Of a stretch of 64,000 bases of DNA, positions 1 through 64,000 are shown one piece after another. Below the pieces are notes generated by a model. The model made no database searches, was not told where the DNA came from, and saw only the letters and a program-made list of their open reading frames with translations. The first letter of the stretch is position 1; every line of letters starts with the position of its first letter. The stretch is from Akkermansia sp. (GTDB lineage Bacteria > Verrucomicrobiota > Verrucomicrobiia > Verrucomicrobiales > Akkermansiaceae), in the NCBI GenBank assembly GCA_017517385.1, contig JAFWZG010000052.1:1-64000 (forward strand). The letters are read 5' to 3'. Made by a program: the position numbers and the translations under genes.

Positions 1-2
1 AG

Positions 3-170
3 CTGCTCAAGCCTCCGGCCCGGGCGGTATGCCTGTACCCCAAACCTCCGCAGCGGCGCGAGGTTTGCGGCTTTGCTTTGTTCTACAAGAATACGCTCGT
101 CCGGGAATACTTCGGCCCGGATATGCTCAAGGAATTGACCCGCACCGCCCGCGAAAAGGGGCTGATGTGA
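3..170 (+). CDS. 3' end of an unrecognised gene (cut by window edge)
   Basis: An open frame enters from the left edge and ends at TGA 168-170, giving about 55 C-terminal residues. The piece is rich in Pro and Arg at first (PPARAV, PKPPQRRE) and ends in a likely helix (GPDMLKELTRTAREKGLM). I do not recognise a family from this fragment. It is followed directly by a long imperfect hairpin that could end its transcript. The alternative is that the frame is open by chance; the short length leaves this uncertain. Confidence 0.35.
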   Translation: MLKPPARAVCLYPKPPQRREVCGFALFYKNTLVREYFGPDMLKELTRTAREKGLM

Positions 171-185
171 GCCCCAGCTGGCGGC

Positions 186-280
186 AAACAGGCCAAAAAG
201 CCACCTTGCAGGGTAGGAAGGAGCCCCGGCTGACCAAGGGCTCCAGCGGCGGGGCTTCCTAGGCTTGCGGGCCTGTTTTT
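186..280 (+). repeat. Long palindromic intergenic element, copy A
   Basis: A nested inverted repeat. The outer arms AAACAGGCC (186-194) and GGCCTGTTT (270-278) are perfect, and an inner stem pairs TAGGAAG..GCCCCG with CGGGGCTTCCTA. The right arm ends in five T, so it could act as a terminator for the partial gene before it. Its sequence resembles the elements at 884-960 and 1590-1666, and aligns best to them in inverted orientation. Confidence 0.5.
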
Positions 281-301
281 GCGCTTTTCCGCACTAACAG
301 C

Positions 302-330
302 TTGCAAAGCCTCCCGGATTCTGGTAACAT
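302..330 (+). promoter_or_regulatory. Promoter of the gene at 362
   Basis: TTGCAA (302-307), 17-base spacer, TAACAT (325-330). The leader that follows contains CCGTAACAAATACAC, nearly identical to CCGTAACAGATACAC after the promoter at 1021-1049, so the two promoter-leader units look duplicated. Confidence 0.5.
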
Positions 331-361
331 GACACCGTAACAAATACACATTTTCCACACT

Positions 362-853
362 ATGAATCTGAGACCTTTTATCGCAACGGCTTGTTGTATG
401 CTCTCGCTTTTTTCTGCAAAAGCGGAGGAGATAGTTTACCCCGGCAATCCGGACCACCCGGGCTTCGGGAATATGATTTACTTTGAATATGACAGCGTAC
501 TGATTCGTCTCATCCAGCAAATGGATGGTAGCGAGGCTTCCCGTCAGGCTGTCATTACTCGTATCAATGAGCATCCCGAGGAAGTGAATGACTGGTGGAA
601 TCATGATGGCTGGAGTGGCACGCCGCTGACGGAAGCCATGCAGAGAAAAGACAAGGAAATAGTGTCTCTGCTTCTCGCTAACGGGGCAATTCCATTCCCG
701 CCGCCCGGTGGCTCCTTCTGGAAGAACAGAGCTGAGGGCAACCCGGAATATGCTGAGATTCTCTCTATTATTCTGGAAGCTCAGAAGAAATACCCCGTTT
801 ATACCGGTTTGCTGTACTCCGATGCGTATCGGAAGCGTCACAGCAAGAAGTAA
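362..853 (+). CDS. Small secreted ankyrin-like protein
   Basis: 163 residues. An N-terminal signal peptide (MNLRPFIATACCMLSLFSAKA, likely cut after AKA) sends it to the periplasm or outside. The middle carries an ankyrin-like pair of helices (GTPLTEAMQRKDKEIVSLLL followed by ANGAIPF), which matches the ankyrin consensus G-TPL--A and LL--GA. Only one to two repeats are visible, and the C-terminus is basic. The molecular role is unknown; ankyrin repeats normally bind proteins. It has its own promoter and no operon partner. It seems to be a diverged sister of the next gene, which has a similar promoter and flanking palindromes. Confidence 0.6.
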   Translation: MNLRPFIATACCMLSLFSAKAEEIVYPGNPDHPGFGNMIYFEYDSVLIRLIQQMDGSEASRQAVITRINEHPEEVNDWWNHDGWSGTPLTEAMQRKDKEIVSLLLANGAIPFPPPGGSFWKNRAEGNPEYAEILSIILEAQKKYPVYTGLLYSDAYRKRHSKK

Positions 854-883
854 CGCAACCATAAGCGACCCAACAACGGGCAA

Positions 884-960
884 TAACACCATCTTGCAGC
901 CTAGGATTCCTCCTAGGCTGTTCGTTTGTCAGGCCGGGGCTCCATCCTCCCCTTGCAGCC
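884..960 (+). repeat. Palindromic intergenic element, copy B
   Basis: It contains a perfect hairpin, AGCCTAGGA TTCC TCCTAGGCT (898-919). Over about 77 bases it aligns with 1590-1666 (both contain AACACCA, CTAGGA, GGCTGTTCG and TTGTCAG). It lies just after the stop of the secreted ankyrin-like gene. There is no T tract directly after the hairpin, so terminator function is doubtful. Confidence 0.55.
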
Positions 961-1020
961 CGTTTTTTGCGCCATCGACAACAAAAACGCAGGAAACGCG
1001 CAACAAAATGACCTCCACGC

Positions 1021-1049
1021 TTGAACAGAGGGGCGGAAATTGATATAAT
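1021..1049 (+). promoter_or_regulatory. Promoter of the lipoprotein gene at 1078
   Basis: TTGAAC (1021-1026), 17-base spacer, TATAAT (1044-1049). A start site about 7 bases on would leave a leader of about 23 bases. This placement argues against upstream translation starts that overlap the promoter. Confidence 0.65.
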
Positions 1050-1077
1050 GCCCCGTAACAGATACACGCTTAGAGTT

Positions 1078-1575
1078 ATGACCATGCCCACCATCCACAA
1101 AATCCTTGCCACCTCAGCCCTGTGCCTTGCGGCGGTGGGGCTGAGCTCTTGCATACAAACGTCCGACCTCGATGCCGCTGATACAGCGCCCCCGATTTCT
1201 GCGGTTTCCGCCGTCAAGCTGCCACCTCCGGCTCAAAAGGCATTAGCCAAGACCTTATCCGGAGAATTAGTTACTAATGGGGCATACGAGGAGGATGTTT
1301 CGGGGTATCTGCAAAATTCTTCTGAGGAAACGCGGTATATCATGAGAGTCTTAGCAAACAACAAGTGTGATTTAGGCGATGGTCACAGTATTTTGCGCAT
1401 AGCAATCTTGCCAAATTTATGCAGAGACCTCGATGAGCTACTAAAGCAAGAGACACCGTCCGCAGAGATTTTAGACCATGCTGTGTGGATGGCTTCCAAA
1501 TTAGAATTGCATAACCTGATTACCTTTTTGGTTAATCTGGGAGCTCCGGCCAATAAATATAAACTGGGTGAATGA
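1078..1575 (+). CDS. Lipoprotein with ankyrin-like C-terminus
   Basis: 165 residues. The start at 1078 (or the ATG at 1084) is chosen because upstream in-frame starts fall inside the promoter. It has a lipoprotein signal: hydrophobic stretch ATSALCLAAVGLSSC with lipobox LSSC, then a Ser/Asp/Ala linker. The rest has helical pairs that resemble degenerate ankyrin repeats (GHSILRIAILPN, then HNLITFLVNLGAPANKY near the end). It is probably tethered to a membrane facing the periplasm or exterior. No enzymatic motif is visible. It is likely a diverged paralogue of the gene at 362-853. Confidence 0.6.
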   Translation: MTMPTIHKILATSALCLAAVGLSSCIQTSDLDAADTAPPISAVSAVKLPPPAQKALAKTLSGELVTNGAYEEDVSGYLQNSSEETRYIMRVLANNKCDLGDGHSILRIAILPNLCRDLDELLKQETPSAEILDHAVWMASKLELHNLITFLVNLGAPANKYKLGE

Positions 1576-1589
1576 TAGTTTTCTGCGCA

Positions 1590-1666
1590 AAACACCACCT
1601 GCAAGACTAGGAATCCCCCAAGGCTGTTCGCTTGTCAGCCCCGGCATCCGGCAATCGCTTGCAACC
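1590..1666 (+). repeat. Palindromic intergenic element, copy C
   Basis: It aligns with copy B (884-960) over its whole length with scattered substitutions. The hairpin is partly decayed (AGACTAGGAATCCCCCAAGGCT region, 1603-1625). It follows the stop of the lipoprotein gene, as copy B follows the previous ankyrin-like gene. Confidence 0.5.
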
Positions 1667-2036
1667 TGTCTCGGCGAAGCCTTTGCGGAGACGGAGTGAC
1701 TTTTTATCCCCTTGCAAGCGATGTTTCATTTTAGGTTACCACCCAGCGAAAAATGCGCCTTAAACACCTGATTCTGTGTAGTTTGCCAGTTCGAGACATC
1801 TTTGCTTGTCACAGAGTTGCTATCGCCCCAAAACCGCCTAAGCTCACAGAATCAACAGATTGTAGATTCGAGACATCTTTAGTGACCCTAAAAGGCGTTC
1901 GCGCTTAGGAAAACAGGCTTAGGCATGCTTAGGCTTTTTGGCCTTTTGGGGCCGTTTTGCGCCCGGCAGAGCGGTGGCAGGGCTTGTGAGCGGGCAATGC
2001 CTAAGCGGGCGTAGGTGTTGAAAATCAATGCAAAGC
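1667..2036. repeat. Gene-free, repeat-rich stretch beside tRNA-Ala
   Basis: No credible gene. The heptamer GCTTAGG / CCTAAGC occurs five times: 1837-1843 (minus), 1903-1909, 1917-1923 and 1927-1933 (plus), and 2000-2006 (minus). The 14-mer TTCGAGACATCTTT occurs at 1790-1803 and 1867-1880. Such clustered short repeats next to a tRNA gene resemble protein-binding arm sites of a recombinase attachment site. No integrase gene lies in the window, so this is a suggestion only. Confidence 0.45.
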
Positions 2037-2070
2037 AAAAACCGAACCAGATTGTTTTCTGATTCGGTTT
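2037..2070 (-). terminator. Terminator of tRNA-Ala
   Basis: The stem AAACCGAATCAG / CTGGTTCGGTTT (one G-T pair) is followed on the minus strand by a T run. It starts 12 bases after the 3' end of the tRNA. Confidence 0.75.
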
Positions 2071-2081
2071 CTGGGATTAAG

Positions 2082-2154
2082 TGGAGCATAGCGGACTCGA
2101 ACCGCTGACCCCTTCAATGCCATTGAAGTGCTCTACCAGCTGAGCTAATACCCC
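2082..2154 (-). tRNA. tRNA-Ala (anticodon GGC)
   Basis: The minus strand folds into a standard cloverleaf. The acceptor stem is GGGGUAU/AUGCUCC with two G-U pairs. The D arm is GCUC-AGCUGGUA-GAGC, the anticodon stem CUUCA/UGAAG with loop AUGGCAU, the variable loop five bases, and the T arm AGCGG-UUCGAGU-CCGCU. The anticodon is GGC, so it reads GCC and GCU codons for alanine. The discriminator base is A. The 3' CCA is not encoded (the next bases are CUU), so it must be added by a nucleotidyltransferase. A terminator follows. Confidence 0.95.
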
Positions 2155-2338
2155 GAGTTGTTTCGGTGTCTCCTAATGGGGACGGAGGAAGTATACATCA
2201 ATTGTGAGGCTTTGGCAAGACAAAAGTGATAAAAAAGTGTTTTTTTTGTAAAATGGGGCAGGAAAGGGGAGCCAGATGAAAAAAATGCACCGCGCAGGGG
2301 CGCGGTGCATGGTGAAAATCAGGGCTGGGGGATGGGAA

Positions 2339-5300
2339 TCAGCGGATATTGATGGTGCGGGATTCGCCTTGCTTCATTTCCAGCTCGGGGAAGAGGATGA
2401 AGTCATCCGTGAAGACGGCGCCTTCGGCATCACAGCCGGTGGCATTCTGCCCGGTGGCTGCGGTGGGGAACCAGACGCCGAGCTGGCCCTTGTAGTCATG
2501 ATTGGCGGTGATGGTGAAGGCCTTGTCACTCTGCCATGTGACGGTGAGGGGGCGCTTGGCATGGGAGGAATCAATGGTGGCGGACCATGCGGGGTCACCA
2601 TAGAAGGCTACAACGTCGCGGTCATGCACGAGGCCGAGGGCGTTATGTGCGGTGTCGCGGTCAGTGAAGCGGACTCCGGAGCGCATAACGGCCACTTGGA
2701 AGCGGTAGTCCAGACTCTCGCCGTCGAAACGGATGTTCAGCAGGCGGGGGTCAATCTTGCTGGTGTTGTGCAGGATGAATTGGTTGTTCAGGTACCAAGC
2801 CTGAGCGAGTGTGGTGTTTTCTTCCACGCCCTCGAAGGTACCAAGGGTGCCCCAGCCGCCGGCGCCGTACCAAGAGGGGACGGTGTAACCCACTACCTGA
2901 TTGCAGGTGTATGCGGAGAGTGCGGTGATAGCCATGCTCTGGTTGGTGCTGTGGGCATCACCGAAGAGGCAGTTGCCGGCGGCAATCCAGACACGGGTGG
3001 TGCCGTCAGGCTCGATGGCAGGGCAGCCATTCTTTTCCGCAAGGGCGGCGAGCCCCTCCGTGCGGCCACGAAGTGCCTGAGAGAGGGGGCGCATGAAGTC
3101 CCTCATATCCGGGGAGGAGAGCATGTAGAAGCGGTTGTTTACGGGGAAGATGAGGCCACGTGAGAAGGGCATTTCTAGATTGAACTGAGTAGCATGGCTG
3201 GAGGTGACAACCATCTGGACCTTAGCATTTGCAAGGCGCTCGCCGAAGAGGCTCTGCATGCCATTTGCCTTGATGTGGCGGCCTTCGGGGGTGCTGTTAT
3301 CGTAGGTGGTGGTGGTGGGCTCGGTGTAGCCGGTTTGCTCCAGCACGGGGCTGTTGGTCCAGTCCGTGATGCAGTAGCTGTACTCGAAGGGGTGCCAGCC
3401 TACGTTTGTGGTGCCCAGCAGGCGCTTGATGACAAGGGGGGTGTCATCCTTGGCGATGCGGAGCGCGTCCTCCGCGGAGTATCCGGTGATAATGCCCCAG
3501 AGACAGTCACCCCAGAGGTCATCATCCACACTACGGGAAGCGCGGTGCAGGTGGTTCACCGTGACGCGGTTCACCTCTTCCGGGCGCAGCACGATGGCGG
3601 CGTGGCGGGCATTGGCTCCGCGAAATGCCTCTGTGAAGCTTTCTTCAGAGATGCTTTCTACTACGACGAGCTTTGCACCGGGGTATTTTTCCGCGAGGGC
3701 GGTAAGCACGGGGCGCCACTCAGGGGTATCATAGGTAGCCTGAGTGGTGACGACGACGTAGTTCAGTTCGCTGCCGCGGCCAAGGGCCTGCTTGGCAGAT
3801 TCTGCGGCAGCGGCGGGCTCTTCCGCGGCCGGGGTGGCCTCCGGAGAGGCGGGGGCTTCTGCGTCAGCGGGCACGGTGCCTTCAGGCATGGTGAAGTAGA
3901 AGTTCACGCGGTTGTGGCCGAAGACTTCGCGGGCAAGCTGCTGGATTTCTTCCAGTTTGATGGAACGGAGGTCATCCAGACGGTCTCTGATGAGAGCGAG
4001 CCGCTCAGGATTGCTCTGGATGTCTGCAAGGCAACCGCACCAGTATGAGTTCTGGCGGAGGCTCTTCTCCGCAGCAGAGATGATGGGGCGAATAGCGCAG
4101 TCAAAGGATTCCTGCGTGATGTCGCCTGTGCCGAGAGAGGTGAGGAGGCTGTCAATAGCGGAGCTGACAAGCTCGCGGTTGCGAACTACGCCGGCGCTGG
4201 TGGCTACGATTTGGGCGGCTCCGTTAATTTCGCTGTTCAGGGTGAGGCGGACGCTGGGGGAGTAGGTCTCGCCCATCTCAGCGCGGATGCCGTCGAAGAG
4301 CATGGCGTCCGCGATTTCGCAGAGCACCTGCAAGCGGCGGTTGCGGCGGTGGTCACGGCCATCACCGGCATCACGTACGTGCACGACGAGGGTTTTATCC
4401 AGCTCGGTGGGGTAGGTGAAGAAGCGGCGCTGGCCCCAGGGCTGCATGTTCACGGAGCGCTGCTCAGGCGTGAGTTCTGTAAACTCAGGATTGCGGGCAG
4501 GCATGGCGCCGAAGGTGCGCTCAAGGATGGGTAAGGTGGCTTCCAAATCAAAATCGCCCACGAGGGTAACCTCAATGGCGCCATTCTGAAGCCAGGGCTG
4601 GAGCACGGCCTTCACATCATCTACCGTGATGGCCATTACCTCCTCCATGGTGGGCACGTTGAAGCGAGGATCCTCGCCATAGAGTGCGCGACCGGACTGC
4701 ATGGTGAAGGCGCCGTTCGGTGTGGTGGTCAAGCGGCGGTAGAAGGCGGGCAGCTTGGAGTGCATGAGGGTGAGGGCATCCTGCTTGTAACCGGGGTGCA
4801 GGATGTTTGCCACGATAAGTTTGCACTGGAGCTCGAGGTCTTCCTGCGTGGTGCCACCGGAGAAGACGATACGGGTATCCGTCATGCCGGCGTTCAGGTC
4901 CACATTGTGGCCCATCATGATGCGCTTGAGCTCGTCCAAATCATGCTCTTCCAGAGCGCTGATGGAGAGGAGGTTGTTCGCCACCATGGCGAGGCCGGGG
5001 CGCTTGGGCAGGCGGAGGCTGCCGCCATCCACAGCGGCGGATACCGTCAGGCCGCCCTTGCGGAAGTCCACGGGCTTCAGCGTTACTCGAACGCCGTTGG
5101 AAAGGGTGACGGTGGTGACGTCCAAATCCTCAATGTAATCCCTGCGTACGATGGTGCCGGGCGTGCCGATTTGATCGTAGGCGAAGGGGCGGGTGGGGCG
5201 CAGGTCCGGCTTCTCCACGGCGGTGGCGGTGGACTGTTCAAAGGCGCTGCGGAGGGAGGCTTCCGTGATGCCTGCGGGGATGGTGCCTGTCATCGTCAGC

Positions 5301-6727
5301 TTCACACGGGAGTAGTCAAAGGCCTCCTGAAGAGCACGGCGGCAGCTGTCCGGGTCCTGACTGATGTAGGCCACGGCAGCGGAGAAGACGCGCATGTCCT
5401 CCTCTGCGGAGGTGGGCACTTGCGGGCCGTCCTGAGCATCAATGAGGAAATCAGCCATGTTGGAGGCCGATATGGTTTCCCAAGACTGGGCCATGTGGTG
5501 AAGGCGAGCGCCCACGGCGGAGAGGGCTTCTTGGAATTCGTGCGGTTCGAAGCCGTACTGAATGGCGCGGCGCAGTTCCTGCTCCGTGCAGTTGAGGGCA
5601 TCCTGCCAGCGGCCCGGCTGAGCAGTGGCGCTGAAGCCGAAGGTCTCCACGAGGTGGAAGAGGCTGCTCTCGGAGACTTCAGCGGCCATGATAGGAGCAT
5701 TCGGCTGCTGAGCAATGCGGCTGAGGCGGTTGTTCAGCATGAGGCAGGCGAGCTGCAGGGGGAAGTCTTTCACGCGCTGCATGAAGGTATCCGGCTCATG
5801 TTTCCAGGGATTGGACACATTGGCCATGATGGAGGTGGTGGCCTGCTCGGTGTTCGGGATGATGCGTGTGGAAGGACCGGGATTAGTGAGGCTGCCGTTG
5901 TCTTGGCGGGCTGGGGAGGGTTTGGCCTCCATGCTGCCGAAGTACTGGCGTACCCAAGTTTCAGCCACGGCGGGATCCACATCACCGGTGACGATGAGTG
6001 TCATGCGCTCCGCTACGTAATGCTCACTATAATACTTACGGAAAAGCTCGTAGGGAGCATTGCGGATGACTTCTTCACGGCCGATGGGCATGTAGTGGGC
6101 CAGTCGGGTACCTTCTGCCAGCTGATCAATCGTGGCCAGCATGGCGCGGTAGTTCTGAGAATCACGGCTCTTGAGCTCGCTCACGATGATGCCGCGCTCG
6201 TGGTCCAGTGCCTCGTCCTCAAGCTTGGCGCCGTCTGCGAAATCACGCATGATGGTGAAGGCGAAGTTCACTGTTTCGTCTTTCAGGTTCGGCAGGTCCA
6301 GCATGTAGACCGTCTTATCCAGCGAGGTGTAGGCGTTTGCATCACCGCCGAAACCGAGGCCGAGGCGCTGCATGGCAGGAATCAGCTCGCCGCGTTCAAA
6401 GCTGCGGCTGCCGTTGAATACCATGTGCTCAATGAAGTGGGAGATGCCGCTGGTCTCTGCCTGCTCATCCAGAGAACCCGTGGTGACGATGAGGCGCAGG
6501 CAGGCTCTTCCTGCCGGCTCTTTTGTGGGGCGGATGATGTAGGAAAAACCATTTTCCAGTTTTCCTTGCACCAGCAGGGGATCTTGCACGAGTTCGGGCT
6601 GCTGTGCTTCAATAGTCACGGCTGTGGCCTCTGGCGCCTCTGCGGCTGCGGGGGCTGAGGCCTGTGCAAATACCGGCGTGACCGTGAAGGCCAGCCCCAA
6701 TATGGCGGTAATGGTATTCGTTTTCAT
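2339..6727 (-). CDS. Secreted M16 metalloprotease with extra C-terminal clan-CD-like domain
   Basis: 1462 residues, much longer than usual M16 proteins (about 430 or 900). A signal peptide (to about residue 22, FAQA) precedes an Ala/Pro/Glu linker. The first M16 domain carries the inverted zinc motif HFIEH (97-101), with the distal Glu at E177 or E184. It is followed by the usual second, non-catalytic M16 domain (about 520-930). M16 enzymes are zinc peptidases that enclose and cut peptides. After a second Ala/Glu-rich linker, residues 985-1462 form a separate domain with DDDLWGDCLWGIITGY, SSHAT (H1178), AAGNCLFGD (C1253) and DRDVVAFYGDPAW. I read the His/Cys pair as a possible gingipain/caspase-like dyad. 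This is inference from motif order; I know similar domains from large planctomycete proteins. It is probably periplasmic or exported and is a single-gene unit. Confidence 0.85.
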   Translation of the reverse strand: MKTNTITAILGLAFTVTPVFAQASAPAAAEAPEATAVTIEAQQPELVQDPLLVQGKLENGFSYIIRPTKEPAGRACLRLIVTTGSLDEQAETSGISHFIEHMVFNGSRSFERGELIPAMQRLGLGFGGDANAYTSLDKTVYMLDLPNLKDETVNFAFTIMRDFADGAKLEDEALDHERGIIVSELKSRDSQNYRAMLATIDQLAEGTRLAHYMPIGREEVIRNAPYELFRKYYSEHYVAERMTLIVTGDVDPAVAETWVRQYFGSMEAKPSPARQDNGSLTNPGPSTRIIPNTEQATTSIMANVSNPWKHEPDTFMQRVKDFPLQLACLMLNNRLSRIAQQPNAPIMAAEVSESSLFHLVETFGFSATAQPGRWQDALNCTEQELRRAIQYGFEPHEFQEALSAVGARLHHMAQSWETISASNMADFLIDAQDGPQVPTSAEEDMRVFSAAVAYISQDPDSCRRALQEAFDYSRVKLTMTGTIPAGITEASLRSAFEQSTATAVEKPDLRPTRPFAYDQIGTPGTIVRRDYIEDLDVTTVTLSNGVRVTLKPVDFRKGGLTVSAAVDGGSLRLPKRPGLAMVANNLLSISALEEHDLDELKRIMMGHNVDLNAGMTDTRIVFSGGTTQEDLELQCKLIVANILHPGYKQDALTLMHSKLPAFYRRLTTTPNGAFTMQSGRALYGEDPRFNVPTMEEVMAITVDDVKAVLQPWLQNGAIEVTLVGDFDLEATLPILERTFGAMPARNPEFTELTPEQRSVNMQPWGQRRFFTYPTELDKTLVVHVRDAGDGRDHRRNRRLQVLCEIADAMLFDGIRAEMGETYSPSVRLTLNSEINGAAQIVATSAGVVRNRELVSSAIDSLLTSLGTGDITQESFDCAIRPIISAAEKSLRQNSYWCGCLADIQSNPERLALIRDRLDDLRSIKLEEIQQLAREVFGHNRVNFYFTMPEGTVPADAEAPASPEATPAAEEPAAAAESAKQALGRGSELNYVVVTTQATYDTPEWRPVLTALAEKYPGAKLVVVESISEESFTEAFRGANARHAAIVLRPEEVNRVTVNHLHRASRSVDDDLWGDCLWGIITGYSAEDALRIAKDDTPLVIKRLLGTTNVGWHPFEYSYCITDWTNSPVLEQTGYTEPTTTTYDNSTPEGRHIKANGMQSLFGERLANAKVQMVVTSSHATQFNLEMPFSRGLIFPVNNRFYMLSSPDMRDFMRPLSQALRGRTEGLAALAEKNGCPAIEPDGTTRVWIAAGNCLFGDAHSTNQSMAITALSAYTCNQVVGYTVPSWYGAGGWGTLGTFEGVEENTTLAQAWYLNNQFILHNTSKIDPRLLNIRFDGESLDYRFQVAVMRSGVRFTDRDTAHNALGLVHDRDVVAFYGDPAWSATIDSSHAKRPLTVTWQSDKAFTITANHDYKGQLGVWFPTAATGQNATGCDAEGAVFTDDFILFPELEMKQGESRTINIR

Positions 6728-6836
6728 ACTTAGATTGACTATAATCTACCATAATGGTCGGGGTTTGTCGAACATTCTTTTCATGATGGCAGGCTTTTTT
6801 TTGAGTTAACGGAAAGAGGGGAATGGCTTTTTTTGC

Positions 6837-6866
6837 TTGCAGTAAGGGGGGGCTTTTTGATAGGAT
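6837..6866 (+). promoter_or_regulatory. Promoter of the ABC exporter
   Basis: TTGCAG (6837-6842), 18-base spacer, TAGGAT (6861-6866). Because it overlaps the in-frame ATG at 6865, it supports the later start at 6889, which has AAGGA 10 bases upstream. Confidence 0.45.
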
Positions 6867-6888
6867 GAGCATGAAGGAAGTTAGAGCT

Positions 6889-8619
6889 ATGCTGGAAGCC
6901 CGAAACATATGCTTGGAAGTGGATGCCGAGGAGGAGCCTCTTTTTCTGCTGAATGATGTGAATTTTTGTGTGCCCCGTGGGCACTTCATGGCGATTGTGG
7001 GGCCGTCCGGTTGCGGTAAGACGACACTGCTGAAAACGATAGCCGGTATTAAGGATGTCAGCTCCGGTTCATTTTTCTGGGAGGGGCGTGACTTATCAGA
7101 GGAGGGAGATTTTGAGCCTCATGAGATAGGCTATGTGCCGCAGTTCAGTATAGCGTATGATGAGCTGACGGTGGATGAGAGCATTGAGGCTTCTGCTCGA
7201 CTTCGTGTGCGTGCGGATGAGGACGAGCTGAATGATATCATCGATAATGTGCTGGCGGAAACCGGCCTGACGGATATAGCAGACCGCCAAGTGAAGCTGC
7301 TTTCCGGTGGGCAGAGAAGGCGCCTGGCACTGGCCATGGAGCTGGTGAGCAGCCCGCGCATTCTGTTGTGCGATGAGGTGACCAGTGGACTGGACCCTCG
7401 CTCTGAGCGTGAGATTGTGCAGCTGCTGCATAATCTGAGCATGAAGGATGGCCGAATCGTGATATCCGTGACGCACAGCCTCTCCCAGATGGAGCTGTAT
7501 GATAGCGTTATGGTGCTGGTGCAAGGAAATCTTGCGTATCATGGCTCACCGCGTGCTTTGTCTCACTATTTCTCTGTGGAGAATGCTGAGGAGGTGTATC
7601 CTCACCTGAGCTTGCGTGAACCGGAGGATTGGAGCGCCAGCTGGCTCAAGCACCGCCTTGAATATTATAGGAAGCTGGAGAAGGAACATCTCTCTAAGTT
7701 TGAAAAGAAGGGAGAGCTGCCTCCGCCCCCGGCTGTGTCTGATGGTGAGGAGGAGGAGATTAGCGGGCCGGGCTTCTTTACGCAGCTGATGGTACTGCTG
7801 CGCCGCCGCTTTTCTATCTTGATGCGTGACCGCACGCAGCTGATGTTGCAGGTGGCCATGGTGCTTATTTTCCCCATTCTTGTGGCGCTGTTCTCCAGCA
7901 AGGGGCAGGAGCAGCTTATTAATCTCACGGATATGCAGGGGGCGGATATCGCCATGGAAGTGCAGCACCAGCAGGAACAGGCCGAGGTGCGGGCTAAAGT
8001 GGGCTCCGCAGTCTCCGGTATCATCATGTTTGAGGTGATTCTGCTGGGCCTTATGGGGGCTAATAATGCTTCCCGAGAGGTGGCCGGTGAGCGCCTTATC
8101 ATGGAGAAGGAGAAGTTTGCCGGAGTGGGAATCGGGGCGTATGTGGCCTCGAAGGCGGTGTATTTATCCGTGCTGGTATTGGTTCAGAGCCTATGGATGT
8201 TCTGCTTTGTGGAGTGGTTCTGGCCGTACCGTGGTGATGCCATCAATCACCTGATATTCTTGCTGCTGGCTAATGCTGCCATGACGAGTGTTTGCTTAGG
8301 CATATCGGCAAACTGCAGGACTCCGGATCAGTCCTCGCTGCTCAGCATCTATCTGGTGGGTTTTCAGCTGCCCCTTTCCGGTGCTGTTCTAGCTCTGCCG
8401 GAGTTCATTGAGACGTTCACTCAGCCCTTTATTTCCGCCTATTGGGCTTGGAGTGGCAGCATTGAGGGGGGCTTGGCTCCGGATGTGATTAAGGCAGTGA
8501 AGAGTATTGTGCAGACTTCATTCCGGGATATGCAGATGTGCCGTGTTGTGCTGCTGCTGCATGTGGTGTTCGGTCTTGTTCTTACTTGGATAGGCGTGAA
8601 GCGTATGCGTTGGGAGTAA
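6889..8619 (+). CDS. ABC transporter, ATPase fused to ABC-2 permease (ABCG-like order)
   Basis: 576 residues from the start at 6889 (in-frame ATGs at 6823, 6865 and 6871 lie in or before the promoter). The N-terminal ATPase domain has Walker A GPSGCGKTT (about 38-46), the signature LSGGQRRR, Walker B ILLCDE and the H-loop SVTHS. A charged linker (GEEEEISGPGF) leads to a C-terminal ABC-2-type membrane domain with about six hydrophobic segments and a large soluble insert rich in Gln/Glu. The ATPase-then-permease order is that of ABCG half-transporters, which work as dimers. The substrate cannot be read from sequence. The downstream secreted-protein operon begins 41 bases later but is probably separate. 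Confidence 0.85.
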   Translation: MLEARNICLEVDAEEEPLFLLNDVNFCVPRGHFMAIVGPSGCGKTTLLKTIAGIKDVSSGSFFWEGRDLSEEGDFEPHEIGYVPQFSIAYDELTVDESIEASARLRVRADEDELNDIIDNVLAETGLTDIADRQVKLLSGGQRRRLALAMELVSSPRILLCDEVTSGLDPRSEREIVQLLHNLSMKDGRIVISVTHSLSQMELYDSVMVLVQGNLAYHGSPRALSHYFSVENAEEVYPHLSLREPEDWSASWLKHRLEYYRKLEKEHLSKFEKKGELPPPPAVSDGEEEEISGPGFFTQLMVLLRRRFSILMRDRTQLMLQVAMVLIFPILVALFSSKGQEQLINLTDMQGADIAMEVQHQQEQAEVRAKVGSAVSGIIMFEVILLGLMGANNASREVAGERLIMEKEKFAGVGIGAYVASKAVYLSVLVLVQSLWMFCFVEWFWPYRGDAINHLIFLLLANAAMTSVCLGISANCRTPDQSSLLSIYLVGFQLPLSGAVLALPEFIETFTQPFISAYWAWSGSIEGGLAPDVIKAVKSIVQTSFRDMQMCRVVLLLHVVFGLVLTWIGVKRMRWE

Positions 8620-8660
8620 ATGTTTTATAAATGTAACACATACAAGAGATAATTAAATTT

Positions 8661-9101
8661 ATGGCTAGAAGTACGCGCCGGGGGCGCAGCAAGAAAAAGA
8701 ATCATGGCTCGTTTATCATTGGCGGGCTAATGGTGGCGGTCATAGTGCTGGCTGGCATGTTATTCCTGAAGCCTTCGGCACGGAGTAATGAGCCGAAGCC
8801 TTTTAATATAGCCCAGTATCGTCAGGATGGTTCACGATTTGCCTCTACCGGTAACAGATATGTGCTGGAGGGTAAGGTGGAAAGTATCGAGACTGACGGT
8901 AATAACCGCCTCGTGGCCGTTTCCGTGCGTGGTAATAGCAATGAACTTCTCCCACTGCTGGTGAAGGGGGACACTCCGCTCCAGATTAACATTACGCGTG
9001 GCGATACCCTTATTTTTGATGTCTCATGCCGTACCGGTCGTGATGCCGAGGGTAATGAGGTGAAGGGCATACTGATAGTGAACGATGTAAGTATCCGCTG
9101 A
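8661..9101 (+). CDS. Small inner-membrane-anchored protein with beta-rich domain
   Basis: 146 residues. A very basic N-terminus (MARSTRRGRSKKKN) precedes one transmembrane helix (about 17-36, FIIGGLMVAVIVLAGMLFL), giving a cytoplasmic N-terminus and an extracytoplasmic domain. The outer domain alternates short beta strands (NRYVLEGKVESI, LVAVSVRG, GILIVNDVSIR) and could be an OB-like barrel; no family is recognised. The stop overlaps the next start by one base (TGATG), so the two are translationally coupled. It heads a run of four envelope proteins and gluQ. Confidence 0.65.
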   Translation: MARSTRRGRSKKKNHGSFIIGGLMVAVIVLAGMLFLKPSARSNEPKPFNIAQYRQDGSRFASTGNRYVLEGKVESIETDGNNRLVAVSVRGNSNELLPLLVKGDTPLQINITRGDTLIFDVSCRTGRDAEGNEVKGILIVNDVSIR

Positions 9102-10999
9102 TGAAAACTTTCCGATATATACCGCTGATTCCGCTGATGATTTGTGCTGCCACAGCGCAGATGCCCAACAGTTTTGATGCTTCCGGCCGTAGTGCTCAGG
9201 CGCAGAATGGAGTGCAGAATGATGACCCCTTGCGTGCGGGTGAGTCTCCTCCTCCGCAGATTTTCGGCATGGAGCTGCCTCTCTTGGACCCCTCCAACGA
9301 TACGGTTTCATACGGAGGTGGCCACTTTGACTTAGGAAATAACGCGGCTGTGCGTGAACGCTTTGAGAAGTACCTTAGCCAGACACCGGATGATTCCGAA
9401 CAGTCCCGCCTGTACCGCCGGAATATGCAGGAAATTCTGGATTACACGGAGCGTTACGTCCGTGGGGCAAATCTTATCGGCAGCCGAGTTCTGGTGAAGA
9501 TAGGCAGGGGGCTTTACAATTTGGCTGATTATCCCGGTGATGGCAGTCAGGCCGGTGTGCTTGCTAGTGCCATGGTAAGTGCGCTGGACGTGCAGCGCGC
9601 TAACCGTCGCCGAGATCAAGCCAACGAGGAGCTTGATAAGGAACTTGATGAGCTGGTGGATAAGACGAATTCTCTCACTAACCAGAATACACAGCGTGGC
9701 AGCGGCCGCCGGAATACAGCCGGCGGGGCCGGCGGCTCCGGAAATAGCGGCTACTCGTCACACACGTTCCGCATTGCGTCCAATACGGCGGAAATAGCGC
9801 GCCTTCGTGCTCAACAGGGTACAAATGTAGCTGCGAATCAGGCGGCGCTTCCGCTCGCCAAGCTTAATTACCAGTCCGTCGTGCTTGGTTTCCTACTGCA
9901 GCGCCGTTATGACCACGCCGTCATCGGTGCGCGCGTGTATCGTCATCTTTTCCGGGATGGAGATACCCGCCTAGACCTTGATGAGAACTCGGATGCCTAT
10001 AAGACCTTTACCGGTATTACCGGCATGCCCCCCACTATCAATACAATAGACTCCTTTGCCAGTAATGCCCGTCGCGAGGTGGATCAGAGCATTGATGCTG
10101 TACATGGAGCCTTGGCTCAGAACAAGCTTGGAGAGGCCACGAACCGCTTGATTACAGCGGTGGCGACCGGCGAGTACATGCAGAGTGTGGCCACATTCCC
10201 GGCAGAACAGCGCCGGCGTATTGCTGCGTACTGGCAGCTGCGCAAGCGAGCGCTCTCAGCTCTGAATGCCCGAGATTATGCCACGGTGGAAAGCATAGCT
10301 GCTCAAATGCGTGAGATGGACGTGGATTTTGATGATTCTCTGCTCATGTCCTACACCACCGGCAGGAAGCGCCAGAGCAATTTTGCGCTACGTGCTGCCC
10401 GGCAGGCGTTTCAGGCTGGTAATCAGGAAGAGTTCCGCCGCCTTGCTACAGAGGCTGCCATGATTTGGCCGCAGAATCCGGCGCTGGATGAGGGCGAGGC
10501 GGAAATTGCCCGAGTGGATAGTTTTGCGCCTCAGATGGAAGAATTTCGCCGTCTTCTTGAGCGCCGTGAGTTCCGTACTATATATACTGAGCGTGAGCGT
10601 TTTCGTGTTGTTTGTGCAGACCATGAACTGGAGAAAAAGTACACCGAGGTTCTGGAGCTGGTGGCCGGTACAGATGTTCTTCTTGCGCGTCTGAAGCAAG
10701 GTGTTGAGCAGGATAGAACAATGGGCCCCTGTGCTGCTTGGGAGCAGATAACTCTCCTCCTGAAAGAAGACGACCGCTACTCGACTGATTCTGTCTTCAT
10801 GGAAGAATACAACAAAGTTTCCTCTCTTGCTCATGATTTCGTGGAAGCTTTGCGCTATGCAAAGGAATGTGAGGAGCGAGGGGAGTATGGTTCGGCTCTC
10901 TCCAGTTACTACCGGGCGAAGTGTTTCTTCAACGGATCAAATCTGGCCGCCGAAGGAATCGAGCGCGTGACGAAGGTAATCGTTAATGCGCAATATTAA
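9101..10999 (+). CDS. Secreted helical protein with coiled coil and TPR-like repeats
   Basis: 632 residues, family not recognised. A signal peptide (to about residue 19, CAATAQ) is followed by a Gln/Asn-rich linker. Residues about 180-205 look like a coiled coil (RRRDQANEELDKELDELVD), then a Gly/Ser/Asn-rich low-complexity stretch (about 210-235). The C-terminal half is almost all helix, with TPR-like pairs (for example GNQEEFRRLATEAAMIWPQN and YGSALSSYYRAKCFFNGSN). It is probably periplasmic and used for protein-protein contact. It overlaps the preceding gene by one base, and the next gene follows after 9 bases, so the operon is clear. Confidence 0.65.
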   Translation: MKTFRYIPLIPLMICAATAQMPNSFDASGRSAQAQNGVQNDDPLRAGESPPPQIFGMELPLLDPSNDTVSYGGGHFDLGNNAAVRERFEKYLSQTPDDSEQSRLYRRNMQEILDYTERYVRGANLIGSRVLVKIGRGLYNLADYPGDGSQAGVLASAMVSALDVQRANRRRDQANEELDKELDELVDKTNSLTNQNTQRGSGRRNTAGGAGGSGNSGYSSHTFRIASNTAEIARLRAQQGTNVAANQAALPLAKLNYQSVVLGFLLQRRYDHAVIGARVYRHLFRDGDTRLDLDENSDAYKTFTGITGMPPTINTIDSFASNARREVDQSIDAVHGALAQNKLGEATNRLITAVATGEYMQSVATFPAEQRRRIAAYWQLRKRALSALNARDYATVESIAAQMREMDVDFDDSLLMSYTTGRKRQSNFALRAARQAFQAGNQEEFRRLATEAAMIWPQNPALDEGEAEIARVDSFAPQMEEFRRLLERREFRTIYTERERFRVVCADHELEKKYTEVLELVAGTDVLLARLKQGVEQDRTMGPCAAWEQITLLLKEDDRYSTDSVFMEEYNKVSSLAHDFVEALRYAKECEERGEYGSALSSYYRAKCFFNGSNLAAEGIERVTKVIVNAQY

Positions 11000-11008
11000 A
11001 ATCTTACT

Positions 11009-13429
11009 ATGAAAATAAGCAATGTTTTCCTAGCAATGCTGAGTGTTGCAGCTGTGTTTGGCGTCTCTTCGGTTGACGCCGCCGGCAACAATACACCGGC
11101 GCTGAAAATAGAGAATCGGGAGTGGGCAGCTCCCGGCGACCTTAAGGGGCGCCTTGGGGCTCTACTGCGCCAGCGGGTGACGGATTTGTCTCCGGCTCAG
11201 ATGCGGGCATTCATTAGTCGTCCAGAGAACCTGAATCTCCTGCTGAACCGTCATCTTGCTTGGACGGAGTCTAACTCTCTGCAGGCATATGAAAATTATC
11301 GCAACGGTATAAACCGTGCGGTTACCGAAAAAGAGAATGAGTGCAACCAGCTGGAGGAAGCAATCAATAAGCAGAGTGGTAATGAGGCACAGCGCTCCTG
11401 CTTTAATTTAGGGCGAGCGCTGGAAGACCTTGAGGAACTTAAGCTGGAAGCACAGCAGGCAGTTTCCCTGAGTGAAGTGATTGGCCGCCCTGAGGCTGCA
11501 GGACTTTTTGCCCAGATAACGGCTAACAACGAATGGATGGAGCAAATCGCTTTTTCCGGTGAGCTGCACAAGCCCGGCCGAGTGTTCCAGATTATAACCT
11601 CCATGGGCAGGGCAGATGCGCAGGCTCTTCGCCAGCGAGTTACTCGTGAGGCGATTACCGCCACAGCTCTGGAGTATGCTCGTAATGACTGGAGCTATTA
11701 TGATGCGGTGAACCGCGCCAATCACTTTGTGAAGTACTGGAGAGAGGGGCGCCTGAACACGGTGTTTGATGATATTCCTTTCTGGCAGCGTCGCATTGTG
11801 TGCGGATGGAAGAATAACCACTCTGCCGGTACTCCGGAAGCATTCGTCTGGGCGCTGGAAAATATCCACCTCCCTGATTGGCAATATCCTGCATGCTGCT
11901 GGCGCTGCGGGTACATTCTGGATAATGTATTCGGCGACAGCATTCATGGCCGTTGGTATGTAGCACCCTTCATTGGCGTGTATGACCGGAACCACTTCCT
12001 CTTCACCAAGAACGTAGGTGGTGTGTGCGGCGGTCTTTCTCACTTCGGTGCTGCTGCCGCCTGTGCTAATGGTGTGCCGGCACTTACTGCCGGTGAGCCG
12101 GGCCATTGTGCCTACATCGTGAGCGTGAACGGGAAGTGGACCCCCGCGTACTCCCTTAGCTGGGAGCGTGGCCTGCATTGGATTCCTTGGAGCAATAATC
12201 ATACCTTCAGCTCATTGCATTTGACAACTGATTTGAACTCCACGGAGCAGGCCGCTCGTACGAGGCTCTCGAATGCCTATCGCATCATGGCTCACGTGTA
12301 TGTTGAGAGTGGTGATAAGCAGAAGGCTCTTACCTGCTTTGAGCGTGCTGCTGAAGCTCAGCCGCTCAATTTCCCGATGTGGCGTGAGTACGCTAATTTC
12401 GTTCGCACGCAGCATCCCCGCAATGTGCAGGCTTGGCAGAAGCTTAACAATGTTTTGTGCCGCGGTATGGCCTCGGTGTATCCGGAGCAGGCGGCCGAGC
12501 TGTTAAAGAACTCAGTTTATGGCCCGATGAAGGATTCCGGCATCTCTGCTGATGATATGCGCCGCGCCTGTGTGGCTTTCTGGGCAAATGCCAAGGTAAT
12601 GGGGCCGGACCGCTGGTACTTGGAAAACTTCCTTAATAATCAGCTTAATCATTGTAAGGCTCTCAGTCAGGATAATCAGGAGGCCGCTGTGTGCCGTTTT
12701 TATGCCGAAGCGATGGCCGCTGCTGCTGCATATGAAGCCTATGCTGCGCCGATGATGGCATGGGGTAACGGTGTCGCAAACTCTCTCAGTGAGAATGGGC
12801 GTAAGCTTCTCAATCAGACCATGCTTTCCGTGCTTTCCGGCGGTACTGATTTGACTTCTCAGCAGAAGGCGGTGATGCTGGGCGGCTTGATGCTTACTGC
12901 AGAGCGTAAGCGTGATGAAGGAACGTTCCATGCTCTTGCCAGGTTGGTGGATCCTGAGCTGGTGCATTCTGATATTCCTCTGCCGGCACCTCATCCTTTC
13001 CCGGGCAAGCTGGTGTCTGAGGGTGGTATGCCCTTTACCAGTTCCACCAGCCAGTGGGATGTTCCGCACACTCACGCAGGCTTGCTGACTCAGCGTGGTG
13101 GCAAGTTCCATACCGGGCGTGATACCAACGCTTGGATCGCCGTGAAGCTGCCGCGCCATGCTCATATCACGGGTGTTGTTTTCGCCGGTACCAACAATTG
13201 GTCGCTCATCGGCCGCTTCCGTCCCTTGCGTGTGCAGGTGTCTGATACCGGGCGTGATGATGATTGGCATGATGTAGGCCAGCCGATTCCGTCTACCGGA
13301 AATTATATCAACCGCTTTGACCTTCAGCAGGAGCGCCCTCGCGCGCTGTATGTTCGCGTTCTTCGTGGTGGTGGTCCTGAGTACTTCCACGGTGTTGGTC
13401 TGTTCGTATATGGTGAACCCGCAGCATAA
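11009..13429 (+). CDS. Secreted transglutaminase-like protein with TPR and discoidin-like domains
   Basis: 806 residues. It has a signal peptide (to about residue 25, SVDAA) and a helical region with coiled coil (about 90-150). The core at about 300-385 has the look of a transglutaminase/papain-like fold: NVGGVCGGLSHFGAAAA with candidate nucleophile C340, GEPGHCAYIV with candidate H366, then a strand and an acidic turn. TPR-like repeats follow (about 425-470, AYRIMAHVYVESGDKQKALT). The C-terminal 110 residues form an F5/8-type (discoidin-like) beta-sandwich (WIAVKLPRHAHITGVVF ... YVRVLRGG), a fold that often binds glycans. It could be a protein-crosslinking or peptidase enzyme on or outside the cell. 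The active-site call is inferred from motif order only. Confidence 0.7.
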   Translation: MKISNVFLAMLSVAAVFGVSSVDAAGNNTPALKIENREWAAPGDLKGRLGALLRQRVTDLSPAQMRAFISRPENLNLLLNRHLAWTESNSLQAYENYRNGINRAVTEKENECNQLEEAINKQSGNEAQRSCFNLGRALEDLEELKLEAQQAVSLSEVIGRPEAAGLFAQITANNEWMEQIAFSGELHKPGRVFQIITSMGRADAQALRQRVTREAITATALEYARNDWSYYDAVNRANHFVKYWREGRLNTVFDDIPFWQRRIVCGWKNNHSAGTPEAFVWALENIHLPDWQYPACCWRCGYILDNVFGDSIHGRWYVAPFIGVYDRNHFLFTKNVGGVCGGLSHFGAAAACANGVPALTAGEPGHCAYIVSVNGKWTPAYSLSWERGLHWIPWSNNHTFSSLHLTTDLNSTEQAARTRLSNAYRIMAHVYVESGDKQKALTCFERAAEAQPLNFPMWREYANFVRTQHPRNVQAWQKLNNVLCRGMASVYPEQAAELLKNSVYGPMKDSGISADDMRRACVAFWANAKVMGPDRWYLENFLNNQLNHCKALSQDNQEAAVCRFYAEAMAAAAAYEAYAAPMMAWGNGVANSLSENGRKLLNQTMLSVLSGGTDLTSQQKAVMLGGLMLTAERKRDEGTFHALARLVDPELVHSDIPLPAPHPFPGKLVSEGGMPFTSSTSQWDVPHTHAGLLTQRGGKFHTGRDTNAWIAVKLPRHAHITGVVFAGTNNWSLIGRFRPLRVQVSDTGRDDDWHDVGQPIPSTGNYINRFDLQQERPRALYVRVLRGGGPEYFHGVGLFVYGEPAA

Positions 13430-13438
13430 TTGACAATC

Positions 13439-14659
13439 ATGATTAAGGTACTTACAATCGCAGTTGCCGCCGCCATGTGGGTCCTCCCGACACAGGCAGC
13501 ACGTGTGGTGGAAACATTTGCGGAGGGCCAGTCCGTCGTGCAAGACGCCGGTTTCATGGTCTTTATCTATCCCGGTGATTGGGATAGGTATGGAGAGCGC
13601 CTGTGCCGCAGCCTGATGGCTGACCGCGGCGTACGCAGAGCCGCAGGTGAAGCGGTGATGCTGGCTCTCCCCATCTATCAGCGTCCCTCGGATGAGATGC
13701 GAGAAGCCGCTAATCGGATACGCGGTTCACTGTCCTATCCTCATGATATGAGTGATATCAGCTATCCCGCGATTCTTTTTTACGAAAAAGAAGGCCGTCA
13801 TTATGCCACCATTCAGGGAACTGATTTGATGAATGCTACCCCGGCGCGTGTTGCGCAGCTGGTGGCTGCCCGTATGACGGCCAAGCGTAATCAGGATGAT
13901 ATCCTGCGCCGCTCTCGCGAGAGTCAGGATGTGAGCGAGCAGGCTCGCCTTCTGCTGGAAAGCTCCCGTGTGAGCGGGATTGACTGGCCCGGTGGCCTGC
14001 GCGAGGCTATTAAGAGGGTAGACCCTGAGGATACGCAAGGTGTGCTGGCCGCGCTGAACTTTAATCTGGGGGGACCCCGTCAGAATGAGACACTTGCGGA
14101 TTATCTGGCACGTCTGGACTCGGCGCTGGAAAATCCCCTCATCTCTCCGGAGGCTAAGCAGAGAGCTTGTGCGGCCGTCATTGGGCATGTGCGCCGTTCT
14201 CTGGGTATGATGGGCGGTGCTCAGTACATAAGGAAGTACGCCGGAATTATGCGCTCGCTGAATCCGGAGTCCCCCCTTGGGTTGGCTGCTCCCGTAGTGC
14301 TGCGCGACTGGGTGCAAGAGTACCGCTATGGTCAGGGCTGGAACCCGGATACTATTCCCGGGCAGGCCGTGCCGCTCCAGATGACAGGTGCTCCTATCAA
14401 CGCCGCTGGTACTTATGTGGTGAACTTCCAGATTACCACCGGGCGTGATCCGCTTTTCATTTCTTCGGTGAAGCTGTATGATGGTGAACGACTTGTTGCC
14501 GCTGATGAGCATGAGTCCGCTGTTACCTATGCTGCGCCGAATCAGCGCTATAAGCTCGAGGTTAGTCGCGCGGTAAGAAATCCTGTTCTTGAGTTTATTT
14601 TCACCAACAGGACGGATAACCGTAGCTCCTACGGTAATATCACCGTAGAGAAACAGTGA
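13439..14659 (+). CDS. Secreted protein with degenerate thioredoxin-like domain
   Basis: 406 residues from the ATG at 13439, which places a clean signal peptide first (MIKVLTIAVAAAMWVLPTQA). Residues about 20-145 look like a thioredoxin fold: strand GFMVFIYPGDW, long helix, strand VMLALPIY, then SYPAILFYEKEG in the cis-Pro position. The WCxxC motif is replaced by GDWDRYG, so no redox activity is expected. A helical middle and a beta-sandwich C-terminus (about 320-406) follow. Ten bases separate it from the transglutaminase-like gene, so it belongs to the same operon. The function is unknown; the fold assignment is my reading. Confidence 0.6.
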   Translation: MIKVLTIAVAAAMWVLPTQAARVVETFAEGQSVVQDAGFMVFIYPGDWDRYGERLCRSLMADRGVRRAAGEAVMLALPIYQRPSDEMREAANRIRGSLSYPHDMSDISYPAILFYEKEGRHYATIQGTDLMNATPARVAQLVAARMTAKRNQDDILRRSRESQDVSEQARLLLESSRVSGIDWPGGLREAIKRVDPEDTQGVLAALNFNLGGPRQNETLADYLARLDSALENPLISPEAKQRACAAVIGHVRRSLGMMGGAQYIRKYAGIMRSLNPESPLGLAAPVVLRDWVQEYRYGQGWNPDTIPGQAVPLQMTGAPINAAGTYVVNFQITTGRDPLFISSVKLYDGERLVAADEHESAVTYAAPNQRYKLEVSRAVRNPVLEFIFTNRTDNRSSYGNITVEKQ

Positions 14660-14665
14660 AAAGGC

Positions 14666-15541
14666 ATGCCTGAGACGGTCAGAACTCGTTTTGCCCCTAC
14701 TCCCAGTGGGCCGCTGCATGTGGGGCATCTTCTGGCCGCGCTGCAGGCACGCCGTTTTGCGGATGCCTGCAGCGGCAGCTGCCTGCTGCGCATTGAGGAT
14801 ATAGATGTCACGCGCACCCGCAGCCGGGAATGGGTGGAGCTCATGTTTGAGGATCTAGCCTGGCTGGAGCTGCGTTTTGATGGCGAAGTGATGGTGCAGA
14901 GTGAGCGCTTTGGTGTGTATGCGGAAGCGCTGGACCGTCTGAGGAACAGAGGACTGCTGTACCCTTGCTTTTGCACCCGCAGTGAAATTAAGGCCCAGAT
15001 TGCGGAGATGGGCAGGGCGCCTCATAGCAGCCTAGGGTATTTGTATCCTGGAACTTGCCGAAATCTTCCGCCTGACGTGGTGGAAGAACGTCTGGCGCGG
15101 GGGGATGCTCATGCCTGGCGAATTAATATGGAGCGTGTTCAGGAACTTATCGGCTGCCCTGAGTGGGAGGATATGCAGCGCGGGATTCAGCGTTGTGTGC
15201 CGGTGGAGTATGGGGATGTGGTGCTGGCACGCAAGGAAATGCCGGCCAGCTATCATTTGGCGGTTGTGGTGGATGATGCCGCGCAGGGGATTACCCACGT
15301 GACTCGCGGTGAAGATCTTTTTGAGGCCACACACATTCACCGTGCGCTGCAGGCTGTGTTGGGGCTTCCTGTGCCGTTGTATAATCACCATGGTTTGCTG
15401 AAGGATAACGCCGGAAAGCGCTTAGCCAAGCGTGATGGAGCTCGCTCACTTGCATCCCTGCGAGCCGCAGGGTATAGCCCTCAGCAGGTGCGGGATTCTT
15501 TGGAGGCCGCGCTGAGCCGTGGCGGCATATGGCTGATATGA
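14666..15541 (+). CDS. gluQ: Glutamyl-Q tRNA(Asp) synthetase
   Basis: 291 residues, the usual length for GluQ (YadB), a shortened glutamyl-tRNA synthetase lacking the anticodon-binding domain. It activates glutamate and attaches it to queuosine at the wobble position of tRNA-Asp. The class I HIGH motif is HVGH (18-21) in TRFAPTPSGPLHVGH. A KMSKS-like site is RLAKRDGARSL near residue 252. A zinc site is suggested by YPCFCTR and YPGTCR. It begins 6 bases after the secreted-protein gene, so it is probably co-transcribed, although no functional link is obvious. A true GluRS would be about 470 residues. Confidence 0.92.
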   Translation: MPETVRTRFAPTPSGPLHVGHLLAALQARRFADACSGSCLLRIEDIDVTRTRSREWVELMFEDLAWLELRFDGEVMVQSERFGVYAEALDRLRNRGLLYPCFCTRSEIKAQIAEMGRAPHSSLGYLYPGTCRNLPPDVVEERLARGDAHAWRINMERVQELIGCPEWEDMQRGIQRCVPVEYGDVVLARKEMPASYHLAVVVDDAAQGITHVTRGEDLFEATHIHRALQAVLGLPVPLYNHHGLLKDNAGKRLAKRDGARSLASLRAAGYSPQQVRDSLEAALSRGGIWLI

Positions 15542-15596
15542 GGAGTTTTGCCGTGGAAAATTATGCTGCTGCAGAAGCTTGCTGTGGCAAAAAGTC

Positions 15597-15626
15597 TTGA
15601 CACCTGTATATTTTATGGCATAAAAG
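15597..15626 (+). promoter_or_regulatory. Promoter of fmt
   Basis: TTGACA (15597-15602), 18-base spacer, TAAAAG (15621-15626). The -10 box ends 4 bases before the ATG, so the mRNA is probably leaderless. Confidence 0.55.
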
Positions 15627-15630
15627 GTGT

Positions 15631-16614
15631 ATGCGTATCGTTATGATGGCTACGGGGGATATCGCCATTCCCTCTTTTCAGGCTCTTCTCTCCACCGGTG
15701 AATTGGTGGGGCTCATTACTCAGCCGGATCGTCCCGTGGGGCGTCACCAGCAGTTGACCCCTCCGCGTATTAAAGTCTGCGCGCAGGAGGCCGGGATTCC
15801 CGTGTTTCAGCCGGAGCGCATGCGGGATGAGGAGGCGGTGCAGGGCTTCAAGGATATGGCGCCGGATATCGTTGTGGTGATGGCTTATGGGCAGATTCTT
15901 TCTCAGCAGGTGATAGATGTACCCACGATTGCCTGTATCAATGCGCATGCGTCGCTGCTTCCCCGCCACCGCGGCGCAGCTTGTATTCAGGCCGCCATTG
16001 AGGCCGGTGATGATGAAACGGGCGTTACCATCATGCACGTGGTTAAAAAACTGGATGCCGGTGATATTATTTGCAGCCGCACAATAGCTCTGAATGGTAC
16101 GGAAACGGCGGAATCTCTGCATGATGATTTGGCAGAGCTCGCCCCTCATGCGCTGATGGATGCCATTCGCAGGCTCCAAACAGGTACTTCTGACCCTCAG
16201 GAGCAGGATGAAAGCCTTATGACTTATGCGCCCAAACTGCTGCGTGTGCATGGCCAGATAGACTGGCACCAGCCCGCGCTTCAGGTGGCTCGCAAGATTC
16301 GTGCATACCATTCATGGCCGGGTACCTTTACCACCTATCCTTCTGTGAAGTCCGGCGGTGATAAGCAGCTGAAGATTTTCCCGCCCATTGATTTGTATTC
16401 ATATTATAAGAAGCCTGTGGACGCTGTACCCGGCATGGTGCTGGAGGCGGGGCCTGAGGGTATGCTGGTATCCTGCGGCGGTCCTCGCGGCGGCGCTATC
16501 CGCATCTCCACCATGCAGCCGCCGGGCGCTCGTAAGATGAATGCCGAAAGTTTCTTCGCCGGCCATAAGATAATGCCCGGCACTATTCTGGGGCTTCCTG
16601 CAAATCTTGAATAA
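15631..16614 (+). CDS. fmt: Methionyl-tRNA formyltransferase
   Basis: 327 residues, near the family norm (about 315). It transfers the formyl group of 10-formyl-THF to methionyl-initiator tRNA in the cytoplasm. The formyltransferase domain contains the catalytic trio N104, H106 and D142 in INAHASLLPRHRG and KKLDAGDI, with the usual SLLP loop. The C-terminal OB-like domain includes YHSWPGTFT. The family's usual opening GTPxFAxP is ATGDIAIP here, a mild variant. It is transcribed from its own promoter and shows no Shine-Dalgarno sequence. Confidence 0.95.
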   Translation: MRIVMMATGDIAIPSFQALLSTGELVGLITQPDRPVGRHQQLTPPRIKVCAQEAGIPVFQPERMRDEEAVQGFKDMAPDIVVVMAYGQILSQQVIDVPTIACINAHASLLPRHRGAACIQAAIEAGDDETGVTIMHVVKKLDAGDIICSRTIALNGTETAESLHDDLAELAPHALMDAIRRLQTGTSDPQEQDESLMTYAPKLLRVHGQIDWHQPALQVARKIRAYHSWPGTFTTYPSVKSGGDKQLKIFPPIDLYSYYKKPVDAVPGMVLEAGPEGMLVSCGGPRGGAIRISTMQPPGARKMNAESFFAGHKIMPGTILGLPANLE

Positions 16615-16653
16615 AAAAAGTGGCGCAGACATCCGATGGGTGTCTGCGCCACT
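16613..16653 (-). terminator. Terminator of the 70-residue membrane protein gene
   Basis: Perfect 13-base arms AGTGGCGCAGACA (16619-16631) and TGTCTGCGCCACT (16641-16653), with seven T following on the minus strand. fmt converges on it from the other side and may use the same hairpin. Confidence 0.85.
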
Positions 16654-16670
16654 GTTCCGAGCTAGGGTGC

Positions 16671-16883
16671 TCAGAGTGCAGCGGCTTCAGCAGTTTGTTC
16701 CTCTGCCTGAGGCTGTTGCTGTTCACCTCCCGTAGCGAACCAAGCCACGGCTGCTGCAATGGCTGCGCCAATACTCCAAATCCAGCGCTTCCATCCACTA
16801 CTTTTCTGTGCTTGGGCAGCCGCTGCTGCGGCGGCTTTTCCTGCCACACTTCCTGCTATTTTCTTTTTCTCTTCTGCGTTCAT
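16671..16883 (-). CDS. Small Ala-rich single-span membrane protein
   Basis: 70 residues. The basic/Ala-rich N-terminus (MNAEEKKKIAGSVAGKAAAA) is followed by one hydrophobic segment (about 33-48, RWIWSIGAAIAAAVAWFA) and a Gln/Glu-rich tail. No family is recognised. The case for a real gene is a good promoter 11 bases upstream and a perfect terminator just after the stop. Conservation in relatives would be needed to be sure. Confidence 0.6.
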   Translation of the reverse strand: MNAEEKKKIAGSVAGKAAAAAAAQAQKSSGWKRWIWSIGAAIAAAVAWFATGGEQQQPQAEEQTAEAAAL

Positions 16884-16894
16884 GGGCCACGCAT

Positions 16895-16923
16895 AGCTTA
16901 GTGTTTTTGGCGCTGCTCTTCAA
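16895..16923 (-). promoter_or_regulatory. Promoter of the 70-residue membrane protein gene
   Basis: On the minus strand TTGAAG (16923-16918), 17-base spacer, TAAGCT (16900-16895), 11 bases before the ATG. Confidence 0.45.
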
Positions 16924-16983
16924 TCATCATTCAGCTTCGACGTACTGTATCGTTCTGATTGCAGAGGTGAACGCAATTTGGAA

Positions 16984-17012
16984 TTCCTTTTTTTGCTGGG
17001 ATTCGCTATAAT
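16984..17012 (+). promoter_or_regulatory. Promoter of the GH123-like glycosidase
   Basis: Perfect TATAAT (17007-17012), 8 bases before the ATG at 17021. The -35 region is weak (TTCCTT, 16984-16989, 17-base spacer). Confidence 0.5.
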
Positions 17013-17020
17013 GCAGGTGT

Positions 17021-18754
17021 ATGAAGCATCGTATCGCGTATAACCTCTTTTTGTGCAGTATGATTTCCGTTTTTCAACCCGTCATGGCACAGTGGGCACC
17101 CGAACGTCACCCCCAATATGATGCCGCCGCTTCTGTGGATGCTTCGCAGGTGATGCCTACTGCTCTCAAAATAGCCACGGCTCTTGATGAGCGGTTGGTA
17201 GCAAATAGGGCGTATCCTTTCGGCGAAGGGGGCGATGAGAGTGAATTAAGACTTCGCGGGTGGCGGGGTGAGCGTTGTAGTGCCCAGCTGGCGGTTCAGG
17301 TCATAGGAGGAGCGGCTGAGCTGAGTGTTTCTTGTGATGGGCTTTGCATGGGTGATTCAAAAATCGATGCTCAGGTAAGTATGCTGAGATATACGCAGGC
17401 TGAAGGCGTTATTGTGGCGGATGTTATCGGCAACGATGGCAGTTGTTATAATCCTGTCGGAGTGAATCGCGGCGTATGGTTCAGTGTGGATATTCCGCGT
17501 GCTGCTCAACCCGGCGTATACCGTGGTACAGTGGAAGTGACAGCCCCGGGCTGTGAGGCTGTGGGGCTTCCGGTGGAACTTGAGGTGCAGGAGGCGGTGC
17601 TTCCTGCTCCTGCAGATTGGAAGTTTCATTTGGATTTGTGGCAACATCCGCAAGCTGTAGCCCGCTGGCATGATGTGGAGCCATGGTCAGAGGCTCACTT
17701 TGCCGTCATGCGCCCCCTCATGCAGCGTCTCGCTGAAGCCGGGCAGAAATGCATCACGTGCACGCTACTGGACGAAGCATGGAACGGGCAGACCTACGAC
17801 TGGTTCCCCTCCATGATTCGCTGGGTGCGAGGAAAAGATGGAGTTATGCGCTACGATTACAGCGCTCTGGATGCATGGATTACCTTCATGCACGATGAAA
17901 TTGGCATACGTGAGCAAATCAGTTGCTATTCCATGCTTCCATGGCATCTTAAGGTCAAATATTTTGACGAGACTACGGGTAAATGGGCGGAGATGAAGGC
18001 TGAGCCCGGGGAACCTTCCTTTGAACAAGTGTGGGCTCCGTTCCTGCAGGATTTCTATCGCCACATGCAGGAAAAGGGCTGGGCGGAGAAAACATGTATT
18101 GCCATTGATGAGCGCCCGGATTACATGGTGAGAGCTGCCATGGAGCTGGTGCGGCAGCATGCTCCCGGCTTCCGTATTGCCTCTGCCGTGGATAAGCCGT
18201 CCGAGCTTACTCGCTCAGTATATAATATTTCTCCCGTAATCACCCATGCCGGTACTACACTGGGTGAGCTCTTACAGGAGCGCCGCAAAGCCGGGTTCAT
18301 TACGACGTTTTACGTGTGCCTCCATCCAGCACGCCCTAATACTTTTACGTGTTCTGTTCCTGCTGAGGCTGAGTGGCTCGGGCTTTTCGCTGCCGCCAAT
18401 CATTTGGATGGCTTCCTGCGCTGGGCCTATAATTCATGGAACAGAAATCCGCTTGCATGCACGGACTTTGTTCATTGGCCTTCCGGGGATTGCTTCCTTG
18501 TGTATCCCGGCAACAGGAGCTCCATCCGCTTTGAACGTTTGCGCGATGGTGTGGAAGATTTCGAGAAGATTCAGATTCTACGTGCTCGCGCGAGTGAGTC
18601 CGAACATGCAGCAGCAGCCGTTGCTGAGATGAATCGGCGCTTGGCTGAGATTTTTACCGTGGCGAGAAGCGCAGGAACTTCTCATACCGAGGATGTTCTG
18701 CGGGCGCAGGAGATAATGGAGGAAACTCGCCAAGCCCTTGATAGGGGGAAGTAA
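17021..18754 (+). CDS. Secreted GH123-type glycoside hydrolase (DUF4091)
   Basis: 577 residues. A signal peptide (to about residue 23, PVMAQ) leads to an N-terminal beta-sandwich (about 60-190), then a TIM-barrel-like catalytic region ending in the DUF4091 part (GFLRWAYNSWNRNP, DGVEDFEKIQIL). GH123 enzymes release beta-linked N-acetylgalactosamine by substrate-assisted catalysis using an adjacent Asp-Glu pair. Here D363-E364 in CIAIDERPDY fits that pair. The likely substrate is host glycan or glycosphingolipid GalNAc, by family knowledge. It stands alone and converges with the DUF2851 gene, with only 10 bases between the stops. Confidence 0.8.
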   Translation: MKHRIAYNLFLCSMISVFQPVMAQWAPERHPQYDAAASVDASQVMPTALKIATALDERLVANRAYPFGEGGDESELRLRGWRGERCSAQLAVQVIGGAAELSVSCDGLCMGDSKIDAQVSMLRYTQAEGVIVADVIGNDGSCYNPVGVNRGVWFSVDIPRAAQPGVYRGTVEVTAPGCEAVGLPVELEVQEAVLPAPADWKFHLDLWQHPQAVARWHDVEPWSEAHFAVMRPLMQRLAEAGQKCITCTLLDEAWNGQTYDWFPSMIRWVRGKDGVMRYDYSALDAWITFMHDEIGIREQISCYSMLPWHLKVKYFDETTGKWAEMKAEPGEPSFEQVWAPFLQDFYRHMQEKGWAEKTCIAIDERPDYMVRAAMELVRQHAPGFRIASAVDKPSELTRSVYNISPVITHAGTTLGELLQERRKAGFITTFYVCLHPARPNTFTCSVPAEAEWLGLFAAANHLDGFLRWAYNSWNRNPLACTDFVHWPSGDCFLVYPGNRSSIRFERLRDGVEDFEKIQILRARASESEHAAAAVAEMNRRLAEIFTVARSAGTSHTEDVLRAQEIMEETRQALDRGK

Positions 18755-18764
18755 GAGCCTGAAA

Positions 18765-20144
18765 TCAGCTTAAGGTCCAATCTGCCAGCTGCTCTGGGAA
18801 CAGGCAGTCTCGGCAGGAGTTGGTGGAGCAGAAGTCTGTATTTATCTGAAGCAGGGCCTGCTGGGCGTACATCATCGGCAGGAGGGAAAGGGCGTCTTCG
18901 CGGTCGCCGAAGAGGTGCTGGGCTGTCGTCAGCACTTTCTGCGGAATGTTCCTGTTTTTCATGCTGAGGTAGGTTTGCCAAGCAAAGGTCGCTTCATCCT
19001 GCACATAGACGTGGTTCACGAGGAAATCCTTCACGCGTTCCTCGCCGATGAGCGCCGCTTTTGCTGAGAGTTTAGAGGAAGGCAGGGAGCAGCGCTCATT
19101 CCAGTACGGGTGACTGAGGGATGTGAGCAGGCGTGAGAGTTCTTTGGCGTGCTCTGCTGTAAGGCGGTTCTTTATCGAGCTCCAGTGTGCAGCAGCTAGG
19201 GCCAAGGCAGCCACGCGGCGGTGCGGGTGGTTTGCCGGGCGCAGCGGTGCATAGCGCCAAGGCAGGGCGCGACCTTCACTCAGAGCAAACTCTTCTCTCC
19301 TTGCCCACCAGCCATCCCACACCCGGCGGTGGTAATCTCTGGCGTCGCCGTCAGCCTGCGCCGGTAGCATAGGGACGAGGAAGCCAGCTGTGCCGAAAAG
19401 GATGCTTTCTGCCTGGTTTCTGATAGCATGCAGCGGAGCTCGGCGGGCCAGTAGCTGCATAGGTACTTTATTGATTTTGTACCCGAGCGTTTCAGCCAGA
19501 GCCTCGTACCATGCTTGGTTCGTGCCGACGATTTCGGCTTTTCGGCGGAAAATGCGGCGTTTATTTTGTGCTCGATAGGCAGCGGCTGCTTTCAGTAGAA
19601 GCTTTATTCCGCTGATGGGAAGGGCGGAAAGAGGTGTTCGGCAGAAGCCCGCACAATCCCGGGGTAGGGGCTTACCGGCACCGGTCGCTGCTCGGAGAGT
19701 CTGCTGCGGAATGGGGAGAATGGGGATATCCCGGTGCTGTTCATTACGTGTGTACCAGCCGGCAGGAGGCGGTGCAAGTACCACGTGAAGTATTACCTGA
19801 TTGAAATCCGGGTTGGCTCCGTGCCCATGGCGTTCCCAGTCCTGCGCGGTGGGGTCAATTTCAATATCGCCGCGCATGCGCGCACCATCGATTTCAATCT
19901 CGGCGCGCAGGAAATCGGGGCCAACGCTGCGATTCCACTCGCCAAAGTCTAGTATGTGCACCTTGCCGTGGCGCAGCGTGTCGCCTTCAGAACCCAGAAG
20001 GCCTGAGTGCCAGAGCGCTTGTACTTCCAGCTCTGAAGGGCGCTCTATTTCACACTCATCCGCCTCAGCGAGACCGAATCCGCAGTGCACCTGTTCCACA
20101 AGGTTGCGGTAAGCCTCGGCCAGTCGCTGACTGTCATTATTCAT
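18765..20144 (-). CDS. DUF2851 family protein
   Basis: 459 residues from the ATG at 20144, chosen because GAGGAG lies upstream and the ATG overlaps the preceding stop (TGATG). The DUF2851 pattern is clear in the first 150 residues: ELEVQALWHSGLL, GPDFLRAEIEIDG, GDIEIDPTAQDWERHGHG and NQVILHVVLAP. The C-terminus has four cysteines (NTDFCSTNSCRDCLFPEQ), typical of this family and possibly metal- or cluster-binding. The molecular function of DUF2851 is unknown. It is the third gene of the hemC-STAS-DUF2851 operon. Confidence 0.85.
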   Translation of the reverse strand: MNNDSQRLAEAYRNLVEQVHCGFGLAEADECEIERPSELEVQALWHSGLLGSEGDTLRHGKVHILDFGEWNRSVGPDFLRAEIEIDGARMRGDIEIDPTAQDWERHGHGANPDFNQVILHVVLAPPPAGWYTRNEQHRDIPILPIPQQTLRAATGAGKPLPRDCAGFCRTPLSALPISGIKLLLKAAAAYRAQNKRRIFRRKAEIVGTNQAWYEALAETLGYKINKVPMQLLARRAPLHAIRNQAESILFGTAGFLVPMLPAQADGDARDYHRRVWDGWWARREEFALSEGRALPWRYAPLRPANHPHRRVAALALAAAHWSSIKNRLTAEHAKELSRLLTSLSHPYWNERCSLPSSKLSAKAALIGEERVKDFLVNHVYVQDEATFAWQTYLSMKNRNIPQKVLTTAQHLFGDREDALSLLPMMYAQQALLQINTDFCSTNSCRDCLFPEQLADWTLS

Positions 20145-20698
20145 CAGGCGTTCTCCTCGCCCATGTCGATGTGGCGCTGGAGGTCTTCTTCCAGCGTTTC
20201 GCATACGTAACCGAATGTTTCGTCATTCTTCTTGCTCATGGCTCGCAGCGTGTTGTGCGCCTCCAGCACATGACGGGTGCGGTCAATCTCGCTCATTTCA
20301 CGGTGTTCATCTTCCACTGCGGCTTCTGTATCCTGTGCCAGAACGCTGCGGCGCTCGGCCAGTTCTTCTCGCCAGCTAGCATCCGGAGGATCCAGTTCCA
20401 GAAGCATATCCAGCCCGAGGCTTTCCATGGCATCCAGTGTGCGGCGGGTGGGGGAAGCCACCTGTACACTGCCGCCTACGGCCATGCATTTACGGGCAAG
20501 GCCGGCCAGAGTTCCCATGAAAGTGGAGTCCACGCCCGGGCAGACTTCTAAATCCACTACGATGGTATTTCCTCCGTTTTCCAGATATTTTTCAGCCAGA
20601 GTCTTGAGAGCTGGGCTGTTCACGAAACACCCGCGGCTCGCGCAGCGTATCCACAGGCAGTCGTGAAATTCGTGATAGGTGAGGGTGGTAACAGACAT
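20144..20698 (-). CDS. STAS-domain protein (anti-sigma antagonist-like)
   Basis: 184 residues. Residues 1-100 form a STAS domain: strand TIVVDLEVCPGVDSTFMGTLAGLAR holds the conserved Asp-Ser/Thr site where anti-sigma antagonists are phosphorylated, followed by VQVASPTRRTLDAMESLGLD. The last 80 residues are acidic and helical (RTRHVLEAHNTLRAMSKKND). Family knowledge suggests a partner-switching or scaffold role. No anti-sigma kinase lies in the window. It is nine bases after hemC and overlaps the DUF2851 start by one base. Confidence 0.8.
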   Translation of the reverse strand: MSVTTLTYHEFHDCLWIRCASRGCFVNSPALKTLAEKYLENGGNTIVVDLEVCPGVDSTFMGTLAGLARKCMAVGGSVQVASPTRRTLDAMESLGLDMLLELDPPDASWREELAERRSVLAQDTEAAVEDEHREMSEIDRTRHVLEAHNTLRAMSKKNDETFGYVCETLEEDLQRHIDMGEENA

Positions 20699-20707
20699 GG
20701 GGAAAAT

Positions 20708-21640
20708 TTAGTTGAGATGGGGCTCGAGTTTAGCATAAGCATCCTTGCCGAGCTGCTCAGGATTATCAGCCGGGCCGCGATGCGTGATGCGAATGGGCAT
20801 GCCGTTGGGCATGAAGTAAATGGCGCGGAACATCATGAAGTCGCCATTGCAGGTGGCGTAACCGGCCACCGGTACGGAGCAGTCTGCCTGCAGTGCTGCC
20901 AAGAAGGCTCGCTCAGCTCTCACACATAGTGCGCTTTCCTCGTCATTCACGGGGGCTACGAGCTCACGAGTGGCTGCATCATCAGCACGAATCTCTAGTG
21001 CGATAGCACCCTGACAGAGCGCGGGCATGAAGGAATCCTTACCCATGTCCACGATGCTCAGTTGGGTACCGTCAAAGGTAAGGGAATCACCGGTGTAGCC
21101 GAGGCGGTTAAGGCCTGCGCGAGCCAGCACGATGCCGTCCATATCCGGACTTTCAATGAGTTTGCGCAGGCGGGTTTGCACATTACCGCGAATGGACGTG
21201 GTGGTGGCGGTGCCGCTCCAGTATGTGCGCACCATCTGCTCGCGGCGTACACTGCTGGTGCCGAGGGTGAGGCGCTTGGTATTAGCTCCTTTCTTGAGTA
21301 TCAGTGCATCCCAGATTTCTTCTCGAGGCAGAATGGCTGCCAGTTCGAAGCCTTCAGCCATCTGGCCGGGCATATCTTTCAGGCTGTGCACGGCGCAGTC
21401 AATCTCACCGGCTGCCAGGGCGCGCTCAATGGCGGCTACGAACACGCCTTTATCTTGCGTGCCTGCGGTTTTGTTCACGCAGCACAGCGGGATGTCCGTA
21501 TGCGCGTCTCCATCAGTATGAATGATGACAATCTCTGTGTCCAGTTCAGGAGTCTGCGCCTTAAGCGCAGCCACTGCGAGCTCAGCTTGCTTGAGGGCCA
21601 GTTCACTGCCACGGGTGCCAATTCTGATGGTTCTACTCAT
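20708..21640 (-). CDS. hemC: Porphobilinogen deaminase (hydroxymethylbilane synthase)
   Basis: 310 residues from the ATG at 21640, the normal length. It polymerises four porphobilinogens to hydroxymethylbilane in haem synthesis, in the cytoplasm. Clear marks are RIGTRGSELALKQAE (6-20), HSLKDMP (85-91), GTSSVRR (127-133), RGNVQTRL and the dipyrromethane-cofactor cysteine C254 in ADCSVPVAGYA. Upstream in-frame ATGs overlap the promoter, which decides the start. It heads an operon with a STAS and a DUF2851 gene; no other haem gene is nearby. Confidence 0.96.
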   Translation of the reverse strand: MSRTIRIGTRGSELALKQAELAVAALKAQTPELDTEIVIIHTDGDAHTDIPLCCVNKTAGTQDKGVFVAAIERALAAGEIDCAVHSLKDMPGQMAEGFELAAILPREEIWDALILKKGANTKRLTLGTSSVRREQMVRTYWSGTATTTSIRGNVQTRLRKLIESPDMDGIVLARAGLNRLGYTGDSLTFDGTQLSIVDMGKDSFMPALCQGAIALEIRADDAATRELVAPVNDEESALCVRAERAFLAALQADCSVPVAGYATCNGDFMMFRAIYFMPNGMPIRITHRGPADNPEQLGKDAYAKLEPHLN

Positions 21641-21647
21641 GCCATAC

Positions 21648-21676
21648 ATTCTACCCTTTCCTTGGCTCTTCTGCAA
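21648..21676 (-). promoter_or_regulatory. Promoter of hemC
   Basis: Minus strand TTGCAG (21676-21671), 17-base spacer, TAGAAT (21653-21648), 7 bases before the ATG. A leaderless mRNA is predicted. Confidence 0.6.
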
Positions 21677-21735
21677 GCAAAATCGGCATCCCTTCACGAA
21701 AAAATCTGCTACGTATAACAGGATGCTTCTCGCGG

Positions 21736-21775
21736 ATAAAAATACACCGGGCTGATGCTCTCATCAACCCGGTGT
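21736..21775 (-). terminator. Terminator of gpmI
   Basis: Arms ACACCGGGTTGATG and CATCAGCCCGGTGT (one G-T pair, loop of four) followed by ATTTTTA on the minus strand, 21 bases after the gpmI stop. Confidence 0.85.
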
Positions 21776-21796
21776 GAAAGTGATGTTGTGGTTGCT

Positions 21797-23332
21797 TTAC
21801 TTGGTCACCAAGCTGTGGCCTGTCATCTCAGCGGGCTGGGCGATGCCGAGCAGGCTGAGCAGGGTGGGGGAGATGTCGGCCAGAATGCCGTCCGACATCT
21901 TCACCTCGTCCTGATCGGGGCCGCAATAGATGAGGTCCACAAGGTTGGTGGTGTGAGCGGTGTTCGGGGAGCCGTCCGGGTTCATCATGTTCTCGCAGTT
22001 ACCGTGGTCTGCGCAGATGAGGCAGCAGCCGCCGAGCTCGAGAATCTTGGTAACGCTCTTCTCCAAGGCCTTGTCCACCGCCTCACAGGCGGTGATGCCG
22101 GCCTCAAGGTAACCGGTGTGGCCCACCATGTCCGGGTTGGCGAAGTTCATGATGGCGATATCGTAGTTAGCGATAGCGTCCACGAACTTGTCAGCCACTT
22201 CACCCACGCTCATCTGGGGCTTGAGGTCATAGGTAGCCACCTCACGGGGGGAGGGTACAAGGATGCGGTCTTCGCCTTCGAACTGAGTCTCCACGCCGCC
22301 GTTGAAGAAGAAGGTCACGTGAGCGTACTTCTCCGTTTCAGCGATGCGCAGCTGCTTGAGGCCTGCAGCGGCGATAACCTCGCCAAGGATGTTGGTGAGC
22401 TGCTCCTGCTCGAACACCACCGGAGTGGGGTAGCAGGCTTCATACTCGGACATGGTGATGTAGTGCACGTGGGGGTGTACACCGCGGTCGAAGCCGTCAA
22501 AGTCATCATAGATGAAGGCACGAGAGAGTTCGCGGGCACGGTCAGCACGGAAGTTGAAGAAGAATACCACGTCTTCATCACGTACGCGCTGGGTGTCACC
22601 CTCGCAGAAGATGGCGGGCTTGAGGAACTCGTCCGTCACGCCGCCCTCGTAGCTTTTCTCTGCGTACTCGGCGGGAGTGCAGGAGCACTGCTCTCCTTTG
22701 CCCAGCACGATGGCGTCCCAGCCAACCTGTACGCGGTCCCAGCGCTTATCGCGGTCCATGGCGTAGAAGCGGCCCACCACGGTAGCAATCTTGGCACCGT
22801 ATGGAGCTACGGCGTCCTGCAGCTGGCTGAGGAAACCGGCACCGCTCTTGGGGTCGGTGTCGCGGCCGTCAGTGATAGCGTGAATCATGATGTCCTTAAC
22901 ACCTGCCTCAGCAGCAATCTTCACTACGCCGATAAGGTGCTCGATGTGGGAGTGCACACCGCCGTCAGACACAAGGCCGAGAAGGTGCAGGCGGGTGCCG
23001 GCGGCCTTGGCGAAGGCTTCAGTGATAACAGGGTTCTTAGCGAGGGAGCCATCATTGATGGCGTTGGTGATGCGGCAAAGGTCCTGGAAAACAACGCGGC
23101 CGGCACCCAGATTCAGGTGACCTACCTCGGAGTTACCCATCTGGCCGTCGGGAAGGCCGACATCCTGGCCGCTGGCGCCCAGCATGGAGTGCGGGCAGGT
23201 AGCCAGCAGCTTGTCAGTGAAAGGAGTATTGGCGAGCACGGTAGCGTCGCCCGTCTGCTTGGCGGCTTCCGGCCCCTGAGGGTTGCGGCCCCAGCCGTCA
23301 CGAATAATCAGAACTACGGGTTTATTAGCCAT
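21797..23332 (-). CDS. gpmI: 2,3-bisphosphoglycerate-independent phosphoglycerate mutase
   Basis: 511 residues, the standard length. It interconverts 3- and 2-phosphoglycerate in glycolysis using two Mn ions and a phosphoserine. Visible marks are D12 in LIIRDGWG, the catalytic S68 in GLPDGQMGNSEVGH, SDGGVHSH, ITDGRDTDP, and the C-terminal metal site ICADHGNCENM. It is a monocistronic unit with its own promoter and terminator. Long open frames on the other strand are by-products of its codon use. Confidence 0.97.
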   Translation of the reverse strand: MANKPVVLIIRDGWGRNPQGPEAAKQTGDATVLANTPFTDKLLATCPHSMLGASGQDVGLPDGQMGNSEVGHLNLGAGRVVFQDLCRITNAINDGSLAKNPVITEAFAKAAGTRLHLLGLVSDGGVHSHIEHLIGVVKIAAEAGVKDIMIHAITDGRDTDPKSGAGFLSQLQDAVAPYGAKIATVVGRFYAMDRDKRWDRVQVGWDAIVLGKGEQCSCTPAEYAEKSYEGGVTDEFLKPAIFCEGDTQRVRDEDVVFFFNFRADRARELSRAFIYDDFDGFDRGVHPHVHYITMSEYEACYPTPVVFEQEQLTNILGEVIAAAGLKQLRIAETEKYAHVTFFFNGGVETQFEGEDRILVPSPREVATYDLKPQMSVGEVADKFVDAIANYDIAIMNFANPDMVGHTGYLEAGITACEAVDKALEKSVTKILELGGCCLICADHGNCENMMNPDGSPNTAHTTNLVDLIYCGPDQDEVKMSDGILADISPTLLSLLGIAQPAEMTGHSLVTK

Positions 23333-23338
23333 GGGGCT

Positions 23339-23367
23339 ATTATACCACTTGTGAGTGCGTTTGTGAA
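23339..23367 (-). promoter_or_regulatory. Promoter of gpmI
   Basis: Minus strand TTCACA (23367-23362), 17-base spacer, perfect TATAAT (23344-23339), 6 bases before the ATG. A leaderless mRNA is predicted. Confidence 0.6.
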
Positions 23368-23428
23368 GTCAAAATGCTGTTCTTGCGTGCGAATTCTGCC
23401 ATATCCGTGGTGAAGGCAGCCTTTGTGC

Positions 23429-23457
23429 TTGCGTGGGGGGATGAGCTGGGGTAGAAT
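23429..23457 (+). promoter_or_regulatory. Promoter of the M20 dipeptidase
   Basis: TTGCGT (23429-23434), 17-base spacer, TAGAAT (23452-23457), 7 bases before the ATG at 23465. The in-frame ATG at 23456 overlaps the -10 box and is excluded. Confidence 0.6.
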
Positions 23458-23464
23458 GCAGTGC

Positions 23465-24805
23465 ATGAGCAAGCTGGATGATCTTTTCGCTTTTCTGAGT
23501 ATTCCGAGCGTATCAGCCGTGGCAGAGTATGCCCCTGAGGTGGAACGCTGCGCTGATTTTCTTGTGACCAAGTTGGCCTCTCTTGGCTTTGATGCCGTGA
23601 AACATATGACGGACATTCACCCCATCGTGGTGGCTCATAGTCCGAAAGTGGAGGGCGCTCCCACGGTGCTGATTTATGGTCATTATGATGTGATGCCCGT
23701 TGACCCTCTGAACGAGTGGCACAGCGACCCCTTCAAACCCGAGGTGCGTGATGGCCGCGTGTATGCTCGCGGTGCTTCTGACGATAAGGGTGAGATAATG
23801 GCTCACATTCTGGGTGTGGAGGAAATTATCCGCAAGGATGGTGCTCTGCCGCTGAATGTTATTTTCCTGCTTGAAGGTGAAGAAGAGCGTGGCAGTACGA
23901 GCTTGTTTGAGTTCATGCAGAAGCCGGAGGTCAGGGAGCTTCTTGCTTGTGATGTGATTGTTGTGAGCGATACCGGCATGGCCGCTCCGGATGTGCCTTC
24001 TCTTTCTTACGGCCTGAAGGGTCTGTGCTGTTTTGAACTGGAAGTATCCGCTCCCTGCATGGACTTGCACTCCGGCGTGTTCGGTGGCGCTGTGGCAAAT
24101 CCCATCACCACGCTTTGCGAGATGGTGGCTTCCACACATGACGCTGATAACCACGTGACAGTGGAAGGCTTTTACGATGGCGTAAGTGATATCGCTGAGT
24201 GGGAGCGTGAGAGCTGGCGCCGTGTGCCCAGTATGAGCAATGATGAGCTGGCCGAACTTACCGGTGTGCCTGAGCTGCGTACGGAAACCGGTTACACCGG
24301 CGCTGAGTGTGTATATGCGCGTCCCACCTTTGAGCTCAACGGCATTTCCGGCGGTTACGAAGGCGAGGGCTCCAAGACCGTTATCCCCACCAAGGCCCTG
24401 GCTAAGATGAGCTGCCGCCTCGTGCCCGGTCAGGATCCGGAGGATATTCTGGATAAGGTGGAGGCTCACTTCCGCAAGGTGTGCCCTCCGAGCGTGCGCA
24501 TGAAGTTTACCCGTCAGCATGGTGGTGAGGCTTACCTGAGCGACCCGCACTCTGCTTGGGGCAAAGCTGCTCAGAAGGCTCTGGAGATGACCTTCGGCAA
24601 TCCTCCCGTACTAGTGCGTGAAGGTGGCTCCATTCCGATTATTGCAGAAGTCAGCAAGGTACTCGGCAAGGATGCTATCTTCCTCGGCATGGACCTGCCG
24701 GATGCCCGCATTCACTCCCCGAACGAAAATATGCGCGTGGAGATTTTCGAGAAGGGTATCTGCATGGCAGAGAACCTGCTGCGCCTCATGGCTGCCGCTG
24801 AGTAA
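23465..24805 (+). CDS. M20 family dipeptidase / aminoacylase-type peptidase
   Basis: 446 residues. A cytoplasmic two-zinc peptidase of the M20 family (dipeptidase subgroup with lid domain), hydrolysing dipeptides or related amides. Metal and catalytic residues are visible: H73 and D75 in YGHYDVMPVD, bridging D106 in ARGASDDKGE, and E139-E140 in LLEGEEERGS. The C-terminal part has GGSIPI and the last metal ligand near ARIHSPNENM. No signal peptide is present. The ABC ATPase gene begins 20 bases later and may be co-transcribed. Confidence 0.9.
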   Translation: MSKLDDLFAFLSIPSVSAVAEYAPEVERCADFLVTKLASLGFDAVKHMTDIHPIVVAHSPKVEGAPTVLIYGHYDVMPVDPLNEWHSDPFKPEVRDGRVYARGASDDKGEIMAHILGVEEIIRKDGALPLNVIFLLEGEEERGSTSLFEFMQKPEVRELLACDVIVVSDTGMAAPDVPSLSYGLKGLCCFELEVSAPCMDLHSGVFGGAVANPITTLCEMVASTHDADNHVTVEGFYDGVSDIAEWERESWRRVPSMSNDELAELTGVPELRTETGYTGAECVYARPTFELNGISGGYEGEGSKTVIPTKALAKMSCRLVPGQDPEDILDKVEAHFRKVCPPSVRMKFTRQHGGEAYLSDPHSAWGKAAQKALEMTFGNPPVLVREGGSIPIIAEVSKVLGKDAIFLGMDLPDARIHSPNENMRVEIFEKGICMAENLLRLMAAAE

Positions 24806-24825
24806 ATCATATTTCGATGAGGACT

Positions 24826-25686
24826 ATGAAAGCCGTCGAGATTCAGGAAATACATAAAACTTTCCCCGGACACTGGGGGAAGGGCGGGGTTTACGCCGTG
24901 AAGGGCGTAAGCCTCAGTATTCCCCAAGGCGGCGTTTATGGTCTCATTGGCCCGAATGGCTCAGGCAAGAGCACCATCATGAAGGCACTCGTGGGCTTGC
25001 TGGCGCCGGATGAAGGTAAATGCACCGTATTCGGCAAGCCTGCAACTGCCGCGGAGAATCGTCGCGAGATGGGCTTCCTGCCTGAGAATCCTTATTTCTA
25101 TAAGTTCCTCACCGGTGAGGAAACCGTGCGCTTTTATGGGCGCCTTTGTGGCCTTCGCGGTGCAGAGCTGAAGGCCCGCACGCAGGAGCTTCTGGAGCTG
25201 GTAGGGCTTACGGAGGCTGCCCATCGCCGCTTGGGTGGATACTCCAAAGGCATGTTGCAGCGAGTTGGACTGGCTCAGGCTTTGGTGCAGAAGCCGCGCC
25301 TGCTTGTGCTAGATGAGCCTACGGCTGGGGTGGATCCTATCGGTTCACGGGCAATTCGAGATATTATCCTGAATATCAAAGAGCAGGGGGTTACGGTGTT
25401 TCTTTGTTCCCATCTCTTGGAGCAGGTGCAGGAAATTTGTGACCGCGTGGGGATTCTTTACCGCGGTGTCATGATTGCTGAGGGGACTATGGAGGAGCTC
25501 ACGCGTGATAACTCCCGCACTGAGCTTACCTTGCGTAACCCTTCGCCGGAACTGCTTCAGCAAATCCGTGCCCTCGCAGGAGATGCCCTCCTTGCGGAGC
25601 AACCGGCCAGAAACTCACTTGAAAGCGTCTTCCTTCGCGGTATTCAGGCTAAATTGAAAGAGCAGGAAGAGAAGGCTAAGAGTTAA
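24826..25686 (+). CDS. ABC-type exporter ATPase subunit
   Basis: 286 residues from the ATG at 24826 (24817 is an alternative three codons earlier). The single ATPase domain has Walker A IGPNGSGKST (41-50), signature YSKGMLQRVGLAQAL, Walker B LLVLDEPTAGVDP and H-loop LCSHLLEQ. It also has the C-terminal extension typical of ABC-2/NosF-like exporters. No permease gene is adjacent; the next gene is pyrH after 141 bases. The membrane partner must be elsewhere, or may have been lost. The substrate is unknown. Confidence 0.88.
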   Translation: MKAVEIQEIHKTFPGHWGKGGVYAVKGVSLSIPQGGVYGLIGPNGSGKSTIMKALVGLLAPDEGKCTVFGKPATAAENRREMGFLPENPYFYKFLTGEETVRFYGRLCGLRGAELKARTQELLELVGLTEAAHRRLGGYSKGMLQRVGLAQALVQKPRLLVLDEPTAGVDPIGSRAIRDIILNIKEQGVTVFLCSHLLEQVQEICDRVGILYRGVMIAEGTMEELTRDNSRTELTLRNPSPELLQQIRALAGDALLAEQPARNSLESVFLRGIQAKLKEQEEKAKS

Positions 25687-25765
25687 GCAATCCGGAGGCT
25701 GTCATTTGCGCATTGCCTGCTACTTCTCGGGGGCGAACTTATTTTTTCCTATCGCTGGCAAACTT

Positions 25766-25794
25766 TTGGCTCGCATTTTGCTGCGGAATATGGC
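25766..25794 (+). promoter_or_regulatory. Possible promoter of pyrH-frr-bactofilin
   Basis: TTGGCT (25766-25771), 17-base spacer, TATGGC (25789-25794), about 33 bases before the pyrH start. Both boxes are imperfect. Confidence 0.35.
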
Positions 25795-25827
25795 AAATTA
25801 TCTGCCAACGAAGCATTTTCTCCACTC

Positions 25828-26559
25828 ATGAGTGATTCCTCCTCTCCCAAATACAAGCGTATCCTGCTCAAACTGAGCGGTGAGGCTCTGCGTGCACAGG
25901 GCAGCAGAGACAATATTTCCCCGGAAATCGTGGCTCGTATCGCCCGCGAGATTGCTGATGCTCAGAAGCAAGGTAATCTCCAGATTGCCATCGTTGTGGG
26001 TGGTGGTAACATTTGGCGCGGTGCTAAGGCCAGCGTGCGTGGCATGGATCGCCCCACTGCTGATTATGTGGGCATGCTTGCCACTGTGATGAATGCTCTT
26101 TCTATTTGTTCCGCCGTGCAGGAGGCCGGTGTGCCGGCTCATGTGATGAGCGCCATTGAGATGAAGAATGTGGCTGAGCCCTATGTGCGCAATACTGCAC
26201 GTGAGCTGCTGCGTGAGGGGCAGGTGGTTGTGTTCGCCGCCGGTACCGGTAACCCCTTCTTCAGCACGGATACCGCCGCCGCTCTCCGCGCTTGCGAGAT
26301 TAATGCCGAGGTCGTCATGAAGGCTACCTCCGTGGATGGCGTGTACAGCGCTGATCCTAAGGTGGAGCCCACTGCCACCCGTTTCGATCACATCTCTTAT
26401 GAGGAGTGCATCTCTCGTGAGCTGAAGGTTATGGATCAGACCGCCTTCACTCTCTGCAAGGACAACAAGAAGCCCATCATGGTGTTTGATATGCACCGGC
26501 CCGGTAACATTACCCGTGCGCTCCTCGGTGAGCAGATTGGCTCTGTGATTAGCGAATAA
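25828..26559 (+). CDS. pyrH: UMP kinase
   Basis: 243 residues, the typical length. It phosphorylates UMP to UDP with ATP in pyrimidine nucleotide synthesis; the bacterial enzyme is a hexamer of the amino-acid-kinase fold. Visible marks are YKRILLKLSGEAL, IVVGGGNIWRG, GRP-like MDRPTADYVGMLATVMNAL, and FAAGTGNPFFSTDTAAALRA. It is followed by frr at 30 bases, a pairing conserved across bacteria. Confidence 0.97.
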   Translation: MSDSSSPKYKRILLKLSGEALRAQGSRDNISPEIVARIAREIADAQKQGNLQIAIVVGGGNIWRGAKASVRGMDRPTADYVGMLATVMNALSICSAVQEAGVPAHVMSAIEMKNVAEPYVRNTARELLREGQVVVFAAGTGNPFFSTDTAAALRACEINAEVVMKATSVDGVYSADPKVEPTATRFDHISYEECISRELKVMDQTAFTLCKDNKKPIMVFDMHRPGNITRALLGEQIGSVISE

Positions 26560-26589
26560 TTCTCATTAACTCATACAAATATCAATCAT

Positions 26590-27156
26590 ATGGACGAAGA
26601 AACACTCTTGCTCGAGACCGAGACCTCCATGGAGGAAGCCCTCGAGAACATGCTGACTAAGTTCGCCGGTGTGCGTACCGGTAAGGCTTCCCCCTCCCTC
26701 GTGGATAATATGGACATTTTCGTGGCTTCCTATGGCACGAGCATGAAGCTGAAGAGCCTTGCTGTGGTTTCCACCCCGGACGCCCGCTCCATCCTCATCC
26801 AGCCGTTTGACCCCAGCACGCTCAATGACATTAAGAAGGCTATCGCTGAGAGCAGCCTGAACATCACTCCTATCATTGATGCTCGCTCCGTCCGTCTTCC
26901 CATCCCTGAACTCACCGGCGAGCGCCGTAAGGAGCTTTGCAAGCACGTGAAGTCCCTCTCCGAGGAAACTCGCGTCCGCATCCGCGGTGTGCGTAAGACC
27001 GGTATGGACGGCGTGAAGAAGCTTAAGGCTGACAACATCCTCACTGAAGACGGCGTGCGCCTTGCTGAAGACAAGGTGCAGAAGCTCACCGATAAGTACG
27101 TCAAGAAGGTTGACGAGCTGGTGGCCGCCAAGGAAAAGGAAATCATGACTGTTTAA
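26590..27156 (+). CDS. frr: Ribosome recycling factor
   Basis: 188 residues, the typical length. It splits post-termination ribosomes together with EF-G. The family pattern is clear: FAGVRTGKASPSLVDNM near residue 27, SILIQPFDPSTLNDIKKAI, and VRLPIPELTGERRKELCK. It sits directly after pyrH. The bactofilin gene begins 24 bases later, so the three are probably one transcript closed by the terminator at 27520. Confidence 0.97.
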   Translation: MDEETLLLETETSMEEALENMLTKFAGVRTGKASPSLVDNMDIFVASYGTSMKLKSLAVVSTPDARSILIQPFDPSTLNDIKKAIAESSLNITPIIDARSVRLPIPELTGERRKELCKHVKSLSEETRVRIRGVRKTGMDGVKKLKADNILTEDGVRLAEDKVQKLTDKYVKKVDELVAAKEKEIMTV

Positions 27157-27180
27157 TCCCCCAACAAACTTATCACACAC

Positions 27181-27501
27181 ATGAGCAGCAATAATACAAA
27201 CGTCCTCGCTCAGGGTATCGAAATCATCGGTACCATCACCTTCCACAATGACATGCACATTGATGGCAAGATTGACGGCGAGATTACCTCCGAGTCCGGC
27301 AAGGTAACAATCGGTGAGCTCGCTGACATCAAGGGCGACATCCGTGCCGGTGAGGTTCACATCTACGGCCACGTGGACGGCAATGTGAACAGCGGCCGCT
27401 GCCACCTTAACGAGCGCGCTGTGGTGAATGGCGATATCACCACCACCGTTCTTTCCATGGTTGAAGGCGCTCGCCTTTCCGGCCGTGCCCAGATTGGTTA
27501 A
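27181..27501 (+). CDS. Bactofilin-family polymer-forming protein
   Basis: 106 residues. Bactofilins form cytoskeletal filaments from a right-handed beta-helix. The whole chain shows the expected short repeating strands (GTITFHNDMHIDGKIDGEI, KVTIGELADIKGDI, EVHIYGHVDGNV, AVVNGDITTTVLSM). The N-terminal tail is short and there is no transmembrane segment. By family knowledge it may position cell-wall or division enzymes. Its place behind pyrH-frr may only reflect operon packing. Confidence 0.9.
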   Translation: MSSNNTNVLAQGIEIIGTITFHNDMHIDGKIDGEITSESGKVTIGELADIKGDIRAGEVHIYGHVDGNVNSGRCHLNERAVVNGDITTTVLSMVEGARLSGRAQIG

Positions 27502-27519
27502 TTCCCTTTCCATTCATAC

Positions 27520-27557
27520 GTGCACAGTAGGGTAGTGTTCCCTGCTGTGCACTTTTT
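27520..27557 (+). terminator. Terminator of the pyrH-frr-bactofilin operon
   Basis: Arms GTGCACAGTAGGG and CCCTGCTGTGCAC (one mismatch-type pair) followed by TTTTT, 18 bases after the bactofilin stop. Confidence 0.85.
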
Positions 27558-27639
27558 AAATCAAAATTTGTTAAATTGAAACACAAAATCTGCTCTTGTG
27601 GTGTAGCATTCAATCCTGCCATTCATAATGCTGCAAAAT

Positions 27640-27760
27640 CGCTCCAAAATAGATTGACATCAGAGGGGCTAGAATGGTAAAAGAGCTACATGTTTCGGAT
27701 GTTCGCGGAGAGCGAGTCCTTAAATTGCTTCTCTGAGTGTTGAAATAATGGCCCCGAATT
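27640..27760 (+). promoter_or_regulatory. Promoter and leader, copy 1 of a duplicated unit
   Basis: TTGACA (27654-27659), 18-base spacer, TAAAAG (27678-27683), then a leader of about 100 bases to the ankyrin gene. The block is clearly homologous to 31247-31370: shared ATTGAC, TCAGAGGGG, TAGAATG, CTTAAATTG and AATGGC at the same spacing. Confidence 0.5.
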
Positions 27761-27789
27761 CAGGTCTCAGAACCAAGGTAATTTAGTTC

Positions 27790-29736
27790 ATGATAGTTCA
27801 GACGATGAATACGATATCAATGACGCTGATGATGGCACCTACCGGTGATGCCGATGGATTGTTCAGAGCCGCTATTCTTTTTGTGTTTGCTTTGATTTTT
27901 TATTTGCTCATGAATGAGAAGGGTGATTCCGGGAAAGCAAGCCCTCGAGAGCCCCGAACTTTTATTCAAACTCGTAAAAATAAGAAGGTCACTAAACTGC
28001 GTCGAAAGAAATCTGATACCCCAACGGAGAAAAACTCCGAGCCGTCCGATTTGAGTTCAGCTGCTGATACCCCAACGGAGAAAAACTCCGAGCCGTCCGA
28101 TTTGAGTTCAGCTGCTGATACCCCAACGGAGAAAAACTCCGAGCCGTCCGATTTGAGTTTAGCTGCTGATACCCCAACGGAGAAAAACTCCGAGCCGTCC
28201 GATTTGAGTTCAGCTGCTGATACCCCAACGGAGAAAAACTCCGAGCCGTCCGATTTGAGTTCAGCTACTGATACCCCAACGGAGAAAAACTCCGAACAGG
28301 CCGATTTGAGTTCAGCTACTGATACCCCAACGGAGAAAAACTCCGAGCAGGCTGAGTTGTGTTCTTCTGTGCCGTCCGCTGAGAAATCAGTAAAACCGGC
28401 AGAAGTAACATGTTCTGAGACTTCCTCAGACGGCACTCCTGTGAATGCTTTTCCGAAAAGTGATGCATGTGCAATCACAAAAAATAATGAGCAATTAGAT
28501 AACGAGCTTCTATTGGCTGCAAGTGATGGGGATGTAGAGAAAATTCGTTTGCTGGTGCAAGCCGGAGCAGACGTCAATGTGAAGGGATTTGCTGGTTTGC
28601 GCCCGATAGATTTTCTTATTGGAAAAAGTGATACCATGAGAGTGTACAATGGTGTGAAAATTTTGTGCAACTCTCCGAGAATGCCAATTAATGATGCTTT
28701 GAATTCTGTGCACGAATATTTGTGCTCTTTTTTGCTATTTGATACTTATTTTGATCATTCTCTGGCAGGTTTTGACGAGATTCCCTTAGGCGCGTTTTTG
28801 ACAGTTCCCGGTCTGGATATGTATCGGGTTCAAGTAACTCAAGATGAGTTTGCGTATTCTAACTACATGCCGACGTTATATTCAATAATAACCCTTGCTG
28901 ATGAAACAAAATATTGTAAAAGTTTAATCGACGAACATTTGGAGAAGTTAAAAACGAATGATGAAAAATTGGTGTTGGCCGCCGAATCCGGGGATGTGGC
29001 GACTTTGGATTCACTGCTTGCCAACCATGCGTATGTGAATACGAGAGATTTTTTTGGAAGAACTCCGCTACATGCAGCAGCCGCTTCCGGATATGAAGAC
29101 TGCGTGGCTCGTCTTTTGGCGGAGCCTTTCGCTGATCCTTTCATTGAGGCTGGCGGTCAAACACCCTTGGATATAGCTGAAGAGTGGGGATATACCGAAT
29201 GTGCCAACCTTCTCAGACAGCAAATGGAGAAAGACGAAGAGCCTATTAATCTGGCTCCGGATGAATATAATAACGCTATACTGAATGCTGCTCAGCAGGG
29301 CGATAGCAGGACGTTGCGGCGACTTATTGCAGCCGGGGCGGATGTCAATGCCACCAACTCATGGGGATTCACTCCTTTGGCAGAAACTGCAGCGCATGGA
29401 TATGTGGAATGTATGAAGCTGTTACTTGCTGCGCCGGAAATCGATGTTAACAAGGCATCACTATTTGGTGATACTCCTATTTTATGGGCTGCTTTGCATA
29501 GGCATTATGAGTGTCTTGAACTTATGGTGAAGCATGGTGAAGTTGATTTCTCAATAACTTATGAGAATACAGGCCTGTTGTCATACACATCCAATTCCAG
29601 ATACAATGGTACTGTTCTCAGTGTGCTCCCAAGTGAGTATAGGTATATCATTGAGAATAGCCGGTATTGGACGCCGGTTTCTGCTGAAGTCTCACCCTCC
29701 GGAAACTGGAAAAGTTGGAATATTCCTATAAATTGA
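27790..29736 (+). CDS. Membrane-anchored ankyrin protein with seven 17-residue repeats
   Basis: 648 residues. An N-terminal hydrophobic segment (about 26-41, AAILFVFALIFYLLMN) is followed by a very basic patch (TRKNKKVTKLRRKKS). That arrangement suggests a membrane anchor with the rest in the cytoplasm. Residues 76-194 are seven near-identical repeats of DTPTEKNSEPSDLSSAA, a flexible hydrophilic stalk. The C-terminal 400 residues contain ankyrin repeats (GDVEKIRLLVQAGADVNVKG, DFFGRTPLHAAAASGYEDC, SWGFTPLAETAAHGYVECM, FGDTPILWAALHRHYECLE). Base composition is richer in A/T than neighbouring housekeeping genes. It lies in the accessory island and has no operon partner. Its partner proteins are unknown. 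Confidence 0.75.
   Translation: MIVQTMNTISMTLMMAPTGDADGLFRAAILFVFALIFYLLMNEKGDSGKASPREPRTFIQTRKNKKVTKLRRKKSDTPTEKNSEPSDLSSAADTPTEKNSEPSDLSSAADTPTEKNSEPSDLSLAADTPTEKNSEPSDLSSAADTPTEKNSEPSDLSSATDTPTEKNSEQADLSSATDTPTEKNSEQAELCSSVPSAEKSVKPAEVTCSETSSDGTPVNAFPKSDACAITKNNEQLDNELLLAASDGDVEKIRLLVQAGADVNVKGFAGLRPIDFLIGKSDTMRVYNGVKILCNSPRMPINDALNSVHEYLCSFLLFDTYFDHSLAGFDEIPLGAFLTVPGLDMYRVQVTQDEFAYSNYMPTLYSIITLADETKYCKSLIDEHLEKLKTNDEKLVLAAESGDVATLDSLLANHAYVNTRDFFGRTPLHAAAASGYEDCVARLLAEPFADPFIEAGGQTPLDIAEEWGYTECANLLRQQMEKDEEPINLAPDEYNNAILNAAQQGDSRTLRRLIAAGADVNATNSWGFTPLAETAAHGYVECMKLLLAAPEIDVNKASLFGDTPILWAALHRHYECLELMVKHGEVDFSITYENTGLLSYTSNSRYNGTVLSVLPSEYRYIIENSRYWTPVSAEVSPSGNWKSWNIPIN
28015..28371 (+). 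repeat. 51-bp tandem repeat, seven copies
   Basis: Seven head-to-tail in-frame copies of a 51-base unit beginning GATACCCCAACGGAGAAAAA. The first five copies are almost identical; the last two diverge (SEQADL, SEQAELCS). High identity suggests recent expansion and copy-number variation between strains. Confidence 0.95.
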
Positions 29737-29822
29737 TACCATTCGTGTCATATTGCCGGGTTGTGTGGATGTTTGAATGCATTACAAATCTCACTTCAGC
29801 ATTCTGATGTCGCGCACATGTG

Positions 29823-31233
29823 TCCCAAAGATTTTCTAAACGATAGCAAAACAGCAAAAATCGGGGCAAAAAAAATGGAAGGTTGTTTTTCTCACCAGTA
29901 AATCGTATACTGGTGTTGCTTCAAAAAAAAACACCTTCCATGAGTACTGTACATCTTTTCTCCCAAGTGTTGCAAGCTTAATCGATCGAACCATAGTCGT
30001 TTCTGCTGCAAAAAAGCGACATACAGACAAATATTGCCAAACTCTCGACACATGGACGCATCTTATTGCCCTGTTGTTCTGCCATATGGTAGACTGCCAA
30101 TCCCTGCGTGATATCTGCAAGGGGCTACAAGGAATAAGAGGTGGGCTCAACCACTTGGTAATTCAAAAAACACCATCTCGTAATGCGCTGAGCCATCAGA
30201 ATGCTAAGCGAGATGCTATGGTGTTTCGGGATATCTATCAACTTCTTCACAAACGCTTGGGACAGCAGGCCTTCACCTGTCGCTTCCGGGAGGGTATCAA
30301 GGCATCACGCATCATGTTGCTCGATTCGAGCGTTATCACGCTTTGTCTCAGTATGTTCAACTGGGCACATTACAGCGAAGAGAAAGGCGCTATAAAGCTT
30401 CACACACTCTTTTCGCTCAATGACTTTCTACCTATAGATGTTCACGTTTCAGATGGTAAGATGTCGGATAACATAGGCGCTTACCACCTGATGCCACCGG
30501 GGCGCAGCATCATTGTAGCCGACCGAGGATACGATGATACGGAGCTCTGGAGGGATTGGGACAGCAGGGGAATCAGCTTTGTCGTGCGTTTGCGCAAAGA
30601 TATCAAATTTACCCGTAAAGAGGCTTTCCCGCAACCTGACGACCGGGAACAGGATATCCTGGTGGATGAGGCCATAGAGTTAATCGGTGATGATACGTCT
30701 AAAAACTATCCTCACCCTTTGCGCCGAGTTGTCGTCTACCGCCCGTATGACTCTTCCCGCCGCAAATCAGGGCAGAGAACAGACGATACAGAAGCGCCGG
30801 AGCATACGATTGAGCTTATCACGAATAATGCCTACGGGGAGGCTGATACTATCAGTGCGCTTTATAAGGCTCGTTGGCAAATTGAAAGCTTTTTTAAAAC
30901 CATTAAGCAGCATTTGCGCATCAAGACCTTTATTGGAACGAATAAGAATGCCGTGATGTGTCAGATTTGGACAGCAATGATAGCCATATTGTTGCTTCAA
31001 TACCTCAGGAGTAAAGCAAAGTACGACTGGCATATGTCCAACCTTGTCACGTTCATCAGAATTCACCTGATGAGCTATATAGATTTGTGGGTCTGGATAA
31101 ATCAGCAGGAAGATAGGGTGCATTCCCCGCCGAAATTAACTGAAATTTGCATACAGGGGGGCTTTGAAAAAGCCCCTTTTCGGAAAGCCTAGGATTTATC
31201 GGCACTTGCGTCTCTCAGAAAAAATCTTTGGGA
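29823..31233 (+). mobile_element. IS4-family insertion sequence
   Basis: About 1411 bp, ending in the inverted repeat TCCCAAAGATTTT at both ends (29823-29835 and 31221-31233). It is flanked by CACATGTG at 29815-29822 and 31234-31241, which may be an 8-bp target duplication. Because CACATGTG is its own complement, it could equally be part of the terminal repeat. It holds one transposase gene, which is frameshifted. It inserted just upstream of the second copy of the duplicated promoter-leader unit. Confidence 0.85.
29940..31192 (+). pseudogene. IS4-family DDE transposase, frameshifted near its start
   Basis: The natural start at 29940 reads MSTVHLFSQVLQA and then hits TAA at 29979-29981. The other frame continues the family sequence without a break (LIDRTIVVSAAKKRHTDKYC...), open to 31192. 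One missing base at about 29977/29978 restores a 417-residue protein. The rest is intact: first Asp in RIMLLDSSVITLCLSMFNWA, second Asp in VADRGYDDTELW, and YKARWQIESFFKTIKQHLRI with the catalytic Glu. No slippery heptamer is seen at the break, so this looks like a mutation and not programmed frameshifting. A TTG at 30074 could start a shortened product. Confidence 0.85.
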
Positions 31234-31246
31234 CACATGTGTCACG

Positions 31247-31370
31247 CTCCAAAATCGCGCCAAAAATGGATTGACTTCAGAGGGGATAGAATGATATAAG
31301 AGACGCATACGCCAGATGCACACAAGAGAGGGGCTTAAATTGGCTTCCTAAGTGTCGAATGAATGGCGCC
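31247..31370 (+). promoter_or_regulatory. Promoter and leader, copy 2 of the duplicated unit
   Basis: TTGACT (31271-31276), 18-base spacer, TATAAG (31295-31300), leading to the GNAT gene 185 bases on. Homologous to 27640-27760 in order and spacing of short blocks. The IS element ends only a few bases upstream. Confidence 0.45.
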
Positions 31371-31485
31371 ATCTTAGAATATGTTACCATAGTCGGTACA
31401 TAAGAGAACGCACCGGAAATAAGGAACTGTACGCAGCACGGGCATAAATAGGCAAGTAGAAGAGTAATAAGCAATTCCCCACACC

Positions 31486-32499
31486 ATGACGATAGAAACG
31501 CTCTCATTACATCCTTTTCGCGCGGAAGACGCGCAGCGCCTCACCGACCTCATCACCTCGCCGGGGGTATTGAAATACCTGACCCTACCCACCCCCTATA
31601 AGCTTGAACATGCGCAGGATTTCATCAACCGCTGCATAACTCAGCATTTACCGCAATGCGGCGTATGGGTTAATGGCGAGCTTGCAGGGTGTATCGGTCT
31701 GGGGAATCCGCCCGGGGGAGATGCTACCATACAAATGGTAGGTTACTGGTACGGTGCGGCCTATCATGGCAAAGGCATAGCCACCCGCGCCTTGGAGCAG
31801 TTTCTCCCCCTCATTCCCGCCCTGGCACCGCAATGCCACAGCATTGTTGCCTTTACCCATTGTGATAACACAGCCAGTCAGCGAGTGATTGAAAAAAACG
31901 GCTTTACAAGTAACGGCATGGTAAGCGAGTATAACGGGAAACTGCTACCGTTCAGCGCGGCATACCAATATACGCGCCGTGTGCGTGATATCATTGACCA
32001 TACATTCACCCTCAAACCGTGGGAAAAAGCAGACACCGACACATTGCACCACCTTATATCCCCGGTGGAAATTACAAGTAACTTGCTGATACCCACCCCA
32101 TATCAGCTTCACCATGCGCAAGAGTTTATCCGCGAAACCATCTCCGCTCCCTACTGCCGATACGCCATCTGCTCCAAGGGTAACATCGTTGGCGGTATCG
32201 GGGCAGAATATACCCCTGCTGCAAACGGCAAACAAGATATCAAGATAGGCTACTGGCTAGGCACAGCATACCGCGGACAAGGTTTTGCCACCGCAGCTGT
32301 AAAGTTGATGCTGCAGCTCATACCCTCCCTGATGCCCGAGCACAACACCATATACGCCCGTGTACTGAAACACAACAAACCGAGCGCCAAAGTGTTAGAA
32401 AATTGCGGTTTTACCTACACCGGTGAAGTGCTGCAAGATACAGGTACCGACACAGCTGCCGAAGTGTACCATTTTGAATACCGCAACACACTAACATGA
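31486..32499 (+). CDS. Tandem GNAT acetyltransferase (RimJ/RimL-like)
   Basis: 337 residues made of two GNAT domains in a row. Domain 1 (about 1-165) has LHPFRAEDAQRL, VGYWYGAAYHGKGIATRALE (the acetyl-CoA pyrophosphate loop) and NTASQRVIEKNGF. Domain 2 (about 170-337) has LKPWEKADTDTL, IGYWLGTAYRGQGFATAAVK and NKPSAKVLENCGF. Both keep the RimJ/RimL-type pattern, so they may acetylate an N-terminus or a small molecule. The substrate is unknown. The coding strand is unusually rich in A and C with many C-ending codons, unlike its G/T-rich plus-strand neighbours, which hints at acquisition. Confidence 0.85.
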   Translation: MTIETLSLHPFRAEDAQRLTDLITSPGVLKYLTLPTPYKLEHAQDFINRCITQHLPQCGVWVNGELAGCIGLGNPPGGDATIQMVGYWYGAAYHGKGIATRALEQFLPLIPALAPQCHSIVAFTHCDNTASQRVIEKNGFTSNGMVSEYNGKLLPFSAAYQYTRRVRDIIDHTFTLKPWEKADTDTLHHLISPVEITSNLLIPTPYQLHHAQEFIRETISAPYCRYAICSKGNIVGGIGAEYTPAANGKQDIKIGYWLGTAYRGQGFATAAVKLMLQLIPSLMPEHNTIYARVLKHNKPSAKVLENCGFTYTGEVLQDTGTDTAAEVYHFEYRNTLT

Positions 32500-32704
32500 A
32501 CTCCCCCCCCCTGCATTTCAGCTGACGTAATTTCTGCGCAGATGATACGGAGCAAGCCAACGGGCTCTGCTTAAATGCGGGTTTGAATGCCGGGGCGAAA
32601 TCTCCGACTTTCAGGGTAAGGCTCTGCCGTATGCAGTGCTTCATTTTACCCTCAATTTCTGAAGCCGTATGTAAGCCAATGTACGGCTCAACGCTCAGGC
32701 TCAT

Positions 32705-32974
32705 GTGACAAGCGTAAGAAACGTTGAAGAATGCCTCACCATCATTGATTGTCCTCCCGAGGTGCAGCGACGTCTCAGAACGTCCAATATTATGGAAAGC
32801 ATTAACAGGCAGCTCAAACGCAGAACAAACGTTATTTCCATCTACCCCTCAGAAACTTCTTTGCTTAGAATTGTAACGGCAAAAGCCATGGATCTCTCCG
32901 ATGAATGGGAGGGTATTAGCAGCAAGGCCTACATTTCCCCGGAGAAGCTTCAACAAGCGGCTGAGGTGCTGTAG
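32705..32974 (+). pseudogene. C-terminal remnant of an IS256-family transposase
   Basis: About 89 residues remain of a protein normally near 400. The piece matches the end of IS256 (mutator) transposases: RRLRTSNIMESINRQLKRRT, then YPSETSLLRIVTAKAMDLSDEW. The first two Asp of the DDE triad are missing. No matching upstream part is visible between 32500 and 32704, which holds a C tract (32505-32512) and no clear gene. This marks an older insertion in the accessory island. Confidence 0.8.
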
Positions 32975-33300
32975 GCAGCCTCGTCTCAGCCTCAAAATCC
33001 CGCTGCTTAATCTAAACCGCAAACAAATTTTGCACCAATGACCGGGATTTTATAGAAAAAAGCTTGCGCCGCCGGGCCAACAAACTTTTGCTTTGCCGCA
33101 TCGTCTCACCCGGCAAAGCGTACAGAGAGAACATCAGTTAGGAGAAAAGAGCAACTTTGAAAGGCGCTGAGCATTCTGAATCGAGACCTCTACATAGGGT
33201 GCTTGCCCAAGGAGCAATTCCGACAGGAATTTCAGGCGAGAGATGAAAACACAGCAAGGCTACGCCTACTCACGAAATTTGCACATAAGGAAGAATCTGT
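32975..33300. other. Gene-free stretch between IS256 remnant and Sel1 gene
   Basis: No gene with a start codon is supported. A frame of about 43 codons from 33158 (ALSILNRDLYIGCLPKEQFR...) looks somewhat protein-like but is closed upstream by a stop and has no start, so it may be a decayed gene end. No terminator is obvious. Confidence 0.3.
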
Positions 33301-33329
33301 TTGACGCTAGAGGCACAGTAGGGTATGCT
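33301..33329 (+). promoter_or_regulatory. Promoter of the Sel1 gene
   Basis: TTGACG (33301-33306), 17-base spacer, TATGCT (33324-33329), 6 bases before the ATG at 33336. It predicts a leaderless mRNA and excludes the earlier in-frame ATG at 33243. Confidence 0.6.
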
Positions 33330-33335
33330 GAGGGC

Positions 33336-34460
33336 ATGGCAAAGAATAAGAAGAACGCGCTGGAGAATTATCTGAATGAACTGTACTTGGCCGGGATGAT
33401 GGGGGATGAGGAGGCACAGTTAGAGCTGATTAATTTTTATGTGACGGAGACGGATTTACCATTGCCGGATATGGCTAAGGTATGGTTGACTCAGCTTGCA
33501 GAGAAGGGGATTGATCAGGCTCGCCGTTGCTATTTTTCGTGGGCGATGAGCGGCGATAAGGGGAATTTTGATTGGCTGAAGCTGGAGCAGTGGGCACTGG
33601 AGATGGTGAAAACAACGCCGGACACAGCATACTGCATGCTGGGCATGCTTTATGAACCGAACTTGCCGGGATTTGATGATGCCAAGGTGGCTGAGGCTCA
33701 TTATCGAAAGGCGGTGGAGCTCGGGAATGCCGGTTGTGGCTTTTATCTGGCTCGTGTGATACTGGGTAGGACGGCGGAGGATACCGAGCCGGATTATGAG
33801 GAAGTACGCCGTCTGCTTGAGGCTGCCGTGGAGGTTAATGGGTCGGCTCCTGCATATGATATACTCGGCTCCGTGTGTTTGTGGATGGGGGATGATGAGG
33901 CTGCCGCAAAATGCTTCCAGAAAGTGCACCGCTTGGCTCCTGATAATGCAGAGTGTTGCCTGAACTTGGCATATCTGTATGCCCGCGGGGGTGGCGTGCG
34001 CCAGAATGATGAGATTGCTCTTCGTTATTTCCAGAAAGCCGCAAATCTTGGTAGCCCCATCGGAACATATATGGTAGGCTCATATTATTATTATGGGCTG
34101 GGTGCTCGCCGCAATGCTAAACGCGCGGTGGATTACATGAAACGCGCGTTGGATTTGGGTATAGTGGAGGCTTTATACATGCTCGGGGCCTGTTATATGG
34201 ATGGGGTCGGGGTGCGCGCTGATGTGCCGACTGCTCTGAATTACTGGGAGCGGGGAGCGGAGGAGAAAATGGCTGATTGCTGCGCAGCTCTGGTAAGGTA
34301 TTATCTCGAGGATGCTGAGGGGGTGGTTGATATTTCCAAGGTTGAGGCTTTGCTGGCTACAGCCCGTGAGAATTTGCAGCCGGATGATGAGCAGACTTCG
34401 GAAGCGATAGAGCTGGCTCAGGCTCTCCTGAAAGAGAGAAAGGGAGAGGGAGGAGTGTGA
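33336..34460 (+). CDS. Cytoplasmic Sel1-repeat protein
   Basis: 374 residues from the ATG at 33336. There is no signal peptide (MAKNKKNALENYLNELY). The chain is a solenoid of Sel1/TPR-like repeats of about 36 residues: AEAHYRKAVELGNAGCGFYL, AAKCFQKVHRLAPDNAECCL, ALRYFQKAANLGSPIGTYMV, AVDYMKRALDLGIVEALYML, ALNYWERGAEEKMADCCAAL. Such repeats act as protein-binding scaffolds. It stands alone between the island and uvrA, and its function is unknown. Confidence 0.82.
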   Translation: MAKNKKNALENYLNELYLAGMMGDEEAQLELINFYVTETDLPLPDMAKVWLTQLAEKGIDQARRCYFSWAMSGDKGNFDWLKLEQWALEMVKTTPDTAYCMLGMLYEPNLPGFDDAKVAEAHYRKAVELGNAGCGFYLARVILGRTAEDTEPDYEEVRRLLEAAVEVNGSAPAYDILGSVCLWMGDDEAAAKCFQKVHRLAPDNAECCLNLAYLYARGGGVRQNDEIALRYFQKAANLGSPIGTYMVGSYYYYGLGARRNAKRAVDYMKRALDLGIVEALYMLGACYMDGVGVRADVPTALNYWERGAEEKMADCCAALVRYYLEDAEGVVDISKVEALLATARENLQPDDEQTSEAIELAQALLKERKGEGGV

Positions 34461-34533
34461 CTCCCGCTCCCTTCTCCCGCCCAGAGCTCACCATAGGCTG
34501 AGAGTAAAATGCGTGAGTGGACGCAGTTTTACC

Positions 34534-34562
34534 TTTATCTCTGCTAAAAAAGTAGGTAAAAT
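34534..34562 (+). promoter_or_regulatory. Promoter of uvrA
   Basis: TTTATC (34534-34539), 17-base spacer, TAAAAT (34557-34562), 6 bases before the ATG. The -35 box is weak. No LexA-like operator was recognised. Confidence 0.4.
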
Positions 34563-34568
34563 GCGGCC

Positions 34569-37500
34569 ATGAAAAAGGAGAGCCCAGTTGCGAGCATCCG
34601 CATACGCGGGGCAAAGGAACATAACCTCAAGAATGTCAATGTAGATATTCCTCTGGGGGGAATTACCGTGGTGACCGGTCCCAGTGGTAGCGGCAAGACG
34701 TCGCTGGCCATGAGCACCCTGTATGCTGAGGGGCAGCGGCGCTATGTGGAGACCTTCTCTCCCTATGTGCGCCAGTTCATGGACCGCATGGACCGCCCGA
34801 ATGTAGAGGCCGTGGAGAACGTGCCGCCGGCCATTGCTCTTGGGCAGCGCAATTCCGTGAAAAACTCCCGCTCTACTGTGGGGACCATGACGGGGATTAA
34901 TGAGTACCTGAAACTCATTTTCTCCCGGTTGGCTGTGGGACATGATGCCGAGGGGCGCGAGGTCCGTCCTGCCACTCCGCAGGGAGTGGCTGCTCAGTTG
35001 TTGGGCGAGAGTGAGGGCGGCGAGGTGCTGGTGTGTTTTGCTGTGCGCCCTGTGGGTACTTTTGAGGAAATGGTGCAGGCTCTGCAGGGGCAGGGGTACT
35101 TGCGCGTGTATTGTGTGGGCGACGTGTTGCGGCTGGATTCCGCTACCGAAGCTCAGTTGGGTATGGAGCGCTGGCTGGTGCTGCAGGACCGTGTGAAACT
35201 GAGGGCGGAGTCAACCCCGCGCCTCACCGAGGCCATTGAAACAGCCCTGCGTCTGGGGCAGGATGTGGTGTACACCGCACTGCGTACGGATTCGGGCTGG
35301 GGGGCGCTGCGCGAGTTTCGCAGCGATTGGTTCCCGCTGGTGGAACCTCGTCCCGGTCTGTTCAGTGGTAATTCCCCGCTGGGGGCCTGCCCGGCTTGTA
35401 AGGGCTATGGCCGCGCTATAACCTACGACTATAATCGTGGCATTGTGCCGGATGTCAGCATAGCCGACGGCGCACTTAAGATGCTTTCCTCGCAGACACT
35501 ATCCGCCTGTTATGGTGACTTTCTGCGTGCCAATAAACGGCACCGTGCCGTGCGAATGAATGTGCCGTGGAATGAACTCACGCAGAAGGAAAAAGACTGG
35601 GTTTTCTACGGTAATTGTGGGGATATCGACCCCTGGACAGCCTCAGATTATAACCTGTGGTACGGCTACAAGGGGATTTTCGATGATATGGAGAAGCACG
35701 CCCACAAAATGACGGTGCGCGTGTTCTTGTCCTTTTACCGGGTGTATAGTGTGTGCCCTGACTGCCATGGCGGGCGCTTAAGACCGGAGGCTCTGGCCTT
35801 CACGATAGGCGGGTTGACGGTGCCTCAGGTGATGGCTCTGCCCATGGTGGATTTCCTGCCATGGCTGGATGAGCATGTGCTGCCTGCCACGGGAAGCGAC
35901 CGTTCGTTGGCTCAGGGGGTGCGTGAGCTGCGTAGCCGTGTGGCCTATCTGTGTGAAGTAGGGCTGGGGTATATTGCAGCCAATCGTCTGACACGCTCCC
36001 TGTCAGGCGGCGAAATTGAGCGAGTGAGCCTGACAGCCTGTCTGGGGGCTGCTCTTACAGAAACTCTGTTTGTGCTCGATGAACCCACCGTGGGGTTGCA
36101 TTCCCGTGATACAGCTCGCCTGATTGCCTCCATGCGCCGCCTGTCACGCCGAGGAAATACGCTGGTGGTGGTGGAACATGAGGAGGCCGTGATGCGCGCC
36201 GCCGATTATCTGGTGGATATGGGGCCGGCCAGTGGTGCCGCCGGTGGGGAGTTGGTGTATGCCGGTGCGCCTGCCGGAATTGAGAAGGCGGAGCAGTCGC
36301 TCACCGGTCAGTACTTGGGCGCAAAACGTCAGATAGCTGTACCGAAACGCCGCCGCAAGGGAAAGGGCAAAATCTCCATTCGTGGCGCGGAATGCCACAA
36401 CCTGCATAATTTCGATGTGGATATCCCTTTGGGGGTGTATACCTGTCTGACCGGTGTGAGCGGCAGTGGTAAGAGTTCGCTGGCCTGTCAGGTCCTTTAC
36501 GGTTCCGTACATGCCGATGCCCTCGATGATGAGGACGAAATGAAGGTGCGCAGCATTAAGGGGCTGGACAAGGTGCACGATGTGGTGTTGGTGGACCAGA
36601 GCCCCATTGTGCGCACCCCGCGCTCGACTCCTGCCGTATACATTGGAGTGTTCGAGGACATTCGCGCCTTGTTCGTGGCTGAACCTGCGGCTCAGGCTCG
36701 CGGGCTCAAACCGGGCTATTTCTCTTTCAACAGTGGCGATGGACGTTGCCCCCGCTGCTCCGGCCTCGGGCAGGAGAAGGTGGAAATGCAGTTCCTTTCC
36801 GATATTTATGTACCCTGTGCCCTTTGTCACGGTACACGTTACACAGACCAAGCCCTTACCATCACATTGCTTGGCTACAATATGGCGGAGCTGCTGGCTC
36901 TGGATATCCGCAGTGCTCAGCGCCTGTTTTCCCGCGAAAAGAATGCCAGAGCCCGCCGAATTGCCGAGCGTCTGCAGGTGCTCGTGGATGTAGGCCTGGG
37001 GCACCTTGGGCTCGGGCAACCGCTTAATACCTTGTCCGGTGGTGAGAATCAGCGCCTGAAACTGGCGCAGATTCTGGTGGACGCGTTGACTGAGGACTCT
37101 GCCGAAAAGGGGTGTCTTCTGATTCTGGATGAACCCGGTACAGGTTTGCATTTCAGTGATTTGGAGATCCTGTTGCGCGTCTTTGATCGCTTGGTGGAGC
37201 AGGGGAATACTCTGCTTGTTATCGAGCATAATCTCGAGCTTATCAAGTGCGCCGACCATGTGATTGACCTCGGACCCGAGGGTGGTACCGGGGGCGGTAA
37301 TATCGTAGTGCAGGGGACACCGGAGCAAGTGGCCGCCAGTGGGCTCGGCTACACGAGCGGTTATCTGGCTCAGGCTCTTGGCAATCAGGCAGAGCTGCTC
37401 TCCGCCCCCTCAGCCATGGAGGTCGATGTAGCAGTGCCGGACGGAGTGATTGCGCTGCGAGGTGCTCGCCACCACCAGCTCAAAAATATCGACGTCGACA

Positions 37501-40085
37501 TTCCGCGCAATGAAATGACCGTAGTTACCGGTCTTTCCGGCAGTGGTAAGAGTACCTTGGCCTTTGATATTGTGTTTGCCGAGGGGCAGAAGCGTTTTAT
37601 GGACGTCATGAGCCCCTATGCCCGCCAGTTCACCGAGCAGATGGAGGCTCCTGACATCGACCGCCTGACGGGACTTCCCCCCACCGTGGCGATTGAGCAG
37701 AATCGCTCGCGTGGCGGTTGCAAGTCCACGGTGGGTACTGTAACGGAAATATGGCAGTTCCTGCGCTTGCTTTATTCCAAACTGGGGCAACCCCATTGCC
37801 CGCGCTGTAAGGTGCCGGTGGGGCGGCGCATGCCCGAGGAGATTCGGGCTCTCGTGATGGCGGAAATCGACAAGCGCCCCGCTTCTCTCATGATTGCCGC
37901 TCCCGTGGTGCGTAACCGAAAGGGGCACTATGCCGACCTTGCCCGTTGGGCCGCCAAGAAGAAATATCCCTACATGATTGCCGACGGCTCTCTTTGCCGT
38001 CCCGATGAGTTCACGCCGCTTGACCGCTACTCCAACCACGATGTGGATATTGTGCTGGCAGAGATTTGCGTGCAGGGCAACCACATCACGATGAACGGTA
38101 AGGATTGCGATTTCGCAGCTCTTCAGGAGTGCGTGGGGCGGGCTCTGGAAATGGGCGATGGTTTCCTGCGCTTGGTGCAGGGTGAGAACTGCCAGCTGCT
38201 GGGCACGCGCCTGACCTGCCCGCAGTGTGGTGAGAGCTATGCCGAGCCGGAGCCCTCCACCTTCTCCTTCAATTCCCCTCGCGGTTGGTGTCCGGTCTGT
38301 GCCGGGCACGGACGTGTGGCCGATGTGGGTGGTAGCCGGAAAGATGACGAGAAGATGAGCGAACTGGAGCGCGAATTGCGCTTTGACCGTGAGGTGGAGA
38401 AAGCCGCCGCCAAGGATGGCCCCGGTCGCCTGTGCCCGGCCTGTCATGGGCAGCGCCTGCATGAGTTTGCTCTCGGTGTAACGCTTTTCGGCAAAAATAT
38501 CGCCGAGGTAGGCAGCTTGGATGCTGTCAGCGCGCTGGAACTGGTGAATACTTGGCATTTTGAGGGCCGTGAGGCCGACATTGCCCGCAACGTGATGGCT
38601 GAGATTGCCCCTCGTCTGCGTTTCCTGCAACGCGTGGGGTTGGGCTACCTGTCCATGGACAGAGCTGCCACCACGTTGTCCGGTGGCGAGACACAGCGTA
38701 TACGTCTGGCCGCCCAGCTGGGCTCGGAACTGCGAGGCGTGCTCTATGTGCTCGACGAGCCGACCATCGGTCTTCACCCTCGCGACAATGAACGCCTGCT
38801 CTCAACGCTGGCTGACCTCAAGCTGCGTGGTAACACACTGCTGGTTGTTGAGCATGATGAGGATACCATGCGCTGTGCTGACCACATCATTGACCTCGGT
38901 CCCGGTGCCGGTGTGCACGGTGGCGAAATTGTGGCTCAGGGTACATTCGATGAGGTCGCGGCTAATCCTCATTCGGTCACGGGGCGTGCTCTGGCAGAGT
39001 CCCGCCGCCACCCGTACTGTGGCAAATGGTTGCCGGTGAAGGACGCCGAGTGGCTGGAACTGACGGGGTGCTGCCTGCACAACCTGAAGAATGTTACCCT
39101 GCGTATCCCCCGTGCACGCTTCACGGTGGTAACCGGTTCATCGGGCGCGGGTAAGACTTCCCTTATTACCGGAACGCTGGCTCCTGCGGTACAGCAGGCC
39201 TTGGGGGGCTCCATCAGCAAAGAGGAGCGCGCCGCGTGGAAAACGTCGCGTGGTCTCGATTCTGTCAGGGCTTTATATCGTGTGGATCAATCCCCTCTGG
39301 GTAAGACCCCGCGCTCTACGCCCGCTACTTACATCGGAATTTTCGATGAAATCCGCAAGCTCTTTGCCCAGAGTGCCGATGCCCGTCGCTTGGGTTTCGA
39401 TGCCGGTCGATTCTCGTTCAACACGGCTGCCGGACATTGTGAGAGCTGCAAGGGTACCGGTTACCAGCGCCAAGAGATGGATTTCCTGCCGCCCTGCAAT
39501 GTACCCTGCGAGACCTGCCGCGGTGCTCGCTACAATTCGCGTACCCTGCAGGTGCGCTACAAGGGCAAGACCATCGCAGAGGTACTCGATATGAATATGG
39601 AGGACGCCTCAGAGTTCTTCGCCGGGCAACCTCGCTTGGCGGATCCGTTGAAGCTGCTCTGCGAGACCGGGCTGGGGTATCTCACACTGGGGCAGGCCAG
39701 CAACACGCTCTCCGGCGGTGAGGCTCAGCGCATTAAGTTGGTAGCTGAGCTCATAAAGGGGCGCCGGGCTGCGCTTACAGCCATTCGCCGTGGCCGTGCT
39801 CTGCCACAGGACCTTTATCTCATCGAGGAACCCACCATCGGTCTGCACCCGCATGATGTGCGCCTGCTGGTAGGTGTGCTGCGCCGTCTGGTCGATATGG
39901 GCAACACGGTGGTGGTCATTGAGCATAATCTCGAGCTGATATGCGAGGCCGACTATGTGATTGACGTGGGCCCCGGTGCCGGCGCTGAGGGTGGCACCAT
40001 TGTGGCTGAGGGCACTGTGAAGCAGGTGGCTCGCCATAAAAAGAGTATTACCGCTCCCTTCATTCGTGCTGAACTGGAAAAATAG
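34569..40085 (+). CDS. uvrA: Double-length excinuclease ABC subunit A
   Basis: 1838 residues, twice the normal UvrA (about 940). UvrA is the damage-recognition ATPase of nucleotide excision repair and normally works as a dimer with two ATPase modules per chain. Here four Walker A motifs are present (G37, G629, G988, G1523: GPSGSGKT, GVSGSGKS, GLSGSGKS, GSSGAGKT). There are four signatures: SLSGGEIER, TLSGGENQR, TLSGGETQR and TLSGGEAQR. Cys-pair zinc modules recur (CPACKGYG, CPRCSGLG, CPQCGESY, CPACHGQR, CESCKGTG). So it is two UvrA units in tandem, joined near residue 950. Chlamydial UvrA is known to be of similar double size. The first module's Walker B and signature are slightly off consensus. 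The one chain may replace the dimer. Confidence 0.95.
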   Translation: MKKESPVASIRIRGAKEHNLKNVNVDIPLGGITVVTGPSGSGKTSLAMSTLYAEGQRRYVETFSPYVRQFMDRMDRPNVEAVENVPPAIALGQRNSVKNSRSTVGTMTGINEYLKLIFSRLAVGHDAEGREVRPATPQGVAAQLLGESEGGEVLVCFAVRPVGTFEEMVQALQGQGYLRVYCVGDVLRLDSATEAQLGMERWLVLQDRVKLRAESTPRLTEAIETALRLGQDVVYTALRTDSGWGALREFRSDWFPLVEPRPGLFSGNSPLGACPACKGYGRAITYDYNRGIVPDVSIADGALKMLSSQTLSACYGDFLRANKRHRAVRMNVPWNELTQKEKDWVFYGNCGDIDPWTASDYNLWYGYKGIFDDMEKHAHKMTVRVFLSFYRVYSVCPDCHGGRLRPEALAFTIGGLTVPQVMALPMVDFLPWLDEHVLPATGSDRSLAQGVRELRSRVAYLCEVGLGYIAANRLTRSLSGGEIERVSLTACLGAALTETLFVLDEPTVGLHSRDTARLIASMRRLSRRGNTLVVVEHEEAVMRAADYLVDMGPASGAAGGELVYAGAPAGIEKAEQSLTGQYLGAKRQIAVPKRRRKGKGKISIRGAECHNLHNFDVDIPLGVYTCLTGVSGSGKSSLACQVLYGSVHADALDDEDEMKVRSIKGLDKVHDVVLVDQSPIVRTPRSTPAVYIGVFEDIRALFVAEPAAQARGLKPGYFSFNSGDGRCPRCSGLGQEKVEMQFLSDIYVPCALCHGTRYTDQALTITLLGYNMAELLALDIRSAQRLFSREKNARARRIAERLQVLVDVGLGHLGLGQPLNTLSGGENQRLKLAQILVDALTEDSAEKGCLLILDEPGTGLHFSDLEILLRVFDRLVEQGNTLLVIEHNLELIKCADHVIDLGPEGGTGGGNIVVQGTPEQVAASGLGYTSGYLAQALGNQAELLSAPSAMEVDVAVPDGVIALRGARHHQLKNIDVDIPRNEMTVVTGLSGSGKSTLAFDIVFAEGQKRFMDVMSPYARQFTEQMEAPDIDRLTGLPPTVAIEQNRSRGGCKSTVGTVTEIWQFLRLLYSKLGQPHCPRCKVPVGRRMPEEIRALVMAEIDKRPASLMIAAPVVRNRKGHYADLARWAAKKKYPYMIADGSLCRPDEFTPLDRYSNHDVDIVLAEICVQGNHITMNGKDCDFAALQECVGRALEMGDGFLRLVQGENCQLLGTRLTCPQCGESYAEPEPSTFSFNSPRGWCPVCAGHGRVADVGGSRKDDEKMSELERELRFDREVEKAAAKDGPGRLCPACHGQRLHEFALGVTLFGKNIAEVGSLDAVSALELVNTWHFEGREADIARNVMAEIAPRLRFLQRVGLGYLSMDRAATTLSGGETQRIRLAAQLGSELRGVLYVLDEPTIGLHPRDNERLLSTLADLKLRGNTLLVVEHDEDTMRCADHIIDLGPGAGVHGGEIVAQGTFDEVAANPHSVTGRALAESRRHPYCGKWLPVKDAEWLELTGCCLHNLKNVTLRIPRARFTVVTGSSGAGKTSLITGTLAPAVQQALGGSISKEERAAWKTSRGLDSVRALYRVDQSPLGKTPRSTPATYIGIFDEIRKLFAQSADARRLGFDAGRFSFNTAAGHCESCKGTGYQRQEMDFLPPCNVPCETCRGARYNSRTLQVRYKGKTIAEVLDMNMEDASEFFAGQPRLADPLKLLCETGLGYLTLGQASNTLSGGEAQRIKLVAELIKGRRAALTAIRRGRALPQDLYLIEEPTIGLHPHDVRLLVGVLRRLVDMGNTVVVIEHNLELICEADYVIDVGPGAGAEGGTIVAEGTVKQVARHKKSITAPFIRAELEK

Positions 40086-40088
40086 CTC

Positions 40089-40117
40089 TTGTATTAGTCA
40101 GAACTAATGGCTAGACT
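40089..40117 (+). promoter_or_regulatory. Promoter of the EFR1-type ferredoxin gene
   Basis: TTGTAT (40089-40094), 17-base spacer, TAGACT (40112-40117), 6 bases before the ATG. A leaderless mRNA is predicted. Confidence 0.5.
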
Positions 40118-40123
40118 GGCTGT

Positions 40124-40873
40124 ATGAGTTCAGCAGAATGGATTTCAGCGGTTTTCAGCCCCACCGGCGGCTGTGAGAAGGTAGCTTCGGCCATCACTCA
40201 GGGGATGGTAGGGCGTCGTGTAGACTTGTGCGCCCCGGTGCCGGCAGAGTCGGTGAGTGCTCCGCTCCTAGCCGTGGTGCCGGTGTACGGTGGCCGTGTG
40301 CCCGAGGTCGCTCTGGAGCGTCTGCGTGCTCTGAAAGGGAACGGCGGCCCGGCCATTGCTGTGGTGGTGTATGGTAACCGCGCTTATGAGGACGCGCTGC
40401 TGGAGCTGCATACTGAGCTTACCGCCAACGGCTACAAGGTGATTGCCGCAGCTGCGTTCATTGCTGAGCATTCCATCGTGCGCAGTATCGCGGCCGGTCG
40501 TCCGCACGGGGCAGATGCGGACAAAGCCGCTGAGTTCGGGCGTGCCGTGGCTGCCAAATTGGCAGAGGGGAATCTGAGCACCGTCTGTGTACCCGGGAAT
40601 ATGCCCTATCGCGAGCGCCCGCAGATGCCCGTGGCACCGCTTACTCTTGACAGCTGCCGTGGTTGCGGTAAATGTGCACGTCTGTGCCCGGTCGGGGCTA
40701 TTCCGGCGAATGCTCCGCACACGACAGATGCGGCCAAGTGCATTCTCTGCATGCGCTGTGTGGCTATCTGTCCCCGCCGCTCGCGACTGCTGCCCCCGCC
40801 CATGCTCGAGGGGATGACCCAGCGCCTGAATATGGTGGCGTCTGAGCCCAAACAGCCCGAGATTTTTATCTGA
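40124..40873 (+). CDS. EFR1-type flavodoxin-ferredoxin protein
   Basis: 249 residues. The N-terminal 150 residues resemble a flavodoxin fold: FSPTGGCEKVASAI is the phosphate-binding loop region, then VVPVYGGRVPEVALERL and AVVVYGNRAYEDAL. The C-terminus carries two [4Fe-4S] sites: CRGCGKCARLCP and CILCMRCVAICP. This order is the EFR1 family, presumed to be an electron-transfer protein joining flavin and iron-sulfur centres. The physiological partner is unknown. It is expressed from its own promoter and converges on the ankyrin gene. Confidence 0.88.
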   Translation: MSSAEWISAVFSPTGGCEKVASAITQGMVGRRVDLCAPVPAESVSAPLLAVVPVYGGRVPEVALERLRALKGNGGPAIAVVVYGNRAYEDALLELHTELTANGYKVIAAAAFIAEHSIVRSIAAGRPHGADADKAAEFGRAVAAKLAEGNLSTVCVPGNMPYRERPQMPVAPLTLDSCRGCGKCARLCPVGAIPANAPHTTDAAKCILCMRCVAICPRRSRLLPPPMLEGMTQRLNMVASEPKQPEIFI

Positions 40874-40920
40874 AGCCGCGAGAGTTTAATTGGTTTGAAA
40901 GCCTGTGCACGCGGAGGTGC

Positions 40921-41547
40921 TCAGGCTTTCAACATTTCCAGTATACGGTTTGCGCGGTTACGCTTGGTGGGATTCCAAATGTAGAGCAGTTCATTGCTGA
41001 TATACTCCGCAGCTGTATCTCCTCGGCTGCTGCGCAAGGTGGCATTCGCTCCGTGGGATAACAGTAGCTCCACTAGCTCAGGGGAAAGTGCTTGCACGGC
41101 ACACATCAGTACGGTGTTCCCCTCATTGTTTTCGGGGGCATTAACCTCGGCTCCTGCAGCCAACAGCTCGCGGACAATTTCCAGATGATTTCCCGTGGCG
41201 GCATCATGCAGAGCAGTGGCGCCGCTGCGGGCACAGGTGTGGTTCACTTTGGCGCCTGCTGCAAGCAGAGCTTTCACTATGGGCAGGCTGTCCGCGCAGA
41301 CTGCGGCCATCAGTGGGGTATAGCCGTGAATATCGGCGCAGTTTACTTCCGCTCCGGAGGCCAGCAGCTGCAGCGCCATTTCCTCACGTCCTTCTACTGC
41401 TGCCACAAGAAGAGCGGGCTCTTCATCTTCACCGTAGCATTCATTTGCATCTGCTCCGGCACTGAGCAGGTTTTTCAGGCTCTCCACATTACCGGTGGTG
41501 ATGGCACGGAAGAGCGGTGTGCCGGTCTGGAAGGCTTCATTGTCCAT
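40921..41547 (-). CDS. Cytoplasmic ankyrin-repeat protein
   Basis: 208 residues from the ATG at 41547, chosen because earlier ATGs fall within or before the promoter. No signal peptide. About five ankyrin repeats fill the chain: GTPLFRAITTGNVESLKNLL, EPALLVAAVEGREEMALQLL, GYTPLMAAVCADSLPIVKAL, GATALHDAATGNHLEIVREL, GNTVLMCAVQALSPELVELL. They follow the consensus closely. The last 25 residues are basic. It is likely a protein-binding adaptor; its target is unknown. It is divergent from the YlbF-family gene, with about 100 bases holding both promoters. Confidence 0.85.
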   Translation of the reverse strand: MDNEAFQTGTPLFRAITTGNVESLKNLLSAGADANECYGEDEEPALLVAAVEGREEMALQLLASGAEVNCADIHGYTPLMAAVCADSLPIVKALLAAGAKVNHTCARSGATALHDAATGNHLEIVRELLAAGAEVNAPENNEGNTVLMCAVQALSPELVELLLSHGANATLRSSRGDTAAEYISNELLYIWNPTKRNRANRILEMLKA

Positions 41548-41556
41548 GTGCTCGGG

Positions 41557-41585
41557 AGCATACAGACAGAATAAGGCGATGTCAA
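41557..41585 (-). promoter_or_regulatory. Promoter of the ankyrin gene at 40921-41547
   Basis: Minus strand TTGACA (41585-41580), 17-base spacer, TATGCT (41562-41557), 9 bases before the ATG. Back to back with the promoter at 41611-41639. Confidence 0.6.
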
Positions 41586-41610
41586 GCCGCATGTCTGACA
41601 GAGTAAGGCA

Positions 41611-41639
41611 TTGCGTAGGGGGCAACTCTGTGCTATAAT
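41611..41639 (+). promoter_or_regulatory. Promoter of the YlbF-family gene
   Basis: TTGCGT (41611-41616), 17-base spacer, perfect TATAAT (41634-41639), 9 bases before the ATG. Confidence 0.6.
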
Positions 41640-41648
41640 CACGCCGTT

Positions 41649-42260
41649 ATGTCAAATACATCTCTTACTCCGGAACTTGTTAAGATTACTTCCGAGCTGG
41701 CCAACGCCTTCGCTCAGAGTCAGAAGGTCGTTTCCGCCCGGGCTCGTATCGGTCTTTTTTACCAGAACCCCGAGGCCACTGATCTCTTCCGCAAGGTGAA
41801 TGAGTATGGCGAGAAGCTGCGCAATAAGCACATGGAGGGTATGCCTCCCTCGGATGAGGAAATCGCCACCTTTGATGGCCTTCGTCAGGATGTGATTGAC
41901 AACCCCATCTGCAAGGGCTTCCTTGAAGCTCGGCAGGAGCTGGATGAACTTCTTTCCACTGTGAATCAGTACCTCTGCATTGCTATCGAGAAGGGCTGCG
42001 CGCCCACGGATGAGGAGGTGGCCGATTCCATGAATCAGCAGGTAAGCTGCTCTTGTGGCGGTGGCTGCAGCGGCAATTGCGATGATTGCGACAGCGATTG
42101 TAAGAACCACGGCGAGGGCGAGCACGAGTGCAAGTGCGGTCATGGCGACGGCGAATGCTGCGGTGGTCATGGCGACGGTGAGTGCTGCGGTGGTCATGGC
42201 GACGGCGAGTGCTGTGGCGGCCACGGCGAAGGCCATGAGTGCAAGTGCGGTAAGCACTGA
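41649..42260 (+). CDS. YlbF-family protein with Cys/His-rich metal-binding tail
   Basis: 203 residues. Residues 1-130 match the helical YlbF/YmcA (DUF964) family: ELANAFAQSQKVVSARARI, NPEATDLFRKVNEYGEKL, DNPICKGFLEARQELDELLSTVN. In Bacillus subtilis, YlbF and YmcA join YaaT in a complex that promotes RNase Y action and can hold iron-sulfur clusters. Residues 134-203 are a tail with 16 Cys and 8 His, including CSCGGGCSGNC, three GHGDGECCG repeats and ECKCGKH. The tail looks built for metal or cluster binding. I know simple Cys-rich tails in some YlbF relatives, but not this repeated form. It has its own promoter and terminator. Confidence 0.85.
   Translation: MSNTSLTPELVKITSELANAFAQSQKVVSARARIGLFYQNPEATDLFRKVNEYGEKLRNKHMEGMPPSDEEIATFDGLRQDVIDNPICKGFLEARQELDELLSTVNQYLCIAIEKGCAPTDEEVADSMNQQVSCSCGGGCSGNCDDCDSDCKNHGEGEHECKCGHGDGECCGGHGDGECCGGHGDGECCGGHGEGHECKCGKH
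42138..42218 (+). repeat. 27-bp in-frame tandem repeat, three copies
   Basis: Three copies of the unit encoding GHGDGECCG within the metal-binding tail, with a partial fourth (GHGEGHECKCG). Near-identical at DNA level, so copy number may vary between strains. Confidence 0.9.
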
Positions 42261-42284
42261 TTTGCTCCTACATGTATTTTTTTG

Positions 42285-42320
42285 CGCCTCTGCTTCCTCT
42301 CACGGAGCAGGGGCGTTTTT
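42285..42320 (+). terminator. Terminator of the YlbF-family gene
   Basis: Arms CGCCTCTGCT and AGCAGGGGCG (one G-T pair) followed by TTTTT, 25 bases after the stop. Confidence 0.75.
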
Positions 42321-42333
42321 CTTTCTGTTAACA

Positions 42334-42361
42334 TTGACTTTTCTCACTCACGTGCTAGAAT
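42334..42361 (+). promoter_or_regulatory. Promoter of the small membrane protein at 42368
   Basis: TTGACT (42334-42339), 16-base spacer, TAGAAT (42356-42361), 6 bases before a GTG start. A leaderless mRNA with a GTG start is predicted. Confidence 0.55.
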
Positions 42362-42367
42362 GGCTGC

Positions 42368-42664
42368 GTGAAAGTTCTTGCACCCATCCTCCTGATATTA
42401 GGAACTCTTTATACGTTTTATATGACGGCTTGGTATAGCTGGCAGAGTGCGTACTGGGCCACTCTGGGAAAAGCCGAGACTGTTTGTTACTGTAATGTGA
42501 AGTGCTGGACATTTGTGGCCTGCTTGGCCGTGAGCCTGTTATGCTGGGTGTGGTATGGAATCACGCTGTGGCGGAAAAAAGGGTATGGAATTCTCACCGG
42601 GGTATATGCCGGCGTGTGTGGATTATTGTATGTGGGGGGAATTCTATGGCTAAATTGGTGCTGA
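42368..42664 (+). CDS. Small three-span membrane protein
   Basis: 98 residues from a GTG start placed exactly where a leaderless transcript would begin. Three hydrophobic segments are visible (about 3-20 APILLILGTLYTFYMTAW, 46-65 CWTFVACLAVSLLCWVWYGI, 75-95 LTGVYAGVCGLLYVGGILWL) with a short Cys-bearing loop (ETVCYCNVKC). No family is recognised. It lies just upstream of lipA, which appears to have its own promoter. Confidence 0.6.
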   Translation: MKVLAPILLILGTLYTFYMTAWYSWQSAYWATLGKAETVCYCNVKCWTFVACLAVSLLCWVWYGITLWRKKGYGILTGVYAGVCGLLYVGGILWLNWC

Positions 42665-42688
42665 ACCGCTTAAAATGTGAGATTTTGC

Positions 42689-42717
42689 TTGCATTTTAAG
42701 GCATTTTGGTGCATAAC
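42689..42717 (+). promoter_or_regulatory. Possible promoter of lipA
   Basis: TTGCAT (42689-42694), 17-base spacer, CATAAC (42712-42717), 11 bases before the ATG. The -10 box is weak. Confidence 0.35.
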
Positions 42718-42728
42718 GCTGCGCAGTT

Positions 42729-43646
42729 ATGACGGAAGAACGCGCGCGCAAGCCCTCCTGGCTGAAGGTAAAGCTGCCCAAGGGGCAGGCTTTTAAGCAT
42801 GTAAATAATCTGGTGAAGGGAAATTCCCTTGTTACCGTGTGTGAGGAGGCTATGTGCCCGAATCGTGGTGAATGCTGGAGCCATGGTACTGCTACCTTCA
42901 TGGCCTGTGGTGATGTTTGTACCCGCGCCTGTGGTTTCTGCGCTACTCGTACCGCCAAGCCCAAGCCTCTGGACCCCGAGGAGCCGGCCAAGATCGCAGA
43001 CGCCGTGAGCCGCATGAATCTTTCCCACTCTGTGGTGACAATGGTGACCCGCGATGACTTGAAGGATGGCGCTGCTGCGCACATGGCCGCCATTATCCGT
43101 GAGATTCGCAAGTCCAGCCCTCAGACCGTCATTGAGGTGCTCACCTCTGATTTTAACGGCAATGAGGACGCTTTGGCCATGGTCATGGACGCTCGCCCCC
43201 ACATTTTCAACCACAATCTTGAGACGGTGGAGCGCCTTTCTCCTGTGGTGCGCTTCCGTGCCCGTTACCGTAAATCTCTTCACATGCTCCAGCGCGCTCT
43301 GGAGATGGCTCCCGGCATGGTCGTGACCAAGAGTGGTATTATGCTGGGTCTCGGTGAGACACGCGAAGAAATTGAGCAGACGATGGATGACCTTCGTGCT
43401 CATGGTGTTACCGTGCTGACCATGGGGCAATATCTGCGCCCGTCCGCTCGCCATCTGCCGGTAATTGATTACATTCGTCCGGAGGTGTTTGATGAGCTTC
43501 GTGAGGTGGCCCTGAGCAAGGGGTTCCGCCATGTGGCCAGCGGCCCGCTTATTCGTTCCTCGCACCATGATGCTAACTTCCGCCCGGAGCTGGATATCAT
43601 GGAGGCCATCACCGCAGACCTCCGCGCCCGCGGTGAACTGAGCTAA
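42729..43646 (+). CDS. lipA: Lipoyl synthase
   Basis: 305 residues, the usual length. A radical-SAM enzyme that inserts two sulfurs into octanoyl groups on lipoyl domains. Both iron-sulfur sites are present: the auxiliary cluster cysteines C38, C43 and C49 (VCEEAMCPNRGECW) and the radical-SAM triad C64, C68 and C71 (CTRACGFC). The C-terminal RSSHHD closes the auxiliary cluster site. No lipB or lipoylated-enzyme gene is in the window. The next gene, glnN, has its own promoter. Confidence 0.97.
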   Translation: MTEERARKPSWLKVKLPKGQAFKHVNNLVKGNSLVTVCEEAMCPNRGECWSHGTATFMACGDVCTRACGFCATRTAKPKPLDPEEPAKIADAVSRMNLSHSVVTMVTRDDLKDGAAAHMAAIIREIRKSSPQTVIEVLTSDFNGNEDALAMVMDARPHIFNHNLETVERLSPVVRFRARYRKSLHMLQRALEMAPGMVVTKSGIMLGLGETREEIEQTMDDLRAHGVTVLTMGQYLRPSARHLPVIDYIRPEVFDELREVALSKGFRHVASGPLIRSSHHDANFRPELDIMEAITADLRARGELS

Positions 43647-43661
43647 GGCGCCCCATTCTGC

Positions 43662-43690
43662 TTGACACTGCGCAAGAAAGCCGCTAAAAT
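43662..43690 (+). promoter_or_regulatory. Promoter of glnN
   Basis: TTGACA (43662-43667), 17-base spacer, TAAAAT (43685-43690), leaving a leader of about 26 bases. A good consensus promoter with an ordinary leader. Confidence 0.65.
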
Positions 43691-43722
43691 CACCGTAACA
43701 CGCATCTTTCATACCACATTTT

Positions 43723-45828
43723 ATGGCTACTGAGACAATGACCGACGCCGAGGTTTCGCTGAACGCTCTGTACGGCTGCGATACCTTCGGGATTAAAACG
43801 ATGGAGAAGTACCTCTCCAAAAGCGCGTTTAAAAAGATGATGCATACCGTCCAGAAGGGCGGCAAGCTTGATATCGGTATCGCTGATGAAGTAGCACAAG
43901 CCATGAAAGTGTGGGCTCTGAGCAAGGGCGCCACCCATTACACGCACTGGTTCCAGCCGCTGACAGACGCCACCGCCGAAAAGCACGATTCCTTTGTGGA
44001 ACCGGATGGTAAGGGCGGTATGATTTGCGAATTTACCGGTAAGAACCTCATTCAGGCGGAGCCGGACGCCTCCAGCTTCCCCAGCGGCGGCATTCGTGCC
44101 ACCTTTGAGGCCCGCGGCTATACCGCATGGGATCCCACCAGCCCCGCTTTCATTAAGCGCACCGAGAATACAGTGACGCTTTGCATCCCTACCGCATTTT
44201 GCAGTTACACCGGTGAGGCTCTGGATAAGAAGACACCTCTGCTGCGCTCTATGGCCGCAGTGGCTCACCAGACCACCCGCGTGCTGAACTGCTTCGGCAT
44301 TGAGCCCAGTTATGTGGTGAGCAATCTCGGTGCTGAGCAGGAGTACTTCCTCATCGACCGTGATCTCTACCTGCAGCGCATGGATCTCATTGAGACCGGG
44401 CGCACGCTTTTCGGCTGCCTGCCGCCCAAGCACCAGCAGATGGAGGATCACTACTTTGGCTCCATCAAGGAGCGCGTGCTTGAGTTCATGATGAGCGTGG
44501 ATCGCGCCCTGTGGGCTCTTGGTGTGCCGGCTAAGACCCGCCATAATGAGGCCGCTCCCGGCCAGTTTGAAATCTGCCCCCTCTTTGAGCCCTGCAATGT
44601 GGCCGTCGACCATAACGTCATGATTATGGACATCCTGCAGAGGCAGGCTCTCAAGTACAACCTTGTGTGTCTGCTGCATGAGAAGCCCTATGCTAGCGTG
44701 AATGGCTCCGGTAAGCACAACAACTGGTCTCTTTCCACCCCCGAGCTGGGCTCGCTGTTCTCCCCGGGCAAGACTCCTCACAGCAATCTGCTTTTCCTGA
44801 CCTTCCTTTCCGCCGTTATCATGGGTGTGGATAAGCATGCAGACCTTCTGCGCGCTTCCATCGCCAAGGCTGGTAATGACCACCGTCTCGGTGCAGCTGA
44901 AGCTCCTCCTGCCATCATCTCCATCTTCTTGGGCGACCAGCTCACCGATATCATTGAACAGATTAAGGCCGGCGGTGCTAATTCCTCCGCTACTAAGACT
45001 ATCATGGAGCTTGGTGTAGATGTGCTTCCTGAGCTGCCCAAGGATACGACGGATCGCAACCGCACTTCTCCCTTCGCCTTCACCGGTAACAAGTTTGAGT
45101 TCCGTGCCGTTGGTTCCTCCCAGACTTGTGCATGGCCCATGGCTGTGCTCAATACCATCATGGCTGAGGCTCTGGATATCGTGGCCTCTCGCTTGGAGCC
45201 GGTTGCTGGTACTCCTGAGTTTAAGAATGCAGTGCGTGAGCTCATTAAGGAACTCGTCACGAATCATGACCGAGTTATCTTCAATGGTAACGGCTATTCT
45301 GATGAGTGGGTGGCTGAGGCTGAGCAGCGAGGACTGCCCCATATCAAGTCCACCCCTGAGGCTCTGGATGTGCTGGCGCGCCCCGATACCATCGCGCTCA
45401 TGGAAAAGTATGGCGTGTTGAACCGCTCCGAGCTGTTGGCTCGCCGCGAGATTCAGATTGAGAACTTTGAGAAGCTCATCGACATCGAGGCCAAGACCTG
45501 CCTGAACATGCTCCGCACCATCTATCTGCCCGCAGTGGCCAGGCAGATGACGGAAATCTGCGGCACTGTTTGCGCTATTCAGGCTGCCGGTATTTCCGCC
45601 GGTATGAAGGCTGCTCGTGCTAAGGCCGGTGAAGTGGGCTCTTTGTACGATGAGCTTGTGCCTCGTGTGGATGCTCTAGAGGATGCTATCAGCTGCGGTG
45701 AGCCCATGGCTATGCGTGCTGCCATGGAGGATGCCCGCCTCACGGTAGACGCGCTGGAAGCTATTCTGTCTGCTGACCTCTGGCCTGTACCCACATACGC
45801 TCAGATGCTTAATATCCACAGCAAGTAA
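43723..45828 (+). CDS. glnN: Type III glutamine synthetase
   Basis: 701 residues, typical of GSIII (about 700-730), compared with 440-470 for GSI. It condenses ammonia and glutamate to glutamine using ATP, as a double-ring dodecamer. Marks are FCSYTGEALDKKTPLLRSM, SNLGAEQEYFLID, AKTRHNEAAPGQFEI, NGSGKHNNWSL and NRTSPFAFTGNKFEFRAVGSS. GSIII is common in Bacteroidetes and found in several Verrucomicrobia. It is a monocistronic unit with promoter and terminator. No nitrogen-control site was recognised upstream. Confidence 0.96.
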   Translation: MATETMTDAEVSLNALYGCDTFGIKTMEKYLSKSAFKKMMHTVQKGGKLDIGIADEVAQAMKVWALSKGATHYTHWFQPLTDATAEKHDSFVEPDGKGGMICEFTGKNLIQAEPDASSFPSGGIRATFEARGYTAWDPTSPAFIKRTENTVTLCIPTAFCSYTGEALDKKTPLLRSMAAVAHQTTRVLNCFGIEPSYVVSNLGAEQEYFLIDRDLYLQRMDLIETGRTLFGCLPPKHQQMEDHYFGSIKERVLEFMMSVDRALWALGVPAKTRHNEAAPGQFEICPLFEPCNVAVDHNVMIMDILQRQALKYNLVCLLHEKPYASVNGSGKHNNWSLSTPELGSLFSPGKTPHSNLLFLTFLSAVIMGVDKHADLLRASIAKAGNDHRLGAAEAPPAIISIFLGDQLTDIIEQIKAGGANSSATKTIMELGVDVLPELPKDTTDRNRTSPFAFTGNKFEFRAVGSSQTCAWPMAVLNTIMAEALDIVASRLEPVAGTPEFKNAVRELIKELVTNHDRVIFNGNGYSDEWVAEAEQRGLPHIKSTPEALDVLARPDTIALMEKYGVLNRSELLARREIQIENFEKLIDIEAKTCLNMLRTIYLPAVARQMTEICGTVCAIQAAGISAGMKAARAKAGEVGSLYDELVPRVDALEDAISCGEPMAMRAAMEDARLTVDALEAILSADLWPVPTYAQMLNIHSK

Positions 45829-45848
45829 GAATCCGCTTTTAACTATAC

Positions 45849-45893
45849 AGCATCGTGAAAGGGTAACAAAATCCTTTTCACGATGCTTTTTTT
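45849..45893 (+). terminator. Terminator of glnN
   Basis: Arms AGCATCGTGAAAGG and CCTTTTCACGATGCT (one bulged base) followed by a run of seven T. Confidence 0.85.
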
Positions 45894-45936
45894 GTGTAGA
45901 AACATACAAAAGTGTGTCATAATGAGTGTTTGAGGG

Positions 45937-45964
45937 TTGACGTCTTTTTATATTAAGCTATACT
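45937..45964 (+). promoter_or_regulatory. Promoter of rpoD
   Basis: TTGACG (45937-45942), 16-base spacer, TATACT (45959-45964). Predicted leader about 67 bases, one of the few long leaders in the window. Confidence 0.6.
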
Positions 45965-46037
45965 GCACTCGCGTTTTGCCAAACTATTGACAAAATACGT
46001 ATAGGGTGGATTAGCGCTCAGTATCTCAGATTTCATC

Positions 46038-48518
46038 ATGTCTACACCAAAAAAGAAAACGGAGACCGCAGAAACCAAAACAGCCAAGCCCAAGGCGGAG
46101 AAGAAAACAACAGTCAAGTCCGCTGCCAAGGCTGAGGTAAAAACTGCCGCCAAGGCATCTGCAAAGCCTGCCTCCAAGGCTTCCACTAAATCGGCTTCCA
46201 AGACCGCTACAAAAGCGAAAACTCCGGCCAAGACTGCCGCTAAAAAAACAGCAACGGCCCCTATCTCAGAGGAGGCTGTAGAGAAATTGGTCGCCGCTCC
46301 TGAAGAAGTAGTACAGGCTACGTCAGTTCTTGAGAATGAAGCGTCTGCTTCAGTGGCTCGCAAAACAAAGTCAACAGCTAAATCCACTGCTTCGGGCAAG
46401 ACGACAAGCGGGAAGAAAAACGCAGAGAAAGTTGAAAATGTGGTGATTCCGGAAGATGAAGATTTTGCGGATGACGATGATTTGGAGGCTGCGATGGATG
46501 ATGACCTGGATGATATCGATGATGCCGTTCTTGATGATGAGCCGGCTAATGATGTTGATGAAGAGCCTGCTGCTCCTAAAAAGTCATCAGGTTCGCGTCG
46601 CAAGAACTCATATTCACCTCCCAGAATTACGTCTAAAGAGTTGCAGGAGTTTTTCCCTGATGATATCACGCTGAAGACTGCATTTAAGAATCTTCTGGCC
46701 ATCGCCAAGAAGAACAATGGTTATGTGACGGATGATGATATCTTCTCTTCGCTGCCGATGGAAGGCTATGAGGAGCAGGATACTGAACGCCTTTTCGAGC
46801 GTCTTCATTCCATCGGTGTAGAGGTGCGTGATGAGTCCGCGACCATTGCTCCCATTTCTCTGGCTGACTTGAAGGGCTCAAAGGGTAAGAGTGTAAGGCT
46901 CGTGGATAGCCCTATCGTGCAGGAGAAGGTGAGAGAACTTATCGTTCTTGCCACGGAGCAGGGGTACCTCACATATGATGACATTAATGATGTGCTGCCC
47001 AATGATATGATTAACCCCGCGGACCATGAGGAAATCATGGAGCGTTTGCGTGGGATGAACTTCGATATCATTGACGCCTCTGATGTGGATAATTACAGTG
47101 AGCGTCAGCGTCTTGTGGAGTCCGGTGAAGAGGACGAGAACGAAAAGATGGAGGCTAAGCTGGATATTCTGGATGACCCTGTGCGCATGTATCTGAAGCA
47201 GATGGGGCAGAAAGACCTGCTTAAGCGAGAGCAGGAAGTAAGCCTTTCCATCCGCATTGATCGTGCTGAAAATGACCTGCAGGCTCGTTTGCACAAGTTT
47301 GGCGTAGTATCCATGCTTTATCTTGAAACGGCTCAGCGTATTCTGCAGAATAAGGAGCGCTTTGATCGTGTGGTGGCTGATAAAAATATTGATCATCGAG
47401 ATTTGTATTTCAAGGAGATTCAGCCTCTTATTAATAAGATTTACGATTTGCATGATGAGGCTCAGGCGGCATATAACAACCTGCGCCGGGCTCGCCGCCG
47501 TAACAAGGGGGTGGATGCTGCGGAGAAGGCTTTCCAGAATCTTTTGGAGACGCTTGATGCGCTTTATCGTAAGTTTAGCTTTAAGGGTAAGGTGTACGAG
47601 GATTTCGTTGCCCGCCTGCGTGAGATACGTCAGCGTGTCATGAAACTGCGCCGTCAGTTTGAAGGCGATTATGACAACAAGGAATACAAGGATATGATTA
47701 CCGAGCTGGAAGTGCAGCTCTGGATGCCCGTGGATGAATTCCTTGAGAATTACAAGTCCATGAAGGAATCCATGAAGGAGGCTAAGTCCGCTAAGCGTGA
47801 GATGATTGAGGCTAACCTTCGTCTGGTAATTTCCATCGCGAAGAAATATACGAACCGCGGTCTTGCCTTCTTGGATCTTATTCAGGAGGGTAATATGGGC
47901 TTGATGAAGGCTGTGGAGAAGTTCGAGTATCGCAGAGGGTATAAGTTCTCCACATACGCTACATGGTGGATTCGTCAGGCAATCACTCGTTCGATTGCGG
48001 ACCAGGCTCGTACGATTCGTATTCCCGTGCATATGATTGAGACCATCAATAAGCTTATGCGCGTGCAGAAGAAGCTCGTGCAGGACTTGGGGCGTGAACC
48101 CTCTCCTGAGGAAATTGCTGTTGAGAGCGGTATGCAGGTGGAGCGTGTGCGCAGCGTGCTGAAGATGGCACAGCAGCCCATTTCCATGCAACAGCCTGTG
48201 GGTGACTCTGATGATACTTCGTTTGGTGACTTCTTGGAGGATAAGAGCGCAGAGAATCCCATGGATGGTGCAGCGTTCAATTCTCTGCGTGAGAAACTTT
48301 CCGGCGTTCTGAATACGCTTAATGAGCGCGAGCGTGCTGTTATTGAGCAGCGCTTCGGTCTTAAGGATGGTAATCCCAGAACGCTTGAAGAAGTGGGGCG
48401 TCAGTTTAATGTGACCCGCGAGCGTATCCGTCAGATTGAGGCCAAAGCATTGCGTAAGCTGCGTCATCCTACGCGTATCGGGTGTATTAAGGGCTTCTTG
48501 GATTCTACTGTGTCCTGA
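46038..48518 (+). CDS. rpoD: Primary RNA polymerase sigma factor with H1-like N-terminus and doubled region 1.1
   Basis: 826 residues, longer than most primary sigma factors (about 600). Residues 1-75 and 107-130 are Lys/Ala/Thr-rich like histone H1 tails. Residues 138-178 are strongly acidic. Two region-1.1-like modules follow: 212-266 ([20 protein letters not shown]) and 294-348 ([20 protein letters not shown]). Then come region 1.2 ([11 protein letters not shown]), the non-conserved insert, region 2 ([35 protein letters not shown]), region 3, and region 4 with the helix-turn-helix near [20 protein letters not shown]. It directs housekeeping transcription. It is a single-gene unit. Confidence 0.96.
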
Positions 48519-48535
48519 TATTGGCTCTTGTTTTT

Positions 48536-48578
48536 GATGCTTTCGCCGTATCATATGCGGCGAAAGCATCTTTTTTTT
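48536..48578 (+). terminator. Terminator of rpoD
   Basis: Perfect 13-base arms GATGCTTTCGCCG and CGGCGAAAGCATC followed by eight T. Confidence 0.92.
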
Positions 48579-48641
48579 GTGTTGTGCCTCACTTTGTGAG
48601 TGACTTTGGCTTGTCAATATGATAGGATAAACGCACTTACC

Positions 48642-51140
48642 ATGATGAGGACTTTTTCTCGTACTGCCATTTTCTCTATGTTAGCCATGGGCGCTCTTTC
48701 CATGGCCCCTCTCACATATGCCCAACAGACTACTGACGCTGCAGAAGCCTCCCGCCGCCGTATGGCTGTGCGTGATGCTCGGCAGTTGGTGCAAGAAGCG
48801 CGCTTAGCTTATCAGGCCGGGCGTTACACTCAGGCTGTAGAGTATTACCGCGCTGCTCTCAGTGTGCTTCCGGATGTTCCTGCTAATAAGCGTCTTGGCG
48901 ATTTTATTCGTCTGAGTCTTTCGGATGCGCTTATTGCCAGAGCAATGGACTACCGCGCCGTAGGTCGTTATGAGGAAGCTGTGGCTTTCCTTCGGGAAGC
49001 TATTCAACTTGCACCTGATAACAGAAGAGCTCAGCAGGAATTGCTTAATACGAATGATCCCGTTCGGCACAACCCTGCCTTAACTCCCCAGCATGTGGGT
49101 GATGTGGCTGAGGTTACCCGCCTTCTCGAACTGGGTAACAGCCAGATTGACCTTGGAAAGTTTGATGACGCTGAAAATACTTTCCGCAGTGTGCTTCGCA
49201 TAGACCCCTATAATTCAGCAGCTCAGCAAGGGCTGGAGCGTTCTCGCCAGCACCGTATGAATTATTACCGTTCGGCACACAATGCGACACGTGCCGGCAT
49301 GCTGGCTGCGGTGGATGCTCAGTGGGATGAGACCGTGGGCGGCTCAGCCCCGACTGATTTCGGCTCCTCTGAAATTGTGACACCCGGTCTGGATGAAGAG
49401 CTGCAAACGGCCTATGCTACACGGCTTTCTGAGATGATGATTCCCAATATCGTCTTTGATGAGGCTACCATTACGGATGTAGTTGAGACTCTTCAGAACC
49501 AGATTAACCGCTTTGAAAGTAATGGTGTGCGGGCTGAGCGCCATATCAACCTTACCACGAACTTTGGAGCTCCGAATTCTGACGGCTACAGGAATATCAT
49601 GGCGCAGACCCTGAACCTGCAGCTTTCAAACGTGTCCATGAAAGATTTGCTGGATATCATATCCCGCCAGTTGGACATTACCTACTATTACACAGCAACG
49701 GGTGTGGAGCTTTCATATTCCGGCCGAGATTTCGGCCCTATGATTGAGCGCACATTCAATGTGCCACCGCATTTCTTTGACCCTCGTCCGGGGAGTGAAG
49801 AGGAGGAAGATGATGGATTTGGAGATGAATCCTCCAGTCATGTGTCGGTGCATCGCGTGAATCCGGCGCAGGTGCTCAAGGGCATGGGGATTTCGTTCCC
49901 TGATGGTGCAACTGCCCGTTATTCTCCCTCCACTCGCCGTCTCACCGTGCGTAACACAGCTCATAATCTTGCTGAGATTGAGGAGTTGCTGAACATTCCC
50001 ATGGAGGAATCTCGTCAGATTGTTCTGAACGTCATTGTGATGGAAGTGTCAGAAGATGACCTGCATCAGTTAGGATTCGACTGGTTACTGAACTTCAACC
50101 TAGGTGGTGAACAATATGGATCCGGCGGGCAATCTCTCGCTTCCGGTGCTACGGGTATGCCCGTGTTCCAAGGTATGGTTTCAGAGCAGGGGACTCAACA
50201 GCAGCAGCTCGTGACCGGAGGTTTACGCAGCGGCGTGCAGGCATTCTCCGCTGGTGGTACTGCGATGGATAACCTGATTAGCGCCGGTTCCGTAAGTGAT
50301 ATGCGTGATGCGCGACGCCAGTATTCTCCCGCCATTTTTGGTATTCGCGGCGTTTGGGATTCCGTTGACGTGACCGTGATGATGCGAGGCCTTGCTCAGA
50401 GCAAGGGGGTGGATATTCTGCATAATCCCCGTCTGATATTCAGTCCCGGAGCAGAAGAGCAGGTGGTGTTTGCCAATGTGCATGAGCTCTTTTTCCCTGA
50501 AACTTGGGAAGCACCTCAGGTGCAGTCCATGAATATTGGTGGTAATAACAACTACAATAACAATAATAACAACTATAACAATGGCGGGTCGTCGTCCAGT
50601 GGTGCATCCGTTGCTATCGGCGCAGTTCCCAATGATTTCGTGCGTTACGGCATGACTGAGGATACGATTGGCGGCATTGGTACGATTTTGCAAGTGCATA
50701 ACGCCGAGCTTTCCGAAGACGGCCGTTTTGTGACCTTGGCTCTGACTGCTACGACTAATGAGTTTGAAGGCTTTATTAACTGGGGTACTCCCATTAATAG
50801 TGCTCTTTGGTCTGGTAATAACAAGATTGAATTTTTCCAGCTCAACCCGAACTATATCCTTCAGCCAATGATAAAGCGCTATGTGGAGAATACCAAGATA
50901 ACGGTAGTTCCCGGTAGCGTGATTGTTCTTGGCGGCTTGAAAGAAGCAAGCGTCGTGCGATTTGAGGATAAGGTTCCGGTTCTTGGTGATCTTCCGTTGG
51001 TGGGGCGTTTGTTCCGTTCGGAGGGTGAGCAGAAAAAACGAAAGGCTCTCATCTACTTTGCTAGAGTGGATGTAGTGGATCCGACAGGTCGTGATGTGGC
51101 GACCGGTGAGCGCCCTTATGTAACGGGCGGTAACAATTAA
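48642..51140 (+). CDS. Secretin-domain outer-membrane protein with TPR N-terminus
   Basis: 832 residues from ATG 48642. A signal peptide (to about 27, LTYAQ) is followed by TPR-like repeats (about 50-200: EARLAYQAGRYTQAVEYYRA, RYEEAVAFLREAIQLAPDN, KFDDAENTFRSVLRIDPYNS). A short secretin N-domain (SNVSMKDLLDIISRQLDITY) and a type II/III secretin core follow, including ESRQIVLNVIVMEV and the signature VPVLGDLPLVGRLF near the C-terminus. A low-complexity Asn stretch (NNNYNNNNNNYNN) sits in the middle of the core. Secretins form multimeric outer-membrane gates for secretion or pili. No pilus or secretion ATPase genes are adjacent, so the system it serves is not visible here. Confidence 0.88.
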   Translation: MMRTFSRTAIFSMLAMGALSMAPLTYAQQTTDAAEASRRRMAVRDARQLVQEARLAYQAGRYTQAVEYYRAALSVLPDVPANKRLGDFIRLSLSDALIARAMDYRAVGRYEEAVAFLREAIQLAPDNRRAQQELLNTNDPVRHNPALTPQHVGDVAEVTRLLELGNSQIDLGKFDDAENTFRSVLRIDPYNSAAQQGLERSRQHRMNYYRSAHNATRAGMLAAVDAQWDETVGGSAPTDFGSSEIVTPGLDEELQTAYATRLSEMMIPNIVFDEATITDVVETLQNQINRFESNGVRAERHINLTTNFGAPNSDGYRNIMAQTLNLQLSNVSMKDLLDIISRQLDITYYYTATGVELSYSGRDFGPMIERTFNVPPHFFDPRPGSEEEEDDGFGDESSSHVSVHRVNPAQVLKGMGISFPDGATARYSPSTRRLTVRNTAHNLAEIEELLNIPMEESRQIVLNVIVMEVSEDDLHQLGFDWLLNFNLGGEQYGSGGQSLASGATGMPVFQGMVSEQGTQQQQLVTGGLRSGVQAFSAGGTAMDNLISAGSVSDMRDARRQYSPAIFGIRGVWDSVDVTVMMRGLAQSKGVDILHNPRLIFSPGAEEQVVFANVHELFFPETWEAPQVQSMNIGGNNNYNNNNNNYNNGGSSSSGASVAIGAVPNDFVRYGMTEDTIGGIGTILQVHNAELSEDGRFVTLALTATTNEFEGFINWGTPINSALWSGNNKIEFFQLNPNYILQPMIKRYVENTKITVVPGSVIVLGGLKEASVVRFEDKVPVLGDLPLVGRLFRSEGEQKKRKALIYFARVDVVDPTGRDVATGERPYVTGGNN

Positions 51141-51154
51141 TTAACAAGAGTTAT

Positions 51155-52951
51155 ATGGGTAGTAAAGAAGACAGCAAATATACAAACGACAGTGATCGTA
51201 ATTCTCAGGTTCACAACATCATATCCCAGCTGAACGCCGAAAGACCTTCTCATGAGAAATCACGAGAGGTAGTACTGCGTGCGGACGGCACTAAGTCCAT
51301 TCGCGTGGTAAAGAAGAGGAAAGTGATGGTAAGCCGAGATGAAAAGAATCGCAGAAGCCGCAGGAGTTTTGTGCATGCGCTTCTGATTGTGATTTTGCTT
51401 GCCTTCCTTGTTGGGGCTTTCTTTGCATACCGTGTATCCCAGTTCTCTAGCGATTCCTATTACAGTAATCTCCAGACTGAGGTTGCGCGTGCATGGGGGG
51501 CCGATGAGGTTCGCTTTGTGGGGGCCCGTTTGGATGGTATGGTGCTTCGCATCGATAATGTGGTTGCAACGTTCTCTCAGAATAAGATGGTGGAGCGTCT
51601 GGAAATCAGTGAATTGAGCTGTTCTCTCTCCACAGGCTCGTTCTTTACGGGTGTTCTTAAGACGGATGAAGTGAAGATTGCCCGTGGTACGCTGGTTCTT
51701 CCTGAAGGCGTGGAGCAGCTGGATATCCCTTTGTGGAATGGCGAGAAAATTTGGGAGATTAAGCGTGTATCCTGCCCGGATTTCAGTTGCTATTTTGGCA
51801 GCCCTCAGCTTGGTGCGGTAAGTTTGGAGCATGTGAATGCTTACATGTATTATCCCGGTTCATCCCGAGACTCTCGTGTGGTTGTACTGCGTGGTGGCAC
51901 CGTGCATATCAAGGGCATGCGTCCCATGGAGGTGCTTGATGGTAAAGTGCAGATAACGCCTATTGCCGTGGAGAATATTCGTGTAAAAGCTACTACGGAT
52001 ATCAATCGTGAGAAGGATGCTACTCCCAGTTCTTTCGTAACAATCAGCGGGCATTTTAGTAAAGGTGGGTCTTTGGCTACACCCTTGGAACTGGATACAG
52101 ATAATATTGATTTTGCTGAGTTCACTAATGGCCGTTATTCTCACATCCTTAATGCTAGGACTATGCCGTCTGCTACCGGCTCGAACAAACCTGTAGCCCG
52201 GATTATTCTCCCATTTGGTATGGAGCGTCCTTGCTTTGAGGGGTCATTTGCTCTGCGTGATATCAAGGTAACGCCCATGCCTATCATGACCGCTATCCTT
52301 GATCATATTGAGCCTGCCAGACGCCGCCTGTACCTGCCTCTGCGCATTGATCGCGGCCGTGTATCTCTCTCCTCATCTGAGGAAGGCCTGAAACTGGTCT
52401 TCAATCAGAATGAGATGCGCGAGCTTGATGTAATGGCCATGGATGCGGAGCTCACCGTAAATCAGAATAATGATTTGTCCGGTTATATTTCATATGGTAT
52501 ACCGGCTTCTCTGACGCATGTCGAATATCCTGATGGTTTGGCAGACCCCCTGTTCCGAGATGATGGCACAACGGCTTGGGTTCGTACTACCCTTTCCGGT
52601 ACTGCAAATGCTCCGAGTGATAATACAGCGGAACTTGAGGCTGCTGCTGATGAAGCTCGCAAGACGCGTCCTGCACGCACGCCCTTCCATCATATTGATG
52701 TGGACGCTCTGGTAGATCAGGTGCAGGGAGAATCCTCCGATACTGCGGGTGAGACTGGAGACGCTTCTGAAACAGATAACAGCCCTTCTTCTGACGCACA
52801 GCCCTCGAATGGTGGAAACGAGTCGATCAACAGAGGGAACTCCAACTCTGAGAGGTCTAATCCCTTTGATAATTCTTCTAGTTCTCCCTTTGATGATGCT
52901 GGTCTTTCGCTTCCTGCGAATCCTTTGGCGTTTCCGCCGTCAGCACTGTAA
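51155..52951 (+). CDS. Single-span inner-membrane protein with AsmA-like periplasmic part
   Basis: 598 residues. A basic, charged cytoplasmic N-terminus (about 1-71) is followed by a transmembrane helix (72-92, FVHALLIVILLAFLVGAFFAY) and a long periplasmic beta-rich region with repeated strand motifs (LRIDNVVATFSQNKMVERLEISEL, FFTGVLKTDEVKIARGTLVL, LSGYISYGI). This pattern resembles AsmA/DUF3971-like proteins that bridge membranes and handle lipids. The tail (about 500-598) is Ser/Asn/Asp-rich and disordered. It begins 14 bases after the secretin gene and 15 bases before the acyltransferase gene, which suggests an envelope operon. The AsmA-like reading is tentative. Confidence 0.6.
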   Translation: MGSKEDSKYTNDSDRNSQVHNIISQLNAERPSHEKSREVVLRADGTKSIRVVKKRKVMVSRDEKNRRSRRSFVHALLIVILLAFLVGAFFAYRVSQFSSDSYYSNLQTEVARAWGADEVRFVGARLDGMVLRIDNVVATFSQNKMVERLEISELSCSLSTGSFFTGVLKTDEVKIARGTLVLPEGVEQLDIPLWNGEKIWEIKRVSCPDFSCYFGSPQLGAVSLEHVNAYMYYPGSSRDSRVVVLRGGTVHIKGMRPMEVLDGKVQITPIAVENIRVKATTDINREKDATPSSFVTISGHFSKGGSLATPLELDTDNIDFAEFTNGRYSHILNARTMPSATGSNKPVARIILPFGMERPCFEGSFALRDIKVTPMPIMTAILDHIEPARRRLYLPLRIDRGRVSLSSSEEGLKLVFNQNEMRELDVMAMDAELTVNQNNDLSGYISYGIPASLTHVEYPDGLADPLFRDDGTTAWVRTTLSGTANAPSDNTAELEAAADEARKTRPARTPFHHIDVDALVDQVQGESSDTAGETGDASETDNSPSSDAQPSNGGNESINRGNSNSERSNPFDNSSSSPFDDAGLSLPANPLAFPPSAL

Positions 52952-52966
52952 TTGTAGCGGTTTGAT

Positions 52967-53653
52967 ATGTCCAACGAAATACGAAAAAAGTGGTGGACAG
53001 TACCCTTGGGGCACCTAGTGTGGTGCCTCATTGCGGGTGTGTGTTGTACACTCCGCAAGAAGATTATTAATCTAAATGGGCCTGATGATCCTTGGGGTGA
53101 TTACCAGTGTATCATTGCTCTTTGGCACAATCGAGTGTTTTCTCCATGCCATGTGTACCGTTACGTGGTGAAAGGCAAGTTGCCCATGAGTATGCTCACC
53201 AGTGCGAGTAAGGATGGTGCCATGCTTGCAACCGTGGCGAAAGATTATGGCATGCGCGCGGTTCGTGGCTCTAGTCATCGTCGTGGTGCGGCAGGGTTTC
53301 GTGATATGGTACGCGAGCTGCAGGATGGCTGCTGCATGTGCATCACTCCGGACGGTCCCAAGGGCCCTATCTATAAGTGCCGTCCCGGCGTGGTGCGCTT
53401 GGCATCCATGAGTGGATACCCCATTATTCCGGCTTGCATTGATTATTCATCTTATTGGCGTATCAGTAAAGCATGGGACGGCTTTGTTATTCCCAAGCCC
53501 TTCTCCAAGGTAACCATTACCTGGGGGAAGAAGATTTATGTGCCGGCTGATATCACAGATGAGCAGCAGGCAGAGTATTGCCGTATGGTGGAGGAGGCCC
53601 TTGCTTATGGGCGCCCGGATCTCGCGCCTATGGAAATTGAAGAACAGAAATAA
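52967..53653 (+). CDS. DUF374-type lysophospholipid acyltransferase
   Basis: 228 residues. It matches the DUF374 acyltransferase family: [76 protein letters not shown] (read in parts) and [14 protein letters not shown] hydrophobic N-terminal segment ([16 protein letters not shown]) may anchor it in the inner membrane. Family members are linked to lipid A or phospholipid acylation; the substrate here is not determined. It lies between the AsmA-like gene and folD, 5 bases before the latter. Confidence 0.85.
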
Positions 53654-53658
53654 ACTTT

Positions 53659-54537
53659 ATGTCAACAACCATTATTGATGGTAAGCAAGTTGCTGCCCAG
53701 ATTCGTGCCGGTCTTGTAGCTGAAATCGAAGAGCTGAAAGCTCAGGGAAAGACCCCGGGGCTGGCAGTTGTGCTCGTTGGTGAAGACCCGGCTTCTCAGG
53801 TGTATGTAGGCTCCAAGGTTCGTGCTTGTGAAGAGCTTGGACTTTACTCACAGAAGTGGGAGCTGCCTGCAGATACTTCTCAGGAGGAGCTAGTGGCGCT
53901 TATTCATAAGCTGAACGCTGATGACCGCATACATGGCATTCTTGTTCAGAGTCCTCCTCCGCCTCACATTGATGAAGAGGCCGTCATTCTGAACATTGAC
54001 CCTCGCAAGGACGTGGATGGTTTTCATCCTGCCAACGTGGCCAAGCTGGTGCTTGAGGATGAAGAGGGCTTTGTTCCCTGTACCCCTCTGGGTTGCATGG
54101 AACTGCTGAAAGCCTATGGTATTCCTACTGCCGGCAAGCATGCCGTTGTTATCGGTCGCAGTCTTATCGTGGGCAAGCCCATGGCAAACTTGCTGGTGAG
54201 TAAGAAGGCAAATGCCACTGTCACTATTGCTCATTCTCGCACAGCGGATTTGCCAGCCGTTTGCCGCACTGCTGATATCATCGTGGCAGCCGTTGGTCGA
54301 CCTGAGATGGTAAAGGCTGACTATGTGAAAGAGGGTGCCGTGGTGATTGATGTGGGTATCAATCGCATTCCGGATGCTACCCGTCCTCGTGGCTACCGAA
54401 TTGTCGGTGACGTGGATTATGCTGATGTGGTGGATAAGTGTTCTGCCATAACGCCTGTGCCCGGTGGTGTAGGCCCCATGACCATTGCCATGCTGATGGC
54501 AAACACAGTGAAGGCCTGCCGCCAGCTTACCCGATAA
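53659..54537 (+). CDS. folD: Methylene-THF dehydrogenase / methenyl-THF cyclohydrolase
   Basis: 292 residues, the normal length. A bifunctional cytoplasmic enzyme interconverting 5,10-methylene-THF and 10-formyl-THF with NADP. Marks are the catalytic Lys region [45 protein letters not shown], the nucleotide loop [16 protein letters not shown] and [15 protein letters not shown]. It closes the secretin-AsmA-acyltransferase-folD run, with a terminator 16 bases after the stop. It supplies the one-carbon units used by fmt and thyA elsewhere in the window. Confidence 0.97.
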
Positions 54538-54553
54538 ACTCTTTTAACCTCAC

Positions 54554-54592
54554 GCCTCCCTGTTTGTTTCCTGAAACAGGGAGGCCTTTTTT
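54554..54592 (+). terminator. Terminator of folD
   Basis: Perfect arms GCCTCCCTGTTT and AAACAGGGAGGC followed by TTTTTT. The next gene's ATG begins directly after the T run. Confidence 0.88.
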
Positions 54593-55285
54593 ATGGCTGT
54601 TCATCATACGTTGAATGCTTGGGAAACAGAACAGCTGGCGGCGCACCGCCGGCTTGTCACTGACCTCCTCGCTATTGCCCGGGAAGAGTTGCCCAAGAAT
54701 CCTCTCACGCATAGCCCTCGAAGGCTGGCCCTTTCTGTGCGTTTGCAGGAAGCTTTCCGCAAGAGAACATGTCCTGCCGGCATCAGTTTACTGCTGGGTG
54801 GACTCGCGGATGATGATTATCGCCCTCCCAAAGTGATTGATTATATCAACGCTGAAGATTCTACTCCGCGGGGGTATTGGCCTTCGATAAGCGCTGAACT
54901 CTTGCGTGCCTGTGAAGATTCCCTAGCTTATCTACAGCCGCTTGCTTTCTGTTACTTGCTACCTGCCTATCTGAAACTCTGGCTGGAGCGCCCGGATTAT
55001 TTGTGTGCGGACTCCGTATTTTTCTATCTTTGCTATGAGCCGGATGGGAAGGGGAAGGAACAGCTTTCCCCGCTTTCACAAGCCGAGCAGGACATTGTGT
55101 CGGACATTGTTAATGAGTACCGATGTCATGCCGTTTTTTCTGATTTGGATCTCCTGTATCCCGGGCTGTTGCCTTGGGAACACGTGCGCCGACTGACTGA
55201 GAGTCCCGATACCTCAGAGGTTGAATTCGCTGAGTTTCTCGCTCTTGAATACGCTGAACGTACAGGATACCTTTCAGAAAAATAA
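54593..55285 (+). CDS. Unrecognised cytoplasmic protein
   Basis: 230 residues, no signal peptide or membrane segment. The sequence is mainly helical. A central motif SLAYLQPLAFCYLLPAYLKLWLE recalls small families of the DUF6714 type (an early Pro, then F-Y-LPAYL), but I am not certain. The ATG touches the T run of the folD terminator, so either a promoter lies inside the hairpin region, read-through is used, or the true start is further in (for example TTG 54611). An A/T-rich gap of 120 bases follows. Confidence 0.6.
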   Translation: MAVHHTLNAWETEQLAAHRRLVTDLLAIAREELPKNPLTHSPRRLALSVRLQEAFRKRTCPAGISLLLGGLADDDYRPPKVIDYINAEDSTPRGYWPSISAELLRACEDSLAYLQPLAFCYLLPAYLKLWLERPDYLCADSVFFYLCYEPDGKGKEQLSPLSQAEQDIVSDIVNEYRCHAVFSDLDLLYPGLLPWEHVRRLTESPDTSEVEFAEFLALEYAERTGYLSEK

Positions 55286-55306
55286 AAAGATAAAAAACGG
55301 TAAAAG

Positions 55307-55334
55307 TTAAAAAACGATAAGAAAGTTGTAGAAT
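55307..55334 (+). promoter_or_regulatory. Possible promoter of the twin small secreted proteins
   Basis: TTAAAA (55307-55312), 16-base spacer, TAGAAT (55329-55334) within an A/T-rich stretch. The leader of about 68 bases contains a hairpin, GCCCC CATATGA GGGGC (about 55366-55382). Confidence 0.35.
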
Positions 55335-55408
55335 TTAGTATTTTTGTGCGTTCTCATGGTCAGAGGCCCCCATATGAGGGGCTGCAACAACTAAAAGAAA
55401 GCACAATT

Positions 55409-55705
55409 ATGAAAAAACAATTCGTTAAGATGGCCGCTGTAGCGGTGATGGTACTGGGAATGGCAAGCGCACAGTCTAGCGCCGCTGAAGTATCGCTGAA
55501 AGTAAATCTGTCCAATGGTGTGGTCAGTCTCTCCAGCAGCGATAATTGCTGCCATCATCAGGTAGATAATCACAGAAGGGTAGATGTAAACCGCCGTGAG
55601 GCTCAGCGCCGTGAAGAGATGCGCCGCCGCGAAGAAATGAGACGCCGAGAACAGCAGCGCCACCATGCCGCAGCACGCCGCGCTAATCATCATGGCCGCC
55701 GTTAA
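55409..55705 (+). CDS. Small secreted Arg/His-rich protein, first of a tandem pair
   Basis: 98 residues from the ATG at 55409 (an upstream in-frame start would spoil the signal peptide). The signal peptide MKKQFVKMAAVAVMVLGMAS...SSAAE gives a mature protein of about 73 residues. It has a short beta-like part (VSLKVNLSNGVVSLSS), the motif NCCHHQVDNHRRVDVNRR, and then a strongly basic helix (RREEMRRREEMRRREQQRHH). The Cys-Cys-His-His group could bind metal, and the basic helix could bind nucleic acid or acidic polymers. Both ideas are inference. The following gene is a clear duplicate, including its leader (AAAAGAAAGCACAATTATG). Confidence 0.7.
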   Translation: MKKQFVKMAAVAVMVLGMASAQSSAAEVSLKVNLSNGVVSLSSSDNCCHHQVDNHRRVDVNRREAQRREEMRRREEMRRREQQRHHAAARRANHHGRR

Positions 55706-55738
55706 TTAGAAAAACAACAATTAAAAGAAAACACAATC

Positions 55739-56035
55739 ATGAAAAAGCAATTCGTTAAGTTCGCAGCCGTAGCGTTGATGGCATTGGGGGTAGTAAGTGC
55801 ACAGGCAAGTGCTGCTGAGGTAGCAGTGAGAGTAAATCTGGCAAATGGTCAGGTAAGAGTTTCTCGAGATGCTCGTTGCTGTCACCACAAGGTAGATAAT
55901 CACCGAAGAGTGAACGCTCACCGCCTTGAAGCCCTGCGTCGTGCAGAAATGCGCCGCCGAGAGGAAATGCGCCGCCGAGAGCAGCAACGCCGTCACTCCG
56001 CAGCTCACTGTGATAATCATCGTGGACGCCGTTAA
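55739..56035 (+). CDS. Small secreted Arg/His-rich protein, second of a tandem pair
   Basis: 98 residues, the same length as the previous gene. It has the same layout: signal peptide MKKQFVKFAAVALMALG...ASAAE, beta-like segment VAVRVNLANGQVRVS, motif RCCHHKVDNHRRVNAHRLE, and a basic helix (RRAEMRRREEMRRREQQR). The leader AAAAGAAAACACAATCATG copies that of the first gene. The pair ends at a strong terminator. No known family is recognised. Conservation of CCHH-VDNHRRV between the copies suggests that the motif matters most. Confidence 0.7.
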   Translation: MKKQFVKFAAVALMALGVVSAQASAAEVAVRVNLANGQVRVSRDARCCHHKVDNHRRVNAHRLEALRRAEMRRREEMRRREQQRRHSAAHCDNHRGRR

Positions 56036-56092
56036 TCTCAGGAAGATAAATCTATGGATGACCCACCAGACACAGATATTATAACACAGCAC

Positions 56093-56141
56093 CGCCGCTG
56101 AGCCTTTCCGAAGAACTGGAAACTCAGCGGCGTTTTTTTTT
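56093..56141 (+). terminator. Terminator of the twin small secreted proteins
   Basis: Perfect arms CGCCGCTGAG and CTCAGCGGCG with a 20-base loop, followed by nine T. Confidence 0.88.
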
Positions 56142-56152
56142 GTTTCTATTTT

Positions 56153-56623
56153 TCAGGCTTTCGTGTAAAGCACGGAGTCAAAGCCCTCAAACTTCTCCAG
56201 CTCTTTGCGCTGGGAAAAGAATTCTTTGAAAGGAGGGAAGTAAGTATCCGCCGGCCAGCTGCCGTGTACTTCAGATACATAGAGCCCGCTCATGAGCGGC
56301 AGCATGAGGGCATAAATCTGTGCTCCTCCTATAACCATGATTTCTTCGCTCTGAAGCTCCATGCCGTCGAGTTCTTGCAGAGAATGAATGACGGTGGCTC
56401 CGGGGGCTTCAAAATCCATATCACGTGTGAGCACGATATTCTGGCGGCCTGGTAGCGGGCGGCCCAGACTCTGCCAAGTTTTGCGCCCCATGAGGATGGG
56501 GTGGCCCATGGTGAGGCGCTTGAAGAGTTTGAGATCATCAGGCAGGCGCCAGGGCATGGTGTTATTTAGTCCGATGGCGCGGTCTTCTGCCATGGCAACG
56601 ACTCCGGTAAAAGTAAGGCTCAT
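56153..56623 (-). CDS. folA: Dihydrofolate reductase
   Basis: 156 residues, the typical length. It reduces dihydrofolate to THF with NADPH. Marks are VVAMAEDRAIGLNNTMPWRLPDDLKLFK, MGRKTWQSLGRPLPGRQN (each read in parts) and IMVIGGAQIYALM. It is the last gene of the pyrF-thyA-methyltransferase-folA operon, 14 bases after the methyltransferase. It regenerates the folate that thymidylate synthase oxidises, so its presence beside thyA makes metabolic sense. Confidence 0.96.
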   Translation of the reverse strand: MSLTFTGVVAMAEDRAIGLNNTMPWRLPDDLKLFKRLTMGHPILMGRKTWQSLGRPLPGRQNIVLTRDMDFEAPGATVIHSLQELDGMELQSEEIMVIGGAQIYALMLPLMSGLYVSEVHGSWPADTYFPPFKEFFSQRKELEKFEGFDSVLYTKA

Positions 56624-56637
56624 GAGGTGTGGTGGTG

Positions 56638-57765
56638 TTAGTGTTTTTCTACGAGGAAGAGGTATTCTTTCAATTTAATATCTCTGTTTCTGAGATTTCG
56701 GCAGCCCCGGAAGGTATTGTAATCCGTTTCCAGTGCGCTTACTTTGCCGATGGAGTTCAGGTGCTCCATAAAGTCATCATATTTAACGAAGCCCTCAGAG
56801 TTGTATGAGATGAGAATGAAGCGCGCCGGGCATTCATTAATGAGGTGGAAGAGCTCATCACGCGCAGACTGTGGTTTGTTGTATGCGGAGCGTTTCCAAC
56901 CGCGAGGAATTCCGGATTCCGGGGAGTATGATTCCGGTTTCTCGTAATTGGCTACCAAGTTCAGCATGAAGTAATTTGACCCGTACGGGTGCTGATTATA
57001 GGGGGGATCCAGGTAGGCTAAATCCACCTCAGGCATATTCTGCACTGCATGAATAGCTCTGCCATGGAGAATATGATTGGTGGTGTGATGCTTGGAGAAA
57101 ACCGGTAGCGTTAGTTCGATATTACCCAGTATGCGGGAAAGTGCATTTCTTCCTTCACCTCCAAACTGGCCTCGACCTTCACTGTTTTTATAAAATCCTT
57201 TGAAAACGCCGGCCGTGTTGGTATGTACTGATGCACCGTAGAGCAAGGGGGCCATGAAGAAGGGGAATAGGCGCTCTGGCAATCTGTGAATAGCGCGGCT
57301 GGCCGTATCCAGATACATGGCGTTTCTCCGCGTGTAAAAGGCGCGCTCGCCGGGGCGTATATCCTCATCATTAGCCGGGGCGTACATCTCCGTAATGAAA
57401 CCGGGTGTCAGGTGGAGGAGTTCGCCCTGCAGGGCTCCGAGTTGTTCTGCGAGTTCTTCGTGGTTCAGCTCATCTGCATTGGCCAAATAGCAGCGGTTAA
57501 TGATGTGGGCGTAATCTTCCAAATCATTTACGTACAAATCAGTAGCATGTTGTTTCAACAACCTTGCCACGATGCCGGAGCCGGAGAAGGCATCCAAGCA
57601 ACTGAGTTTTCTGCCCCCCAGCCGCTCGCGTACTTGCATGATGCCCTTACTGATGAATCCCAGCAGTGAACGCTTGTTACCGATATAGGTGATTATCTGC
57701 TCCGCCAAGTAGGCGGGATTTTCTTCACATTCCGGTGGCTGGGGCATGGTGTCAGGGCTGGTCAA
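56638..57765 (-). CDS. D12-class adenine-specific DNA methyltransferase
   Basis: 375 residues. An N6-adenine DNA methyltransferase of the D12 (Dam/type II) class. The SAM-binding motif I is [11 protein letters not shown] (F60-SGSG) and the catalytic motif is DPPY (253-256, in [12 protein letters not shown]). The N-terminal [12 protein letters not shown] matches motif X of this class. No restriction endonuclease gene is adjacent, so it looks like an orphan methylase. Its start overlaps the thyA stop by four bases (ATGA), tying it to nucleotide synthesis genes. The recognition sequence cannot be read from the protein. Confidence 0.9.
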
Positions 57766-58577
57766 ACGGAGATGGGCGCCTTGATATGTGGGTGCGGATT
57801 ATAGTTCTCCAGTGTGAAATCCTCGTAATCAAAGCCATCAATGGCAGTGACCTCGGGATTCAGCTTCATGGTGGGCAGGGGACGCGGCTCACGGGTAAGC
57901 TGCAGGCGTGCCTGCTCAAGATGATTCTTATACAGGTGCAAATCACCGAAAGTGTGCACGAACTCGCGCGCTTCATAGCCGCACACCTGAGCCACCATCA
58001 TGAGCAGCAGAGCATAGCTAGCTATATTGAAGGGGACACCCAAGAACAAGTCACAGCTGCGCTGGTACAGCTGCAAGCTCAGGCCATGCTTTTCTCCCTC
58101 TTTCTGTGCGGGAATAACACAGAACTGGTACAGGCAGTGGCAGGGCGGCAACGCCATGTTGTCCACCTCTGCCACATTCCATGCTGTAACGATGTGGCGG
58201 CGGCTCCAAGGATTATTCTTCAGGCCATTGATGAGTTTTGCAATCTGGTCTATACTGCCGCCTTCACCATCCGGCCATTTGCGCCACTGGCTGCCGTACA
58301 CAGGTCCGAGGTCACCGTTCTCATCAGCCCATTCATCCCAGATGCTCACCCCATGCTCCTGCAGGTAGCGTACATTCGTGCTACCCTTGAGGAACCAGAG
58401 CAGCTCGTATATGATGGAGCGCAGGTGAAGCTTCTTTGTGGTAAGGCAGGGAAAGCCTTTCCGTAAATCGAAGCGGGCCTGGCGTCCGAACACACCGATG
58501 GTGCCGGTTCCGGTGCGGTCATCGCGTCCCACACCGTTGGTCAGCACATCGTCGAGTAGCTCCAGATACTGTTTCAT
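57762..58577 (-). CDS. thyA: Thymidylate synthase
   Basis: 271 residues, typical of the ThyA (not ThyX) type. It methylates dUMP to dTMP using methylene-THF. Marks are [27 protein letters not shown], the nucleophile C146 in [25 protein letters not shown] and HLYKNHLEQ. It is 19 bases after pyrF and overlaps the methyltransferase by four bases. Substrate supply by FolD and folate recycling by FolA are encoded nearby. Confidence 0.97.
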
Positions 58578-58596
58578 GGACGAAGCGTGTTATTCA

Positions 58597-59376
58597 TCAG
58601 AGCGAAAGGGCCTCGCGAATCTGCAGAGCGTATTTCTCAGCACGCTCGGCAAGGCTCAGTTCAGGATCACGGTAAAGAATACCACGGGATACGTTGATAA
58701 CAGGAGGTGCCACACGGGTGCCTCCGGTAAGTGCGCTCAGGTCACCGCCCTGAGCTCCAAGGCCGGGGATGAGCAGGGGGGCATCCGGCAGCTCATTGAG
58801 CAGCTCACTGCTGGCATTCGTAAGGCCCATCACCATGCCTACTTCTGTAGCGGCACCCTCAGCGCGTGCGCGTTCCACCATGTCACCCACAAGCTGGTAT
58901 ACTTTGCGGCCGTTAGCAAGTGTCTGACGCTCAATGTCTGCTGAGCCTGCATTTGACGTAACCGCGAGCAGGTAAACTGCCTTGCCGGGGTGGCTCAGGA
59001 AGGGCTCCAGAATGTCATAGCCCATGAAGGGATTCAGCGTCACGGCGTCCACTTTCATGCGCTCGAAGTATGCCTGCGCGTAGTACTTCTGGGTCTCGCC
59101 GATGTCTCCGCGCTTGGCATCCAGAATGACCGGAATGTCTGCGGGCATCTCTGCCAGCAGCTCTTCGAGCATTTTCAGCCCGGGAAGGCCCATGGCCTCA
59201 AAGTAAGCGATATTCGGCTTGTATGCCGCTGCATACGGAGCCGTTTCTGTTACCACCTTGCGCAGCCAGTCGGCCAGCTCATTGATGTTTTCCGTCTGCG
59301 GGCGGGGATCCAGCCCTACACAGAGTGCGGAGCGGGTCGCGTTGATTCTTGCCTGAAGTTTTTCCGTGAATTTCAT
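58597..59376 (-). CDS. pyrF: Orotidine 5'-phosphate decarboxylase (type 2)
   Basis: 259 residues from the ATG at 59376, chosen because the earlier ATG at 59388 overlaps the -10 box. It decarboxylates OMP to UMP. The catalytic charged group is D86-A-K88 and D91 in ILDAKRGDIGET. Other marks are CVGLDPRPQ, YKPNIAYFEA and NVSRGI. The longer chain and the Asn in VTSNAGS fit the type 2 group. It is the first gene of the operon pyrF-thyA-methyltransferase-folA. Confidence 0.95.
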   Translation of the reverse strand: MKFTEKLQARINATRSALCVGLDPRPQTENINELADWLRKVVTETAPYAAAYKPNIAYFEAMGLPGLKMLEELLAEMPADIPVILDAKRGDIGETQKYYAQAYFERMKVDAVTLNPFMGYDILEPFLSHPGKAVYLLAVTSNAGSADIERQTLANGRKVYQLVGDMVERARAEGAATEVGMVMGLTNASSELLNELPDAPLLIPGLGAQGGDLSALTGGTRVAPPVINVSRGILYRDPELSLAERAEKYALQIREALSL

Positions 59377-59386
59377 GCTGCCCGTC

Positions 59387-59415
59387 ATTCTATCATATTC
59401 TGCATAGAGTGGCAA
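59387..59415 (-). promoter_or_regulatory. Promoter of the pyrF operon
   Basis: Minus strand TTGCCA (59415-59410), 17-base spacer, TAGAAT (59392-59387), 10 bases before the ATG at 59376, leaving a leader of about 3 bases. Confidence 0.6.
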
Positions 59416-59428
59416 GTCTTTATAAATG

Positions 59429-59464
59429 AATCGTCCCCGGAGAGGCTCATCTTCGGGGACGATT
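59429..59464 (-). terminator. Terminator of the secreted-protein gene at 59495
   Basis: Arms AATCGTCCCC and GGGGACGATT with a 16-base loop; on the minus strand the stem is followed by a moderately T-rich run (CATTTAT). Confidence 0.65.
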
Positions 59465-59494
59465 TATGTTAAAATGAGTGTTTGTCTGAGAGGA

Positions 59495-60442
59495 TTAGGC
59501 TGTGAGGATTTCCGGCTCCTCGGCTTCTTCATCCTCGGGGCCTTCCATGCTTTCTTCCTCTAGTTTCAGCATTTGTATAATAGCCTCAGGGTCTCTGAAG
59601 TCCTGTTCCAGCTGACGGCGTGCAGCTGGTTTGTCTGCCTCTTCGTAGCAGTAATCAATAATGAGGGCAAAAATGGCCTTTACCTTCATGACGTCATCCA
59701 CGGTGTTGATGCCTGCTGCCTGAAGGCGCCCAAGCTCTTCCGTCAGGAGCTCTGACATACGAGAACGCAGCCAGAGTTTTACATTTCGGGAGCTGCGGGG
59801 CAGCTGGGCTTTCAGGTGGTTCAACTTATCCGTCAGGTTCGGGATATACTCGAGCTCTGCGTCCAGCTCTTCCATGCGTTCCACATCTTCATCTGAAACT
59901 TCCTCCATGTTGGAGGCGGCTGCTTCAGCGCTGGCTCGTTCGGCACGGTCCTGTCTGATTTGTTCGAGCAGGAAATCCGGATCCTCAAATTGAGCCTCTA
60001 TTGCTCTCATAGCCTCTTCCCTGAGTGCCTCATCAGGGTTCATGGATACCAGTTCTACCAGAAGTTCTCGAGCTTTATTGATATCAGCATGTGAATCAGC
60101 AGTCTTGAAAACCTCTTCCAGCATGTCTTCCAGAAGCTGAGCCTTGAGCGCTTGCACAATCAGTACCGTTTCCTTGCAGTACTCACCCTCTAGTGCTGCA
60201 TTCAATGCGCGCAGCTGCAGTTCGCGATTTTCTCCGGCCTTGTTCAGTTCTTGCTCAATGCTTTGCCATTCTTGCAGGGCCTGAGGTGAAAAGCCGACGA
60301 ACCCGTCCTGAAGCGGGGCTACTACTTCAGGTGCAGCTTCGGTTGATTCGTCCAAAAGCGTGATGGCTTCTTCTTGCGCAGTTCCTGTCAGAACAGGTGC
60401 ACTCAGAAGAATTGCTGCAAAAGTATGCTTCAGAAGCATCAT
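59495..60442 (-). CDS. Secreted helical protein sharing the C-terminal module of its thioredoxin-fold neighbours
   Basis: 315 residues. A signal peptide (to about 22, VLTGTAQ) is followed by an acidic, helical chain with no thioredoxin domain. The C-terminus has TVDDVMKVKAIFALI and, after a spacer, FRDPEAIIQMLK. This matches TVEDVLAVKELYTQI and FANPEELLKQIK at the end of the 60458 gene, and TVEDVLKARDYVL and FENPEALLQKVQ at the end of the 62798 gene. A second copy of the module end occurs inside this protein (FEDPDFLLEQIRQD). It is 15 bases after the thioredoxin-like gene, so it is in the same operon. Its function is unknown, possibly a partner or adaptor. Confidence 0.65.
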   Translation of the reverse strand: MMLLKHTFAAILLSAPVLTGTAQEEAITLLDESTEAAPEVVAPLQDGFVGFSPQALQEWQSIEQELNKAGENRELQLRALNAALEGEYCKETVLIVQALKAQLLEDMLEEVFKTADSHADINKARELLVELVSMNPDEALREEAMRAIEAQFEDPDFLLEQIRQDRAERASAEAAASNMEEVSDEDVERMEELDAELEYIPNLTDKLNHLKAQLPRSSRNVKLWLRSRMSELLTEELGRLQAAGINTVDDVMKVKAIFALIIDYCYEEADKPAARRQLEQDFRDPEAIIQMLKLEEESMEGPEDEEAEEPEILTA

Positions 60443-60457
60443 CGGGAGGGGGAGGAT

Positions 60458-61399
60458 TTAGCGGTTTTGGCTCTTAATCTGCTTGAGCAGCTCTTCAGGG
60501 TTGGCGAAGAGTTGATTAATGCGGGTAGCAGTTGCTTCTCGCTCTTCTGTGGGCAGAGTCTCGAGAATCTGGGTGTAAAGTTCCTTCACGGCAAGAACAT
60601 CTTCTACAGTTTCGGCGGTGGAGAAGGCCGCATTAATTTTGCTGAGAAGGATTTGCTGTTTCAAGCCATTGAGCATCTGCAGGTTTGATCCGCTCACTTG
60701 GGCAATTGCTGCATTGGTGAGTTCTAGAGCGCGGTCTGCATTACGCCCACAGGCACGGAGATCCTGTTCGAGCTTATTCATTATCTCAGTTTCGCGCATC
60801 AAGTTTTGAATTCCGGTAGCGTTTTCAGTGTCCAGTTCTGCAACCTGACTCAGAAGGCCAGCAGCGCTTTCCTTGATATCATCCGGCATGTTTTCATAAA
60901 CAGCCATCAGAGCCTTGGCTCGTTCTACGCCAGTCAGGGTATTAGCGGCTTCCAGACGCTGTGCGTTCTCTAGGGATTTGTCAAGCTGCTGAGCGGTGTC
61001 TTGTACGGAGGCGGGGCATCCTACGAAACCACCTACCACTGTGCCATTTGCCGTCATGACAAGAACGGTCGGGAAGCCGCTCACCTTAAATTCTTCACAC
61101 AGAGATTGATTTCTTACCAGGTTTTCATGACCGCCCACTCGGCTGCTATCGCGAGGGACATCAATTTCAACCAGTACAAATTTGTCCGCAGCGTAAGTAT
61201 CAAACTCAGGCTTGTTAAAAACATTATTTCTGAGACGTATGCAGTATGTGCACCAGTCAGAGCCGGTAAAGTCCACCAGCACGGCCTTGTTCTCGGCTGC
61301 AGCTCTCGTTCGTGCTGCATCCAGATCCGTCATCCATTCTGCAGCGAATGCCGGCGCCACAATGGCAGCCAGCCCGGCAATTAACAAGTTCTTGAACAT
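60458..61399 (-). CDS. Secreted thioredoxin-fold protein with C-terminal helical module (I)
   Basis: 313 residues. The signal peptide (to about 19, APAFA) is followed by a thioredoxin_7-like domain (about 21-140): EWMTDLDAARTRAAAENK, strand AVLVDFTGSDW, redox pair C50-TY-C53, and cis-Pro strand GFPTVLVM. An extra Cys lies in RNQSLCEEF. The remaining 170 residues are helical and end in the module TVEDVLAVKELY...FANPEELLKQIK. It is likely a periplasmic thiol oxidoreductase; its substrate is unknown. It heads a two-gene operon with the helical protein at 59495 and is a paralogue of the gene at 62798. Confidence 0.82.
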   Translation of the reverse strand: MFKNLLIAGLAAIVAPAFAAEWMTDLDAARTRAAAENKAVLVDFTGSDWCTYCIRLRNNVFNKPEFDTYAADKFVLVEIDVPRDSSRVGGHENLVRNQSLCEEFKVSGFPTVLVMTANGTVVGGFVGCPASVQDTAQQLDKSLENAQRLEAANTLTGVERAKALMAVYENMPDDIKESAAGLLSQVAELDTENATGIQNLMRETEIMNKLEQDLRACGRNADRALELTNAAIAQVSGSNLQMLNGLKQQILLSKINAAFSTAETVEDVLAVKELYTQILETLPTEEREATATRINQLFANPEELLKQIKSQNR

Positions 61400-61405
61400 G
61401 GCTAG

Positions 61406-61434
61406 ATTATGAATACTTTATGGCGGAATGGCAA
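61406..61434 (-). promoter_or_regulatory. Promoter of the thioredoxin-like gene at 60458-61399
   Basis: Minus strand TTGCCA (61434-61429), 17-base spacer, CATAAT (61411-61406), 6 bases before the ATG. A leaderless mRNA is predicted. Confidence 0.55.
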
Positions 61435-61603
61435 GTCTAATTTGCGGCATAATGATATAGAACGCGCTGAGGGCACCTTATCAGGCGAACCGTTATAGGC
61501 CGGTACGGGAGGTATGATATCAGTGTTTGCTGCAGGGGGGGCCATGATAGTTTGCAGATGCTCTATGATTTCTTTTAATTTGAAGCTTGGGTGAAAATTA
61601 TGC

Positions 61604-61632
61604 TTGTCACCGGGCATTCTGCTTGCTAAACT
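61604..61632 (+). promoter_or_regulatory. Promoter of the ankyrin lipoprotein gene
   Basis: TTGTCA (61604-61609), 17-base spacer, TAAACT (61627-61632), 13 bases before ATG 61646 and 19 before ATG 61652. Confidence 0.5.
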
Positions 61633-61651
61633 GGCCACATACCAGATGCTC

Positions 61652-62725
61652 ATGAACTCTTCCAAAAGTATTTCGCCTTCAAAAATCAGCCTGTGTCTCA
61701 GTCGGCTGAATATGTGCTGTCTGGGGGCGGCCCTGGCTGTGGTAGCCTTTTCTGTTTGCTCGTGCCAGGCGAGGCAGGCTCGCTTTGCGGCGATAGGTGA
61801 GCTTATGAAAGACGGGGTGATTCAAACTCCCTCTGAGCTTTATACCAGAGTGTTGCCGAATGGTTCTACTCTGTTGGTCTCTGCTGCTGAAAAGGGTGAT
61901 GAAGCCTTGGTGAGGCGCTTGCTCGTAGCGGGGGTGGATCCAGACGGGCGGGCGTATAAGGGCAACTCTGTTCCGCTTACCCGCACACAGTCAGCTGCAG
62001 TGGTGCGTACTTTGCTTCAGTACGGGGCGGATGAGAATGCTGTGGACTCCGCCGGTATGACTCCTTTGGGCTGGATGGCGTCTCTTGATAACATGGAGGG
62101 TGTGCGAGCTTTGCTGGCAGCCGGGGCTAAGGTGAATCCCGGCCGTCGAGCCATGCCGCCTCTGCTGAGTGCAGGCTCGCTCGGGGTGGCGGCCCAGCTG
62201 ATAGCTGCCGGAGCTGATATTGATGGGGTATCTCCATCCGGCATGACTCCGCTGATGAAAGCATCATCTCGCGGGGAGGTGACTTTGGCCGAGCTGTATC
62301 TGGGAGCCGGTGCTCAGGTAAATGCGGTGGATGGTGCTGGTAATACGGCATTGCATGTGGCGCGTTCTGTTCCGATGGTGGAGCTTCTTGCTAGGAATGG
62401 TGCGGATGTGCGTGCGCTGAATGCGCGCGGCGAGTCCCCTCTGTTTGAAATTATGCACAGCGCTGAAATGGTGCGTGCTTTGGTGGCAGCGGGTGTACCC
62501 ATGGATGTGGTTTCTGCTGAGCGGAAAATGACGGCCTTGCAGGTGATGCTTGCTGATGACCGCGAGTCTGATGATGCTATACTGGCGCTCATTGCGGCCG
62601 GGGCTGATGTGCGAGGGCGTACTCCGGAAGGGGATACCACGGTGCAGCAGGCCAGTGCCCGCAGTACTGGCCGCCGATGGGCTATTATTCATGCTCTCAT
62701 GCGGGCCGGAGCTCAGGCTGAGTAA
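61652..62725 (+). CDS. Ankyrin-repeat lipoprotein or secreted protein
   Basis: 357 residues from ATG 61652 (61646 adds two residues). A hydrophobic signal (MCCLGAALAVVAFSVCSC) ends in Cys residues that could be a lipobox (FSVC), so it is probably membrane-tethered outside the cytoplasm. Nearly the whole chain is ankyrin repeats: GSTLLVSAAEKGDEALVRRL, GMTPLGWMASLDNMEGVRAL, GMTPLMKASSRGEVTLAELY, GNTALHVARSVPMVELLARN, GESPLFEIMHSAEMVRALVA and more, about eight in all. It lies between two paralogous thioredoxin-like genes, on the opposite strand. No enzyme motif is visible. Confidence 0.82.
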   Translation: MNSSKSISPSKISLCLSRLNMCCLGAALAVVAFSVCSCQARQARFAAIGELMKDGVIQTPSELYTRVLPNGSTLLVSAAEKGDEALVRRLLVAGVDPDGRAYKGNSVPLTRTQSAAVVRTLLQYGADENAVDSAGMTPLGWMASLDNMEGVRALLAAGAKVNPGRRAMPPLLSAGSLGVAAQLIAAGADIDGVSPSGMTPLMKASSRGEVTLAELYLGAGAQVNAVDGAGNTALHVARSVPMVELLARNGADVRALNARGESPLFEIMHSAEMVRALVAAGVPMDVVSAERKMTALQVMLADDRESDDAILALIAAGADVRGRTPEGDTTVQQASARSTGRRWAIIHALMRAGAQAE

Positions 62726-62743
62726 GCTTGCTTGCAGTCTTTG

Positions 62744-62775
62744 TAAAAAATAAGGCGAGTCAAATGACCCGCCTT
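62744..62775 (-). terminator. Terminator of the thioredoxin-like gene at 62798
   Basis: Arms AAGGCGGGTCA and TGACTCGCCTT (one mismatch) followed on the minus strand by ATTTTTT. The converging ankyrin lipoprotein gene may share it. Confidence 0.75.
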
Positions 62776-62797
62776 GTAATATTTCGGGGCTTGCCAA

Positions 62798-63745
62798 TTA
62801 GCGGCGCGCGCGCATCTGCTGAACTTTTTGCAGCAGTGCTTCCGGATTTTCAAAAGTTTTACGCAGTTCTGCTATCATCTGCTCTCTGATATCCTCCGGA
62901 TAGCTGATTTCTGCTTCACCAAGAACATAATCACGGGCCTTGAGTACGTCCTCTACTGTTTGGGCGTGGTACAGCATAGCGTTCAAGCAAGGGAAAATCA
63001 CGACGGAGCGCTTGCGCTCCATAATTAGCTCTCGGTTTAAGGGATGAGCCTCCGCCAGATAACGGTTGAATATTTCCGTCTGAATCTGGAAGTTGCGGTG
63101 GTGGGCACGTACCTCATTCATGAGACTTTGCATCTGAGCATTGGCGGCCACTAGGCTTCTCAGGCCGAGCGTATCTTCGGGGTCTGTCTCCTCAATTTCC
63201 TTGCGGATTGTTTCCAACGTGGATTGATAATTAGAGGGGAAATCCTTGTAAATCTCAAAGAGTGCGCGAGCTTTATCCAGCCCGCTGAGAGCTCTAGCAG
63301 CAGCAAGCCGGCGGCCGCGTTCGATGGCCTCATCCAGTATCACCGTGGTGGATTCCACATTCGGGCGAGCTCCGGAGAAGCCTCCCAGTACCTCACCATC
63401 AGCATTCAGCACCAGCAGTGTGGGGAAGCCGCGTACGCCATAGCGGTTGCACAGTTCTTGACGAGCTGCTCTTACTTCATCCGGAATGGCACGGCGGGGG
63501 ATATCTACCTCCACCAGCACAAGCTTGTCAGCTGCGTAGCTTTCAAACTCGGGCTTAGCAAGTACGTCTCTCTTCAGGCGGATGCAGTAACCGCACCAGT
63601 CAGAGCCGGTAAAGTTTACCAGAATGGCTTTTCCCTGCTGCGCGGCTTGTTCGCGCGCTGCGTTCAAATCAGTCATCCATTCTGCTGCCATAGCCGGAGC
63701 TATGATAGCTGCCAGCCCCATAGGTACGATTACACTTCGAAACAT
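62798..63745 (-). CDS. Secreted thioredoxin-fold protein with C-terminal helical module (II)
   Basis: 315 residues from the ATG at 63745, which lies 6 bases after the -10 box (an upstream GTG would overlap it). The signal peptide (to about 20, APAMA) precedes a thioredoxin_7-like domain: EWMTDLNAAREQAAQQGK, ILVNFTGSDW, redox pair C51-GY-C54, and RGFPTLLVLNADG with cis-Pro. The helical C-terminus includes GLRSLVAANAQMQSLMNEV and the module TVEDVLKARDYVL...FENPEALLQKVQ. It is a close paralogue of 60458-61399 in the same order. It is likely a periplasmic thiol protein with unknown clients. Confidence 0.82.
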   Translation of the reverse strand: MFRSVIVPMGLAAIIAPAMAAEWMTDLNAAREQAAQQGKAILVNFTGSDWCGYCIRLKRDVLAKPEFESYAADKLVLVEVDIPRRAIPDEVRAARQELCNRYGVRGFPTLLVLNADGEVLGGFSGARPNVESTTVILDEAIERGRRLAAARALSGLDKARALFEIYKDFPSNYQSTLETIRKEIEETDPEDTLGLRSLVAANAQMQSLMNEVRAHHRNFQIQTEIFNRYLAEAHPLNRELIMERKRSVVIFPCLNAMLYHAQTVEDVLKARDYVLGEAEISYPEDIREQMIAELRKTFENPEALLQKVQQMRARR

Positions 63746-63751
63746 AGGTAT

Positions 63752-63780
63752 ATTCTGCACTCCTTCATGAGGCTCTGCAA
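63752..63780 (-). promoter_or_regulatory. Promoter of the thioredoxin-like gene at 62798-63745
   Basis: Minus strand TTGCAG (63780-63775), 17-base spacer, CAGAAT (63757-63752), 6 bases before the ATG. A leaderless mRNA is predicted. Confidence 0.5.
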
Positions 63781-63802
63781 GCTAAAACTGCCCGCAAGAC
63801 GT

Positions 63803-63837
63803 AAAAAATCCCGCCCGAAAGTGAATCCGGGCGGGAT
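63803..63837 (-). terminator. Terminator of uppS
   Basis: Perfect arms ATCCCGCCCG and CGGGCGGGAT followed by TTTTT on the minus strand, 18 bases after the uppS stop. Confidence 0.88.
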
Positions 63838-63855
63838 ATGAGGAAAATCTGCTTC

Positions 63856-64000
63856 TTAGCGTTTACCGAATCTGCGGTTTCTTCCATGGTAGGATTGCAA
63901 CGCTTCATCAAGTTCTGTGCGTCCGAAGTCCGGCCAGAGTACATCCGTAATCCAGAGCTCGGAATAGCTAATCTGCCAGAGCAGGTAATTAGAGATGCGC
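63856..64000 (-). CDS. uppS: Isoprenyl transferase (undecaprenyl diphosphate synthase), C-terminal fragment
   Basis: Only the last 47 residues are in the window; the gene continues past the right edge. They match the conserved end of cis-prenyltransferases: [20 protein letters not shown], then [14 protein letters not shown] and a basic end (RNRRFGKR). The RxSxFLLWQ and E--T-xxWPDF motifs bind the homoallylic substrate and the diphosphate. The enzyme makes the C55 lipid carrier for cell-wall synthesis. Confidence 0.9.

What the first reader, a model, noticed from the sequence alone, without database searches (positions are those of the whole stretch)
59495..63745. Cluster of secreted proteins sharing a new C-terminal helical module, two with active thioredoxin folds and one without
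The genes at 60458 and 62798 are paralogues, each with a signal peptide, a thioredoxin_7-like domain (WCTYC, WCGYC) and a long helical tail. The gene at 59495 has no thioredoxin domain, but its end carries the same module (TV[ED]DV..., then F-xPE-hhxQhh), and it has a second internal copy of the module's end. A protein carrying only the module beside two redox proteins carrying it suggests a dedicated periplasmic system, for example thiol enzymes plus an adaptor. I know of no described pathway with this composition.
Basis: partly seen in the sequence, partly recalled or inferred. Interest (0 to 1): 0.72.

Follow-up and report, generated by a model that had tools for sequence, protein, structure and literature searches.

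The report
Thioredoxin with a thioredoxin-less partner protein
In part of the gut-bacterium genus Akkermansia, a secreted thioredoxin-type enzyme is always encoded right next to a secreted protein made only of two copies of the enzyme's own helical tail, which suggests a two-part thiol-disulfide machine not described before, although no one has tested it.

Summary
P0002 (60458-61399) and P0003 (62798-63745) are 40%-identical paralogues: signal peptide, Thioredoxin_7/DsbH-like domain, helical tail. P0001 (59495-60442) lacks the Trx domain and carries two complete copies, not one and a half, of the ~104-residue, six-helix tail module. A profile built without the window sequences finds both copies and both Trx tails (E down to 6e-15), with no hit in 2982 shuffled or reversed controls. 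No Pfam, PDB-sequence or Foldseek match identifies the module; it occurs in 44 of 76 Akkermansia species and in no other genus sampled in the order.

The pair P0002-P0001 is the unit. In all 8 species that have P0001 it lies 2-16 bp downstream of the P0002 orthologue, in about four genomic contexts, under purifying selection. Species without it include 5-6 with a second module fused to the same kind of Trx protein. P0003 is a separate transcription unit, adjacent in only 3 of 8 species. The genome has DsbD but no detectable DsbA, DsbB or VKOR, so a reductive role is favoured.

Best reading: P0001 is a non-catalytic partner or scaffold of P0002, a DsbD-fed periplasmic thiol reductase. Physical binding and substrate are untested.

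The parts
59495..60442 (-). P0001: secreted module-only protein (signal peptide, two copies of the six-helix module, acidic tail), no thioredoxin domain
59945..60259 (-). module copy 1 of P0001 (residues 62-166)
   Evidence: E=2e-25
59564..59866 (-). module copy 2 of P0001 (about residues 192-293)
   Evidence: E=6e-26
59498..59563 (-). acidic, predicted disordered C-terminal tail of P0001 (net charge -11 over 22 residues; acidic tail in all 8 orthologues)
60443..60457 (-). 15-bp gap between the P0002 stop and the P0001 start; no terminator-like site
60458..61399 (-). P0002: signal peptide, Thioredoxin_7/DsbH-like domain, three-helix linker, one module
61001..61342 (-). thioredoxin domain of P0002 (CTYC at 61241-61252)
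   Evidence: best PDB match 2ju5 DsbH, E=7e-7
60467..60772 (-). module of P0002
   Evidence: E=2e-30
62798..63745 (-). P0003: paralogue of P0002 with CGYC; related, but a separate unit
62810..63124 (-). module of P0003
   Evidence: E=3e-31
62752..62775 (-). terminator-like hairpin after P0003 (consensus match only), separating it from the P0002-P0001 pair

Best explanation
P0002 and P0001 are one operon for a two-subunit periplasmic thiol-disulfide device. P0002 is a DsbH/DsbD-gamma-like thioredoxin that most likely works as a reductase fed by the membrane protein DsbD. P0001 is its non-catalytic partner: two tandem copies of the same six-helix module, no conserved cysteine and an acidic tail. 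It acts as a scaffold or client-binding subunit, probably through module contacts. Shown: homology, two copies, strict gene pairing, purifying selection, presence of DsbD. Inferred: export, co-transcription, physical association, direction of electron flow. Unknown: the client.
For: Pairing: the module-only gene lies 2-16 bp downstream of the P0002 orthologue in 8 of 8 species, while the flanking genes differ (pyrF-thyA; uspA-like/tcdA/ligA; two others). Age: orthologues are 35-64% identical, with synonymous sites near saturation and nonsynonymous change far lower. Architecture: 5 other species (G002, G029, G069, G070, G073), and G086 by a weaker match, carry Trx-module-module in one chain, and no genome has both forms. 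Their Trx domains fall in one clade with P0002-type proteins (SH-aLRT 93). A second, apparently independent module-only protein (149 aa, signal-like N-terminus) sits beside a Trx-module gene in G003. Redox: best structural match DsbH; full-length DsbD in the genome; no DsbB, DSBA or VKOR above cut-off. No invariant Cys in P0001.
Against: No interaction was predicted or measured; no complex prediction was available. A careful 53-row module tree does not resolve whether P0001's modules descend from the fused second module or from P0002's tail (AU p 0.41-0.54 for all alternatives), so the fused form is weaker evidence than a true fusion of orthologues. P0001 evolves faster than P0002 (mean identity 48% against 61%). 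Most module-bearing Trx proteins have no module-only neighbour. Absence of DsbA/DsbB/VKOR rests on Pfam models in one draft genome.
Confidence: 0.52

Rival explanations
1. P0001 is a Trx-less paralogue with its own job in the periplasm (for example a holdase or envelope-binding protein) that is merely co-expressed with P0002 and does not bind it.
For: Module-bearing proteins recombine freely in this genus (TRX-M, TRX-M-M, TRX-M-TRX-M, M-M, M), so the module may be a general binding unit. P0001 is strongly acidic (pI 4.1-4.5, net -25 to -56) and evolves faster than P0002.
Against: Strict pairing in 8 of 8 species through changes of genomic context is more than co-expression needs.
Confidence: 0.25
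2. The modules bind like with like and P0001 mainly sets the oligomeric state of the Trx proteins, including P0003 and other paralogues, as a shared hub and not as a partner of P0002 alone.
For: The genome has about six Trx paralogues, five with a recognisable module, and P0003 lies nearby.
Against: Only the P0002 type is tied to P0001; 36 species with module-bearing Trx proteins have no full-length M-M protein.
Confidence: 0.13
3. P0001 is evolutionary debris: a Trx-module-module paralogue that lost its catalytic domain and is decaying.
For: It lacks the enzyme domain and diverges faster.
Against: Intact open frames and signal-like N-termini in 8 species, nonsynonymous change well below synonymous change, and invariant residues kept.
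Confidence: 0.04
4. The similarity is generic helical-repeat (TPR-like) resemblance, not a shared module.
For: Weak Foldseek matches of P0001 are mostly TPR and other helical proteins, E 0.08 or worse; older family tails give sub-threshold TPR hits.
Against: Specific profile matches (E to 6e-15 with the window left out), zero hits in controls, the same six-helix order in both models.
Confidence: 0.04

Closest known systems
Chlamydial DsbH (PDB 2ju5; NF043050)
   Same: Secreted single Trx domain of the same subfamily, best structural match and best NCBIfam match, 1e-21 and 2e-25; PVC bacteria; suggested to keep the periplasm reducing (PMC5193440).
   Different: DsbH is a single domain with no helical tail and no module-only partner; the window proteins score 77-90 bits against a cut-off of 190.
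DsbD and its periplasmic partners (DsbC, DsbG, CcmG)
   Same: A membrane DsbD is present to feed electrons to periplasmic Trx proteins.
   Different: DsbC/DsbG carry their own dimerisation domain in the same chain; no non-catalytic partner subunit is encoded beside them (own knowledge).
Thioredoxin_7 proteins with helical tails in Verrucomicrobiales
   Same: The Trx domain and first tail part (G-ERA-AL...P...D-tG) are common across the order.
   Different: The second tail part in those proteins is a different helical tail, only remotely similar; the module is limited to part of Akkermansia.
TPR / alpha-solenoid scaffolds (MamA, KLC2 and others)
   Same: Pairs of antiparallel helices; weak Foldseek resemblance.
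   Different: No Pfam TPR hit in P0001; no match with E<0.001.

Membership tests
Thioredoxin_7 / DsbH-like periplasmic thioredoxin (P0002, P0003) | Thioredoxin_7 domain above Pfam cut-off | tested here: met
   58.6 and 63.6 bits against 27
Thioredoxin_7 / DsbH-like periplasmic thioredoxin (P0002, P0003) | CXXC active site and cis-proline loop | tested here: met
   CTYC / CGYC and GFPT; Cys pair and FPT invariant in 13 sequences
DsbH equivalog (NF043050) | score above curated cut-off of 190 bits | tested here: not met
   77.3 and 89.6 bits
DsbH equivalog (NF043050) | reducing activity in the periplasm | not testable with these tools
   only indirect: DsbD present, DsbA/DsbB/VKOR not found
TPR repeat proteins (module) | match to a TPR profile or fold | tested here: not met
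   no Pfam TPR hit in P0001 or its orthologues; Foldseek best E 0.08, none under 0.001
Redox relay protein (P0001) | conserved cysteine | tested here: not met
   no Cys among the invariant columns of 8 orthologues; Cys positions vary

The most novel reading that the evidence does not exclude
Part of Akkermansia has evolved a periplasmic thiol-reducing complex in which a Trx enzyme and a catalytically empty partner assemble through copies of a genus-specific helical module, with split (two-gene) and fused (one-gene) versions in different species: a new kind of subunit organisation for periplasmic thioredoxins.
Probability: 0.35. Interest if true: 0.7.

Novelty: new variant of a known kind. Interest (0 to 1): 0.5.

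Why it matters
Periplasmic thioredoxin-family proteins usually carry any dimerisation or client-binding domain in the same chain. A separately encoded, non-catalytic partner built from the enzyme's own tail would be a new way to organise thiol-disulfide exchange. It sits in a genus that lives on disulfide-cross-linked mucus and, in this genome, appears to have DsbD but no classical oxidative pathway. The split and fused versions give natural material to test what the module does.

Tried and rejected
Chance or low-complexity resemblance of the three ends: rejected by profiles built without the window and by shuffled or reversed controls. Known domain: none in Pfam, NCBIfam or PDB sequences, and no Foldseek match under 0.001 in PDB or viral models; the one Pfam hit under 0.001 among orthologues (MatP, 2 of 8 members, 8e-4) is on helices and looks like chance. 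Three-gene operon including P0003: rejected (terminator-like site, variable adjacency). Redox relay through P0001: rejected (no conserved Cys). Descent of P0001's modules from the fused second module: suggested by the quick tree (SH-aLRT 81-88), not upheld by the careful tree, left open. Module outside Akkermansia: none among 47 other genera of the order. Literature on this module or protein pair: none found; papers mention only COG0526 thioredoxin genes in the Akkermansia ancestor (PMC10540074).

Full report
What is there. The window lies in an Akkermansia genome (G000, 2.66 Mb, 157 contigs). Three secreted-type proteins lie on the minus strand. P0002 and P0003 have a signal-peptide-like start, a Thioredoxin_7 domain with CTYC and CGYC, and a helical tail; they are 40% identical throughout. 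P0001 has a signal-peptide-like start and no Trx domain. BLASTP places residues 62-166 of P0001 on the P0002 tail at E=7e-9, and its own end on the same tail at 6e-4. A 104-position module profile finds two complete copies in P0001, residues 62-166 and 192-293. Profiles built from the seven other orthologues alone find P0001 twice, P0002 at 6e-15 and P0003 at 1e-11, and give no hit in 2982 shuffled or reversed sequences. Profile-profile comparison: copy 1 against Trx tails 99.4% probability, copy 2 against Trx tails 99.0%, copy 1 against copy 2 97.3%.

Structure. AlphaFold2 with 8 orthologues gives P0001 as two six-helix domains at pLDDT around 90 or more, with a disordered N-terminal part and acidic tail; pTM is 0.44, so the relative placement of the two domains is not known. 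P0002 is modelled well throughout the mature part (pLDDT 90, pTM 0.74): Trx domain, three helices, then the same six-helix order. The conserved residues (T-V-E-D, P-E, F-x-D-P) sit at the starts of helices 4, 5 and 6, as helix caps. Foldseek finds DsbH (2ju5, 7e-7) and DsbD-gamma for the Trx part of P0002, and nothing under 0.001 for P0001; weak matches are TPR-like and other helical proteins. No Pfam or PDB-sequence family explains the module.

Distribution. The module is in 44 of 76 Akkermansia species and in none of the other 47 genera sampled in the order. Complete genomes of several congeners lack it (G004, G059, G060, G064). Trx domain and first tail part are widespread in the order; the older tails align with the module-bearing tails over 153 columns (99.5%), so the module probably arose from that tail. 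Observed architectures: TRX-M (91), TRX (32), M-M (8), TRX-M-M (7), double-Trx forms (3), and one single-module protein of 149 aa in G003; later loci add one more TRX-M-M candidate (G086) and further double-Trx forms.

The pair. Full-length M-M orthologues of P0001 are in 8 of 76 species. In all 8 the gene starts 2-16 bp after the P0002 orthologue, same strand. Surroundings differ: pyrF-thyA-D12 methylase-folA (window and L013), uspA-like/tcdA/ligA (L009-L012), and other contexts in L016 and L017. The pair thus stays together while neighbours change. P0003-type genes are next to it in three species only, and in the window a terminator-like site (62775-62752) and an ankyrin gene on the other strand lie between. 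Nonsynonymous change is far below synonymous change for both genes, though synonymous sites are near saturation; P0001 orthologues average 48% identity and P0002 orthologues 61%.

Fused versions. Five other species (G002, G029, G069, G070, G073) have TRX-M-M in one chain; in G002, G029, G069 and G070 it lies next to, and convergent with, a TRX-M gene. No genome has both M-M and TRX-M-M (read with 45). In a tree of the Trx domain plus linker, the P0002 type, the TRX-M neighbours of the fused genes and the fused genes form one group (SH-aLRT 93). For the modules, these groups separate from the P0003 type with 99/100 support, but their order inside is not resolved: AU tests accept every alternative tried (p 0.41-0.54). 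I therefore use the fused forms as architectural support only.

How it most likely works. The genome encodes a full DsbD (DsbD_N, membrane domain, Trx domain), and Pfam models for DsbB, DSBA and VKOR find nothing above cut-off. With DsbH as closest relative, a reductase role for P0002 is favoured; this is inference. P0001 has no invariant cysteine, so it is not a relay. It is acidic, with an acidic tail in every orthologue. I propose that P0001 binds P0002, or P0002's clients, through its two modules and so organises or directs the enzyme. Gene pairing and fused forms support a functional link; physical binding is untested.

Comparison and novelty. P0002 belongs to the Thioredoxin_7/DsbH-like group but misses the DsbH equivalog cut-off. 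DsbH is a single domain and had not been reported outside Chlamydiae as of 2016 (PMC5193440). I found no paper on the module or the pair; one comparative paper notes several COG0526 thioredoxin genes in the Akkermansia ancestor (PMC10540074). I class this as a new variant of a known kind: a periplasmic thioredoxin with a genus-limited helical module and a catalytically empty, co-encoded partner.

Noticed in passing
L096:11480-11929 (-), genome G003: A 149-aa secreted-type protein holding a single module, 29 bp upstream of a Trx-module gene; 48% identical to the end of a double-Trx protein in G001. It appears to be a second, independent module-only protein.
   Followed up: partly
G001, G003, G030, G082, G086, G088 (L098, L101, L117, L215-L217): Proteins with two Trx domains, most with modules after them, in one chain; Trx-module genes also occur in tandem clusters of two or three. 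Up to 13 relatives of P0002 in one genome (G029).
   Followed up: partly
G000 whole genome; L207:835-3168 (-): Full-length DsbD present while Pfam models for DsbB, DSBA and VKOR find nothing above cut-off: the periplasm may lack a classical oxidative pathway.
   Followed up: partly
L116:4782-6071 (+) and a few other paralogues: Trx paralogues with degenerate active sites (MQDC; one CSYS), i.e. likely catalytically dead members of the family.
   Followed up: no
window 55391-55705 (+) and 55739-56035 (+): Tandem paralogous small secreted-type proteins, very rich in Arg, Glu and His (RREEMRRREQQRHH), without a Pfam match.
   Followed up: no
window 56638-57765 (-): D12-class DNA adenine methyltransferase between folA-like and thyA genes; the same order is found in L013.
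   Followed up: no
window 61604-62725 (+): Ankyrin-repeat protein on the opposite strand between P0002 and P0003; in L013 the P0003-type and P0002-type genes lie directly side by side without it.
   Followed up: partly
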